From positions 1-47,225 of the IMG/VR virus record IMGVR_UViG_3300014489_000002: DNA of 47,225 nt; one strand, 5' to 3'. Shown here piece after piece: positions 1 to 47,225 of the stretch. The notes under the pieces were generated by a model. The model saw only the letters and a program-made list of their open reading frames with translations. It was not told the DNA's origin and did not search any database. Positions within the stretch are counted from its first letter, which is position 1; every line of letters starts with the position of its first letter. The translations under genes were made by a program, and so were the position numbers. Source of the stretch: a virus.

Positions 1-609
1 AACGGTCCCGTAAACGGAACAGTCCCGTCTTTCCCGGTAAACAGTCCCGTATTTCCCGATGAAGCGTCCCGTATTTCCCGCGAAACGGTCCCACAAACGG
101 GACACGGAACCACCATTGAACCACCAGTGGAACCCCCAGGGGAACCATCATTGGTCGCTCGCGAGCCGGTCGCGGCGGACCTGTTCGGCGAGACGCCAGC
201 CCCCAAGCCAGGTCCGGCGCCGACGGAAGCGCGCCCGGCGAAGCCACCACGCGCCAAGGCGAGGTCGGCGATGCCGCCCGACTGGTGGCCGAGCCCAGCG
301 GGCATCGCCTTCGCGGCGGAACGCGGCATGGATGCCGCGGCCCTCCCGGAACAGGTCCAACGGTTCCGCGACAACCACGAAGCCCGCGCGACGCTCTCGG
401 CCAACTGGGATGCGAACTGGCGGACCTGGGCGGGCAACTTCCGGGCCTGGTCCCGCACGGCGCCCGCGGCGAAAGCGGCGCGTCCCAGCGTCCGGGACAG
501 CATGATCCAGATGTTGCGGGGGCCGCCCTCGCGCGGGCCGCCTGAGCCACCGCCTCACCCCGGCGAAACGATTGAAGCCAACGCAGGAGAATTCCACGAT
601 GTCCCGTAA
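1..609 (+). CDS. Phage replication initiator (O-like), C-terminal part, truncated by window edge
   Basis: The frame is open from base 1, so the start lies outside the window and about 202 codons are visible. The first ~40 codons cover the 22-bp iterons. A Pro/Ala-rich linker follows, then a C-terminal module beginning PPDWWPSP, with FAAERG, QRFRDNHEA and a closing NWRTWAGNFRAW. That Trp-rich pattern is typical of the C-terminal region of phage replication proteins of the lambda O / DUF1376 kind, which contact the helicase loader; this part is family knowledge. The N-terminal DNA-binding domain is presumably upstream of the window. The next gene starts inside the last codons of this one, so the two are translationally coupled. 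The internal GTG at 127 is unlikely to be the true start because the frame continues to the edge. The replication role is inferred from the motif and context. Confidence 0.7.
   Translation, partial: NGPVNGTVPSFPVNSPVFPDEASRISRETVPQTGHGTTIEPPVEPPGEPSLVAREPVAADLFGETPAPKPGPAPTEARPAKPPRAKARSAMPPDWWPSPAGIAFAAERGMDAAALPEQVQRFRDNHEARATLSANWDANWRTWAGNFRAWSRTAPAAKAARPSVRDSMIQMLRGPPSRGPPEPPPHPGETIEANAGEFHDVP
5..109. repeat. 22-bp iterons, probable phage replication origin inside the initiator gene
   Basis: GTCCCGT-type units begin at 22, 44, 66 and 88, exactly 22 bp apart; another copy at 5 is only 17 bp from the next. The core in the middle copies is GTCCCGTATTTCCCG. The copy at 88 is diverged and forms a short inverted repeat, GTCCC then GGGAC. 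Because 22 is not a multiple of 3, the units are read in different frames, so the repetition is conserved as DNA rather than as protein. Lambda's origin likewise consists of iterons inside gene O. The array may continue left of the window. Confidence 0.7.
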
Positions 610-1105
610 GCTCATTCCAGCCCCGCCCGCGACGATCCCGGCCCGCTTCGTCGCGCCGGACATGTCGCTTGGATTGTCGAAGGCGATCGAGAGCGTGACC
701 GATCCACACCCTGACACCGGGACGCCGCCGACATTCCCATGGCCGGTGCAGGCCGAGGCGCGGGCGGTGGGCGACATCATCCGCCACGCCGCTGCCGCGG
801 TGCCACTGGCGCACCTTCGAGCCTGGGTAATGCCCATCATCGCGTCGGCGTACGTGGCAACCGACAAAACACGAACCGACGAAAACCTCGAAATCTGGCT
901 CGCTTCGCTGCAACTCGGGGTTGGCCACCTGGAGGTCGGGGCGTTCACGCTGGAAACGCAGCGGCAGGCGTTGGCCTCGATCAAATTCTTCCCGTTTGTC
1001 GCGGATATTTGCGAGATCGTGGCGGGGCCGGCCGTGGAGATACGCACCAGGTTCGACGCCTTGAAGCGGATCATCCGCTCGCCCACCTCGCCAGGTGCCG
1101 CATGA
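599..1105 (+). CDS. Phage protein in the helicase-loader position, unknown family
   Basis: The protein has 168 residues. ATG 599 is preceded by AGGAG about 9 bases upstream and overlaps the end of the initiator gene. It ends in an ATGA overlap with the next gene. The protein is mostly helical, with a conserved-looking core LASLQLGVGHLEVGAF followed by QALASIKFFPFVADICEIV. The 'FFP-x-A/G-x-I/E' stretch resembles the signature seen in several phage loader or helicase-associated proteins, which often read 'FFPTPGE'. Its place directly after an O-like initiator matches that of lambda P. I do not recognise a definite family; a helicase-loader role is inferred from position and a weak motif. Confidence 0.55.
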   Translation: MSRKLIPAPPATIPARFVAPDMSLGLSKAIESVTDPHPDTGTPPTFPWPVQAEARAVGDIIRHAAAAVPLAHLRAWVMPIIASAYVATDKTRTDENLEIWLASLQLGVGHLEVGAFTLETQRQALASIKFFPFVADICEIVAGPAVEIRTRFDALKRIIRSPTSPGAA

Positions 1106-1572
1106 TGCTGGCCCCGCCCGATGGCGCGCCGTTCGATCGGCTGTTTGTCAAAGCACACCTGGAAGCGGCAGGCGGCACGCTGATCGCGCTGCCGGCGACC
1201 GGCACCATGCCGTCCCGGTACAGGGTCGCGTGGCCTGAAATCGTCCGGTCGGTCGAGGACCTGGCCGAGAAGATCGAGGGCGACGACGGGCGGCCGGCGA
1301 CGCCGACGGCGCAGGCGATTTCCGAGATGGACGCGGCGCTCGACTGGATCGCGCTGCTCGGCAACGCGAAACAAACCAGAAGACTGGTGTGGCTCCGGTT
1401 GATGGTTAATCCGCTGACCGATCGGTACATTTGGTCGTGGCGCAAGCTGGAGGACCGGATCGGCCTCAACAAAGACACCCTCATGCGGCGCCATGCGAAC
1501 GGGCTGGATCGGATCGTCACTCGGCTTAATCATCCGGATTGGCGGTGGTCGCCGACGGACGATTTGCCATGA
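1102..1572 (+). CDS. DUF6362-like phage helix-turn-helix protein
   Basis: The protein has 156 residues and starts at the ATG in the ATGA overlap with the preceding stop. A longer frame begins upstream, but its first part is only a shadow of the preceding gene. Visible elements are a central YRVAWPEIVRSVED segment, a region starting ISEMDAALDWIALL, and a C-terminal HTH-like stretch with RKLEDRIGLNKDTLMRRH. This order, a WPE segment followed by Arg-rich helices and an HTH, matches the DUF6362-type proteins found beside phage replication genes in alphaproteobacteria. DNA binding is likely, perhaps for control or replication; the exact role is unknown. It is coupled by ATGA to the next gene. Confidence 0.6.
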   Translation: MMLAPPDGAPFDRLFVKAHLEAAGGTLIALPATGTMPSRYRVAWPEIVRSVEDLAEKIEGDDGRPATPTAQAISEMDAALDWIALLGNAKQTRRLVWLRLMVNPLTDRYIWSWRKLEDRIGLNKDTLMRRHANGLDRIVTRLNHPDWRWSPTDDLP

Positions 1573-1901
1573 TGTGCTCCGGGCCGGTCCGGGAGTGGAT
1601 GCCCTGGCATCTGGCGCGTGTGCGGGCGCTGCCGTGCTGCATCCCAGGATGCAGAGGCAACCGGGTCGAGCCGCACCACCTGACGTACGTGCAGCCCAAA
1701 GCGCGTGGCCTGAAAGCCGGGGATCAGTGGACGGTCCCGCTGTGCCGGGCGCACCACCGAGCGGGATTTCGAGACAGCCTGCATTCCCGTGGTAACGAGC
1801 GGGCATGGTGGGCAGGGCAGCGGGTAGACCCGATCCGACTCGCCATATGCCTGTGGCGCGAGAGTCAAACGGGTTCAAATGTTGGTAGCGGGTCGGTTTG
1901 A
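1569..1901 (+). CDS. HNH-type/DUF968-like nuclease domain protein
   Basis: The protein has 110 residues and starts at an ATG overlapping the previous stop. It shows a paired-Cys zinc site (CCIPGC), then PHHLTYVQPKARG, then VPLCRAHH, which is the Cys2-HH-Cys-HH layout of HNH or DUF968 (Ref-like) nucleases. The second half (ERAWWAG, then DPIRLAICLW) is typical of these small phage proteins. Ref of phage P1 is a RecA-dependent nuclease of this broad kind; whether this one cuts DNA is not shown. It closes the rightward replication operon. A 7-bp inverted repeat, GTTCAAA/TTTGAAC, spans 1873-1903 around the stop codon and may form a weak hairpin. Confidence 0.65.
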   Translation: MMCSGPVREWMPWHLARVRALPCCIPGCRGNRVEPHHLTYVQPKARGLKAGDQWTVPLCRAHHRAGFRDSLHSRGNERAWWAGQRVDPIRLAICLWRESQTGSNVGSGSV

Positions 1902-2173
1902 ACGTGTGCAAATGCGTGGAAAGCAATCCTGCTCCCAAGGTCGATGGCGGAGAACGGTCCCAACCACCCATTGGTAACCTATGATGATCATAAGGAACGG
2001 CTTTAACATTTCAGCTGTGCCGAGGTTCCGATGGGGGCATTATGTCACCATAATCTATGTTCATGCGCCAGGAAGAAAAACAGACTGGCGAATTCTGTTT
2101 ACCACCGGATCGGGGCCGGTTTCTGCCCAAAGCCCCCGTTCGGGGCGGCCTAATGCACGGCCGGCCTCAATAA
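1902..2173. other. Convergent intergenic region, boundary of the phage replication operon and the cargo cassette
   Basis: I see no convincing gene here. The sequence is less GC-rich than both flanks. It contains a short GC hairpin near 2130-2146 (GCCCC, loop CGTTC, GGGGC) without a clear T-run. The plus-strand replication operon ends on one side and the minus-strand tubulin-like gene ends on the other, so this is where the left junction of the cargo would lie. I found no target-site duplication or IS end. Confidence 0.5.
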
Positions 2174-5100
2174 TCACCGATCTCTGGTCCGTACTTCGGC
2201 GATGCGCGGCAGTTTTTCATCAAAACTGTCTTGCCAGCCACGGAAAGCTTGAGTGACTGCCTGAAGTCTGTTGGAAAGCGCTTGGCCAGATGGTGTGTTT
2301 TCGTCCCGTAACAGTCGCATTTGATCCATGACCAAATTGAAAGCCTGGATTGACGTAATACTACGGTCACGAAACAAGGAGTCACGAATCAACCCCGGAG
2401 AAACGCTTGTCTGTAGAAGCGAAAGCAACGAGATCAAGGTTTCAACCGAGATACTGCGCGGTGCTCTGTGATCGTCGGCGATATATTCATATATGGCCAA
2501 CCTATTGAAGGAACAGATTGGACAAATCTGATCGCTCCCACCGATCGGCGACTTGGCCTCAAACCGCGCTTTATACGGTTTCGCGGCATCAGGTGACGGC
2601 TTCAACTCGGTCAGTTTGAGAGTGACGATCGGCCCGGCGAGTTCGGCTTCTGGCAGTCTGATTTGGTGGGAGGACACCAACGGGACCACGTCGTTGTGTT
2701 CCTCGTTAGTAGCCTCGGTCGATGCGGTCCGGGCGACCGTATGGGGCAACCCGATCAGAATAGAACATATCGGACACGCATAAACCAAGCTGGCGAGCAT
2801 TTGAGCTGAATGCAGTGCTTGGCGCGGCTCCTGAAAGCACGCTTCGCAAATCAATGCCGATCCCCGGGCCTGCCGGTTCCAGGGAGCAGCCCCGGCATGG
2901 CATCCAAACAGGTTCCCGCAAAAACCGTGAGATGCCAGCTCCGCATGGCTCAGATCTCGCACCGGCGGGAACTGTTGCATCGGATTGTCGCATCGAGGAC
3001 ATATGCTCTCGCCGGGATTTCCCTTCGAAGTCGGCGGAAACAGGCGATCGTCGCGGTCCGAACAGGTTGCGCAATATTGCAACAGGGTCAGACAACGCGG
3101 ACATTCTGTCGGTTCGGACAGACGTGCCGTGTCCAGATGCAACGGGTACCTACACTTGTCGCATTCATGAAAAGCTAGGTCCGGGTGACGGCCGCATTGG
3201 AAATGGCCCGGTTGTCCAGTAATAGATGGGCCCCGTCGCAGATGATGACGCCGGGGAGGGTCGTCACAACCCTCGGGGCAGGTCGGGAATATGAAGTGCC
3301 GTTTAGGATCTTCGCCTTCGCAGACGAAGGGATTGCGCCGGGGCTTCGCGATCAGCTTGTTGAAAGTTGGGTTTGATTCGCCTCCGACCCCGTCCCGATA
3401 AAATCGCATGAGGCCCGCAGGTATCGCGTTGGCCCGCTTCTCGGCCGGCGTCGCGCATCCTGGGCAGCGTGTATCGTCATCCCGGGGACGACGGGACATG
3501 TTGGCCTGACGGCGTTCGCCGCAGCTCTCTTCCACGACGCACTGGGGACAAAATTCTTCATCCATATGGATCGGCACGGCGGCGTGTGACGGCACGTCGC
3601 AATGCCAAAAGGACGTTTTGAGGGGACCGTGGCAGGCGGGGCAGGACGTCACGGACTCTGGAGGAGCCGATCCAAGGACTCGGCGCAGCCGTGTATCGAC
3701 GTCATCGGCGGTGCAATCAACATTGCCACAGCGGCTGCGGATCGGCCGTTCGCATTTTGGGCAGAACAGTCGTGAGTGACTTTCAATCCTGAGATCAGCG
3801 TCGCATCCCGGGTTGCCGCAAAGGACGGGATCGCCAGTATGCAGCGCGTGCACCAGCGACGGCAGCAGGTCGGCGGCGTCGCGATGCACGTGCAGCAACC
3901 GGCGCTCATCCCGAGGGACGTCCATGTAGCGGAGATGCAGGTCGCGTATCTGCGCGATGTCCACAGCGGGGTGATACAGGTCCTCGAGGAATACCAGCGG
4001 GATGTCCGATGCGCCCGCGTCGGCGGGATCCTTACCGAAGATTGTTCTGGTCCGTGATCGAAGCATTCGCCACGCCGCACGAACACCCGGGTCCTTTGCG
4101 TCGCCAGCCAGTTCTTTTGGCACCGCCAGCACGGGCTGTTTGATGGGTAAATTGCTTTCCACGTAACCCGGAGCGAACACGTTGCTGCGAATGGCTCTGA
4201 GCGTCTGATCGATGGGTTCCGTGCCGCCGATGCGGACCTGGATCACGGATGCCTCGGTGGGTAAGTCGTGCAACACGATATCGATGAAGGCGTCACAGAG
4301 CCGTTCCAGTGTTTCCGTCGCGTTCGCGACGCCGCCCAAGCGAACAAGCCGAACAAGCGCGGCGTGCCGCAGTGGAAACTGGAGCACGAACAGGTCCGCA
4401 ATTTCGACGTCGAGGGATGGTTTGTCGTCCACCGGCGGCTCTGCGATCCTTTCCAGGACATGGTCCCAATCTGATTGGGCGGCCCGCCCGGTGAGGGCCT
4501 TCATCTCCTTATGAAGGAGCGCAAGGGCGGGATGCGTTTCGCGCACGCGCACCTCCCTCGCCAACTGTCCTGGGCGACTGAGCCGGTACCTCAGGCAGTC
4601 GACGATGGCGCGGAAAACCGGGCCGGTGATAACGGCTGGGTCATCCGCCGTACTAAAGCGCGCTGCGACACGAGCCAACAGGGCACGCTCACGGTCGAGC
4701 AAGGACTGACGCAATTCGGCGAGGTGCGCCCGATTCTTATCGTCTCGCGCAACGAGTTCGCGTGCCTGGACCAGCAAGACCTCGCGAAGCCGTAGCGTAT
4801 CAGCTGCGGGCCATGTCGCCAGCAGGTCAAGAATCCTCTGACGGTCTTTTGTATACCGGGTCCGTAATATGCCCGCGAGCTCAACGAGCAGCTTCGAATA
4901 GTGTGGTTGCAGATCGGCAGCGCCGCCGAAGGCGGTGCCAAAGAGCTTTGGGAAAAATCCACTCGTGCCGCCATCGTAGATCGAGGCCAGTTTCGCGAGC
5001 GGGACGGGAATGTCGACAATGGGAGTATCGGTCACCGGTACTACCGGATCGCCGGGCAGCGGGAGTGATCGAAGTGTCCTGGCCATAGTCGGGCCGAGAA

Positions 5101-6829
5101 CCTCGCCGTCATCGACGCGTTGGCGCGCCCGGTCCAGTGCAGACGCATAGGCGGGTGCGAATACGACCGTGGGGGGGCCGGCGATGCGATCCAGAATGGC
5201 CGCAGCATGGTCGGTACGGTCCTGTTTGTCCGCCGTCAGGGCTCGCGCCACCAGTCCGCGTATGAGCCCCACAAGTGGCCCATCAGGTCCGGGGGTGGCG
5301 TTCACGCCGGGAGGCGCAGGTAGTTTACACTCAGCCGCCAGCTTTATCGGATGTTGAATGACATCGCTTCGCGTGATCCAGATGTCCGGGCCAATAGAGT
5401 TCGCGGCCTGCGTCAAAACCTCCACCGTCCGTGCGATGCCCGCCGGCTCGTACTGCTGCGCTCCCGAATGCACCTCGCTGAGCATCACGTGATCAGCGAA
5501 GAATTCGTTGCTTAGTACTCCGATGAGCCAGCCGGGCATCTTCGGCGCCGTCTGCTCACCGCCTTCGCTGGAGCAGGGAAGCTCAAAATCTATGCCGCTG
5601 CCGTCCAGGTTCGATTCGTCAATCGAATCTGCCAACATCCTTAGCATTCGCAACGCGACGAATCGCCTGATGTAATCTGCCGGAATGAAGGGGAAGGCAC
5701 GCGCGCCGATGGCACCGAACACATGGCGCCGGCGTTCCTGGCTCTCGCCGCGATGCGAGGGACTCGCCGCGTTCTGCGGCACGTACCGCGCGGCGTGCCG
5801 GATATCAAGACGCAGCCACGCCAAGAGATTTACTGCGGTGACATAACATGTGGCCGCAATTGATCGCTGCACAGCATTGTCAGCCCCATCAGCGCCCACG
5901 CCCACTGCAGCTTGCACGAATACGTCATCGAATACCGGCGATCCATTGGCCGTTGCCCGATATTCCCCTTTGCCAGGGTAATTCACCTGGTTCAAGCAAG
6001 TTCGGTCGGCCCAGTTGGTCCAGGCGGCCAGTTCCATGAGGGCGGCGTAAGCATTTGGCGCGATGCGCTCGGACGGCGTCGCGCCGCGATGCGTGTCCGG
6101 CAGCACGAAAAAGCCGTGTACAGGACAGCGCGGCAGGGTCATGCGGACAAGCAACGCCACATCCCAGAAAATCCCAGCGCCGGTGCCACCGGCCAACGAC
6201 GATACGATCACGACCCGAGGATCGTCTTTCGTCAGTTGCTGCAGCTCTCCTTCCAGTCTCGGAATGAAATCGGAAAGCGACCGGAACAGCGCGACGCGTC
6301 CAAGCGGACGGTATTGTTGCGCGCCTCCACCCGTGCTGGTTTGCTTGTCGCTGATACCAGCTCCGTCATCTGTCTCGCGCCACGGGTACCAAGCGTCGAT
6401 GGCCGGATGGCCTATCGTTTCGCCGTCAGGTAGCGAACCCCCGCCATGCCTTCGCTTGGTGTTGTCCTGTTCCAGGCGCTCGACCGTCGCGGCGATTTGG
6501 GCGGCCTCGAGCGGAAAGAAGCTGTCAAGCACAGGCAGAGGCCCTGGCCGAAGCAAGCGCCCCTGGCCGGCTGAACGATCAATCTCAAGGATGGTTGTCA
6601 GGTCGATGTCGCTGGCGGTGTTGGACTCGCGTTCGGTGTCCACGCCAAACAGTAGCAAGCGGTTTCCGTCGCGATCCTGGGTGAGGCCCGGGTCGGAACC
6701 GGCCTGGGCGATTGCCTCGATCAGCCGCAGCACGTTGACGCCGGTTCCACCTAGCCCGATGATAAGGGCAGGCGCGCGCTCGACCGGCTTAGTCGGCTGC
6801 TCTATCGTTCCGGATGCGGATCTTGCCAT
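2174..6829 (-). CDS. Tubulin/FtsZ-superfamily protein with zinc-ribbon array
   Basis: The protein has 1551 residues. The N-terminal region is a tubulin-like nucleotide-binding domain: ALIIGLGGTGVN at residues 21-32, matching the first glycine-rich loop, and SSLAGGTGAG at 210-219, matching the tubulin signature GGGTG(T/S)G. A long helical middle region follows (about 520-980). From about 1000 to 1440 comes an array of Cys pairs (FCPKC, SCPAC, FCPQC, RCPGC, CDKC, CPRC twice, CATC, CEAC, CPIC twice) plus several CxxxxC pairs, reading as several tandem zinc ribbons. A helical tail closes it. It is far longer than FtsZ (about 400). Large bacterial tubulin-like proteins (the Tubulin_2 type) are known, and one FtsZ-like family was linked to vWA proteins by Makarova and Koonin (2010, from memory). 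ATG 6829 lies 1 base after the upstream vWA stop, so the pair is coupled. GTPase and polymerisation activity are inferred. Confidence 0.85.
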   Translation of the reverse strand: MARSASGTIEQPTKPVERAPALIIGLGGTGVNVLRLIEAIAQAGSDPGLTQDRDGNRLLLFGVDTERESNTASDIDLTTILEIDRSAGQGRLLRPGPLPVLDSFFPLEAAQIAATVERLEQDNTKRRHGGGSLPDGETIGHPAIDAWYPWRETDDGAGISDKQTSTGGGAQQYRPLGRVALFRSLSDFIPRLEGELQQLTKDDPRVVIVSSLAGGTGAGIFWDVALLVRMTLPRCPVHGFFVLPDTHRGATPSERIAPNAYAALMELAAWTNWADRTCLNQVNYPGKGEYRATANGSPVFDDVFVQAAVGVGADGADNAVQRSIAATCYVTAVNLLAWLRLDIRHAARYVPQNAASPSHRGESQERRRHVFGAIGARAFPFIPADYIRRFVALRMLRMLADSIDESNLDGSGIDFELPCSSEGGEQTAPKMPGWLIGVLSNEFFADHVMLSEVHSGAQQYEPAGIARTVEVLTQAANSIGPDIWITRSDVIQHPIKLAAECKLPAPPGVNATPGPDGPLVGLIRGLVARALTADKQDRTDHAAAILDRIAGPPTVVFAPAYASALDRARQRVDDGEVLGPTMARTLRSLPLPGDPVVPVTDTPIVDIPVPLAKLASIYDGGTSGFFPKLFGTAFGGAADLQPHYSKLLVELAGILRTRYTKDRQRILDLLATWPAADTLRLREVLLVQARELVARDDKNRAHLAELRQSLLDRERALLARVAARFSTADDPAVITGPVFRAIVDCLRYRLSRPGQLAREVRVRETHPALALLHKEMKALTGRAAQSDWDHVLERIAEPPVDDKPSLDVEIADLFVLQFPLRHAALVRLVRLGGVANATETLERLCDAFIDIVLHDLPTEASVIQVRIGGTEPIDQTLRAIRSNVFAPGYVESNLPIKQPVLAVPKELAGDAKDPGVRAAWRMLRSRTRTIFGKDPADAGASDIPLVFLEDLYHPAVDIAQIRDLHLRYMDVPRDERRLLHVHRDAADLLPSLVHALHTGDPVLCGNPGCDADLRIESHSRLFCPKCERPIRSRCGNVDCTADDVDTRLRRVLGSAPPESVTSCPACHGPLKTSFWHCDVPSHAAVPIHMDEEFCPQCVVEESCGERRQANMSRRPRDDDTRCPGCATPAEKRANAIPAGLMRFYRDGVGGESNPTFNKLIAKPRRNPFVCEGEDPKRHFIFPTCPEGCDDPPRRHHLRRGPSITGQPGHFQCGRHPDLAFHECDKCRYPLHLDTARLSEPTECPRCLTLLQYCATCSDRDDRLFPPTSKGNPGESICPRCDNPMQQFPPVRDLSHAELASHGFCGNLFGCHAGAAPWNRQARGSALICEACFQEPRQALHSAQMLASLVYACPICSILIGLPHTVARTASTEATNEEHNDVVPLVSSHQIRLPEAELAGPIVTLKLTELKPSPDAAKPYKARFEAKSPIGGSDQICPICSFNRLAIYEYIADDHRAPRSISVETLISLLSLLQTSVSPGLIRDSLFRDRSITSIQAFNLVMDQMRLLRDENTPSGQALSNRLQAVTQAFRGWQDSFDEKLPRIAEVRTRDR

Positions 6830-6830
6830 G

Positions 6831-9800
6831 TCAGGCCCCCAAGACCATCATGACCTGACTGCTAAACGGTAACCACCGTTCCCAGGCGATCGAATGGCCA
6901 AACAGGGCCCACAGAAAGAGGATCAATACGAACCAGATCACCAGCAACGTGGCAACGGTCTGGCGGAACCATGTCCATCTCTGATCGAACGCTTCATGAT
7001 CAACGCTGACGCGATCATCAGGCGCACCTTCCGGCCGTATCGGTCCGAGCAGGAAGCGTCGAGCATGTACGGCACAGGCAAGCAGGAAAATGAAGGTCGA
7101 AATTTGCAGGTACTGTGCTGAAAGGTCTTGATCGCTGAAGTAATCGCTGATCGCGATGCCAACCTGGATCATGGCGATGATCAGAGTGAGAACGGTGAAC
7201 CACTCATTGATCAACGATAGCCATGCAGTGCGCGCCCGTGAACCGGCCAACCCCTGGGACCCGAGCCACTTGAGGCGTCGCTTTGCTCGTCTGTTGTCGT
7301 GGGATATCGTTCCCCAGATTGTTCCGCCATGCCGGACCAGCGTCAGAGCGGGAAAGAGTGAGACAATCGCCAAAACTCCGAAAAGGAAATTCAGCTTTAG
7401 AGGCAGGCGTTTGATATCGGCGATGTTCTGTCTGCTCTCGATCCAGAACGGCGTCTGCGGATCTGCGAACGGATGCTGAACGGACGCTTTGACGGTCAGT
7501 TGTGCGTCCTTGAGTCGTTCCAGGAAAAGATCATTGGCCACGGTCCTTGGCGCGGACACGATGACCAACCGGCGAAGCCTGCCAAGTGTCTCGGGCGGGG
7601 CTTTGTCGGGCTGTTTGTTTTGCAGCATGTGGATACCGCCACTTGTCACGATGTCCTCCGACCAAGCGAACATCGGCGGATCGTTTTGAGGCCAGAGGCG
7701 AATCGCGGGATCGAAATTCGCAGAGATCGCGAACTCCACCATGTGCGGATTGGCGAAAGGCAGAAGCTGCGGCCATAACGATTTGAGTTCCAAGGACATC
7801 TCGGCATTGATCAAAGTGGCGGAACCGCGCGCGCCCAACGCGCCGCGGGGGAGGTCTAGTTGTCCCCTTTCCGATTCGGCGCCGGTGAGGGCGACCAGCG
7901 CCAAGATACGCGATCCGGTCGCAGACGCCGGTTCCATCGTGTCGCTTTCGACGAATGGGATCGGTAGGCGGGCCTCGAATTCATCCGGTGTGGGATTGGC
8001 GCTTCCTTTAACCGGTACGTAATGAAAAAACCTGGCCGGCCTCGCTTCATTCGGATCGGTCCTCGTAGCACCTGGGTCAACCTGAATGTCCTTCAACCAG
8101 ACCTTACCACCCAAAGCTGGGCCCGACGACTCCGCAAGGGTAGCCAGCTGCGATATGGCGATTTCGGTGGGTGCACCTCGCAGGACTGTTGGCAGTAGCA
8201 ATATTCTGATCTGGTCTGGGGTCTTGCCCTGCTCAATACGCTGGATATCGACACGCGCGAGGGGCGGGACCTCAACCTTGACCGGTTCGGGCAACATAGG
8301 CGCGCCACCGGGGTCGAACAACTGCATCCAAAGGGTTGGGACAATCACCAATCTGTTCCAGTCCGCCGATACGAAATCGCGGCCGGGCGGTGTGATGGGG
8401 ATCTCCGTCTCGGGCGGGACCGGCACGCTATCTTGGTCGACCCGCGGCACGACGCCCTCCAAGAAGCCATCCTGGCTCTGTGTCTTACCCTCGATTAGTG
8501 GCGCGTCGTTTTGGTTAATGTACAGCCGGACGCGTGCTGGCGGCACAGCATTAGAATTCTTACCGGCCCGCCGGAACCGAATGACCGCAGTGGCGTCCTT
8601 GCCGATCGCCAGCACGGCTCTGTCTACCGCGATCCGGCTCGGCGGCAGGTCAAAGACACCGTGAGCCATATGCTCAGTGTCGTCGGGGTTGGGTTGATCG
8701 CGCAGAACCCACTGAATTCGCCGGGCGCCAATTTCGCGTGCCGTGATCAGGAACCGGTCGGGCAGCACGAACGTCAGTTCGCGCCGCCGAGTATTTGGGT
8801 CGCCCGCCTCAGAGGGCGGCAGTTCATATAATTCGGAGGTGCCAAGGCGTCTTAACTGGTTCACCGCCAGCAAGGCCGTATCCCGTACCGGCGACGTTCC
8901 GACCGTCCCTTCAGCGATCAGCATCAGGGAGCCAATCGGCCTGGGAGTGAGCAGCGTTTGCCGCACGGAGAGCTGCAACAAGTCCGCCTTCGATCCGGCC
9001 GGCGCCACATCGGCCGTTTCGCGCGGCATGAGCTTCGCTGCAAAGACCTCCAAAGGTTCGATCGGATCGAACAGCTGACGAGGCAGAATGGGATTGCCCA
9101 ACTCGGTTCTGTTGGGCGCGAGGAACAGCCGATTCGAAGCGCCCTGGTAATTGCCTAGCCAGAGTTGTTGAATTCGGATGTAGTCTATCGAGAGGCGTTT
9201 CTCGAATGGGGCCTGTCCGACATTGAGATCCGTTGGCTGATTATACACCGGCACGGCGCCCCCGCCCGATAGGCCAATCAAGATCTGCTCAATGTGCCGG
9301 GCGCGAGCTGGTCCGCTCGCGATCGCCCGAATGCCAAGTTCCAGGCCCCAACCACCGGCGTTCTGATCGTAGTTGATCGCCAGTCTTTCAACAGTGAATC
9401 CGGCTTCAGGCAGACGCGCGAGCCAATTGACTAGTTCTGGAACCTGTGTCGCTAGCGTCGCCGTACCGCCAGGCCCAATGGGCACGTCGACGACACCCCA
9501 ATTCTTGAGATCGCCCCCGAGGAGCTTGTCATAAATGTCCTTCAATGCTCCGGCGGGAGGCGGCACGCTGCTTGCCTGGGTCTGCCGCAGCAAGACAATG
9601 GCGGATTTCGGGAACCCTTCGCCAAAATGGGAGAGCCAGAACGCGTTGATCTGGGCCGTTTCCGTGCTCCCGGCGATTTTGGCGCGAAAGTTTTGTTGTG
9701 TGACCGATCGCATTTCCATGGCGTCGCGCGGATCTTTGAAATTGTCTACCATATCCGAAACGATAATGAACAGCCGGATGCGGGGCGCCGTGTCCGCCGG

Positions 9801-10232
9801 CGACTGATCGCGCAGCAGACCCGCGATATCCGTCAGCACCCGGTCATGAAAGGTGAGTGTCTTGTCAATGGGCTTTTCAACCCAGGTCTTGATATTGCCA
9901 GCGGCCTCGTTGATGACGGCGTCGCGTTGATCAGCCGCGCTGATGCGTGAATCCATCTTCTTGGATATGTCGCCCGAGAAGGTGACGATCCGGAGGGTGT
10001 CGCCGGCGACCAGAGGCAGGTTCCCCAGCATCGCCAACAGCGCTTCGCCAGCGGACCTTGGTACGTCGCTTGGTTGCTTCAGCTTACTGAAAAATCCGCT
10101 CTCCTGTAGATAGATGTGCAAATCCATCGGTGTCGTACGACTCTGTGCCATCACGATCCTGGGCAGCAACAACATCCCAGCCAGCAGCAGCGCCGGGACT
10201 ATGAAACCAATTGTGATCCGCTGGAATCGCAT
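6831..10232 (-). CDS. Membrane-anchored vWA-like protein, partner of the tubulin-like protein
   Basis: The protein has 1133 residues with the ATG at 10232, chosen because GAGGGAAG lies about 6 bases upstream; a GTG four codons earlier is less likely. A signal peptide or anchor is visible at residues 1-30 (FIVPALLLAGMLLLP, then VMAQ). Next comes a vWA-like fold: MDLHIYLQ strand, TLRIVTFSG, and RLFIIVSDMVDNF at about 165-180. The MIDAS DxSxS motif is not present, so metal binding is doubtful. A very long, presumably periplasmic, beta-rich region follows. Four hydrophobic segments end the protein, at about 945-965, 1008-1029, 1040-1056 and 1090-1112. It therefore likely spans the inner membrane, and the cytosolic parts could meet the tubulin-like partner. 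It is driven by the sigma-54 promoter just upstream. The vWA call rests on strand pattern and is moderate. Confidence 0.7.
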   Translation of the reverse strand: MRFQRITIGFIVPALLLAGMLLLPRIVMAQSRTTPMDLHIYLQESGFFSKLKQPSDVPRSAGEALLAMLGNLPLVAGDTLRIVTFSGDISKKMDSRISAADQRDAVINEAAGNIKTWVEKPIDKTLTFHDRVLTDIAGLLRDQSPADTAPRIRLFIIVSDMVDNFKDPRDAMEMRSVTQQNFRAKIAGSTETAQINAFWLSHFGEGFPKSAIVLLRQTQASSVPPPAGALKDIYDKLLGGDLKNWGVVDVPIGPGGTATLATQVPELVNWLARLPEAGFTVERLAINYDQNAGGWGLELGIRAIASGPARARHIEQILIGLSGGGAVPVYNQPTDLNVGQAPFEKRLSIDYIRIQQLWLGNYQGASNRLFLAPNRTELGNPILPRQLFDPIEPLEVFAAKLMPRETADVAPAGSKADLLQLSVRQTLLTPRPIGSLMLIAEGTVGTSPVRDTALLAVNQLRRLGTSELYELPPSEAGDPNTRRRELTFVLPDRFLITAREIGARRIQWVLRDQPNPDDTEHMAHGVFDLPPSRIAVDRAVLAIGKDATAVIRFRRAGKNSNAVPPARVRLYINQNDAPLIEGKTQSQDGFLEGVVPRVDQDSVPVPPETEIPITPPGRDFVSADWNRLVIVPTLWMQLFDPGGAPMLPEPVKVEVPPLARVDIQRIEQGKTPDQIRILLLPTVLRGAPTEIAISQLATLAESSGPALGGKVWLKDIQVDPGATRTDPNEARPARFFHYVPVKGSANPTPDEFEARLPIPFVESDTMEPASATGSRILALVALTGAESERGQLDLPRGALGARGSATLINAEMSLELKSLWPQLLPFANPHMVEFAISANFDPAIRLWPQNDPPMFAWSEDIVTSGGIHMLQNKQPDKAPPETLGRLRRLVIVSAPRTVANDLFLERLKDAQLTVKASVQHPFADPQTPFWIESRQNIADIKRLPLKLNFLFGVLAIVSLFPALTLVRHGGTIWGTISHDNRRAKRRLKWLGSQGLAGSRARTAWLSLINEWFTVLTLIIAMIQVGIAISDYFSDQDLSAQYLQISTFIFLLACAVHARRFLLGPIRPEGAPDDRVSVDHEAFDQRWTWFRQTVATLLVIWFVLILFLWALFGHSIAWERWLPFSSQVMMVLGA

Positions 10233-10259
10233 CACTTCCCTCACATTCGGAACACTTGG

Positions 10260-10275
10260 TGCAAACCGAATGCCA
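10260..10275 (-). promoter_or_regulatory. Sigma-54 (-24/-12) promoter of the vWA-tubulin operon
   Basis: Read on the minus strand the site is TGGCATTCGGTTTGCA. It has the invariant GG (-25/-24) and GC (-13/-12) exactly 10 bases apart, and it matches the consensus TGGCAY-N5-TTGCA. It predicts a start near 10249, leaving a leader of about 17 bases that carries the GAGGG ribosome site in front of ATG 10232. A sigma-54 activator gene lies immediately upstream in the same orientation. Confidence 0.85.
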
Positions 10276-10323
10276 AAAGCAGGAAGTCACCGAATCAACG
10301 GATTATGGCTCGTTCTCATAACG

Positions 10324-10352
10324 GGATTGTGTCCGTTCAGCGGACATGATCC
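10324..10352. promoter_or_regulatory. Upstream activator dyad (candidate enhancer for the sigma-54 activator)
   Basis: This is a 29-bp imperfect palindrome. The inner arms TGTCCG and CGGACA are separated by TTCAG, and the outer arms GGAT and ATCC are separated from them by two unpaired bases on each side. Ten of twelve arm positions pair. The centre, near 10338, is about 89 bp upstream of the predicted sigma-54 start, which is a usual enhancer distance. The neighbouring activator ends in a Fis-type HTH expected to bind such a dyad as a dimer. Confidence 0.7.
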
Positions 10353-10417
10353 ATGATGTTACAGAAACGCCGACGCCGCCTGCCGTCAGGGCGCCGTGCC
10401 TGGTTCGGCCCCTTACT

Positions 10418-11407
10418 TCAGGGGCGCCAGTTCCGCCTTTCGATCATGCGGTAAAGCGTGGGACGCGAGCAGTGCAAGATCCGGGCTGCCTTCGCTATGT
10501 TGAAGCCTGTCAGGCGCAGTGCGGCGAGTCCCCGTTCTTCCGCCGCAGCCTCGACGGTCATCGCGTTGCTACCGCTGGTCAAAGTAAGCTCCGGGCAAAC
10601 CTCTTCAATGGCCTCAAGGATGTCGTCAATCCCGAGTACGGCATGCCGTGGGGAGACCCGAAGCGCAGCGTTTGCGACCACGGCACGCAGTTGGCGAATG
10701 TTCTCCGGCCAATCGAAACTGATCAGCAGATCGAGTGCATCCTGGCGAAACAAAGCCTGCCCGCCCTCCACTGCCTCTAATTGCAAAAAGTATGCCGCCA
10801 GGCTGCGGATCGCATCAGGGGAACGCCGCAACGGCGTCAGGCGTAGACGCCATTGACGCAGCCTGGCACGCAAGTCCGGCAAGAACCGTCCAGAGGCCGC
10901 GAGCTTGTCGAGGTCCTTGTTCGACGTCGCCACGATCCGAACATCGGCGGCACGCTCCTGAACCTCGCCTAGCGGCGTGAACCGGCCATCGTCGAGGAAC
11001 CGGAGTAGCGCGGCCTGTATTTCCAAGGACAGATAGTCCACATCGTCGAGGATCAGCGTTCCGCCACTTGCCTGTTCCAGCATTCCGACACGAGCGGCAA
11101 GCGCGCCGGTGAACGCTCCTCGAACATGGCCAAAAAGCGCCGAGGGACCCGTTCCGGTGTCGATCTCGCCACATCCGCGTTTTACGAGCGGGCCAGTCGC
11201 GCGCGGCGAATGCTGATGGATCCATCTGGCCAGCACTGTCTTGCCTGTTCCGGTCTCTCCCTCGATGAGGACCGGGGCCGGTTTGGCCGCGATCAGACCC
11301 GCGCGCCGCAATATCTCGGCGCCAGCGACTAGATTCAGGAATGGCGGATCGCTGTCACGCTCATTCGTGAAAGGTACTGGGTGGTTGTCAGCGATTGTGA
11401 GGCCCAT
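10418..11407 (-). CDS. Sigma-54-dependent transcriptional activator lacking an N-terminal sensor domain
   Basis: The protein has 329 residues. ATG 11407 is preceded by AAGGAA at 8-base spacing; a longer TTG-start reading adds 20 residues. It has a complete AAA+ core: Walker A GETGTGKT (residues 50-57), the sigma-54 contact loop GAFTGA (97-102), Walker [14 protein letters not shown], the R-rich [11 protein letters not shown] and the [11 protein letters not shown] sensor-II motif. A C-terminal Fis-type HTH ends it ([23 protein letters not shown]). Only about 30 residues precede the core, so there is no receiver, GAF or PAS domain. PspF and HrpS have this build and are controlled by a partner protein. 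Here the target is almost certainly the adjacent vWA-tubulin promoter. How it is held off or switched on is not visible; a cassette protein is an obvious candidate. Confidence 0.9.
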
Positions 11408-11471
11408 GATGGGCGTTCCTTGGCCGGCGGGAGAGAACATTATTGCAGCAAAACTATCGCACGTCAATGGT

Positions 11472-11493
11472 ACCCGGTGGCTACCCGGTGGCT
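11472..11493. repeat. Perfect 11-bp tandem duplication upstream of the activator gene
   Basis: ACCCGGTGGCT occurs twice head to tail, about 65 bp upstream of the activator's preferred start. It could be a binding site in the activator's own promoter region or a simple slippage product. No -24/-12 element is seen here, so autoregulation through sigma-54 is not supported. Confidence 0.6.
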
Positions 11494-11634
11494 ACTATTC
11501 GACTATCAGGGCGACTAACGCGAAAATCGCAATAATTGACCAAATGTCACGCGGCGTCGCCGCAGATATCGGCGCGCGATGGTCGGGGCGAACAGCGTCT
11601 CATGGCTACACGATTTAGGCGAGAGAGGAACCAG

Positions 11635-11919
11635 ATGACACGGGACGCTTGGGGCAGAGCATGCAAGCGCCGGAACAGCCTGACGAAAGCGGACCCACGA
11701 CCATCTCTTGCTTTTCACGAGCGGGATTTGCTGGAGATGAGTGATGACATCGGCGTGTCAGCGGCGCATTTTCTGGACGAACGACAAAATTGTGAGTTGA
11801 TGTCGAAAATAGTAAACCCCATTTTCGTTACATTGGGAAGACGGAATGGTGTTCGTGTACGGGCAACAGACGCCCGGTTTGGATCGGTTCTGAAATTTCC
11901 GGTGGGGCCAGTCGCGTGA
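11635..11919 (+). CDS. Small hypothetical protein
   Basis: This is a 94-residue frame with ATG 11635 preceded by GAGAGGAAC, a reasonable ribosome site. It lies alone on the plus strand between the cargo cassette and the minus-strand phage regulators. I recognise no family. The middle stretch ERDLLEMSDDIGVSAAHF vaguely resembles the 'LRDIG' region of small alphaproteobacterial proteins (DUF1127 or DUF6455 types), but this is too weak to assign. The N-terminus is basic. It could be chance: the region is transitional in composition and there is no operon partner. Confidence 0.35.
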   Translation: MTRDAWGRACKRRNSLTKADPRPSLAFHERDLLEMSDDIGVSAAHFLDERQNCELMSKIVNPIFVTLGRRNGVRVRATDARFGSVLKFPVGPVA

Positions 11920-11925
11920 CGGAGA

Positions 11926-12354
11926 TTAGGCCTCCGCAGCCTGACTGGTGTCGTTCGCCCAGTCCACCCGATATTCGTGGCCGAGCCGGATGATGGCGTC
12001 CATCGCCCGCCCGATCATGGCGTGATACGCTAGCCGGGGCATCCGTGACTCCGCGTGGTCTGATCCGGCATAGGCTTCGTCGGTCCGGTAGCGGATCAGC
12101 GGCACCGTGACGGTCACGTTCTTCTCGGACAGCGGCAGGACGATCGCCGAGACCTGTTCCCGGATCAGCGCGTCCAGGTCCAGCAGCGCGCGGGCGGCGG
12201 CGTCCGGGATGCTTCGCGTTCCGCCTTCCCAGTTCTGGACGGCGCGCAGCGTGCAGTGCAGGTAAAGCCCGGTCTCATGCTGTGTCAGGCCGCACGCCTC
12301 CCGCAGCGTGATGAACCCCGCCGGGGTCACCACTCCGGTCGATCGCTTGCTCAT
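11926..12354 (-). CDS. XRE-type helix-turn-helix regulator
   Basis: The protein has 142 residues. ATG 12354 gives MSKRSTG; a longer in-frame reading upstream is a shadow of the neighbouring gene. An HTH lies near the N-terminus: FITLREACGLTQHETGLYLHCTLRAVQNWEGG, read in segments, has the Gln-containing turn and the 'RAVQNWE' recognition helix of the XRE family. The C-terminal half (VPLIRYRTDEAYAG, MIGRAMDAIIRLGHEY) is not recognised. The start overlaps the 3' end of the preceding HTH gene by about 80 bases. The pair resembles the two small DNA-binding regulators at the immunity or early-control region of temperate phages; a repressor role is inferred. Confidence 0.6.
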   Translation of the reverse strand: MSKRSTGVVTPAGFITLREACGLTQHETGLYLHCTLRAVQNWEGGTRSIPDAAARALLDLDALIREQVSAIVLPLSEKNVTVTVPLIRYRTDEAYAGSDHAESRMPRLAYHAMIGRAMDAIIRLGHEYRVDWANDTSQAAEA

Positions 12355-12586
12355 GACGCGCTCCTGGCCCGAGGTCTTTGGGAAACGGGTTGGCCCGGTG
12401 CAACGCGGCGAGCAGCCGGATGTGATCGGCGATCGGCGGTGGCACGCGCCGCTCGCCCGAGAACCATCGGTTGACGGTGTGCTCTCTGATCCCGCTGGCG
12501 CGAGAGAGGGCGGTCGCACCCCAGGACAGGTCCGCGCAGCACGTGGCCAGTTCCTCGGGCGTCATGTAGTTCACCGGGGCGTTCAT
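12275..12586 (-). CDS. Small helix-turn-helix regulator (Cro/CI-like)
   Basis: The protein has 103 residues. Its first 75 carry a clear HTH, with ELATCCADLSWGATALSR, GIREHTVNRWFSGERRVPPP and ADHIRLLAALHRANP. This is the common alphaproteobacterial phage layout 'W-x2-ALA-x-GV-x2-RTV-x-RW-x-GER-x-VPPP'. The last ~27 residues, overlapping the next gene, look like out-of-frame sequence, so the true C-terminus may be poorly conserved. An 80-base overlap between two phage regulators is unusual but possible. The likely role is an early or lysogeny regulator. Confidence 0.6.
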   Translation of the reverse strand: MNAPVNYMTPEELATCCADLSWGATALSRASGIREHTVNRWFSGERRVPPPIADHIRLLAALHRANPFPKDLGPGARHEQAIDRSGDPGGVHHAAGGVRPDTA

Positions 12587-12650
12587 CGCGGGCCTGACTG
12601 GGTTTTGGGCGGAAAATATAGCACGTCATTGAGGAATTTCTTTCGATAAA

Positions 12651-12905
12651 TCAAGCGAACAGGTCGGGCTCCCGTGCGGCGCGAGCCGGAGCGGGGGTGG
12701 GCCTCGGCGGGGGCGGCGCATCGGTCAGGACAAAGCCGAACGCCTTGGCCAGGTCGTGGCGCTGGATGTGGGTTTTCAACCCCAGCGTCAGCGGGAAGAC
12801 GCGGGTGGTGCACGGCTGCCCGGCCTCAGCGCCGCACAGGTAGCACGCCACGGCGAGGCCAATCGCGTCCATGGCCTCGCCTTTGCCGGTCCAGATGACG
12901 GACAT
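12651..12905 (-). CDS. Small zinc-binding phage protein
   Basis: The protein has 84 residues from ATG 12905. It shows the pattern CYLCGAEAGQPCTTR followed by HIQRHDLA, i.e. CxxC-x5-C with His residues downstream: a single zinc site common in small phage and actinophage proteins that begin 'CPxCGAxPGxPC'. The C-terminus is a Pro-rich tail ending EPDLFA. It belongs to the minus-strand run of small early genes; 6 bases separate it from the preceding gene's stop. The function is unknown; a nucleic-acid-binding accessory role would fit the zinc knuckle. Confidence 0.65.
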   Translation of the reverse strand: MSVIWTGKGEAMDAIGLAVACYLCGAEAGQPCTTRVFPLTLGLKTHIQRHDLAKAFGFVLTDAPPPPRPTPAPARAAREPDLFA

Positions 12906-12911
12906 GGTCCG

Positions 12912-13262
12912 TTACCCCGTTGGCAGGCGTTCGCGGATCCAGTCCGCCATGCCTTTGAGCACCGTGATGGCGTTTCCGGTCCGGCCCGCTTCCAGGTGGT
13001 CCAGCGCATCGCTCACATCGGCGTTGAAGTCTTCGAGCGTCATGGTCTCGATCGTGGTGCCGGGCCTGGCGACGTAAGCGAGGGTTTCGCACTCCGGGCA
13101 GCGCCCAGCCGGGCTGGGATCGCCCGGCGTCAGGCTGCAACTCTCGATCTCGCGCAGGGCCGAGAATGGCCCAGCCCAGCCGCAATCGTCGCACTTGCAC
13201 GGGGTGGCCGGGCCGGGCGCGTCGATCTCAACCACGTAGTCGTACGATGGGTATTCGGTCAT
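12912..13262 (-). CDS. Zinc-ribbon phage protein, unknown function
   Basis: The protein has 116 residues from ATG 13262 (MTEYPSYDYV). It contains a two-pair zinc ribbon: CKCDDCGWAGPF near residue 22 and GRCPECETLAY about 25 residues later. The C-terminal half is helical (DFNADVSDALDHLEAG, VLKGMADWIRERLP). The start lies 2 bases from the end of the upstream gene, so the two are co-translated. Many alphaproteobacterial phages carry such a ribbon protein in this early cluster. No specific role is known to me. Confidence 0.6.
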   Translation of the reverse strand: MTEYPSYDYVVEIDAPGPATPCKCDDCGWAGPFSALREIESCSLTPGDPSPAGRCPECETLAYVARPGTTIETMTLEDFNADVSDALDHLEAGRTGNAITVLKGMADWIRERLPTG

Positions 13263-13264
13263 TG

Positions 13265-13537
13265 TCAGTGTCCTGGTTTCAGCGTGTAGCCGAGCGTGAC
13301 GGTCTGGCCGGCGGTCGTGACCTGGTATTGCTCGCCGCGCCGGGCCTGGAGGCGGGCGGCGTCGGGCTCGATCACGGCCCTCAGATCGGGCGGACATTCG
13401 GGCTCGACCGCCAGCGTGAGCGTGTCGAACGGCAGGAAGGCAAGGCGCTTGTAATCGCCGTCCGGGTGGGGCGGTTTCCGGTCGGCCCAAACGAAGCCGG
13501 CCGGGAATACGCCACAGAAGATGCGGGGTTCGCACAT
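13265..13537 (-). CDS. Conserved-looking small phage protein
   Basis: The protein has 90 residues, starting MCEPRIFCGVFPAGFVWAD. I do not recognise a family. It has a short N-terminal beta-rich segment, a middle LAFLPFDTLTLAVEPECPP and a C-terminal GQTVTLGYTLKPG. It is packed 2-3 bases from both neighbours in the minus-strand early cluster, which supports it being a real gene. The codon pattern resembles its neighbours. Confidence 0.5.
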   Translation of the reverse strand: MCEPRIFCGVFPAGFVWADRKPPHPDGDYKRLAFLPFDTLTLAVEPECPPDLRAVIEPDAARLQARRGEQYQVTTAGQTVTLGYTLKPGH

Positions 13538-13540
13538 GGC

Positions 13541-13834
13541 TCAGCGTTCCCCCGGCAGCATCAGGACCATGCCGACGTCCGGGCCCCCGTCTTCAACGTA
13601 CAGCTTGATCCCCTGCGACAATGGGAAGTCGGAGTACTCGATCTGTTGCGTGATCAGCGGCGGACTCTCGAAGTTGCCGTCGTCGGCGGTCGCGACCCAT
13701 GCCTGATGTGTCTCCGTCCAGTCCGGCGCCCGCTCCAGCGTCCAGACCTGGAATGGTTGGTCGAGCAGCGGCGCGCGGCCCTGGTAACTGGCGACAAGAT
13801 CGACCAGCCAGTATGCGTCACACATCTCCCGCAT
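13541..13834 (-). CDS. DUF6876-like phage protein, N-terminus displaced
   Basis: The 97 residues from ATG 13834 include CDAYWLVDLVASYQ, then FQVWTLER, a DDGN motif and IEYSDFPL. This order (yWLiD, Q, W-L, DGN, yTDFPL) is that of DUF6876 proteins, which are common in phages and plasmids and have no known function. The family usually has about 30 more N-terminal residues; these are encoded in the same frame up to 13924 (AQYNGTDHYIRHF, NRLIFTDGIDV), but no ATG, GTG or TTG precedes them. See the entry for 13835-14039. Confidence 0.6.
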   Translation of the reverse strand: MREMCDAYWLVDLVASYQGRAPLLDQPFQVWTLERAPDWTETHQAWVATADDGNFESPPLITQQIEYSDFPLSQGIKLYVEDGGPDVGMVLMLPGER

Positions 13835-14039
13835 GACGTCGATGCCGTCGGTGAAGATCAGCCGATTGGTGAAGTGCCTGATATAATGATCGGTGCCGTT
13901 GTACTGGGCCAGCGCGGCGAGGATTTATTTCCGCCTCCGCCGGCCTGACGCGAGCGGCCCGCGTGGCGGGCGCGGGCGCCGGGATCGGCGCGAGGCTGGT
14001 CTCGGGGCAGGGTGGGCCAAAAATCGAAACGAAGGGCAT
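13835..14039 (-). pseudogene. Likely frameshifted N-terminal part of the DUF6876-like gene
   Basis: An ATG at 14039 overlaps the stop of the upstream gene (TGATG) and opens MPFVSIFGPPCPETS, then a Pro/Ala linker and RPAEAEI. At about 13920-13930 the family-like sequence (LAALAQYNGTDHY) continues in another frame. The bases there on the minus strand are GAAATAAATCC. Skipping one base would join the two parts into one protein of about 165 residues. This could be a one-base mutation, an assembly error or a +1 frameshift. A non-standard CTG or ATC start for the shorter product is the alternative. Confidence 0.45.
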
Positions 14040-14716
14040 CACACCGTCTCCAGGTCAGAGGTATCCATCTCGCCGTCGGGCGAAGGCTCCATCTCGAACT
14101 CGTCCTTCACCGGTTCGTGGTCACGTTCGGCGTATTCCGGATGCAGCCGGGCATACCAGTCAGGCGCGGCCCGCTTCATGTGCCATTCGTGCACGTCGTC
14201 GTTGGGCTCCAGCGCGCCGAGTTCGACGTATTCCGGGCCATTGGGCAGCACTTCGCCCGGCCAGAACCGCGCCCTGGGGAAGGCCACGTCGCGCGGGCTG
14301 CGCACCGTCTTGCCGCAGGGCAGCGAGCAACTGACCCACGACGCTGGCAGGCGGGCGCAGAGCCTGGCTTCTGGCGACAAATCCCAGCGCTCGCCGTACG
14401 CCTCGCGCGCCAGCATCCGAGCGGCGGTGAAGGCGGGCATGAAATCGGCGAACCCGGAATAGGACTTCGATTGCGTGATGCGCAGCGGCTTCGCGGCCCG
14501 CTCGGCGATCTTGAAGGCCCCTGCCAGCGCGCGCTGGTCAGCCCGAGACAAAGCCGTGATGCTGACCAGCACGGTTGCCAGGGCCTCGGACGCGCCGGCG
14601 TAAGAGGCTGGCACGACGGGCGAGGAACGCGCGGCGCGGCCCTCGACCACGGTTACGGTGTCCATGCCGAACATCATCGGCTGGCGGATCACGATGGCGG
14701 ATTGCAGGCTGGTCAT
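14039..14716 (-). CDS. Phage protein of unknown function
   Basis: The protein has 225 residues from ATG 14716, which overlaps the previous stop (ATGA). A longer upstream reading is the shadow of that gene. The N-terminal ~115 residues are beta/alpha with VIRQPMMFGMDTVTVVEG and a helical AERAAKPLRITQSKSYSGFADF. The C-terminal half has paired Cys (ARLCARLPASWVSCSLPCG) and an acidic tail (DEFEMEPSPDGEMDTSD). I do not recognise a family. It is in the early minus-strand cluster, coupled on both sides, so expression with the neighbours is near certain. Confidence 0.55.
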   Translation of the reverse strand: MTSLQSAIVIRQPMMFGMDTVTVVEGRAARSSPVVPASYAGASEALATVLVSITALSRADQRALAGAFKIAERAAKPLRITQSKSYSGFADFMPAFTAARMLAREAYGERWDLSPEARLCARLPASWVSCSLPCGKTVRSPRDVAFPRARFWPGEVLPNGPEYVELGALEPNDDVHEWHMKRAAPDWYARLHPEYAERDHEPVKDEFEMEPSPDGEMDTSDLETV

Positions 14717-15141
14717 ATCACGTCTCCGGGTTGGTCTTTGGCTGGGGGATGCAGGGTGCCGACGTACGGCAGTTCGTCGCCGGCGGTGATCGCGTCGCGT
14801 TGGGTGCGCCCGGTGGGCCGAATGACGGCATCGCCCAGAACGAGGCTGTTGGCCCCGCGGGGACGTTCGATGCAGACACTTTCGACGCCCAGGAACGCGA
14901 GAGCGCTTTCCGAGCGCCGCCACAGCGCGTCCATCATCTGGCGCTTGTTCCATTGCCCGTAGCAGAGCAGTGCGCGGGTACCGTCGCCCCGTACGATCTC
15001 GATCTCGTAAAGGGTGGCGCAATTGTGCAGGCGTTCCAGCCGGCGCAGTTGCTCGGGCGTGAAGGCGGCCGCAGGTTTGGGCGGGGCGTGGAGTGGCGCG
15101 GTGGTGTTGCCCCGCGCCGCCCAGGGTTTGAACAGATCCAT
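14713..15141 (-). CDS. Phage protein of unknown function
   Basis: The protein has 142 residues. ATG 15141 (MDLFKPWAARG) has GGAG 8 bases upstream and is preferred over an ATG 11 codons earlier. It contains LRRLERLHNCATLYEIEIVRGDG, LLCYGQWNKRQMMDALWRR and FLGVESVCIERP in a compact alpha/beta order. I know similar small phage proteins only as hypotheticals. It is coupled by an ATGA overlap to the next gene (14716-14039). Confidence 0.55.
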   Translation of the reverse strand: MDLFKPWAARGNTTAPLHAPPKPAAAFTPEQLRRLERLHNCATLYEIEIVRGDGTRALLCYGQWNKRQMMDALWRRSESALAFLGVESVCIERPRGANSLVLGDAVIRPTGRTQRDAITAGDELPYVGTLHPPAKDQPGDVI

Positions 15142-15206
15142 GTCCAAAACTCCGTTGCGGCCGGAGCGGGTCACGCTCCGGCCTTGGTTCAGAATTTATG
15201 GACGTT

Positions 15207-15470
15207 TCAGGGACGCGTTTTGGCCGCCACGATCAACGCGGCGATCCGCTCCTTCGCGGCCCGGCGATCGGCCTTCCTGGCGTCGATGTACCGTTGAATT
15301 TCAACGGTGGTGACGCATCCGGCGGTCGCGCCGCCCATGTCGGGAATGGCGCGCGCGAGGGTGTGATTGAAGGCCAGATCGTCTGCTGTCATGCAGCTTG
15401 CCGCGAACGACGGCGCACCGCCGAGCATCGACAGAGTCAGCGCGGCGGATAGGATTGTGGTGGTACGCAT
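15207..15470 (-). CDS. Small secreted or periplasmic protein
   Basis: The protein has 87 residues from ATG 15470. A clear signal peptide is visible: basic start, hydrophobic TILSAALTLSMLGGAP, and FAA-S near residue 24. The mature part has one Cys pair (ASCMTADD and TAGCVTTVEI) and a C-terminal basic helix. This is the first gene of the leftward early run as transcribed, with about 180 bases of divergent promoter region before the plus-strand ParB-like gene. Function unknown; lysogenic conversion or superinfection exclusion are possible but not shown. Confidence 0.55.
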   Translation of the reverse strand: MRTTTILSAALTLSMLGGAPSFAASCMTADDLAFNHTLARAIPDMGGATAGCVTTVEIQRYIDARKADRRAAKERIAALIVAAKTRP

Positions 15471-15649
15471 GGTGATGAACCCTTTCGGTTCAAATCAAGC
15501 ACATCGCCTGATTTGTTCGTATCTTACGCTCAAAGCCGAGGGAATGCAACAACTATTTTGCACATGATGGTGTGCCGAGCCCGAGAAATATTCCGATTTT
15601 CTGAACTATCCCCTTCCAATCCCGGACGGAATGTGCGTATCGGAGGGGT

Positions 15650-16324
15650 ATGGTAGGGAATCGTACGCGAGGGGCTCCGCAGGTGAAGCCAAAGGCGACC
15701 GCCCAGCGCCTGTTTCAGGTGTCATTCGCACCGATTGACGAACTCCACCCCGACCCGAAGAACGCTCGCACGCACAGCGAATCCCAGCTTGCGCTGCTGA
15801 AAAAGTCGCTGCGAGAGTGGGGTTGGTACGCGCCGATCGGCGTGGCCCGCGGGCTGGTGGTGTTCGGCAACGGCAGGCTGGAGGCCGCGAGGGGGCTCCG
15901 AGATGAGGGCGTGCATATTGACGGGACTCCGTCCCCGGATGAGGCGCCGATCGTCGATCTGTCGCATCTGAGCGCGGAACAGATCAAAGCCCTGTCGTTG
16001 GCCGACAACCGGCTGCCCGAACTGGCGGGCTGGGACAACTCGCTCCTGGCCGAGGCTCTGGGCGAACTGAACGCGGCGGCGTTCGACATTACCTCGATCG
16101 GCTTCTCCAACGCCGACCTCGCTTCGCTGACCGAGGCGTTCGACCCGGCCTCGATCATCGTGGTCCCGGTCACCCCGGTCGATGACCGCTTCTGGATTTC
16201 GATACGCGGTCCCCTTCGGTCTCAGGCCCCCGCGTTGCAGAAGCTGCGCGTGTTGATGGCGGAGATCGAAGGGGTCGTGGTGGAAAACGGCACCGTGACA
16301 GACGATGGCCCGGCGCGTCTCTAA
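15650..16324 (+). CDS. ParB/Srx-fold phage protein
   Basis: The protein has 224 residues. The N-terminal ParB nuclease-like fold shows IDELHPDPKNARTHSESQL, then LKKSLREWGWYAPIGV, VVFGNGRLEAARGL (the G-R/H-R box) and LSLADNRLPELAGWD. The C-terminal part continues FDITSIGFSNADLASL, typical of phage ParB-like proteins that precede a methyltransferase gene. Such proteins are often annotated as DNA modification co-factors. The start is uncertain: ATG 15650 has GGAGG only 3 bases away, whereas GTG 15683 has GAGGGG at good spacing. It overlaps the next gene by 20 bases. Confidence 0.75.
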   Translation: MVGNRTRGAPQVKPKATAQRLFQVSFAPIDELHPDPKNARTHSESQLALLKKSLREWGWYAPIGVARGLVVFGNGRLEAARGLRDEGVHIDGTPSPDEAPIVDLSHLSAEQIKALSLADNRLPELAGWDNSLLAEALGELNAAAFDITSIGFSNADLASLTEAFDPASIIVVPVTPVDDRFWISIRGPLRSQAPALQKLRVLMAEIEGVVVENGTVTDDGPARL

Positions 16325-16979
16325 AGGGTTTTCCACGACGCTGGACGCGACGCGCCGGCAGCGGCGCAACGATCCGGCCGTGCGAATGGCGAAGGCGCAG
16401 TTGCGCCGCAACGTGCTGACTGCCATCGGCCCAGACGAGGCCTGCGTGTTCGACGCCTTCGCCGGCAAGGGCGAGATGTGGGGGCTGGTGTGGCGCGACG
16501 CCGGCGGATACGTCGGCTGCGACCGGGATTGGTTCAGTGACGAACGCATGGCGTACGTCGCGGACAATCGTCGCGTGATGCGGCACATCGACCTTTCACT
16601 ATTTAACATTTTCGACCTCGATAGTTTCGGCGGCCCGTGGGAACAGGCCATCATCATGGCCGCGCGCCGTCAGGTGAAACCGGGCGAGCGGATCGGATTG
16701 GTGCTGACGGACGGCTCCAACCTCGATCTTTCCCTGGGCGGAATGACCGCGCCGCTGCGGGAAATCGCCGGGTTCACCAGCATCCCGGCGGGCGCGGCGT
16801 GCTCGCACGCGGAAATCATCGAGCGTGCCATCAATGGCGTGTGCCGCAGGATGCGGGTGAGACCGGTGCAACGGTGGGAGGCGAAGGGTGCCAGCGGCGC
16901 CAAGGTTCGCCACATCGCGCTGGTGTTGGAAGGGGCGGAGGGCGGCCTCCAGGACGCGAGAGGTCTAGGTCTTGCTTGA
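16305..16979 (+). CDS. Class I SAM-methyltransferase-like phage protein
   Basis: The protein has 224 residues. The N-terminus is Arg-rich (TRRQRRNDPAVRMAKAQLRR). A SAM-binding first motif reads VFDAFAGKGEMW with a following acidic strand (VGCDRDWF). HIDLSLFNIFDLDSFGGPW and RIGLVLTDGSNL may supply the later Rossmann strands. There is no DPPY/NPPY motif, so base methylation is not proven. It overlaps the ParB-like gene, a pairing seen in many phages. The last residues (after EGAEGG) run into the 3' end of the opposite-strand kinase-like gene, and the stop lies within that gene. The C-terminus may therefore be altered by the same junction that cut the kinase. Confidence 0.6.
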   Translation: MARRVSKGFSTTLDATRRQRRNDPAVRMAKAQLRRNVLTAIGPDEACVFDAFAGKGEMWGLVWRDAGGYVGCDRDWFSDERMAYVADNRRVMRHIDLSLFNIFDLDSFGGPWEQAIIMAARRQVKPGERIGLVLTDGSNLDLSLGGMTAPLREIAGFTSIPAGAACSHAEIIERAINGVCRRMRVRPVQRWEAKGASGAKVRHIALVLEGAEGGLQDARGLGLA

Positions 16980-17825
16980 TGTGCTGTTCGAGATAAGAGA
17001 CAACATACTCAGAACAGCAGGCTCCGAGACAAGTTCGATGGAGGTTCTGCCATATGAGGTCCGCGACAGAAGCTCCATCAACGGAGTAACATGCGGTTCG
17101 CCATCAAACTGACGCGAATAATCAACCAATTCATCACTCAACCACTTCTCTTTTGGCTCCCTTTCAGCGATTTCTCCAAGCTTCTCTAGTAAAATTCTTA
17201 CTGCCTCACGATGCTCCTCGGTTCTGTAATAAGTGCGGAAGATCATCGTGTCAGCAGGTTGCAGCTCACGAGCCACCCGATGCAGATGTTCAGCTATATC
17301 GTCGCAGCGAGACAACAGGCCCTTGGCGATTTCAGCGAAACGAATATCGGACAGCACATGTCTCGATGCACTCGATCCAGCAAGCGAGAGAAGCCAGCCT
17401 CCCGCGTTCGAAATGGTGTTTCGAAGGTCGTGGAACGCACGCCTAGTGCTCAAGTATGGCCCGGTGTCCTTGTCGCACAGTAATTCCAGGAAAGAAGAAA
17501 TTCGGCCGTCATCGTTCCAGTTCACTCGACTGCGATTCAAGAAAACGGGTAGGAGCACTCGCTCTGCTTCGTCATCTATCGTTAGAGATGCGAGTTTAAG
17601 CAATTCAGAAAGTAACCTGTCGGCTTGAATAAATAACCGACCGTTCTTCTTTCCAGGACCCGCGGACACAATGTCTTTAATGGTCGACGTGAAGCGCTCA
17701 TTGAGTTCCAGTCTCCCGTGAAGGCCCCTAATGCTGATCCTCCGGCGGAAGTTAGCAAGTTGAATCACCAATAAACCACCGAAACGTAATCTGATGGGTG
17801 ATGGAATCATTAAATCTGATCTCAC
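16965..17825 (-). CDS. Histidine-kinase-like protein, truncated at the N-box
   Basis: The protein has 286 residues. The GTG start overlaps the TIR-receiver stop (GTGA). A helical N-terminal half precedes an H-box-like AFHDLRNTISNAGGWLL with His132. A long helical segment follows, then SRQFDG and finally ELVSEPAVLSMLSLISNSTSSKT, read in parts. The end matches the N-box of HATPase domains (D/E-P-x2-L-x2-hLxNLhxNA), but the protein stops there, so the G-boxes are missing. The break coincides with the end of the phage methyltransferase-like gene on the other strand. The AT-richer base use marks it as acquired. It may be inactive as a kinase, or act as a phosphotransfer partner for the receiver next door. 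Confidence 0.6.
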   Translation of the reverse strand: MRSDLMIPSPIRLRFGGLLVIQLANFRRRISIRGLHGRLELNERFTSTIKDIVSAGPGKKNGRLFIQADRLLSELLKLASLTIDDEAERVLLPVFLNRSRVNWNDDGRISSFLELLCDKDTGPYLSTRRAFHDLRNTISNAGGWLLSLAGSSASRHVLSDIRFAEIAKGLLSRCDDIAEHLHRVARELQPADTMIFRTYYRTEEHREAVRILLEKLGEIAEREPKEKWLSDELVDYSRQFDGEPHVTPLMELLSRTSYGRTSIELVSEPAVLSMLSLISNSTSSKT

Positions 17826-18724
17826 TTCAGTAAGATTTGATCTACCTGCCGCATGAACGCAGCGTACTGCTTTCGTGTTACAGGCTTTGAAAGGATAAGA
17901 TCAGATGAAACTCCGATCTTTTTGAGTTCTGCCGCCGCGATGTTCATCGTTTTGATATCGTGACCTGTAACTACGATAATAGGTGTACTATTGCGGATCG
18001 CAGTCTCCGCGACAAGCACCCCGCTCAATTCGGAATAGCTACGGAATACAAGGTCAGTTATACACAGTCGTACATTGTTTTGGTCGCTGAGAATTTCACA
18101 CGCAGCCTTTGGGTCGCTAATTAGTTGCACGTGATAGCGCGCGGCAAACCGCTCCTCAATCTGAATATACAGGCCACTCGAGGTCGTTAGATCATCGTCG
18201 ACCAAAAGTACTCGCAATCTTTCGTCAACTCTTCCCCAGCCCCTTATTATCAAATCCACCTGTTTTTGAAGGACAGAGGGAGACTCCGGAACCAGGTCGA
18301 GCAAAATGCCAATATCATGCACGAGCTGGTACAATTCTGCTGAATTATCAGCATGGAGCGCGTTAAAACCAGTCAGCGGGCCGGCAAGCATTGACGATTT
18401 CGAACCATGCATCAAAACCGGAATGAGGGGTTTGCCGGCGCCCCAGCGAGCGCCAAGCTCGAACAGGACATAGGCAGAACTGACTGAGTTGTGCGATATC
18501 AGGCCAATCAACACAACTGCGCCAGAAATCTCTCTACGTATTTGCTCGTCGGTGTACGCCCCTCCTGGGAGCCGGGAACCGTCGACGCTAGTACAACGAA
18601 TGTCCCTGGAGGGAAGATTGAACGCAGCCTTGAATAGATCGATCAGTTGTCCTGCGATTTGCGCATCATGTGAACTGTGACTAATGAAGATCTTCGGCGG
18701 AAGACAGGTTTGGCGGTCGATCAT
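17822..18724 (-). CDS. TIR domain-response regulator receiver fusion
   Basis: The protein has 300 residues; ATG 18724 is preferred over a TTG further up. Residues 10-140 form a TIR domain: PKIFISHSSHDAQIA, then GGAYTDEQIRREI, VVLIGLISHNSVSSAYVLFE with Glu89 at the place of the catalytic Glu, and LGARWGAGKPLIPVL. Residues 169-300 are a full receiver domain: RVLLVDDD (acidic pocket 176-178), phosphoacceptor Asp224 in CITDLVF, Thr253 in VVTGHD and Lys280 in LSKP. TIR domains of this kind can be NADases in bacterial immunity; control by receiver phosphorylation is an inference from the fusion. It is coupled to the kinase-like gene downstream. AT-richer than the flanking phage genes, it is likely cargo. 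Confidence 0.85.
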   Translation of the reverse strand: MIDRQTCLPPKIFISHSSHDAQIAGQLIDLFKAAFNLPSRDIRCTSVDGSRLPGGAYTDEQIRREISGAVVLIGLISHNSVSSAYVLFELGARWGAGKPLIPVLMHGSKSSMLAGPLTGFNALHADNSAELYQLVHDIGILLDLVPESPSVLQKQVDLIIRGWGRVDERLRVLLVDDDLTTSSGLYIQIEERFAARYHVQLISDPKAACEILSDQNNVRLCITDLVFRSYSELSGVLVAETAIRNSTPIIVVTGHDIKTMNIAAAELKKIGVSSDLILSKPVTRKQYAAFMRQVDQILLK

Positions 18725-19078
18725 AGTTTTCACCGTCCCACGGTGGGCTCTCTCTCGCTGCCAGGGCAGGTTCGACGAGAATGCCCAACCCAATCTTTAA
18801 CTACATGATCCACAAGCCAGTTGCGGCGATGGCCGGAGCAATCCCCTGGTGTTTGCTCCGATGGGATAATACGACATCCGGGTGGCACCCGCTATACGTG
18901 AAATATTCCGTCGTCGGGCGTTGGTGGGGTCTCCCGAATGTTCGGTTCCCACCTGGAGCCGCATGTCAGAAGAAGTCCGATCCTTAGCGGAATTCGATGG
19001 TCGGCGGTCGAAGCGCCAGGACGCCCGCGCAGGTAGGCCGTCTAGCCCCCCTGGCAGCAGGCCCCGCTCGCCGGAGCG
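18725..19078. other. Intergenic region upstream of the TIR-receiver gene
   Basis: These 354 bases hold no gene I can support. The part next to the TIR gene must carry its promoter (minus strand), but I see no confident -35/-10 pair. The half toward 19078 is GC-rich again, like the phage, so the composition change lies inside this stretch, near 18900-18970. No inverted repeats of IS type and no attachment-site duplication were noticed. Confidence 0.45.
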
Positions 19079-19987
19079 TCAGGCGAGCACGGAAGTCCGC
19101 AAGCGCTTAGTGTGACGATGAAATGCCGCCGGCCACTGGCGCCACGTGCGGCCGTCCAGCGTGGCACCGCCTTGCTCACCGGTGACGGTCGGCCTCCCCG
19201 CCTTGTTCAATCCGATCTGGGCAAGCTGCTCGCCGGCTGCGATCGCGTTGCGGATGCGATCGAGGCGCGTCAATCCGCTCCGCTCCTGGTAAAGTGGATT
19301 GTTGGCCCACTGGCCGAACTGCTTGAACCACACCGCGGCCCTGGCCTCGACCCCGAGGTTGACGGCGGTCCTGATCCACTCGACCGGGCAATCTCGCGCG
19401 CCCGATCCCGACTCCCCTCCCACCAGGATCCAATCCATGCCGTGAAACGTCATGGACAGCGGATTGCCGATCAGCGGCTCGACCGAGAGGAAGGCGCAGA
19501 AGTCTCCCAGGTCATCTTTCATGCGCCGCAACGTGTCGATGCGCTGCCGAACCTTTGGCCCCTCGACGGTCAGCCCGAGCCAGATGTTGGGCGGCACGCC
19601 ACGCCCCCTGTACCGATCGGTTATGTAACGTCGCATTGTGGTCTGGCGCTTGCTCAGCACCTGGAACGCGGCCCCGGTATTCGCCTCCATCGCGTCGAAC
19701 ACGAGATCGCGGAAGGAGTCCGGGATTTGCTCGTGCATCAGGTCCGACATGGAGTTGACGAACACCAGCCGCGGCACCAGGCCATCGGGCGTCTTGATGG
19801 GCCGGAACTGCGCCCCCTGCGCGATCCGCTCCGGGTGAAGCTGTACGTCCTCGAATGCGTGGTCCATGAATCGATTGACGATGACCTTGGCGTAACAAAA
19901 GGCGCAACCATCCGAGATGGCGGTGCAACCGACCGTCGGGTTCCAGGTCGAATTGGTCCATGAAATATCGGTCTTAAGTACTGTCAT
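19079..19987 (-). CDS. Phage Gp37/Gp68 family protein (DUF5131)
   Basis: The protein has 302 residues. ATG 19987 has AAGGGAAAA upstream; a longer in-frame start is not needed. The N-terminus ISWTNSTWNPTVGCTAIS is diagnostic, followed by a radical-SAM-like Cys trio in DGCAFCYAKV. Further family hallmarks are GLVPRLVFVNSMSDLMHE, NIWLGLTVE and DWILVGGESGSGARDC. These proteins are widespread in phages and prophages; their biochemical role is not established, though the Cys cluster suggests an Fe-S enzyme. The C-terminal end is Arg/Thr-rich. It lies in the minus-strand early region. Confidence 0.85.
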   Translation of the reverse strand: MTVLKTDISWTNSTWNPTVGCTAISDGCAFCYAKVIVNRFMDHAFEDVQLHPERIAQGAQFRPIKTPDGLVPRLVFVNSMSDLMHEQIPDSFRDLVFDAMEANTGAAFQVLSKRQTTMRRYITDRYRGRGVPPNIWLGLTVEGPKVRQRIDTLRRMKDDLGDFCAFLSVEPLIGNPLSMTFHGMDWILVGGESGSGARDCPVEWIRTAVNLGVEARAAVWFKQFGQWANNPLYQERSGLTRLDRIRNAIAAGEQLAQIGLNKAGRPTVTGEQGGATLDGRTWRQWPAAFHRHTKRLRTSVLA

Positions 19988-20083
19988 TGAAATTTTCCCT
20001 TTGGGTTGGATTACGGCGATCAGCCAAATGTACAACGGCACGCCACCAACCTTGCTGGTTAACATGGTGCGATCCCTTCATGA

Positions 20084-20695
20084 TCACCAGGCCAGACCGA
20101 ACTTGTCGGCGCAGATCGGGCCGTAACCGGCATCGACGGATCGCCCATCGGTCAGTTCCAGCCCACAGAAACAGCAGCGCCCGAACCGCTGGCCATACAT
20201 GCGGGCTTGCGCGGCCGGCGCCGCGGCGAACGCGACCAGCGCGGCGCCAATCTCCGCCGCGGCCTGGGCGTGCTTGTGACCTGGCTCGAAAGTACCGAGC
20301 GGATTGATCCGGCCGAAGTAGGCGCGATCCCGGAACGACTTTTCGTCGCTGGTGACGCTGACCGATCCAGGATCGCGCGATTGCGGCCCGGTCAGACTCA
20401 GCCGGAATTTGATGTCGCCGGCCGCGAACCGGATCACGGGCCATTTCAGCCTGGCACCGGCCGCGGTCAGGATGGCGACAATCGGCCCCAGGCCATCCGT
20501 GGTCGGGGCTGGTGGCGCCTTGGCGCGATCGGTCAGGCTGGCAGCCAGAGCGGTTTGCTTCGGCGAAAGGGAGCGGGAAGCGAGCAGGGATTCAGCGGTT
20601 TCCCGATCCCGGCCGGACAGCCTCGGGAGCGATCGACGTAAGACCGCTTTGGGCGAGCCATCGGCCCCCCACGGCCTGAACATATCGTGCGGCAT
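20084..20695 (-). CDS. DUF6011-type zinc-binding phage protein
   Basis: The protein has 203 residues. The start ATG 20695 gives MPHDMFRPWG; upstream in-frame sequence overlaps the next regulatory region and lacks family features. The N-terminal part is Arg/Ser-rich. The C-terminal end carries GRCCFCGLELTDGRS and AGYGPICADKFGLAW, the short zinc module of DUF6011 (FCG-x-LTD-x-S, then GYGPxCAxKxG). The middle (WPVIRFAAGDIKFRLSL) is beta-rich. DUF6011 modules occur in many phage and plasmid proteins without a defined role. Just downstream lies the start of the Gp37/Gp68 gene, in the same direction. Confidence 0.7.
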   Translation of the reverse strand: MPHDMFRPWGADGSPKAVLRRSLPRLSGRDRETAESLLASRSLSPKQTALAASLTDRAKAPPAPTTDGLGPIVAILTAAGARLKWPVIRFAAGDIKFRLSLTGPQSRDPGSVSVTSDEKSFRDRAYFGRINPLGTFEPGHKHAQAAAEIGAALVAFAAAPAAQARMYGQRFGRCCFCGLELTDGRSVDAGYGPICADKFGLAW

Positions 20696-20751
20696 GGCGT
20701 GCTCCAAAAATGGAGGAAGCACGAGGGACCACCGGCCCCTCGCGACTGAGA

Positions 20752-20949
20752 TCAGTGCTTCGCCATGACATTGAGGGAGAAACTGAGAGGCTTCCCGCAC
20801 GGCCCAGAGATTGGCATGGTGCCACTGGTGGTACCGACCAGGCAGGTTTTCCCGGTCGCCGACGGCGGGGCGGCCGCAACCGTTTTCTCGGAAATGTCAA
20901 CGGTGATTGTGAGAATGTCACCCTTAACGACGTGCGTTACATTGTGCAT
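20752..20949 (-). CDS. Small phage protein, 65 residues
   Basis: ATG 20949 is preceded by AGGAG. The sequence starts MHNVTHVVKGDILTITVDIS and ends LSFSLNVMAKH, with one Cys pair between. It looks like a single small beta-sandwich or barrel. A longer reading upstream is only a shadow. This kind of short 'hypothetical' is common in the early regions of alphaproteobacterial phages. Function not known. Confidence 0.55.
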   Translation of the reverse strand: MHNVTHVVKGDILTITVDISEKTVAAAPPSATGKTCLVGTTSGTMPISGPCGKPLSFSLNVMAKH

Positions 20950-21044
20950 GTTACTCTCCTGAGTATAACCCCCAGCACAGCGCGGGAGGTTCAAGCGGGA
21001 TGCTTGCCCATGCCAGGGGAACAAGCCCCTGGCAGTGGTAAACG

Positions 21045-21317
21045 TCACGCGGGAAGCGAACTGCGCGGCATGGCCGGCAACGGAAACCCAAGCGGGGGCT
21101 TGCCAGTCGTTTCCGATCCGATGAAGTCGAGCCCCCACAAATGGGCCGGCATGGATTGACCCGGGTCGGTTTCGAGGAGATCGACCAGAGCGGAAAGCAG
21201 GTCCTCGACGGTCCAGCAGTAGTGAGCAGCCAGGTCGCGCAACATCAGGTCGGTACTGTTGCGGACCGGGCCAGCGAATAAACCGGCCGGAGCGGCGGTT
21301 TCTGATCCGGGTTGCAT
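21045..21317 (-). CDS. Small hypothetical phage protein
   Basis: The protein has 90 residues from ATG 21317. The central part LMLRDLAAHYCWTVEDLLSALVDLLETDPG is helical, with a Trp-Thr-x-Glu-Asp motif. The C-terminal tail is Pro-rich. No family was recognised. It sits between the possible sliding clamp and the 65-residue protein in the leftward cluster, with codon use like theirs. Confidence 0.45.
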   Translation of the reverse strand: MQPGSETAAPAGLFAGPVRNSTDLMLRDLAAHYCWTVEDLLSALVDLLETDPGQSMPAHLWGLDFIGSETTGKPPLGFPLPAMPRSSLPA

Positions 21318-21414
21318 GGCGGAGTACTCCGTTCAATGGACGCAAGTATAGCGTCGGATGGCCAAGTAACGGCTAAGGCATTTTGCCTCAGCCCATTACC
21401 CCATTGTTGACAGT

Positions 21415-22524
21415 TCAGGCGGTATTCTTGCCTTTGCCTTTACCCTTGCGAGAGACGCCAGCGGCAACCTTTGTCACGGTCGGCTCTGGCAGTGGCGCGG
21501 GTTTCAGAGCCTCAGCCTCAGGTACTGGCGCGGGCGGAACCTCAGCGGTCGGCTCTTCGACGGCGGGGGCTTCAATCGCGATATGTCCCTCAGCCTCAGC
21601 AATGCGAGCCTGGTAGACGGAGATTTTTTCGCGCCAGACCTGCGCCTTGTCGTTTGTTGGGTCGGCTTCCAACCATTTGACGGTGCGGGTGAGGTTCGAC
21701 CTGGTTTGCGCGATGGCAAGCCCCATACTATGCGTGCCAATGGCAACGGCAGTGGCGTGCGGAACATGGCCAGCCCCTATCGGCTCGCACGGAACCATGA
21801 CCACGAAAACGCCTGGCGCATTGGGGAACGTCGCGACACTGGGGGAACCCTTACCCTGGAAGAAACTGGTACCAGTCGCACCAATCGCGCGCGCCACGTC
21901 GGCAACCTTTTTGAGTACCCCTGGCGTGTAGGTTTGGGTTTCCATGCTGTCGCATGGCTCGCAGTCCCCTGCCAGCACCGGCCCCAAATAGTCGAGAACG
22001 TTGCGGGTGATGTCAGGGAAGCGCTCTGGCACGGGTGACAGGCGGAACGACACGTTGCGGTCGGCGCTTTCTAGGAAAACATGCGGCGACAAAGCGCTGT
22101 AGCCAATGTCCACACGGTAGGTCGCGCGGTCCTCTTGCGCGACATCAGCCTCGATAACGGCGAGGCGGCGCGCCAGGCCATCGGCGGGAAGTGTCACGCC
22201 ATCGTCCATCCATGGCGCGATGGAGCAACGGCCCTCATCGGTGCCACGATTGGTCCACTGGCCGACCATGACGGTTGAACCATTGGCGGAGATCATGCGA
22301 GCGCTTTCGCCGTTGCGCTCCAATCGCACGCCACACAGAGCGGGGATTTTCGGATCGTTGCTGGCGGAAACCAGAGCGGCTTTCAGCCAGGCCAGCGAAA
22401 CGGACTGGTACGAGATAGGGGAAACTTGTTCGACCCCAACATGAGGTTCGACAACGGTAAGCGCGTGCGAGGATTGGTCGGAACCATCCTCAAGATCAAC
22501 GCCCATGTACGAGATTTCGTTCAT
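21415..22524 (-). CDS. Possible phage beta sliding clamp-like (DnaN-like) protein
   Basis: The protein has 369 residues. ATG 22524 has GGAG 9 bases upstream; the longer reading is not needed. Three segments recall the three clamp domains: LAWLKAALVSASNDPKIPALCGVRL (about 45-68) followed by ISANGSTVMVG and TLPADGLARRLAVI; a middle part with ERFPDITRNV (about 167-175), like the 'FPDY' of DnaN; and TPGVLKKVADVARAI (200-214) followed by GVFVVMVPC, like the 'vvMPmr' strand. A Lys/Pro/Glu-rich tail of about 90 residues is extra. Cellular DnaN is about 370 long. The match is by pattern only and could be misleading; otherwise it is a phage protein of unknown function. Confidence 0.45.
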   Translation of the reverse strand: MNEISYMGVDLEDGSDQSSHALTVVEPHVGVEQVSPISYQSVSLAWLKAALVSASNDPKIPALCGVRLERNGESARMISANGSTVMVGQWTNRGTDEGRCSIAPWMDDGVTLPADGLARRLAVIEADVAQEDRATYRVDIGYSALSPHVFLESADRNVSFRLSPVPERFPDITRNVLDYLGPVLAGDCEPCDSMETQTYTPGVLKKVADVARAIGATGTSFFQGKGSPSVATFPNAPGVFVVMVPCEPIGAGHVPHATAVAIGTHSMGLAIAQTRSNLTRTVKWLEADPTNDKAQVWREKISVYQARIAEAEGHIAIEAPAVEEPTAEVPPAPVPEAEALKPAPLPEPTVTKVAAGVSRKGKGKGKNTA

Positions 22525-22701
22525 AACCAAACACTCCAGCGAGTGAGACCAAAGCACAGCGCCATGGCCTGGATCAGAGAAGCGCCTGAGCGCCTTGTCT
22601 CTCTGATCTGTGTGTAACTTACGACCATTACCCGAAAAGAACAAGAACAATCGACGGAAATCCGACCGACAATCGCATGTATTTTGAGCATGGGGGCGTG
22701 G

Positions 22702-23253
22702 ATGACAGTGGTACTGGGCAAGGGGAAACGGGCCGCGCGATCGGTCGCGCGTTTATCGGCCTCGCGCGCGCGCCTGAGTCAGCCGGTCAAGAGCGCTGCA
22801 CAGAAGCGGCGGGAAGCGGTGCTGGCGCGCCAGGTGGCAGCCAAGGCAAAGGTCGTGGAAACCCTGGCGAGCGCTCTGTCACCCGCGGAAGCGGCGCGCG
22901 CGGCGGGGATTGCCTATGGCACCATGTTGCAATGGAAAGCCCAGGATGCGGCATTCTCAGCTGCATGGGACCACGCTTTCGAGGAGGGGACAGACAAGTT
23001 AGAGGATTTGGTCACCAAACGCGCCACGCTGGGGACGAAACGACCCGTATATCAGGCGGGTCGGCAGGTTGGCGAGGAAACCAAGTACTCGGATGAATTG
23101 TTGCTGGCGTTGCTGGCCAGGCGCCGGCCGTCCGCCTGGCGTAAGACAACGGTGCTGACTGGCCCAGATGGGGGACCTGTGCAGGTTCAAGCGGTGCGGG
23201 AGCGTATCCTGGGGAAACTGGCAGCTCTCAGCGGCCCAGATGTCGGCAAATAG
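22702..23253 (+). CDS. Terminase small subunit-like protein
   Basis: The protein has about 183 residues. Starts at 22684 (TTG), 22690 and 22702 are possible; 22702 has a G-rich stretch just upstream. The N-terminus is very basic. A helix-turn-helix follows: LASALSPAEAARAAGIAYGTMLQWKAQDAAF, read in parts, with LEDLVTKRATLGTKRPV and LLALLARRRPSAWR next. This is the common phage TerS layout (HTH, then LEDxA and 'LLxxLLKxRxPxxYR'). It is the first gene of the rightward late operon, with terminase large subunit 308 bases downstream. Role: recognition of phage DNA for packaging. Confidence 0.75.
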   Translation: MTVVLGKGKRAARSVARLSASRARLSQPVKSAAQKRREAVLARQVAAKAKVVETLASALSPAEAARAAGIAYGTMLQWKAQDAAFSAAWDHAFEEGTDKLEDLVTKRATLGTKRPVYQAGRQVGEETKYSDELLLALLARRRPSAWRKTTVLTGPDGGPVQVQAVRERILGKLAALSGPDVGK

Positions 23254-23561
23254 CGTGCACCGTGTCCCGAAAACCGGCGAAAATGGCGGAAAACCTGGGG
23301 TTTTCGACCCCTGCGCACTGCGTCATTTGGGCAGGGGATCGGGTGGACCCGGGGGCGGTATGCCCTTTTGTATGCCGATCGGGCCGGAATGCAGCCCTCT
23401 CTCCGGTGTGACCTGTAGAATTCTGCAAAAACAATTTTCCAGCAAATGCTGGGTTTTCTGAAACCTCGCGCAATGAAATGCCCGACGGCAGCGCGACTGT
23501 GATCCCGGATCGTGCGTGAGCGCGGCGGCGCTGATTTCGGAAATTACGTGGAGTTGGCGCC
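23254..23561. other. Gap between terminase subunits with hairpins
   Basis: No gene is supported in these 308 bases. Two perfect hairpins are visible: 23289-23305 (GAAAACC, TGG, GGTTTTC) and 23439-23452 (CCAGCA, AA, TGCTGG) followed by GTTTTC, which is terminator-like but short. A packaging site could lie here, since pac/cos sites often flank terminase genes; nothing in the sequence proves it. The region just before 23562 provides GGAG for the TTG start of terminase. Confidence 0.5.
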
Positions 23562-25076
23562 TTGTCGCGGTTGAACGGTCGAGCGTCGGAGGCCGGGGAC
23601 ATCGCGGCCCAGTTCCTACGTCTGCCCGAGGACACCCGGCGGCAGTTCATGGGTTCGCTGACCGGTGAGGAACTGGTCGAGCTTGAGGGCGACATCGACG
23701 CGCGGGTGCGGGGTCACCTGGAGGACTGGTGCCTGCTGGCACTGAGCGCAGCCAAGCAACGACCGGCGGCGCACCATCGGTTGCTGATCGGGGCGTTGGA
23801 GGACGTGGCGAGCGGCGAATGCCAGCGGCTGTTCGTGGAGATGCCGCCGGGGTCGGCGAAATCGACCTATGTGTCCGATCTGTTTCCGCCGTGGTTCATG
23901 GCGAAGACGGCATCGCAGTCGGTGATCGCGACCTCGCACACGTCAGGGCACGCCGAATACTTCTCGCGGCGGGCGATGGGCCGGATCACGGAACATGGTT
24001 CGACTCTGGGCATCAGTCTGGTCGGCGAGGCGGCCGAGAGTTGGGGGACATCGAACGGTGGCGAGTACAAGGCGGCGGGCGTCGGTGGTGCGATCACCGG
24101 GCGGCGCGCCGATCTGGCCATCATTGATGACCCGGTGAAGGGTCGCCAGCAGGCGGACAGCCCGATCGAGCGGGCGGCGATGATGGAGTGGTACGACAAC
24201 GACTTCCTGACCCGCCTGAAGCCGCAGGGGCGGATCATCATCGTGATGACCCGCTGGCACGAGGCCGACCTGGGCGGGCAGATCCTCGATCGCGAGCGCG
24301 ACGACTGGCGGGTGCTGCGGCTGCCGATGGAGGCCGAGGACGCGGACGATCCTCTGGGCCGGGAGATCGGCGAGCGGCTGTGGCCCGAATGGTTCACCGA
24401 GAAGATGGTGGCCGACGCGAAGCTGGACCCCCGCAAGTGGGCCTCGCTGTATCAGCAGCGGCCCGCGCCGGCCGAGGGCGCCTTGTTCCTGGTCGGCAAG
24501 ATCGTCGTTCCCGCCGGAACGCCGGTCGTGGTCCGCAAGGTGCGGGCCTGGGATTTGGCGGCGACCGAGGAAGGCACCCTGGTTGGCGCCGGCGCGAAGA
24601 AGAAAGCCGATCCTGACTGGACGGTGGGCGTGTTGCTTGGCCGGCTGTCGGACGGCCGGACGGTGGTGCTGGACGTGAAGCGGGTCCGCGGCGGTCCCGA
24701 GGTCGTGAACAAGCTGATCCTGGACACCGCGGCTGAAGATGGCCGGGCGGTCGAGATTGGCCTGCCGCAAGACCCCGGCGCGGCCGGCAAGTCGGACGTT
24801 GCGCACAAGACCTCGCTGTTGGCGGGCTTCACCGTGAAGTCATCGACGGAGACCGGGTCGAAGACGACTCGGGCTGGGCCGGTGGCCTCCCAGTGCAACG
24901 TCGGCAACCTGTTGATGGTGGGGGCGCCGTGGAACACGGCCTTCGTCGAGGAACTGAGGAATTTTCCGGCCGGCCGCTTCGACGATCAGGTCGATGCGTT
25001 GTCCCGTGCCTTCAACATGCTGGTGGTCGCGGCGAAGCCCGCCCGCAGCATGAATGTCCCGTACGGGGCGCGATGA
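23562..25076 (+). CDS. terL: Terminase large subunit
   Basis: The protein has 504 residues with a TTG start and GGAG 8 bases upstream. The ATPase domain carries Walker A MPPGSAKST near residue 98, SVIATSHTSGHAEYFSRR, Walker B LAIIDDPV and the coupling motif IVMTRWHEADLGG. The nuclease domain shows VRAWDLAAT (first Asp), VVLDVKRVRGGPE, LPQDPGAAGKSD and FDDQVDALSRAF, the RNase-H-like acidic set. The protein packages DNA into the prohead and cuts it at the packaging site. It lies between TerS and the portal, the usual phage order. Confidence 0.92.
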   Translation: MSRLNGRASEAGDIAAQFLRLPEDTRRQFMGSLTGEELVELEGDIDARVRGHLEDWCLLALSAAKQRPAAHHRLLIGALEDVASGECQRLFVEMPPGSAKSTYVSDLFPPWFMAKTASQSVIATSHTSGHAEYFSRRAMGRITEHGSTLGISLVGEAAESWGTSNGGEYKAAGVGGAITGRRADLAIIDDPVKGRQQADSPIERAAMMEWYDNDFLTRLKPQGRIIIVMTRWHEADLGGQILDRERDDWRVLRLPMEAEDADDPLGREIGERLWPEWFTEKMVADAKLDPRKWASLYQQRPAPAEGALFLVGKIVVPAGTPVVVRKVRAWDLAATEEGTLVGAGAKKKADPDWTVGVLLGRLSDGRTVVLDVKRVRGGPEVVNKLILDTAAEDGRAVEIGLPQDPGAAGKSDVAHKTSLLAGFTVKSSTETGSKTTRAGPVASQCNVGNLLMVGAPWNTAFVEELRNFPAGRFDDQVDALSRAFNMLVVAAKPARSMNVPYGAR

Positions 25077-25142
25077 TCGCTTGACCGATTCAGAAAATAT
25101 GAATTATGGTAGTCACCATAACAAACGACAGGGGAGGCAGCG

Positions 25143-25553
25143 ATGGCGCGCTGGGCGAAGAAGGTCTGGACTGAGGCTGAGGATGCAATGATCCTCCAGA
25201 AGCGCGGCGAGTGCGCATCCTGGGACGCGATCACTGCGGCGTTAGGTAGTGTGACGCGGTGGACCGTGATCCAGCGCGGTGACGCGATCGGCGCCGTGCT
25301 GCCCGAGCCGGAAGAAGTCGAGGCAGAAGACCCCGATCGCCCGCCATATCCAGCCGGCCATCCGGTAACGTGGGGGCCGATCACCAAGGGAACATGCCTC
25401 GAAGGCAATCCCTACCCGGGGAGCCCGCCGGTCGCGGCGGAAACCCAGGCCATCATCGATTACATGGCGTTGCTTGATGCGGTGCGCGCCTGCAAAGGGA
25501 AAGTGAGGCGCGCGCATGTACAAAACGATCACGGACCTCATCCAGCCGGATAA
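25143..25553 (+). CDS. Small phage HTH/SANT-like protein
   Basis: The protein has 136 residues. The N-terminus KKVWTEAEDAMILQKRGECASW, then DAITAALG and RWTVIQRGDAIGA, has the Trp-spaced helices of a Myb/SANT or GcrA-like DNA-binding fold. The tail YPAGHPVTWGPITKG, then GNPYPG, is typical of a group of alphaproteobacterial phage proteins near terminase. It overlaps the portal start by 38 bases in another frame. It may be a regulator or packaging factor; the exact role is unknown. Confidence 0.6.
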   Translation: MARWAKKVWTEAEDAMILQKRGECASWDAITAALGSVTRWTVIQRGDAIGAVLPEPEEVEAEDPDRPPYPAGHPVTWGPITKGTCLEGNPYPGSPPVAAETQAIIDYMALLDAVRACKGKVRRAHVQNDHGPHPAG

Positions 25554-27039
25554 GGACTTTCCGCCCCGCGTGCACGAGATCGATCTGCTCGACAGGGTGC
25601 TCAAAGGCCGGATTTACGACGTTCTGACCAAGGAATTCCACGAAGAGCGGGAGCACGGCGGCGAATATATCCCGCTGCGCAAGCGGCGCCCGTCGGTGCG
25701 ATACAACCTGTGCCGCGTTGTGGTGCAGGACAGTGTGTCGCTGCTGTTCGGCGAAGGCCAGTTCCCCACGATCGAGTGCGAAGACCACGATCAACGCAAT
25801 GCGCTGCGCACGCTGCTAAAGGAAGCCCACGTCGAGGACATCATGGCCGACGCCGCGATCCGCGGCTCGGTCGGGTCCGTGGCCATCCAGTTGCGGGTGT
25901 TGAGCAAACGGCTGTTCTTCAAAGTATTCGACACGAAGTTTCTGACGCCGTGCTGGCGCCTTGATGCGCCAGATACTCTGGCCAGGATCACCGAGAAGTA
26001 TAAAGTTCACCGCGACGTGCTGCGTGCCAACGGATACTCGGTTTCCGACGACAATACGTGGTACTGGTTTCAACGGGTCTGGGACGATCAACGGGAAATC
26101 TGGTACCTGCCCTGGCCGGTGGTCGCCGAGATCACGGGCGCCGTGCAAATCCCGGTCGAGGACCCCGACCGCACTGTCACCCATGCCCTGGGCTTCGTGC
26201 CATGGGTCTGGATCCGCAACCTGCCGGGGGAATCCTCGACCGACGATCCGAACGACGGCGCCTGCACGTTCAAGGCGGCGATCGAGAACATGATCGAGAT
26301 CGACTATCAGCTTTCCCAGGCCGGCCGAGGGCTGAAATACTCGTCTGACCCGACGCTGCTGATCAAAGAACCCGCTTTCGCCGAGCAAAGCACCTTCGTT
26401 CGGTCCCCGGCCGAGGCGATTGTCACCTCGAAGGAAGGCGACGCCAAGCTGCTGGAGATCAGCGGCACGGCGAGCGGCGCGGTGCTCGAATACGTCCGGT
26501 TTCTTCGCGAACTCGCCCTGGAGGCGGTCCACGGCAACCGGACCCTGGCGGACAAGCTGTCGGCGGCGCAGTCCGGCCGGGCGCTCGAACTCATGCACCA
26601 GCCTCTGGTCTGGCTGGCGAGCCACCTGCGCGAGAGTTACGGCGAGGGGGCGCTGCTGGCCCTGGTCAACATGGTCGCGAGAGTTTCGCGGACCATGGAA
26701 CTGACCGTGAAGGGCGAGGCGGTGGCGCCGATCCAGGAAAAGACCGAAATCACCCTGCGGTGGGGGCCGTGGTTCAAGCCGACCGGGGATGACATGGTTT
26801 CGCAGGCCAATGCCGTGGCGACATGGCGCGCGGCCGGCGCGATCAGCCAGAAGACAGCCATCGCGATGGTTGCCGAGACAGTTTCCGTCGAAAACGTGGA
26901 GACCGAACTGACCGAAATCCAGGCTGACCAGAAGGCCATCCTGGCGGGTGAGGCGCTGGCCCCGAGCGGGTTGGCGATCCCCCAAGCCACCCCGAAGCCG
27001 AACGGCCCGAAGGGCAACGGCGGCAAAGGCAACGACTGA
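25516..27039 (+). CDS. Portal protein (SPP1 gp6-like)
   Basis: The protein has 507 residues. The N-terminal family hallmarks are RRPSVRYNLCRVVVQDSVSLLFGEGQ, read in parts, then AAIRGSVGSVAIQ and LPWPVVAEITG. The core helices ENMIEIDYQLSQAGRGLKY and QSGRALELMHQPLVWLA follow, then the LRWGPWFKPTGDD clip region. The C-terminus is a Lys/Pro/Gly-rich tail. Twelve copies form the ring through which DNA enters. It starts inside the preceding gene and is followed by the AT-rich insertion at 27238, not directly by the scaffold gene, which is unusual. Confidence 0.9.
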   Translation: MYKTITDLIQPDKDFPPRVHEIDLLDRVLKGRIYDVLTKEFHEEREHGGEYIPLRKRRPSVRYNLCRVVVQDSVSLLFGEGQFPTIECEDHDQRNALRTLLKEAHVEDIMADAAIRGSVGSVAIQLRVLSKRLFFKVFDTKFLTPCWRLDAPDTLARITEKYKVHRDVLRANGYSVSDDNTWYWFQRVWDDQREIWYLPWPVVAEITGAVQIPVEDPDRTVTHALGFVPWVWIRNLPGESSTDDPNDGACTFKAAIENMIEIDYQLSQAGRGLKYSSDPTLLIKEPAFAEQSTFVRSPAEAIVTSKEGDAKLLEISGTASGAVLEYVRFLRELALEAVHGNRTLADKLSAAQSGRALELMHQPLVWLASHLRESYGEGALLALVNMVARVSRTMELTVKGEAVAPIQEKTEITLRWGPWFKPTGDDMVSQANAVATWRAAGAISQKTAIAMVAETVSVENVETELTEIQADQKAILAGEALAPSGLAIPQATPKPNGPKGNGGKGND

Positions 27040-27070
27040 TCGGCGCCGTCAGTCCGGATGGAGCGCTGAG

Positions 27071-27223
27071 ATGGTCGTTCCGCAGAATCTCGCTTATCCT
27101 CGGAACAAGGCTCGTCACATTGGGCTTTCAGCCGATTTGGATGAACCCGTCGGCCATCTCCATCATTCCTCTAACGATACTCTCAACCCGCTTGCTACGT
27201 TGCTACGACCCGCCGAGACCTGA
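27071..27223 (+). CDS. Possible 50-residue protein after the portal gene
   Basis: This is a short frame, MVVPQNLAYPRNKARHIG onward, ending LLRPAET. GGAG lies 7 bases before ATG 27071. It is on the edge of the low-GC insertion, and the composition is intermediate. I recognise nothing in it. It may be part of the acquired segment with the GIY-YIG-like gene, or a chance frame. Confidence 0.3.
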   Translation: MVVPQNLAYPRNKARHIGLSADLDEPVGHLHHSSNDTLNPLATLLRPAET

Positions 27224-27237
27224 CCGAAGGACACCAC

Positions 27238-27927
27238 ATGCTGGAGCCTGTAACGCGATTTTGGGTCAGGATATTCGGAGAGCGCACTACAGCGTCTGGA
27301 GTCCATATCGATGAGGCCGACATAGTGGGGTGCTATGTCTCCATTCTAGGGACCGTGCCAATACACAGGGCAGCCGATATCCAGCACGACGTCGACCAAT
27401 ATTTAAATTCAAACAGGAATCGATTCGGTGATATCGCATCGAATAATCTCTCTTCGTTTCCTGCTACCGACGAGGTCGCAACGCCAATTTATATTATCAC
27501 ACTAATCGGCAAGAAGCTCAGACGAATAGTGTATGTCGGGCAAGCCGCGTCGGCCACAAATAGATTCAAAGGGGGGCACAGCGTGCTGTTAAAATTGCTT
27601 AGCCCCAGACATAGGCATTTTGACAAGTATATATCCTTTGCTGTCATTGCCATATCGACCTCACAAGGAGAACGAGTTCCTGTAGAGTGGATTTCTCCAG
27701 CCGAGCTGCGAGGAGAAATTATTGATCATGTGGAGCATTCACTAATTTGGAAGTTTCAGCCGCGCTTGAACTCTAATTTGAAGAACACGGAACCCAAAGA
27801 ATTTAGTTTTGCCATGAATTTTGAGGGAGATTCGAATGAATTCTTTGCTTTATCCGCTATTCGGGTAAGGGCGGCAAATCAACCTATTATCAAAGATACA
27901 CCAATTATTCGACCTCCTCCTCCATGA
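27238..27927 (+). CDS. GIY-YIG-like nuclease domain protein, AT-rich insertion
   Basis: The protein has 229 residues with ATG 27238 and AAGGA upstream. Central residues carry a divergent GIY-YIG pattern: TPIYIITLIGKKLRRIVYVGQA (strand pair with Y and YVG), then NRFKGGHSVLL (conserved Arg and His), and later VEHSLIWKFQPRLNSN (conserved Glu, then P-x-LN). The C-terminus ends in PIIRPPPP. Unlike the phage genes around it, it uses many A/T third bases. It splits the portal from the scaffold gene, as a homing-type or defence moron would. Catalysis is not proven; the fold call is from motif spacing. Confidence 0.6.
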   Translation: MLEPVTRFWVRIFGERTTASGVHIDEADIVGCYVSILGTVPIHRAADIQHDVDQYLNSNRNRFGDIASNNLSSFPATDEVATPIYIITLIGKKLRRIVYVGQAASATNRFKGGHSVLLKLLSPRHRHFDKYISFAVIAISTSQGERVPVEWISPAELRGEIIDHVEHSLIWKFQPRLNSNLKNTEPKEFSFAMNFEGDSNEFFALSAIRVRAANQPIIKDTPIIRPPPP

Positions 27928-28152
27928 GCATAATGGCCGGTTTTAAAGGATTCGCGCCCGCAAGCAGATTGTCGCGAACCCGCCCACAGCGGTCTTTCCG
28001 AAGCAGGGTGACCCTCCTGACCAAACACGGGCGGTTGTTGCTTCAGGCGGCCGGGAAGAACGCCCCGGCGACCTTTCAAAACCTCTGTGCCGAGGTGCCC
28101 ACAACCCATGCCCTTGGGCACTTGACCCGGGGGACAACTGAAGGATTCGACG
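27928..28152. other. Leader between the AT-rich insertion and the scaffold gene
   Basis: No gene is supported. GC returns to phage level within this stretch, marking the right edge of the insertion. A hairpin with stem GTGCCC/GGGCAC lies near 28095-28122, just before the scaffold gene. It may stabilise the 5' end or attenuate transcription. Confidence 0.4.
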
Positions 28153-28791
28153 ATGTTCATTCGCGGCGTGTCTGCGAACGAAATTCCGCGTGCGGCTGAC
28201 GACGGAGGCGGCAGCGATCCGCCCCTTACTCCAAAGCCAGCGCCCGCACTGACGCCAACCCCGGCGCCCACGCCGAGACCGGGGCCGGAAACGTTTTCAC
28301 GAGAGTATGTGACCGAACTTCGCGAGGAAAGCGCGGGCCACCGAACACGGGCCAAAACCGCCGAGGAAACCGCGACAGCGGCCAAGGCGGAGACCGCCAA
28401 GGCGAAGAAGGATGCCGACGACGCGATTGCCGCGGCGAAAACCGAAGCCGATGCGAAGGTCACCGCGGCCCAGACGGCCGCGAATGAACGGATCATCCGG
28501 GCCGAATTGAAGGCAGAGGCCATCAAAGCCGGGATGATCGATCTGGATGGGCTGAAATTGCTCGACACGTCAAAAGTCACGATCGGCGACGACGGCGAAG
28601 TGAAGATCCCCGACAAATTCTTCGAGGAAGCCAAAGTCGCAAAACCATGGCTGTTCGCCGCGGCGGGCACGAGCACATCGAGTACCGCGACCCCGCCCAA
28701 ACCTGGCGATCCAGGTCCAAAGGCGGCGAAAGACATGACGGCGGACGAACGCAAGGCCGCTTTGAAGGGTCTGGGCGTCACCCGCTTCTGA
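28153..28791 (+). CDS. Phage scaffolding protein
   Basis: The protein has 212 residues. It has a Pro/Thr-rich N-terminus, a long Ala/Lys/Glu coiled coil at about 55-120 (RTRAKTAEETATAAKAE and repeats of it), and a compact end with AEAIKAGMIDLDGLKLLD and IPDKFFEEAKVAKPWLF. This is the usual build of scaffold proteins beside the capsid gene. It directs prohead assembly and is lost before packaging. It is followed by paired hairpins and then the capsid gene. Confidence 0.8.
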   Translation: MFIRGVSANEIPRAADDGGGSDPPLTPKPAPALTPTPAPTPRPGPETFSREYVTELREESAGHRTRAKTAEETATAAKAETAKAKKDADDAIAAAKTEADAKVTAAQTAANERIIRAELKAEAIKAGMIDLDGLKLLDTSKVTIGDDGEVKIPDKFFEEAKVAKPWLFAAAGTSTSSTATPPKPGDPGPKAAKDMTADERKAALKGLGVTRF

Positions 28792-28813
28792 TGCCGCGCC
28801 GGCCCAGCTGATG

Positions 28814-28880
28814 CGCTTCGCGCGTTAAGCGCGGAGCCGCCGCCAACGCTTCGCCCGCCAAGGGCGGAGCCGTCACCAAC
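28814..28880. terminator. Two tandem hairpin repeats between scaffold and capsid genes
   Basis: A unit of 33 bp is repeated from about 28815 and 28848, sharing GCTTCGC and GCGGAGCCG. Each copy folds: CGCGC/GCGCG with loop GTTAA (28819-28833) and CGCCC/GGGCG with loop GCCAA (28852-28866). The arms differ between copies but pairing is kept, which suggests selection on RNA structure. There is no T-run, so processing or attenuation is more likely than simple termination. Confidence 0.55.
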
Positions 28881-28982
28881 GCGACGGGTGCGGACGGCAT
28901 GCTCCCCGCATGTTGGGCTGGCGCACGCCTACCAGGTCCAGGTGGCCAGGGGCATCAAACAATCACATGAAAGGAACGCCCC

Positions 28983-30290
28983 ATGGGCATTCAAAACTTT
29001 CCCGCGGTGCTCCAGCCGATCATCCAGCAAGGCTTCCTGGAGCACGCTTTCTATGAATCCCTGACGGCGACCACGGCATACCGGCAGATCGCCGACAAAG
29101 AGCCGTTCCCGGTCGGCGTCGGCGAAACTCTGACCAAGACCCGGACCGGCCTGCGCCCGGTGGCCACCACGCCGCTGGCACCGTCCACCAACACCAACTT
29201 CGACAACGGCCTGACGTCTTCGGTGCCCGGTGTCGAGCAGTACACCCTGACGGTGAACAAGTACGGCGATACCGTCGATCTCAACCTGGTCAGCCAAAAG
29301 GTCGGCATTCTCAATCAGTTCATGATAAATGCCCGCCAGCTTGGCGAACAGGTCGGGCGCACCATGGACGTGCTGGCGGCGAACGCGCTGTTCGGCGCCT
29401 ACATGGGCGGCAACACCCGGGTCAACGCGACCCTGGGCGCACCGGCGACCACCCTGGGAGTCGATGATATCCGCGGCTTCCAGTATGTCTTCGTCAACGG
29501 CGTGCAGACGGCGATTTCGTCCGGCCATCCCCTCGCGGTGACCGTCAACGGCGTCGCGGCCAGCGTCACCGGGGCGACCGCGGACGGGACCAACATCTCG
29601 ACCGCGCCAGGGGGCATTTCCGGCACCCTGACCACCGCCGCGAACGTCCTGGTGGCGAACGGCACCCTGGGCAATGCCGTGATCTCCGGCATCGCGCCAT
29701 CCATCCTGCGGCCGAACGGCCGCGCGACGACGGCCGCGCTGGTCGCCGGCGACACCATGGCGATGATCGCCAACGTGCTGCAGGCGAAGACCAACATGCA
29801 GTTGAACGGCGTGCCGGCGATCAACGGTGCATATCCCTGCTATCTCGATCCGCAGGCGCTGCAAGGCTTGTTCTCCGACGCGGACTTCAAGCTGCTCTAC
29901 CGCGGTGCCTATGGCAGCCAGGAATACAAGGAAGGCGAGATCATTTCGCTGCTAGGGATCCGCTTCACCCCGACCACGATGGCCCCGCAGCAAAACCTCG
30001 GCGGTCTGAACGTCCGCCGCGCGATCGTGGTTGGCGGCGGCGCGCTGATCGAAGCGGACTTCCCACTGGAAACGCCCGAGACAGACAACCCGTTGGCCGA
30101 GGTCTATACCCAGGAAGGCGTTCGTTTCACCAACCGGGCCCCGATGGACCGGTTGCAGGAGATCATCGCCCAGTCCTGGACCTGGACCGGTGGGTTCTGC
30201 GTCCCGACTGACACCACCGCCAACCCCACCGTGCTGCCGACCGCGACCAACGCCGCGTACAAGCGCGCGGTGATGATCGAGAGCCTGTAA
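28983..30290 (+). CDS. Major capsid protein
   Basis: The protein has 435 residues with AAAGGAACG just before the ATG. The N-terminal arm is FPAVLQPIIQQGFLEHAFYESL, read in parts; the core strands include VEQYTLTVNKYGDTVDLNLVS. The P-domain-like end has GAYPCYLDPQALQGLFSD, YKEGEIISLLGIRFTPTT and RRAIVVGGGALIEADFP. This is a HK97-fold capsid of the type following SPP1-like portals. A Gly/Thr/Ala-rich segment at about 175-240 (VTVNGVAASVTGATADG, NVLVANGTLGNAVISG) looks like an inserted beta domain exposed on the shell. Confidence 0.85.
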   Translation: MGIQNFPAVLQPIIQQGFLEHAFYESLTATTAYRQIADKEPFPVGVGETLTKTRTGLRPVATTPLAPSTNTNFDNGLTSSVPGVEQYTLTVNKYGDTVDLNLVSQKVGILNQFMINARQLGEQVGRTMDVLAANALFGAYMGGNTRVNATLGAPATTLGVDDIRGFQYVFVNGVQTAISSGHPLAVTVNGVAASVTGATADGTNISTAPGGISGTLTTAANVLVANGTLGNAVISGIAPSILRPNGRATTAALVAGDTMAMIANVLQAKTNMQLNGVPAINGAYPCYLDPQALQGLFSDADFKLLYRGAYGSQEYKEGEIISLLGIRFTPTTMAPQQNLGGLNVRRAIVVGGGALIEADFPLETPETDNPLAEVYTQEGVRFTNRAPMDRLQEIIAQSWTWTGGFCVPTDTTANPTVLPTATNAAYKRAVMIESL

Positions 30291-30378
30291 GGCCATGGCA
30301 AACGCCCTCGCCAGGCTGAAACCACAACCAGACGCTTTGGCGCGGGCGTTGTTCGGCAAACCCCCAGGAGACAATTAC

Positions 30379-30783
30379 ATGTCCGAAACCGACGCGGCCA
30401 AGATCGCCGCCGATCTTGAGGCGACCGCCGCGCTGGCGGCGAAGGATGACCAGATCGTGACCCTGATGGCCCAATGCGCGGAACTCACGGGCCGAGCCGG
30501 GACCGCCGAGGCCCGAGTGCTTGTGGTCGAAGGCTGGCTTGGCGGCAAAGATGCCGAAATCGCGGCGCTGCGCGCCACCAACGAAAAACTTGTCGCCGAA
30601 CTCGCCACCAGGCCGGCGGCGGCGACGCCCAAGGCGCCGAGCATTCGACTGATCGCCCCGCATGGCTTCATCGAAGACGGCAGCGGCATCCAACGCAACT
30701 GGCAGGCGGGCCAGATCGTGACCGATCCCGGCGAAATGGCGCTGCTGCGTGAGCGGAAGGCGCCGATCGTCGACGTCGTTTAA
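30379..30783 (+). CDS. Head-associated phage protein with coiled coil
   Basis: The protein has 134 residues. ATG 30379 is chosen for AGGAG upstream; an in-frame ATG 28 codons earlier is also open. A coiled coil covers most of the first 80 residues (AAKIAADLEATAALAAKDDQ, KDAEIAALRATNEK). The C-terminal 45 residues, IRLIAPHGFIED and WQAGQIVTDPGEMALL, form a module found in phage genes just after the capsid. It may be a decoration or head-completion factor. Confidence 0.6.
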   Translation: MSETDAAKIAADLEATAALAAKDDQIVTLMAQCAELTGRAGTAEARVLVVEGWLGGKDAEIAALRATNEKLVAELATRPAAATPKAPSIRLIAPHGFIEDGSGIQRNWQAGQIVTDPGEMALLRERKAPIVDVV

Positions 30784-30798
30784 CCGGAGGAGGCCCCG

Positions 30799-31212
30799 AT
30801 GTCGGGCAGTATCAACCTATCGACCGACCCGTTCACCGATGCTGAGAAAGCCGACATCCGACGCTTCTGCGGTTATCCGGCGTACGGCGCTGGCCCGAGC
30901 GGGTTCCAGGGCTGGCGCTACTTCCAGGCGTACGGTCTGCTCGAGTACCGGCTGAATAATCTGGCCTCGGCCGAATATCAGGTCGTGCGGCAGTATCTGG
31001 CCACGCTTTACACGCTGGAGACCGCTGTCCCTGGTGCCGGTGCCAATCTGGACACCGACAAGGCGTCAGTCTGGACCCGCAACCGGGATGAGGTCACGGA
31101 CCGAGCCGCGCTGTACAACGGATGGTGCGCGCGGCTGGCATCATTTCTTGGCCTTCCGACAGGCCCTAATTTCGGCAGCGGGTCCTCGTATTCGGTTTCG
31201 ATGCAGGTTTGA
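30799..31212 (+). CDS. Neck/head-tail connector protein
   Basis: The protein has 137 residues with GGAGG before the ATG. DPFTDAEKADIRRFCGYPAYG and WRYFQAYGLLEYRLNN are characteristic of a family of small connector proteins after the capsid in proteobacterial phages. The C-terminus has LYNGWCARLASFLGLP. The position after the capsid and before the tail genes supports a connector role. The next phage gene is displaced 2.3 kb away by the reverse-strand insertion. Confidence 0.7.
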   Translation: MSGSINLSTDPFTDAEKADIRRFCGYPAYGAGPSGFQGWRYFQAYGLLEYRLNNLASAEYQVVRQYLATLYTLETAVPGAGANLDTDKASVWTRNRDEVTDRAALYNGWCARLASFLGLPTGPNFGSGSSYSVSMQV

Positions 31213-31274
31213 TGGACCTGTTGGTCGCGACATCAGGACTTAGTGCATCCGTGGCCGAGCTCGCCAAGCAGAAA

Positions 31275-33077
31275 CTAAACACCACGGATGGTGAGGTGTT
31301 TCAGATCAGAAAGCGGTTTCACGTCTCTGACTCGGGTGCCTTTAAGATCGAGGGATTGAAGGTTGGTCAGTTTGGCCAACGGCGTCACGTTTTCAATTGG
31401 TGTTCCTCTGAGATCGAGTGATCGGAGATTTGTCAGCCCCCCGAGCGGTGCGAGATCAGTTACTCGCGTGTTCACAAGGTCAACCGATTCCAGGCTGGTC
31501 AGGCCGGCGAGCGGCGCGAGGTCTCTGACCCGAGTACCCCGGAGGTTGAGGATTTGCAGGTTAGTCAAGCCAGTGAGCAGCGTCGTTGCCTCGAAATTTT
31601 TCCTCCCGGATAAATTTAGCTGCCGTACGAACGGTCGCCACGATATTGGCGGAGCCTCCCCGTTGAGAATGAGGCGTGCGGCCTCCAGATCAACATCGAT
31701 ATCCTTTGAAACGCCTGAACCTCCATGCCGACTGGGAATCGCCGTATCAGGTTCGTCGAGAGGAAGTTGTGGACTGCTTCCCGCTGGGGGATTAATCTTG
31801 AGTTGCTCAATTAAAGTTGCGAATGCGAATCTGATATCACTTGGCAAATCAATTATCAGTTTCTCAATCGGCATCGTTGTCTCTGAGATAAAATCACCAA
31901 CACGTTTTACAAATACCGACTTGGTCGAAAAATCAGATGCGGCTGCGGCTACATAAAATGCAGCCACAATTCTTACCCCTGCGAGCAGGAGATTTCTTGT
32001 CGATCCGACGACTCGGGTTTTGGCCTTTTGTCCTTGAAATTCCCCGCGCTCGGCTGCGCCCATCAACACGGCCACCCGCACGGCATCTTCCGCGGAGATC
32101 AAATCTATAGACTTCGCGGCGGCCAACACTTCTGACGAAGGTGCGAGTAACTCACTCTTTGTGAGAAATGCTCCTGCGGCATCATCAAGAGCGGTCACCG
32201 TCGGAAATCCACGCAGCCACGGTGCGGCGTTTCGGATGAGATGACTGAGGGATCGACGCACATCTGGATCGAGAGGACTCGCGGAAGCGTCTTTCTCCAG
32301 CTGGAGGCGATTGTCTTGTTCAATAAAGGAGCCAAGCGCGAGCGCAGCTTCGTAGATAAAGCCAAGTTTGAGGTGCAGACTCGCCACGTCACAATCTACG
32401 TTTTCGACAAATGCTTTGGCAGCAGCCGAAATGCCCTGCCAACCTGTCGAATTGTCCAGCCGAATGGCGAGGGGCAGGAACTGCTTGGCATTTCTTACAA
32501 CAGCAGCATGCAGCTGTTGCATGAGCGGCTCCGCCGCCGCCTCCGCGTCCGAAAGATCGCCGGCAGGGTCCATCGCAATCCTTTCGGCGCGTTCGACCCA
32601 TCGAGCTCCAACGGGCTCCTGACTGACCCCCGAAAGCCGCCTGATGTGGGTAACCGTCCTGGCCTTCGCTTCGATCTTTCTCCGTTCCTCGGCAGCGTGC
32701 CGGCGTTGTTCCTCCTCCGCTTGTCGGCGTGCTTCCGCTGCTGCTTCCAGGATGGAGGTCTTCTCCTGTTCGCGGCGTTCGGCGTCACGCTTCCTGGAGT
32801 CGCGCTGCTGCTCAACAAGTGCCCGTTGCCGCGCCGCCAGTTCAGCCGCGGTCATGGCCCGAGTTGGTGGGGCCGCCGGTTCTGGTGACGAGGTTGTCGT
32901 TCCCGCCGGGGCGCCAGTGCGCTTCCTGCGTACCTCCACCTGGACGACCTTGGACCGCCCGAGACCGAAATTTTGCCGCACGCTCCCAGCCTCGACGCTG
33001 CGGCTGAGTGCTAGTCGTCCAGCCGGCCGCTGACTTACTCGGCCCTTATCGTTTGCTGTGTCATCGCCGCCACTCAT
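31275..33077 (-). CDS. Chimera: IF-2 N-terminal region fused to a helical domain and leucine-rich repeats
   Basis: The protein has 600 residues and is reverse to the late operon. Residues 1-150 resemble the N-terminus of alphaproteobacterial initiation factor IF-2: GRLALSRSVEAGSVRQNFG, GRSKVVQVEVRRKR, a linker, LAARQRALVEQQRDSRKRD and a Glu/Arg/Ala helix. No GTPase domain follows. Residues ~150-470 are helical and unknown to me (FLPLAIRLDNSTGW, RFAFATLIEQLK). Residues 480-600 hold five leucine-rich repeats of 22-23 residues, each like LTNLQSLDLKGTRVRDVKPL. This is clearly not a virion gene. It may be a regulatory or effector moron that competes with IF-2 contacts; that is only inference. Confidence 0.75.
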   Translation of the reverse strand: MSGGDDTANDKGRVSQRPAGRLALSRSVEAGSVRQNFGLGRSKVVQVEVRRKRTGAPAGTTTSSPEPAAPPTRAMTAAELAARQRALVEQQRDSRKRDAERREQEKTSILEAAAEARRQAEEEQRRHAAEERRKIEAKARTVTHIRRLSGVSQEPVGARWVERAERIAMDPAGDLSDAEAAAEPLMQQLHAAVVRNAKQFLPLAIRLDNSTGWQGISAAAKAFVENVDCDVASLHLKLGFIYEAALALGSFIEQDNRLQLEKDASASPLDPDVRRSLSHLIRNAAPWLRGFPTVTALDDAAGAFLTKSELLAPSSEVLAAAKSIDLISAEDAVRVAVLMGAAERGEFQGQKAKTRVVGSTRNLLLAGVRIVAAFYVAAAASDFSTKSVFVKRVGDFISETTMPIEKLIIDLPSDIRFAFATLIEQLKINPPAGSSPQLPLDEPDTAIPSRHGGSGVSKDIDVDLEAARLILNGEAPPISWRPFVRQLNLSGRKNFEATTLLTGLTNLQILNLRGTRVRDLAPLAGLTSLESVDLVNTRVTDLAPLGGLTNLRSLDLRGTPIENVTPLAKLTNLQSLDLKGTRVRDVKPLSDLKHLTIRGV

Positions 33078-33518
33078 TTGCCTGTCAGCCCCTTTGGCTT
33101 GACCGAATGGGAAATCCTGTCGTCCGGCTGATCGGTCGTAGCACTAATTACATCACCATTGCCGCAGCCTGTATCAGCGTGTTCATTGCCAAGCAGATCC
33201 CCCGGACAATTCGAAGCCCCCCGATAAGAGTGGGCAGCCAATCACAATTCTAGCGCATGGCACCGTCCTTTGCCATGAGTGAAGCTCCAAGCAGCCGAGC
33301 TTAGCTTACCTCCGTCGAGGCGACCGCCTCACACGACGCGCGCCAGCTTCGGGGCGGGGACGGTCCTACATGCGGCTCCGAAGTATTCCCTGGTTGTCGC
33401 GGTTGAACTCCCTCGGACGAACGTCTTCCAAGCCATTGTCCTGGCTGCAACACCTGTCGCCCGCCCATTCGGACGCGGGAACGGCGCGGATTCGCAAACA
33501 TCATGTCCGGAGGTAGCG
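33078..33518. other. Region between the LRR chimera and the next tail gene
   Basis: No gene is supported in these 441 bases; the plus-strand frame that begins at 33279 is an upstream extension without family features. A perfect inverted repeat CATGGCA/TGCCATG (33256-33277, 8-base loop) could be an operator or hairpin. The promoter of the reverse-strand chimera should lie near 33078-33250. The phage-like sequence resumes toward 33500 with GGAGG before the next ATG. Confidence 0.45.
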
Positions 33519-34187
33519 ATGGTTGATCAGGTGTCGATCCAGGCCCGGGTTAATAAGGGCTATGCCCACGCGGCGGCGGCGGCTGGCAGCGTCTGCCAGT
33601 GGTACCGCCCCTCCGGGCCGACGAACCCGATGGCGCCGGGCAATCTGCTTGGTCCGAAACAGGCGCTGATCAACACCAGTTCCAACCTATCCAACATCAC
33701 GCCGCGCCAGCGGCAGAAGCCGGAGGGCTGGTACGCCGGGCTCGACATCACCGGGATCCAGATCGGCGATTACCTGGTGCAACCGGACGGCGACACGTAT
33801 TTCGTGACGACATTGGACGATTTCAGCCCGGTGCGGCTGGTGCTGTGCAACGCCGTCGTCACCATCACGAAGCCGGCGATCATGCTGACCGTCGGATATA
33901 ACCCCGGCTACGGCGGCGACGACCGGTCGGATGAGCCTGTCGTGGCGACCGGCTGGCCGGCGGCACTGATCAAAGGGCCACGCGGCGAGGTCGGCGACGC
34001 CAAGCTGCCTGGCGATGTCAAACTGCCCTGGGAAGAACTGCTGTTACCGCCGATCCCCGGCACAATCCTCCGCAACGACATGATCGTTACCTACAACGAC
34101 GGCGCGGAAGATCGCCGCCTGATCCTGAGCATGGTTGAGCTGACCAGCCTTGGCTACCGCTGCACGGCGATCCTGGAGACCGCATGA
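33519..34187 (+). CDS. Phage neck/tail completion protein
   Basis: The protein has 222 residues from ATG 33519 (GGAGG upstream). VNKGYAHAAAAAGSVCQWYRP and IQIGDYLVQPDGDTYFVTTL are typical of a proteobacterial phage family placed between connector and sheath genes. The rest is beta-rich, with LLLPPIPGTILRNDMIV. Its family role is not well defined; position suggests head-tail joining. Confidence 0.6.
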   Translation: MVDQVSIQARVNKGYAHAAAAAGSVCQWYRPSGPTNPMAPGNLLGPKQALINTSSNLSNITPRQRQKPEGWYAGLDITGIQIGDYLVQPDGDTYFVTTLDDFSPVRLVLCNAVVTITKPAIMLTVGYNPGYGGDDRSDEPVVATGWPAALIKGPRGEVGDAKLPGDVKLPWEELLLPPIPGTILRNDMIVTYNDGAEDRRLILSMVELTSLGYRCTAILETA

Positions 34188-34188
34188 G

Positions 34189-35172
34189 ATGGCCGACAGC
34201 AGCGATGTGGAAATCGCCCTCGCCGGGCTGGTCGGGCGCGTGCTGTTCCCGAGCGGCGTGCAAGGCATCGGCGCCTATGACGACGCGGCGGCGGGCGGTT
34301 GGACCATGGCGAGCGCCTATGGCTCCCTGATGCCCCTGAATTCGGCGGCTGGGATGCCGGTGCGCGTCTACCGCGGCTGGCCGACGGCGCAGCAACTCGA
34401 CCCCGACCTCAAAGCGGGCATCGCCCATGTTTCGATCTTCAAGGGCACCGGCATGGGGCGCCTGGCCACCGGTACAATGGACGAAGACAAGACGATCCCC
34501 GCGCCGCCCCCAACGATCTTCGCCACGGTCTCCGGCAACGCGGTGATCCTGTCCGGGGTGCCGAGCCCGCAAACTCTGGTCGGGCTGCTGATCGACGGCC
34601 AAGGGTATGTCTGGCCAGTGCAGCCGGGTGACACGCTGCTGTCGATCGCGGCCGGGCTCGCCTCCCAGATCGCCGGAGAAGGCAACCTGACGACGGATAC
34701 CGGCGGTGCCATCCTCAATCTGGCCGGGGTGCCGATCACTACCGGCGATACGGCGATCATTACCCCGCTCCCCGATGGAACGGTGATGCTGACGTTCGGC
34801 ACCACGGCGCCGATCGTGACGCGCGTCATGACCTTCGGCGGCACCATCAGGCGCGCGCGTCAGCAGACCGAGAGTTTCAAACTGACCTGTTGGGCGCCGT
34901 CGTGGCAGGCCCGAGACGCCATCTGCAAGTTCGTAGATCAGGAACTGGCGGATCTGCGATGGCTGCCGCTGCCCGACCAGGCGGCATGGATGCTGTGGAC
35001 CGGGACGAGAAACGACGACGTGCCAAGTAAAGCCGCTTTGTGGCGGCGCGACGTGACTTACAACGTCCAGTACTACACCACCGTTACCCGGTTTGCCCCG
35101 CCGATGCTGTTCGGAGTGCTTGTCCACCTGGCAGTCGAGGCCGACGCATCGGCCACCACAACCATCCTGTAG
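34189..35172 (+). CDS. Phage tail/neck structural protein
   Basis: The protein has 327 residues. ATG 34189 sits one base after the previous stop. The N-terminal part VEIALAGLVGRVLFP and MPVRVYRGWPTAQQLD is followed by a beta-rich core, including VWPVQPGDTLLSIAAGLA (a LysM-like turn). The end has WRRDVTYNVQYYTTVTRFAPPM. This is a known hypothetical directly before the tail sheath in many myoviruses. A terminator/neck role is inferred from position. Confidence 0.6.
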   Translation: MADSSDVEIALAGLVGRVLFPSGVQGIGAYDDAAAGGWTMASAYGSLMPLNSAAGMPVRVYRGWPTAQQLDPDLKAGIAHVSIFKGTGMGRLATGTMDEDKTIPAPPPTIFATVSGNAVILSGVPSPQTLVGLLIDGQGYVWPVQPGDTLLSIAAGLASQIAGEGNLTTDTGGAILNLAGVPITTGDTAIITPLPDGTVMLTFGTTAPIVTRVMTFGGTIRRARQQTESFKLTCWAPSWQARDAICKFVDQELADLRWLPLPDQAAWMLWTGTRNDDVPSKAALWRRDVTYNVQYYTTVTRFAPPMLFGVLVHLAVEADASATTTIL

Positions 35173-35181
35173 GAGAACCAA

Positions 35182-36771
35182 ATGCCGATCGTCCAAGCGG
35201 GCGCCGTGAACACCACGGCGCTGCTGGTGCCGGACGTTTATGTGCAGATCGTCCCGCCGCAAAACCTGACCCTGAACGGCGTGCCCACGGATGCCATCGG
35301 CGCCGTCGGCACGGCCGCGTGGGGACCGGTCAATATCCCTTCCAGCGTCGCCACGATGGCGGACTATGCCAAGCTGTTCGGCCCGATCCAGGCCCGCAAG
35401 TATGACCTGGGAACCCAGGTCGGCACCGCGGTCCAGCAAGGCGCCCAGAATTTCGAGTTGGTCCGGGTGACCGACGGGACCGATGTCGCGGCTGCCGCGT
35501 TCTTCAACGGCACCGCGGGGTCGAACTGTGGCTTCGTGGCGACCTCGCTGTACACCGGTTCGGCGGCGAACGGCGACACGCTGACCCTCAACACCGGGTC
35601 GAAGGCGGGGTCGTACAAACTGAGCGTGGCGCGGCCCGGCATCCCGCCGGAGATTTACGACAACCTGACCGGCGCCGGCGCGGCATTCTGGACCAACCTC
35701 ATCGCGGCGGTGAACAACGGCAACGGCCCGACCCGGCCGCAGTCGCAGTTGGTCACACTGTCGGTCGGGGCCGGCGCCAACGCATCGGTCGCGCCGAGCA
35801 GCCTGACCCTGCCGATGATCATCACCCTTGGCACCGGCACCGGCAGTGTAGTCGGCGTCGATGGCGTGGCGACACTGAGCGGTGCGGTGCTGATTGGGCA
35901 GGACGCCATCCCGCGCAAGGGGATGTACGCGCTGCGCGAAAAGGGCTGCTCGATCATCCTGCTCGCGGATGTCGACGACAGCACGCAATGGAGCACGGAG
36001 GCCGCGTTCGCGCTGTCCGAAGGCGCCTACTGCGTCACGGTCGGGCCGGCCGGGGATACCATCGCCAACGCGATCACAGCCAAGGCCGCGGCCGGGCTCG
36101 ACTGCTACGGCGTCAAGCACATGTTCGGCGACTGGCTGTGGTGGAACGACACCGTGAACGGCGTCACGCGGCTGGTCTCGCCGCAGGGCTTCGCCGCGGG
36201 ACGGCTGGCGAACCTGTCGCCCGAGCAATCCAGCCTGAACAAGCAGATGTATTCGATCGTGGGCTCGCAGAAGTCCGGTCAGGCCGTCTCCGGCCAGGGC
36301 GGCGTCTACGCGGCCAACGATCTCGCGCTGCTCGCCGGCGCCGGTATCGACGTGATCGCCAACCCGTCGCCTGGCGGGAACTATTGGGGCGTGCGGATCG
36401 GCCACAACTCCAGCAGCGATCCGGGCCGCAACGGCGACAACTATGTGCGGCTGACCAACTATCTCGCCAAAAGCCTTGATGCCGGCATGGGGATTTACGT
36501 CGGTGAGACCGTCAATCTGGCGCTGCTGCGGCGGATCAAGGGCACGCTCAATTCGTTCCTGACCAACATGCTCAATCAGGGCCTGCTCGGCAGCATCGAC
36601 GGCAGCCTGCCGTTTTCCGTGGTGTGCGACGCGACCAACAATCCGCAGTCGCGCACCGGCCTGGGGTACGTGCAGGCCAACGTGCAGGTGCAGTACCAGG
36701 CGATCAACGAAAAGTTCCTCATCAACCTGGAGGGTGGCCAGACCGTGCAGGTGTCCATCCAGCCGGCGTAA
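35182..36771 (+). CDS. Contractile tail sheath protein
   Basis: The protein has 529 residues. The N-terminal VYVQIVPPQNLTLNGVP and GAVGTAAWGPVNIPSSV are sheath hallmarks. A variable middle follows, then the conserved end with YVGETVNLALLRRIKGTLN and YVQANVQVQYQAINEKFLI. The order sheath then tube identifies a myovirus. The protein contracts on infection and drives the tube through the envelope. Confidence 0.92.
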   Translation: MPIVQAGAVNTTALLVPDVYVQIVPPQNLTLNGVPTDAIGAVGTAAWGPVNIPSSVATMADYAKLFGPIQARKYDLGTQVGTAVQQGAQNFELVRVTDGTDVAAAAFFNGTAGSNCGFVATSLYTGSAANGDTLTLNTGSKAGSYKLSVARPGIPPEIYDNLTGAGAAFWTNLIAAVNNGNGPTRPQSQLVTLSVGAGANASVAPSSLTLPMIITLGTGTGSVVGVDGVATLSGAVLIGQDAIPRKGMYALREKGCSIILLADVDDSTQWSTEAAFALSEGAYCVTVGPAGDTIANAITAKAAAGLDCYGVKHMFGDWLWWNDTVNGVTRLVSPQGFAAGRLANLSPEQSSLNKQMYSIVGSQKSGQAVSGQGGVYAANDLALLAGAGIDVIANPSPGGNYWGVRIGHNSSSDPGRNGDNYVRLTNYLAKSLDAGMGIYVGETVNLALLRRIKGTLNSFLTNMLNQGLLGSIDGSLPFSVVCDATNNPQSRTGLGYVQANVQVQYQAINEKFLINLEGGQTVQVSIQPA

Positions 36772-36816
36772 CCCCCACCCTTTTTCCCCCATGGCAACTG
36801 ATCGGAGACAGCAACG

Positions 36817-37266
36817 ATGAGCGGCACGACCCCCGTCCCACTTCTGGACTTCTCGACTGGCAACGATTGCAAAATCATGCTGATCGTCGACACCATCGGC
36901 GAGGTCCAGCCAACCCACATCACCGGCTTTCACGCGACCCAATCCGTCGCCAAGTTGCAGGTGAAACGACTGAGCAACACGCCGATCCCGAAGTCCATTC
37001 CGCAGGGCTGGGGCGGCACCATCACCCTCGATCGCGGGGACAGCACGGCGGACGACATCGCGTGCGCGATGGAGCAAGCGTACTACAGCGGGCAACGCCT
37101 GCCGGGCGCGCAAATCTACGAGTACATCGAGGAAGCCGACGGATCGACCTCGACCTATCTGTTCGAGAGCGTTTCGTTTGAACTGACCGACGCGGGCAGT
37201 TGGGTGCAGGACGTCGCGGTCAAACAAACGATCACATGGCAAGCCAGCCGGAGGCGCAGACTGTAA
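36817..37266 (+). CDS. Tail tube protein
   Basis: The protein has 149 residues and directly follows the sheath. The beta-rich sequence includes HITGFHATQSVAKLQVKRLS, IPQGWGGTITLDRGD and YIEEADGSTSTYLFESVSFE, as in myoviral tubes. The stop (TAA) overlaps the ATG of the tail chaperone. Function: the inner tube for DNA passage. Confidence 0.85.
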   Translation: MSGTTPVPLLDFSTGNDCKIMLIVDTIGEVQPTHITGFHATQSVAKLQVKRLSNTPIPKSIPQGWGGTITLDRGDSTADDIACAMEQAYYSGQRLPGAQIYEYIEEADGSTSTYLFESVSFELTDAGSWVQDVAVKQTITWQASRRRRL

Positions 37267-37670
37267 TGTCGGACAATACGGAAACCGAGATCGGGGCTGG
37301 CGCGCAGCCGCCGACAACGGGGCGGACGACTGATGGCCAGGGCCGGGAACTACTGACCCTGAAGGATGGCCGCGTGCTGTCGCTGCGACCGGCCGGCGAC
37401 ATGCTGACCATGATGGACGTGTTGGAGGCAGCGGGCGTCGATGCGCGCGGCCAGCAAACCGAGCGCGTGCTGCACAATCCAACGTGGATCGGCAACGCTA
37501 ACATCGCCTGTCAGGTGGCGGCGTTCGATGGCGTGCCTCAGCCGCTGCCGCGCAGTCTGCCGGAACTTCGTGCGCTGATCGGCAAAGTCGGACGGCAGGG
37601 CATGACCGCGTTGACCCAACGGTGGTCCGAGAGCGCGGCCGACGCCAACGAGGAAGTGGCAAAAAACTAA
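37266..37670 (+). CDS. Tail assembly chaperone (G-like)
   Basis: The protein has 134 residues, starting at ATG 37266 inside the tube stop. It contains LTLKDGRVLSLRPAGDMLTM and ELRALIGKVGRQGMTALTQRW, then EEVAKN at the end. The position between the tube and tape measure genes, and the slippery A AAA AAC just before the stop, identify the chaperone that is extended by frameshift, as lambda G and GT are. Confidence 0.8.
   Translation: MSDNTETEIGAGAQPPTTGRTTDGQGRELLTLKDGRVLSLRPAGDMLTMMDVLEAAGVDARGQQTERVLHNPTWIGNANIACQVAAFDGVPQPLPRSLPELRALIGKVGRQGMTALTQRWSESAADANEEVAKN
37661..37667 (+). promoter_or_regulatory. Slippery heptamer for -1 ribosomal frameshifting
   Basis: The zero-frame codons are GCA AAA AAC TAA, giving A AAA AAC, a strong bacterial slippery sequence, directly before the stop. 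A -1 slip enters the frame that codes LSRHPAVRELLLLL onward to 37882, which matches the -1 phase of the second chaperone half. Confidence 0.85.
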
Positions 37671-37882
37671 GCCGGCATCCCGCCGTCCGGGAATTGCTTC
37701 TGCTGCTGGACGCCGGGGTGCCGTGGGATGTCGCGATCGGCATGTCGCCCACGCGGCGCATGGCCTTTCGGGTCGCGCGCGGCGAGTTGAACGGCCGCCC
37801 CTTTGATTGGAACACGAAACGTTTCAAGGATCGCGTCGTCGACTGGCCGCCGGCCGTCGCAAGGAAAAGGATTGAGCCATGA
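37667..37882 (+). CDS. Frameshift extension of tail chaperone (GT-like)
   Basis: These ~71 residues are read after the -1 slip. They include HPAVRELLLLLDAGVPWDVAIG and RMAFRVARGELNGRPFDWN, a Mu/lambda-type T domain that binds the tape measure. An apparent ATG/GTG start in this frame upstream is unlikely to be used. It ends in ATGA with the next gene. Confidence 0.75.
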   Translation, partial: LSRHPAVRELLLLLDAGVPWDVAIGMSPTRRMAFRVARGELNGRPFDWNTKRFKDRVVDWPPAVARKRIEP

Positions 37883-38388
37883 TGGAGTTCGATAGCCCAG
37901 GGGCTTTCGCTGACCACCTGATGCGTGTCGCGGCCAGGCTTCCGTCCGCCGAAGCGGTGGCGATGGATCACGGGGCAAAGGTGATCCAGGACGCCGCCAA
38001 GGAATCCCTGGGGCATTACCAGCCGGCCGCCGGTCCGTTCGGCGCGTGGCCCGAGCTGGCCGAGCGCACCCGCGAAGAACGTTCGTTGCAGGGGTACACG
38101 GAAGACGAACCACTGAAACGATCAGGCGTTCTGGGCGGGCACATCGAGCGGTGTGCCGAAGCGCGTGAGGCAAGGGTCGGCGTGCCCGACATAGAAGTCT
38201 CGCACGAGTATGACAGCCGGCCGGTGAATATCGGCGCGGTCGCCGAGGATCTGGAATTTGGCACCGTCGATATGCCGCCCAGGTCGTTTATCGGCCATGC
38301 GGCGTTCGTTCATGGCGAGGGCGCGGCCGGGGTCGTGTTGAGCATCGTCGCCGCGCACGTGTCGGGGCTGACCGCCTCGAAGAAGTAA
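37879..38388 (+). CDS. HK97 gp10-like / virion morphogenesis protein
   Basis: The protein has 169 residues. FADHLMRVAARLPSAEAVAMDHGAKVIQDAAKESLG, read in parts, and LEFGTVDMPPRSFIG are the marks of the gp10-like or gpG-like tail completion family. Its place after the chaperones and before the tape measure is unusual; in most phages it precedes the sheath or tube. Coupled by ATGA. Confidence 0.7.
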   Translation: MMEFDSPGAFADHLMRVAARLPSAEAVAMDHGAKVIQDAAKESLGHYQPAAGPFGAWPELAERTREERSLQGYTEDEPLKRSGVLGGHIERCAEAREARVGVPDIEVSHEYDSRPVNIGAVAEDLEFGTVDMPPRSFIGHAAFVHGEGAAGVVLSIVAAHVSGLTASKK

Positions 38389-38406
38389 TCCAACGGAGAA
38401 CGCGCC

Positions 38407-40617
38407 ATGCTCGAAGCATACCGCATCGGCATGACGATGACTCTCGGTGGCGACGTGTCCGGGGCGCTCGCGAAGATCGCCGGGCAGTTCAAGGAAATCC
38501 AGGAGCTCGTGCGGCAGACCAACGGCCTGATGGCGAACATGACCAAGACCATGGGGGCCATGGGCGGGGTCGGCACTGCCGCCAGCGCCATGGGCAAGGC
38601 CGCGACCGACCTCAACAACGCAATGCCGAACGTCGCGCGGCAGGCCGAGGCGACGGCGACGGCGATGGAACGGGCCGCGACAGCCGGGCGCGAAATGCTG
38701 CGGCTGAGCGGGCCACCGCCGATGCCTCTGCTGACTTACAATCCCACCGGTTGGACCCCCAATGGCCCAACTCCCTATGGGTATAACGAGGCGGGGTATC
38801 CGTCCGGCAATGCAATCCCGTTGCTTGGCCCAGGCCCGCGGGCGGCGCAGAGCAGCGGGCCGCGGAACGCCTTGGTGAACGTTCCGCAGCCGTACAGTCC
38901 GAACTTCACGATGGGTCCGGGAATGCAATGGCCTCCCGGGGTGCCACCGCTTCCCTATCCGGGCGCGCCAGGTCCGGCCGGCCCCTCGCCACCGGCAGTG
39001 CCCGGCGGGATCGTCAATGCCGGCGTGAAGCTGATGATCCTCCGCGGGATATGGGATGAAGCCGTCAACATCGTGACCGCTCCGTTCAAGGAATCCGTGA
39101 AAGCCGACACCGAAATGATGCGGCTCCGGCTGCTGGGGGTCGATGAAGCCGATCGTATGGAGGTTCAGAACCTCGCCCACCAGGTCGCCGACGAGTTGCC
39201 GCGCACGTACGATGAAACGCTGTCCGACTTCCGTCACCTGCGCGCCGCGTTCGGTGAAGACGGCAGCGCCAACCCAAACAAGGCCGCCTTGTATGCTCTT
39301 CCGAAGATGGAGCGGGCCGCGGTCGTGCTTGCCAACACAACGCATGAACCGGTCAACGACGCGCTGATGCGCATCTACAAGACGGCCGAACTGGGCGGCG
39401 ATCTGACTGATCCAGACACGCACGACATCAACCCGGCCAGATTTGAGGCGGGCGTAGACGCCGCCGTGCGGGCATTGGAGGCCGCGCAAGGCATGGTCGG
39501 AACTCGCGACCTTTACAACATGGCGAAACAGGCTGGCCCGGCGCTGCGCATGATCACTGACCCGGAGGCACGCTACGCCTCCATCCTGGCGCCTTTGATC
39601 GATCTTGGCGGCGCGCGCACCGGCACCGGCCTGACCGCAGGTATGCGGCAGTTCATGGGCGGGTCGATGGCGCGGCACTTCGCCGAGGAAATGCAAGATC
39701 TTGGCCTGATCAAGCCGGGCAACCCCTGGAGAGAGTTGATGCCGCCCCTGGGCCGTAACGGGCCGATCATCCTGGACAAAGACGCCGTTCAGGACGGCGC
39801 GCTCGACATGATCCAGAAAGAAGGGTTCTTCGCCTGGAGCCAGAAAGCGCTGAAGGCCGACCTGGAAGCCAAGGGGATCACGTCCGCCCCTGACATCAAC
39901 CGTGAAACGTATCGGTTATTCAGCACCGAAACGTTCCGGCGGATCATGTCGCTGTACACCACGCAAGCCCAGCAGGTGGTGCGCGACGCGGCGCTGATGA
40001 AGAAAATCCCGCACATCGATGAGCAGATCGAACTGCTTAAAAAAGACAGCCTCGCGATGGACGCGGAGAGTTTCAACGCGGCCTACAGCAACATGCTGTC
40101 GCGGCTGGGCGCGAACCTCAAGCCGGTTGCACGCGCCGCGTTGGCGGCGGGAACATGGATGTTCAAACCGGCGAACGGCCCGGACGGGGGATCGGGGATC
40201 ATCGACACCGCCCGCGAAGCCTACTGGGGCGGCGACGCGGCGACCATCGCCGTCGGGGCCGGAGCGCACGGTGGCCACCCGCTCTACCGGCAGGGCGCAC
40301 CGCCGAACCTGTTGCACTTCAAGGATCAGTACAAGCCCGAAATGGAACCGGAGCGGCAGGGCTCGAATGCTCCGATGCCTGGAGCGAACGGGTCGTGGCT
40401 CGCCGAACTTACGAAGTCGATCACCGAGAGTTTGATCGGTGTCGCGCACGCGGAAACGGGCCGCCCGATCACGATGACAGGCACGGTCATGCTTGATGGC
40501 CGGGCGGTCGGCCAGTTCATGGGGAGCGCGGCGGCGCGGGCCAACGATCTACCGGGCAACGGGCCGTCCGGTCCTGATCCGCGCGCCGCCCCGGCGATCG
40601 ACCCCGGCTTCACCTGA
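38407..40617 (+). CDS. Tape measure protein
   Basis: The protein has 736 residues. The N-terminal helix is typical: ISGALAKIAGQFKEIQELV-type sequence, then AMGGVGTAASAMGKAA. A Pro-rich linker and long helical region follow (FEAGVDAAVRALEAAQG, WMFKPANGPDGG at the end). At about 0.15 nm per residue it predicts a tail near 110 nm. The protein fixes tail length and is threaded inside the tube. Confidence 0.8.
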   Translation: MLEAYRIGMTMTLGGDVSGALAKIAGQFKEIQELVRQTNGLMANMTKTMGAMGGVGTAASAMGKAATDLNNAMPNVARQAEATATAMERAATAGREMLRLSGPPPMPLLTYNPTGWTPNGPTPYGYNEAGYPSGNAIPLLGPGPRAAQSSGPRNALVNVPQPYSPNFTMGPGMQWPPGVPPLPYPGAPGPAGPSPPAVPGGIVNAGVKLMILRGIWDEAVNIVTAPFKESVKADTEMMRLRLLGVDEADRMEVQNLAHQVADELPRTYDETLSDFRHLRAAFGEDGSANPNKAALYALPKMERAAVVLANTTHEPVNDALMRIYKTAELGGDLTDPDTHDINPARFEAGVDAAVRALEAAQGMVGTRDLYNMAKQAGPALRMITDPEARYASILAPLIDLGGARTGTGLTAGMRQFMGGSMARHFAEEMQDLGLIKPGNPWRELMPPLGRNGPIILDKDAVQDGALDMIQKEGFFAWSQKALKADLEAKGITSAPDINRETYRLFSTETFRRIMSLYTTQAQQVVRDAALMKKIPHIDEQIELLKKDSLAMDAESFNAAYSNMLSRLGANLKPVARAALAAGTWMFKPANGPDGGSGIIDTAREAYWGGDAATIAVGAGAHGGHPLYRQGAPPNLLHFKDQYKPEMEPERQGSNAPMPGANGSWLAELTKSITESLIGVAHAETGRPITMTGTVMLDGRAVGQFMGSAAARANDLPGNGPSGPDPRAAPAIDPGFT

Positions 40618-40627
40618 GAGGATCACC

Positions 40628-41449
40628 ATGGCCAGTTCGTTTTCGGGCCTCGCGTCGATCGCCGGCAAGGCGGGGCTGATCGGCGAGCTGCTCGGCGTCG
40701 ACAAAGACGACGTCACGCTGGGCAGTTTCGTGTTCGATGCCAACTCGGTTGAGGTTCCGGGCGAAATGCCCTGGGGCGTCAAACAGCAAACCGCCCGGCA
40801 TCTGCTGCCGGGCGGCGTTGTTGTCATCCAGAGCATGGGTGCCGACTGGCCGCAGATCCATTGGAAGGGTTATTTCGAGGGGCCGACCGCTTCATCCCGC
40901 TGTGCCGCGGTGGCGAAGCTGGCAAAGATCGGCGATGTCCTGACGCTGACCTGGCTCGATCGCGTGTTCCGGGTGGTGATCGCGGAGTTCGATGTCGTCG
41001 ACATCACCGACGCCTGGGCTTCCTACCGGATCAAATGCGACGTGATGGCGGACACGCCGCCGGTGCCGCCGGGTCCGAGCCTGGGCCAGCAGATCATCGG
41101 GGACATCAGCAGCGCCGTCGGCTTCAACGTGGCCGACGCCGCCAGCCAGGCGGCGACGGTGCTGGCGAAGGTCCAGCAGGCCGCGAGCGTGATCAGCGTC
41201 TTTACCGGTGGCACCGGCCCGTTCGCGAAACTGGCGAGCGCGGCGGGGATCGCCGGTGGCGTGATCGGCGGCGCGGTTCCCTTCGCCGAGAGGGCGATCA
41301 ATGCCGGTGCCGGCGTGGTCAACAGCGCCTCATCGGCGGTGACCTGGCTCAGTGGCGCGGTCACCAACACCGGCAATCTGGCGCAGGCGACGGCGGCGAA
41401 CGGGTATGTGACCCGCCTGAACGCCAACCTCGCGGGGGCGAGCCACTGA
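40628..41449 (+). CDS. Baseplate/tail hub-associated protein
   Basis: The protein has 273 residues from ATG 40628 (the longer frame is a shadow). N-terminal beta domain FVFDANSVEVPGEMPWGVKQ and YFEGPTASSRCAAVAKLA, then a hydrophobic, Ala/Gly-rich helical C-terminal half (AASAAGIAGGVIGGAV type). It is in the place of the DNA circularisation or gp45-type baseplate genes. Overlaps tail X by one base. Confidence 0.65.
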   Translation: MASSFSGLASIAGKAGLIGELLGVDKDDVTLGSFVFDANSVEVPGEMPWGVKQQTARHLLPGGVVVIQSMGADWPQIHWKGYFEGPTASSRCAAVAKLAKIGDVLTLTWLDRVFRVVIAEFDVVDITDAWASYRIKCDVMADTPPVPPGPSLGQQIIGDISSAVGFNVADAASQAATVLAKVQQAASVISVFTGGTGPFAKLASAAGIAGGVIGGAVPFAERAINAGAGVVNSASSAVTWLSGAVTNTGNLAQATAANGYVTRLNANLAGASH

Positions 41450-41637
41450 TGCAACAGATCACCTTCACCGATGGCAACCTGTTTCAGATTGCCGCGGACC
41501 ATCTGGGCGATGCGACGCAATGGGTGCGGATCGCGCAACAGAACGGCAACATCGTGGATCCGTTCTTCACGGGGTCTTTGACCCTGACCATTCCCGACCG
41601 CAACCCTGACGCCGGCGGCGGCATCGTCAATCAGTAA
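41449..41637 (+). CDS. Tail protein X (LysM-like)
   Basis: The protein has 62 residues starting in the TGATG overlap. It shows the LysM-like order DGNLFQIAADHLGDATQW, then IVDPFFTGSLTLTIPD. Gene X proteins of P2 are of this size and fold and lie at the baseplate hub. Confidence 0.75.
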   Translation: MQQITFTDGNLFQIAADHLGDATQWVRIAQQNGNIVDPFFTGSLTLTIPDRNPDAGGGIVNQ

Positions 41638-41649
41638 TCCGGAGGCGGC

Positions 41650-43014
41650 ATGAGCGTCACGACATCGCCCCTGGCGCCCACGGCGCCGGGCAAGAGCCTC
41701 AATGATCCGTTCGCCGGGCCACGCGGCGAGCGGCCCAGAATGCGGGTGGTATTCGCCAGCGGATCGACGGTGCCGACCCCGCCATTGACGGCGGCGCAGC
41801 AGGAACTGGTCGCCGCGCAAACCGACCTGGCGTCGAGGAACCCGTCGCTCACGGTGCCTCCGGCGCAAACCCCGGCGCCGGTCACCGGCTGCTCGGCGAT
41901 GACCATCACATCGACCAACAATTACTCGGGCGACACGTTCAACGCATCGCTGGCACCGGCCAGGAGCGCCACCGGGCCGGGGAGTTTCGAGTGGTGGTGC
42001 GCTCAGGACAAGGTGACCGTCCTGTTGCAAATGGGCTGGGTTGGCGCCGGCGCCGACGAAAGCCAGGTCGCCTGGATCACCATGCTGACCGGCATCGTCG
42101 ATCATGTGTCGAGCGATCCGATCCAGGGCACCGTGGACATCGACGGACGGGACCTGACGGCGCTGCTGCGCGACAGCGAGCGCACGGTGAACGTGACCAA
42201 CCAAACCACCAGCGAGGTCGCCACGGCGATCGCCACGTCGGTTGGACTGACCCCGGTGGTGACCGCGACCACCACACAGGCTGGCAAATCCGCCCATGGC
42301 GATTATGGGCAGGCCGGGCTCAAGGGCGGCAACCGGGCCGGTAACAACTGGGATGCCCTGGTCGAGCTGGCGCGGCAGGATGGCTTCGACCTGTTCGTGC
42401 AGGGGAACGAACTGCACTACCAGCCGCCCGCGGCGATGGATTCCCCGCCATGGGTGGTGTCGTGCGTGCTGGACCCGGCGACCCGCGTGCCGAAGTCGAA
42501 CGCCATCAACCTCACCATGAACCGCAAGCTGTTTCTGGCGAGCGGGGTTCAGGTCAGCGTGCGGAGCTTTCATTCCCAGACGGCGGAACTGGCGACCGCG
42601 CAGGCCGGTTCGAGCGATGCCAACGCGCGCCAGTATTCCGTCGTCCGACCCAACCTGACCAACGCCCAGGCGCAGACGCTGGCGCAACGGTACGTCGACG
42701 AACTGATGCGCCATGAGAGAACGATCACCGGCTCGGCTCCCGGCGATCTGGTGCTCACGCCGCGGGTGATGATGTCGTTGGCCGGCACCAGGACGCCGGC
42801 GGACCAATCGTACTATCCGCTGACCATCACTCGCACGATCGACAGTCGGGGCTTCGTGATGCAGTTCCTGGCCAACAATCGCTCTCGCGAGGCGCAGGCG
42901 CTGGCCGACAGCCAGGGAACCGCGGCAAGCGCGCCGAGCCCAGGCCGGTTCGAGCAGGGGACGAAGCCCGCGTTCATCCCCGAAGCCGGCGCGATCCCAA
43001 CCACCACAGGATAG
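41650..43014 (+). CDS. Tail hub protein (gpD/gp44-like)
   Basis: The protein has 454 residues. GTVDIDGRDLTALLRDSERTV, then NWDALVELARQDGFDLFVQGN and NGKLFLASG-type strands (NRKLFLASGVQVSV) mark the hub (late control D) family. A Pro-rich N-terminal extension of ~65 residues is extra. It joins the tube to the spike. Confidence 0.75.
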   Translation: MSVTTSPLAPTAPGKSLNDPFAGPRGERPRMRVVFASGSTVPTPPLTAAQQELVAAQTDLASRNPSLTVPPAQTPAPVTGCSAMTITSTNNYSGDTFNASLAPARSATGPGSFEWWCAQDKVTVLLQMGWVGAGADESQVAWITMLTGIVDHVSSDPIQGTVDIDGRDLTALLRDSERTVNVTNQTTSEVATAIATSVGLTPVVTATTTQAGKSAHGDYGQAGLKGGNRAGNNWDALVELARQDGFDLFVQGNELHYQPPAAMDSPPWVVSCVLDPATRVPKSNAINLTMNRKLFLASGVQVSVRSFHSQTAELATAQAGSSDANARQYSVVRPNLTNAQAQTLAQRYVDELMRHERTITGSAPGDLVLTPRVMMSLAGTRTPADQSYYPLTITRTIDSRGFVMQFLANNRSREAQALADSQGTAASAPSPGRFEQGTKPAFIPEAGAIPTTTG

Positions 43015-43018
43015 TCCG

Positions 43019-43609
43019 ATGCACGGTCTGGTCGAGTTGTCGAAGGCCCATGCGGCGCGCGCCACGGGCCGGCTCGCGCAAAATCGCATCGGTCTCGTCA
43101 CCAGCTACGATCCCGCCACCGGCATGGCGAAAGTCGAGTATCAGCCGGACGGCGTGTTATCCCCCTGGCTGCAACGGACGGCGCCGGTGGTCGGCAACGG
43201 CTGGGGGCTGCACGCGCCGCTGCCGATCGGCGCGATGGTGCTGGTGGCGCCGGTCGAGGGCGACGCCGACGCCGGGGTCATCATCGGAACGATTTACTCG
43301 GCCAAGGCGCTGCCGCCAGGTGCCGCGGACGGCGAAGTCGTGCTGCGGTCCGAAGCCGGGGCGGTCATCGAGCTGCTGGCAGGCGGCAAGGCGATCTTCA
43401 AAGACGCGGCGGGAACGTCGCTCATCGCCTCCGGCGACGGCAACGCGACACTGACGGCGCCTGGCACATTCTTCGTCCACTGCGAGAGTTTCAACGTGCA
43501 GGCTTCAGTCGGAGTCACGATCCAGGCGCCGATCACCAACGTCAGCAACGAACTGGACGTTGGTGTTGGCCCGATCAAACAAAACGGAACAACGGTGATC
43601 GTGCCATGA
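43019..43609 (+). CDS. Baseplate spike protein (gpV-like)
   Basis: The protein has 196 residues. The OB-like N-terminal IGLVTSYDPATGMAKVEYQPDG and LPIGAMVLVAPVEGD are followed by a repetitive beta-helix (TLTAPGTFFVHC, VGVTIQAPITNVS), as in gpV or gp45 spikes that pierce the outer membrane. Ends in an ATGA overlap. Confidence 0.85.
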   Translation: MHGLVELSKAHAARATGRLAQNRIGLVTSYDPATGMAKVEYQPDGVLSPWLQRTAPVVGNGWGLHAPLPIGAMVLVAPVEGDADAGVIIGTIYSAKALPPGAADGEVVLRSEAGAVIELLAGGKAIFKDAAGTSLIASGDGNATLTAPGTFFVHCESFNVQASVGVTIQAPITNVSNELDVGVGPIKQNGTTVIVP

Positions 43610-43971
43610 CGGACATTTCCCACTACTTCGGCGAAGACCTGTCGTGGAGCCCGACCGGAGACCTCGCCGTCGCCGGCACCCCGGAGGTGACCACCCAGCG
43701 CGTGCTGCGGCGCCTGATGACGGCGCCGCTGAGCTACCTGTGGAACCTCGGCTATGGCGCCGGCCTGCCAGCCATGGTCGGTCAGGTGGCGAGCGCCAGC
43801 GCGATCCGCGGCGCGGCGGGCGATCAGATGCTGCAGGAGGCCGGTGTGCTGCAAAGCCCGCCGCCGACGGTGAAGGTCAAAGTCACCAACACCGGCTTCG
43901 TGTTCGCCGAGGTCGCATACGGCGACGCCGCCACCGGCACCACGCAACCTCTCACCGTTCCGCTCTCGTAA
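43606..43971 (+). CDS. Baseplate wedge protein (gp25/gpW-like)
   Basis: The protein has 121 residues. YFGEDLSWSPTGDLAVAG, then RVLRRLMTAPLSYLWNLGYG is the family's R-R-L-x-T pattern. It belongs between spike and wedge J, as seen here. Confidence 0.8.
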   Translation: MTDISHYFGEDLSWSPTGDLAVAGTPEVTTQRVLRRLMTAPLSYLWNLGYGAGLPAMVGQVASASAIRGAAGDQMLQEAGVLQSPPPTVKVKVTNTGFVFAEVAYGDAATGTTQPLTVPLS

Positions 43972-44010
43972 ATTAACCAAAGTGTTAAAGCGATAATGTG
44001 AGGTAATTCC

Positions 44011-45132
44011 ATGCTTCCGCTCCTGACCTTCTCGGTGCTGCTGGAGCGGTTCGCCGCGACGGTGCAGGGCTCGGCCGCCGTCGCGTTGGATTTCACGATC
44101 GGCAGCGTGCTGCGGGCGCTCGGCGAGGCCGTGTCATCGCTGTGCCTGTGGCTGCAATGGCTCATCTTCCTGGTCGGCCAGAAGATCCGCGCCGCCACCT
44201 GCGTTGGCAACGATCTCGACACCTGGATGGCGCAGTTCGGCGTCATTCGCCTCCCCGCGGTAGCGGCGAGCGGGACGGTGACGTTCTCGCGCTACACGCC
44301 GACCAGCTCGGCGCTGGTGCCGGTCGGCGCCACCGTCAAGACGGCGGATGGCGCGACCACCTATCTGGTGATCGCCGATGCGACCAAGCCGTACTGGTCG
44401 GCCACGAACAACGGATATTTGATCCCGGCGACATACGCATCGGGCGACGTGACGGTGCAAGCCATGGTCGGCGGCGGGAGCGGCAATGCCCTGGCCGGCT
44501 ACATCTCGCTGATCGCCACCGCGATCTCCGGCATTGATACCGTGAGCAACGCGCTGGCGTTCACCGACGGGGTTGACGCCGAGAGCGACACGGCCTTCAG
44601 GGCGCGCTTCACGGTATTCATGGCGTCCCTGGCGCGGGCGACGATCGCCGCGATCCAGTATGCGATTTCCACGGTACAGGTGGGGCTGACGGCCACGATC
44701 CAGGAAAACATCGCGGTCGGCGGCGCGGCTCAGGCGGGCAACTTCGTCGTCACGGTGGATGACGGCTCCGGCAGTCCGCCGAGCGGCGTGCTCACCAACG
44801 TCGCGATGGCGGTCGATGCGTACCGGCCGGTGGCGACATCGTTCAACGTGCTGGCTCCGACGGTTGTCACGGCGACCGTGGCTCTGACCATCACGGTGGC
44901 GGCGCCGGGGTCCAAGACGTTGCTGGAACCGCTCGTGGCGACGGCGATCAACGCTTACATCAACAGCCAGCCGATGGGCGGAACCCTGCTGATCACGCGG
45001 CTGTACGTGATCGCGTATTGGGTCGACCCGGCCATCACGAATGTTTCGGACCTGACCATCAACGGCTTCACCACCGATGTCGCCGCCTCCCCTGCGCAGG
45101 TGATCAAGGCCGGCGTGACAACGGTAAGCTGA
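44011..45132 (+). CDS. Baseplate J-like protein
   Basis: The protein has 373 residues. GSVLRALGEAVSSLCLWLQ, LDTWMAQFGVIRLPA, SDTAFRARFTVFMAS and GSPPSGVLTNVAMAVDAYRP are hallmarks of gpJ/gp47 baseplate wedge proteins. It follows gp25-like, in the usual order, and forms the baseplate periphery. Confidence 0.9.
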   Translation: MLPLLTFSVLLERFAATVQGSAAVALDFTIGSVLRALGEAVSSLCLWLQWLIFLVGQKIRAATCVGNDLDTWMAQFGVIRLPAVAASGTVTFSRYTPTSSALVPVGATVKTADGATTYLVIADATKPYWSATNNGYLIPATYASGDVTVQAMVGGGSGNALAGYISLIATAISGIDTVSNALAFTDGVDAESDTAFRARFTVFMASLARATIAAIQYAISTVQVGLTATIQENIAVGGAAQAGNFVVTVDDGSGSPPSGVLTNVAMAVDAYRPVATSFNVLAPTVVTATVALTITVAAPGSKTLLEPLVATAINAYINSQPMGGTLLITRLYVIAYWVDPAITNVSDLTINGFTTDVAASPAQVIKAGVTTVS

Positions 45133-45145
45133 GAGAGGTCAACCA

Positions 45146-45886
45146 ATGGCGACCGGAGACACGAACGACATGGTGGCCCGGCTGCGGTCGGTGCTGCCGT
45201 CCCGATGGTTTCCCGACGTGGCGCCGGTGCTTTCGTCGGTCCTGCAAGGCTTCGGCGCGCAGTTCGCCGCGGTCTATGGCCTGTATGCCTGGCTGCTCGC
45301 CCAGACCCGGCTGGCCACGATGACCGGCTGGATGCTCGACATCTTCGGGCAGGACTTCTTCGCCGCCACGATTTTCCGGCGCAAAGGGGAATCCGATAGC
45401 GCCTGGAGGGCGCGGCTGGCGCGGGAGTTCTGGCGCGAACGCGCGACGCGGGCGGCGGCGGTGCGGGCGGTGTCCGACATCAACGGGGTCGCGCCAATCA
45501 TCTTCGAGCCGACCCGGCCAGCCGACACCGGCGGCTGGGGCGGCACCCTCATGACCGGCACCGGTCTCGCCTACGGGCGGGCGGGCGGCTACGGCTCGCT
45601 TGAGTTGCCCTACCAGTTCTTCCTCATCGCGCTGCGCGGCTCGAACAGTCCGATCGCCGGCGCCATGGGGTACTACGAGGGCACCGGCTGGGCCGGCGGC
45701 GGCTATGGAGTCGGCGGACTGGAGTACGTGATCGGAGGCTGGTCGGTGGGCCAGGTGACCGATGCCGAGATGTATGCGGCGGTCGCCAACGTGCTGCCGG
45801 TCTGCGCCACCGCCTGGATGGCGATCGTGTACGCGTCCCCCTGGGGCGTGCCACCCAACCCCGTGACAGGACTGGCCGCAGGATGA
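45146..45886 (+). CDS. Tail protein I-like baseplate protein
   Basis: The protein has 246 residues. LPSRWFPDVAPVLSSVLQGF, TMTGWMLDIFGQDFF and WRARLAREFWRERATRAAAV are typical of the gpI/gp48-type family next to J. The end is a Gly-rich YYEGTGWAGGGYGVGG strip. It overlaps the fibre gene by ATGA. Confidence 0.8.
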   Translation: MATGDTNDMVARLRSVLPSRWFPDVAPVLSSVLQGFGAQFAAVYGLYAWLLAQTRLATMTGWMLDIFGQDFFAATIFRRKGESDSAWRARLAREFWRERATRAAAVRAVSDINGVAPIIFEPTRPADTGGWGGTLMTGTGLAYGRAGGYGSLELPYQFFLIALRGSNSPIAGAMGYYEGTGWAGGGYGVGGLEYVIGGWSVGQVTDAEMYAAVANVLPVCATAWMAIVYASPWGVPPNPVTGLAAG

Positions 45887-47028
45887 CAATCACCGCGACA
45901 ACGGTTGATCTGGCCTGGACAGCACCGGCCGGCGCCGTGACGGGTTACGACGTGCTGGCCCGGGTCAGCGGCGGCGGCTGGACACAGGTGGCGAACAACG
46001 TCACCGGCACCAGCTACACCGTGACCGGACTGACGCCGCTCACGGCGTACGATTTCATGGTCTTCGCGCTCAACTCGGCCGGCCCCGGAGCGGGCGCCAT
46101 CGCCTCCGCGCAAACCATCGGCGCCGTTCCGAACGCGCCCGGCGGTTTCGCCGCCGCCGCGGGATCGCCAGCCTACAGCGCGGTCAACCTGTCGTGGACA
46201 GCTCCCACGACGGATCCCCTGCATGGCCCGGCCGCGAGCTACACGGTCAGCTACCGGGCGAACAGCACCGGGGCCTGGACGGTCGCGCAATCCGGCATCA
46301 CCGGCCTGAGCGCCACGATCTCCGGCCTGTCGCATTCGGCGCTGTACGGCTTCCTGGTCGACGCGATCAACGCCATCGGCACCAACGTCGCCGGAGCGAC
46401 AACCACCCTCACCACCGATGTCGCGGCGCCCAACCCGCCCACCATTACGGCGGTCACCGCGCCGGTCGACGGCACCACATCGAAACTGGCCGTCACGTTC
46501 ACTGGCTCGGCGATCGACGGCACGCACGACGCGGCGACCACATACGACCTGCGGTGGAGCGTGCACGGCGCCGGGAACTGGACCACGGTGGCCTCGGTCA
46601 GCAGCGGGGCGGTCATTACCGGGCTCGCGGCCGGCACGTCCTACGATATCCAGATGCGGGCCTGGAACGCTTCGACCGGTGCGCCATCCGCGTGGACGGC
46701 GAGCACGACGGCGGGAACCTGGACGTGCGGCTTCGTGGTGGTGAACCCGCTGCCGACACCCTATTCGTTCGCGCACGACAGCTACCCGATTACCCAGGTC
46801 ACCGTCACGGGCACATTCACCACGGTCGAGGGCGCCTGGGGCAGTTCGCCGACCGTCGAGCCGACGAGCGGCTGGACGGCGTTCTCCGCCTACTCCGGGA
46901 TGATGGTGCAGTATCTCGGCGGCGGCGCCTCCGCCTCGATTGGGACCGTCTGTCTCTGGGTCCGGGCAAAGAACGGCTCCAGCGTCGTCATCGGCGAAAT
47001 CGCGGCCAGCGGCTACACCACGACCTGA
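45883..47028 (+). CDS. Fibronectin type III repeat tail/fibre protein
   Basis: The protein has 381 residues. At least three FN3 domains stand in a row at about 1-85, 86-180 and 185-285: VDLAWTAPAGAVTGYDV and SYTVTGLTPLTAYDFMVFAL; NLSWTAPTTDP; TTYDLRWSVHG and AGTSYDIQMRAWN. The C-terminal ~90 residues form a separate beta domain (AWGSSPTVEPTSGWTAF). It is likely a surface-exposed carbohydrate-binding or fibre element of the baseplate. No host-range chaperone follows in the window. Confidence 0.8.
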   Translation: MTITATTVDLAWTAPAGAVTGYDVLARVSGGGWTQVANNVTGTSYTVTGLTPLTAYDFMVFALNSAGPGAGAIASAQTIGAVPNAPGGFAAAAGSPAYSAVNLSWTAPTTDPLHGPAASYTVSYRANSTGAWTVAQSGITGLSATISGLSHSALYGFLVDAINAIGTNVAGATTTLTTDVAAPNPPTITAVTAPVDGTTSKLAVTFTGSAIDGTHDAATTYDLRWSVHGAGNWTTVASVSSGAVITGLAAGTSYDIQMRAWNASTGAPSAWTASTTAGTWTCGFVVVNPLPTPYSFAHDSYPITQVTVTGTFTTVEGAWGSSPTVEPTSGWTAFSAYSGMMVQYLGGGASASIGTVCLWVRAKNGSSVVIGEIAASGYTTT

Positions 47029-47031
47029 TCC

Positions 47032-47118
47032 ATGTCCTCGGGCCTGACCCGGGGAACCACCATCGGACCCCTGGGCAGTGGGTCAGTTTTGATGTCACTT
47101 ACCGACCCCTATGCATAG
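47032..47118 (+). pseudogene. Truncated start of a tail-fibre-type gene
   Basis: The frame MSSGLTRGTTIGPLGSG starts 4 bases after the FN3 gene and ends after 28 codons in unrelated sequence. The first 16 residues resemble starts of phage tail proteins; the rest does not. From about 47078 the sequence GTGGGTCAGTTTTGATG resembles the terminal repeats of IS21-type elements, so an insertion probably cut the gene. This is a suggestion only, since most of the element lies beyond the window. Confidence 0.4.
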
Positions 47119-47121
47119 GAC

Positions 47122-47205
47122 CAAACTATGCAGAGCAGCGCGTGCGATTGATGTGTTTGTTGGGTTCCAGGCAACATCGGCAGCGGTTGAACTCGACATA
47201 GTTTG
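47122..47205. repeat. Inverted repeat at the right edge
   Basis: CAAACTATG at 47122-47130 and CATAGTTTG at 47197-47205 are perfect complements with 66 bases between. No gene is recognised in this last stretch. It may belong to a mobile element continuing beyond the window. Confidence 0.45.
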
Positions 47206-47225
47206 ATCGGTCTCCTCAGGTGGAA

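Follow-up and report, generated by a model that had tools for sequence, protein, structure and literature searches.

A phage-carried vWA and FtsZ-like gene pair with its own predicted sigma-54 switch

The DNA analysed in this work, hereafter the window, corresponds to the whole of the IMG/VR virus record IMGVR_UViG_3300014489_000002 (47,225 bases, window positions 1 to 47,225). Its minus strand carries three genes (window 2174-11467) that encode, in the order of transcription, a sigma-54 activator (bEBP), a vWA membrane protein and a tubulin-superfamily protein, termed TUB. The features of this cassette are listed in Table 1. Genes for a replication initiator, a DUF6362 protein and an HNH nuclease lie to the left of the cassette, and genes for HTH regulators, a ParB-like protein, the terminase, the portal, the major head protein and the tail sheath lie to its right. 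The cassette genes have a GC3 of 0.66-0.69 vs 0.80-0.88 for the phage genes and have thus probably been acquired; the overall GC content of the cassette is also below that of its flanks. An original prediction, made from the DNA letters alone, had placed three reverse-strand genes between phage genes and considered them phage cargo; the placement was confirmed, and the phage genes on both sides as well as the deviating GC3 agree with a cargo status.

Table 1. Position of the cassette features in the window and the evidence for each
Feature	Position	Strand	Evidence
FtsZl1-type (Tubulin_2) protein TUB, 1551 aa	2174..6829	-	PF13809 E=1.9e-29; AF2 and Foldseek PDB; invariant Cys pairs
Exported vWA membrane protein, 1137 aa	6831..10244	-	Orthologues in 9 genomes; hydropathy; Foldseek vWA/I-domain matches from low-confidence model
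PspF-like sigma-54 activator (bEBP)	10418..11467	-	PF00158 1.5e-47 and HTH_8; alignment of 8 proteins
Predicted sigma-54 promoter TGGCATTCGGTTTGCA	10260..10275	-	Score p=0.0025 over the 163 bases upstream; site in the same place at 7 other loci with an activator
Perfect 6-bp dyad TGTCCG-N5-CGGACA, likely bound by the activator (UAS)	10330..10346	.	Unique match; half-sites in relatives

Other genes were noted elsewhere in the window, some of them in low-GC DNA. A second cargo (16965-18793, minus strand, about 0.49 GC near 17-18.5 kb) encodes a protein with a TIR and a receiver domain (17822-18793; the TIR domain is SpbK/ThsB-like), the gene of which overlaps one for a 286-aa protein that belongs to no known family; such a fusion of TIR and REC looks unusual. 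A 600-aa leucine-rich-repeat protein (31275-33077, minus strand), located in a GC dip amid structural genes, is possibly a third cargo gene product, and a DUF5131 protein (19079-20065, minus strand) matches the PADLOC candidate models PDC-M41B/PDC-M30B.

TUB matches the Pfam family Tubulin_2 (PF13809) with 103.5 bits at a cut-off of 27. Its N-terminal tubulin/FtsZ GTPase-like domain (about residues 20-400) possesses the glycine loops T1 (GLGGTG at 25-30) and T4 (GGTGAG at 214-219), which are invariant or nearly so among 10 relatives. This domain is followed by a helical middle region and by a Cys-rich zinc-ribbon region toward the C terminus (about 1000-1360), where C1223/C1226, C1243/C1246, C1253/C1256, C1277/C1280, C1328/C1331 and C1352/C1355 are among the Cys pairs that do not vary across 8 aligned proteins. 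For residues 1-433, the AF2 model had a pTM of 0.68, with pLDDT values of 80-94 across much of the nucleotide core, and its best 50 Foldseek matches in the PDB were solely FtsZ, CetZ, TubZ and tubulin (best E 9.9e-5). A sequence search of the PDB with the TUB profile gave no match at E up to 0.1, though TubZ and PhuZ structures are present in the PDB. Most FtsZl1 proteins have an extended coiled coil and then a helical C-terminal domain, an arrangement that is not a strict criterion and from which TUB departs in its Cys-rich C-terminal third. By its sequence, TUB is classed here as a variant architecture of the FtsZl1 family.

One base separates the stop codon of the vWA gene from the ATG of TUB. 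No Pfam family matches the phage vWA protein, the PF00092 match of an orthologue is weak (E=0.0011, below the curated cut-off), and a PDB sequence search with the vWA profile gave no usable match; PADLOC has no model for either this protein or TUB. The full-length model is of low confidence (mean pLDDT 41) and was used for the fold call only, and a structure search with it still retrieves vWA/I-domain folds. The protein comprises the vWA fold (about residues 38-290) and a beta-rich middle, and its hydropathy shows a segment like a signal peptide (10-28) as well as several TM segments toward the C terminus; this signal-like N terminus and C-terminal TM anatomy are common to nearly all relatives. 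The MIDAS (DxSxS/T metal site) has been lost from the phage protein, which reads QESGF vs DNSKT or DRSKT in the relatives, and is kept in the host copies. In Skermanella, the vWA gene (L006 5788-9927, plus strand) is split into two frames of 996 and 378 aa, which may reflect a frameshift, a sequencing error or a genuine split.

The activator gene starts with TTG at 11467 or, as is likely, with ATG at 11407. The encoded protein has no N-terminal sensor domain and shows the domain set of a sigma-54 bEBP, namely the AAA+ domain (PF00158), a Fis-type HTH (HTH_8), an exact GAFTGA, Walker A (GETGTGKT) and Walker B (LILDDVD). Walker B contains DD instead of DE in every intact bEBP; PspF with the matching replacement E108D still activates on duplex DNA, like the wild type (PMC4132715). 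The L1 loop is GAFTGA in the phage protein and GAYTNA, GAFTSA, DAYTGA, DAYTSA, DAYTSS or GGFTGA in the hosts, with the threonine kept throughout; given the deviant loops of several host bEBPs (DAYTSS, DAYTSA), their sigma-54 contact is uncertain. The best NCBIfam/PADLOC match of the AAA+ part is RtcR, far below the curated cut-off and, unlike the cassette activator, a CARF-AAA-HTH bEBP with a different target operon. The individual motifs named in the original prediction (GAFTGA, Walker A/B, GLGGTG and GGTGAG) are all present, and its description of a signal-peptide, multi-TM vWA-like protein followed 1 base downstream by a giant tubulin-superfamily protein holds, the vWA fold being called from the low-confidence model.

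Full-length relatives of TUB are encoded on a replicon of A. brasilense and by Skermanella aerolata and A. griseum, and a profile search identified a large TUB in 7 of 82 Azospirillaceae genomes and in two single genomes, G331 sampled from the class and G627 from the phylum. In all nine relatives the vWA gene is located directly upstream of TUB. An intact bEBP gene is adjacent in seven, of which six are Azospirillaceae and one is G627, a distant proteobacterium; it is found upstream in Skermanella, A. griseum, G038, G055, G035 and G627, and downstream in A. brasilense. The trio thus occurs in eight further genomes, including one (G019) with a decayed bEBP gene (L129 15016-15894, minus strand) that retains a Sigma54_activ_2 match (E 5.8e-7) and encodes neither a P-loop nor an L1/GAFTGA loop; G331 has no bEBP gene. 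Tblastn detected a bEBP at 0 of about 90 other Tubulin_2 loci, some of them on short contigs. A search of other genomes for the three-gene order had been set beforehand as the test of the prediction, as had a check of a tubulin model for its nucleotide pocket: the trios do co-occur elsewhere, and the model has the FtsZ/tubulin fold with both glycine-rich nucleotide loops. The trio, which the phage shares with chromosomes of soil bacteria, is almost certainly a conserved unit and no chance grouping.

The surroundings of the chromosomal loci vary. Housekeeping genes adjoin the A. brasilense locus (gyrB side). In G038 (L127 188-8977, minus strand), TUB is followed on the same strand by a second vWA gene and genes for SrfB (PF07520) and Virul_Fac (PF10139), which form an Srf-type operon beside FtsZl1. 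Azospirillum sp. TSA2s (L003 9944-20690) has a short Tubulin_2 gene that adjoins caspase-family and OmpA genes.

In trees, the phage TUB and vWA proteins are on long branches and the phage copy is not firmly placed; the closest TUB among the searched chromosomes shares about 30% identity at best. Scans of IMG/VR with single sequences and alignments of TUB, vWA and bEBP, based on short peptide patterns that distant relatives can escape, gave no second viral copy, and deposited phages yielded one distant Tubulin_2 match only, on an unverified 9.8-kb record. Carriage of the cassette by a phage looks exceptional. Relatives of the major head protein of the window (about 50% identity) are present in 3 of 82 Azospirillaceae genomes (G052, G054 and G055), with several copies and fragments per genome, and such phages are thus common in these genomes. 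One of the three, G055, also has a chromosomal trio. The host of the phage is likely in or near the Azospirillaceae. The contigs with the related prophages in these three genomes are short and the early region is missing from them; terminase-related phages have little in common with the window beyond the terminase itself, and a search with DUF6362 as an anchor for related phages gave no match.

The predicted promoter TGGCATTCGGTTTGCA begins 31 bases ahead of the start codon of the vWA gene. It is the sole match in the window to TGGCACN5TTGCW with at most one mismatch; 1.8 such matches are expected by chance over 47 kb, and its weight therefore rests on position and conservation. A -24/-12 site, beginning 31 to 89 bases before the vWA start codon, was found in 8 of 8 activator-bearing loci, i.e., the window and the seven relatives with an intact bEBP, so that the original prediction of an own sigma-54 promoter extends to the relatives. 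Single-locus p-values against first-order shuffles are between 0.0005 and 0.0285 and combine to 1.9e-10 (Fisher), or to 6.7e-10 if the near relative of A. brasilense is left out; at the weakest locus, that of G627, 8% of random windows taken from that locus reach an equal score. The same scan before the TUB and bEBP genes tested gave no comparable site. About 55 bases from the -24 element of the window is the perfect dyad, which is the one match to TGTYCRN5YGRACA in 47 kb (0.09 expected). TGTYC/GRACA half-sites, arranged as dyads, precede the -24 element by about 55 to 90 bases in six relatives as well as in the window, and G627 has a different perfect 15-bp palindrome, ACTGTTTATGTTGAA-N8-TTCAACATAAACAGT, between its bEBP and vWA genes (L169, upstream of 8819), perhaps an operator of another type that goes with a diverged activator.

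G019 and G331, with a decayed and an absent bEBP gene, respectively, have no -24/-12 site (p 0.53 and 0.62), and the regions upstream of their vWA genes contain neither TGTYC/GRACA dyads nor the palindrome of the G627 type. In G019, where the promoter and dyad are gone, the vWA and TUB genes remain intact, and the locus appears as a natural loss of the switch. The dyad motif and the promoter weights were chosen after some of the sequences had been inspected, and the p-values are therefore optimistic; more weight is carried by the loss of the sites together with the activator. The gene rpoN is present in each of the nine relatives' genomes. Together with the predicted cognate promoter and upstream dyad, these data make it highly probable that the cassette is under sigma-54 control.

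A link to signal-transducing NTPases emerges at the chromosomal loci. A gene for an nSTAND5 NTPase is divergent from the bEBP gene in Skermanella, A. griseum, G038 and G055, i.e., at four of the seven intact chromosomal loci (E 2e-26 to 2e-12), and such a neighbour is missing at the A. brasilense, G035, G627 and phage loci. In G001, G002 and G038, the bEBP-adjacent gene is the only nSTAND5 copy above the cut-off, and G055 has three copies, one of them adjacent; with several thousand genes per genome, such adjacency is very unlikely to arise by chance. The two other G055 nSTAND5 genes have no second bEBP operon, and the N termini of their products appear, by eye, SIR2-type STAND-like. Two of the four adjacent nSTAND5 proteins have an N-terminal calcineurin-like phosphoesterase domain and match PADLOC candidate defence models. 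Anti-phage activity is known for STAND NTPases that have exchangeable effector domains (PMC9122126). The nSTAND5 gene beside the bEBP resembles such defence proteins (Avs-like, SIR2-STAND) but is paired with a transcription activator, and it is absent from the phage. Furthermore, a Meiothermus plasmid (L004 334-16410, plus strand) has vWA and Tubulin_2 genes within a defence locus with matches to HmaB, HmaC, PDC-S01 and BrxL.

Operons of FtsZl1 and vWA genes are known, with a predicted role in membrane remodelling (Makarova and Koonin 2010, PMC2875224), a link that the original prediction had named correctly. The cassette shares with them the Tubulin_2 protein with T1/T4 loops, the neighbouring vWA gene and the signal peptide and TM segments of the vWA partner, but differs in its dedicated sigma-54 activator and promoter, large zinc-ribbon tail and phage carriage, in the STAND neighbour of chromosomal loci and in the absence of a protein kinase, GTPase or OmpA gene. 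Tubulin and vWA genes have also been reported from predicted conflict systems under GTPase control (Kaur et al. 2020, PMC7159879). The cassette resembles these GAP1-N2 systems in its tubulin and TM-vWA genes; however, its three genes include no recognised DO-GTPase, GAP1 or FNIII gene, and its control is transcriptional, via sigma-54. With the phage shock system (PspF/Psp), it shares a sensor-less bEBP with a Fis-type HTH, an adjacent sigma-54 promoter with dyad sites and a membrane-linked product, whereas its target is vWA-FtsZl1, Walker B has DD rather than DE, and no pspA/B/C-type Pfam match was found among the cassette proteins.

The cassette may serve defence as an inducible operon for a membrane-linked, FtsZ-like effector, with a sigma-54 switch of its own, a reading to which we give an even chance. 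The bEBP would be freed by a signal that probably reaches it through the STAND NTPase or through a protein that keeps it inactive, as PspA does PspF, and would then act on host RpoN-RNA polymerase to turn on the silent vWA-FtsZl1 operon. The vWA protein would be exported, with its C-terminal TM helices as an anchor; the FtsZl1 protein would bind GTP in the cytoplasm, assemble at this anchor, presumably as a filament, and reshape or break the inner membrane during attack, in a defence that is possibly abortive. Membrane anchoring is probable, and GTP-dependent assembly somewhat favoured. The STAND gene would have been left behind when the phage took up the unit as lysogenic cargo, so that the signal for the phage copy must come from elsewhere, and in a lysogen this copy could provide superinfection defence or envelope protection. 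A conflict or defence role as such, judged from the genes and their neighbours, is equally balanced. The STAND gene is missing from the phage and from three of the seven intact chromosomal loci, the phage MIDAS is lost and some loci are beside housekeeping genes, all of which counts against a defence operon. More speculative is a four-gene, NLR-like immune circuit, in which the STAND NTPase senses invasion, releases the bEBP and so arms a membrane-anchored tubulin effector transcriptionally, instead of or besides direct killing, and from which a temperate phage took the effector arm and rewired the input; we regard this circuit as possible but doubtful.

The main rival is a Psp-like envelope-stress repair, in which membrane damage frees the sensor-less bEBP, the vWA-FtsZl1 pair seals or remodels the membrane and the phage keeps its lysogens alive. 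The likeness of the bEBP to PspF and the sigma-54 control typical of Psp agree with this, as do the exported vWA partner with its TM segments, the predicted membrane-remodelling and OmpA-linked context of FtsZl1 (PMC2875224) and the housekeeping genes beside some loci. Repair accounts less well for the nSTAND5 genes divergent from the bEBP gene, two of which encode effector-like phosphoesterase domains, for a patchy distribution (7/82 family genomes) like that of defence systems and for the absence of a PspA/B/C-like gene from the cassette, and is considered a tentative alternative. The preference for defence over repair is based on circumstantial evidence, namely STAND genes as neighbours, the patchy distribution, the defence locus around the Meiothermus pair and the TIR protein of the second cargo.

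A fold search of viral proteins with the TUB model retrieved PhuZ and phage tubulins, as would suit a protein that, like TubZ/PhuZ, serves phage DNA segregation or virion positioning. By sequence family, however, TUB belongs to Tubulin_2 and not to TubZ/PhuZ, it bears a giant zinc-ribbon tail, its relatives are chromosomal with the same partners, the composition of the cassette is foreign to the phage and terminase-related phages have no TUB. A phage-cytoskeleton role, for which we see hardly any likelihood, was rejected. The phage copy might instead be a decaying pick-up of a host system that is itself real, in line with the lost MIDAS, the absent STAND gene, the long branches and the lack of a second viral copy in the scans; yet three long open frames of about 3000 codons in total are intact, and the bEBP motifs, promoter and perfect dyad are kept, making a non-functional passenger improbable. 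That host DNA was joined to a phage contig during assembly is suggested by the lower GC content of the cassette and by its occurrence in a single record, but phage genes flank it on both sides, the gene set is close to no searched chromosome and the second low-GC cargo shows that this phage carries cargo; such an artefact is very improbable.

In the literature searched, from which most subscription papers and preprints were absent, no sigma-54-controlled, STAND-linked or phage-borne version of vWA-FtsZl1 was found, and these three features are new here to that extent. The same literature contained no paper testing FtsZl1 function. The defined switch of bEBP, dyad and sigma-54 promoter lets the vWA-FtsZl1 pair be turned on at will, making its effect on membranes and phages observable. 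Should the STAND gene indeed feed this switch, the result would be a transcriptional immune circuit that combines an NLR-like sensor with a tubulin relative, and the carriage of the cassette by a phage suggests a payoff in phage-phage competition.
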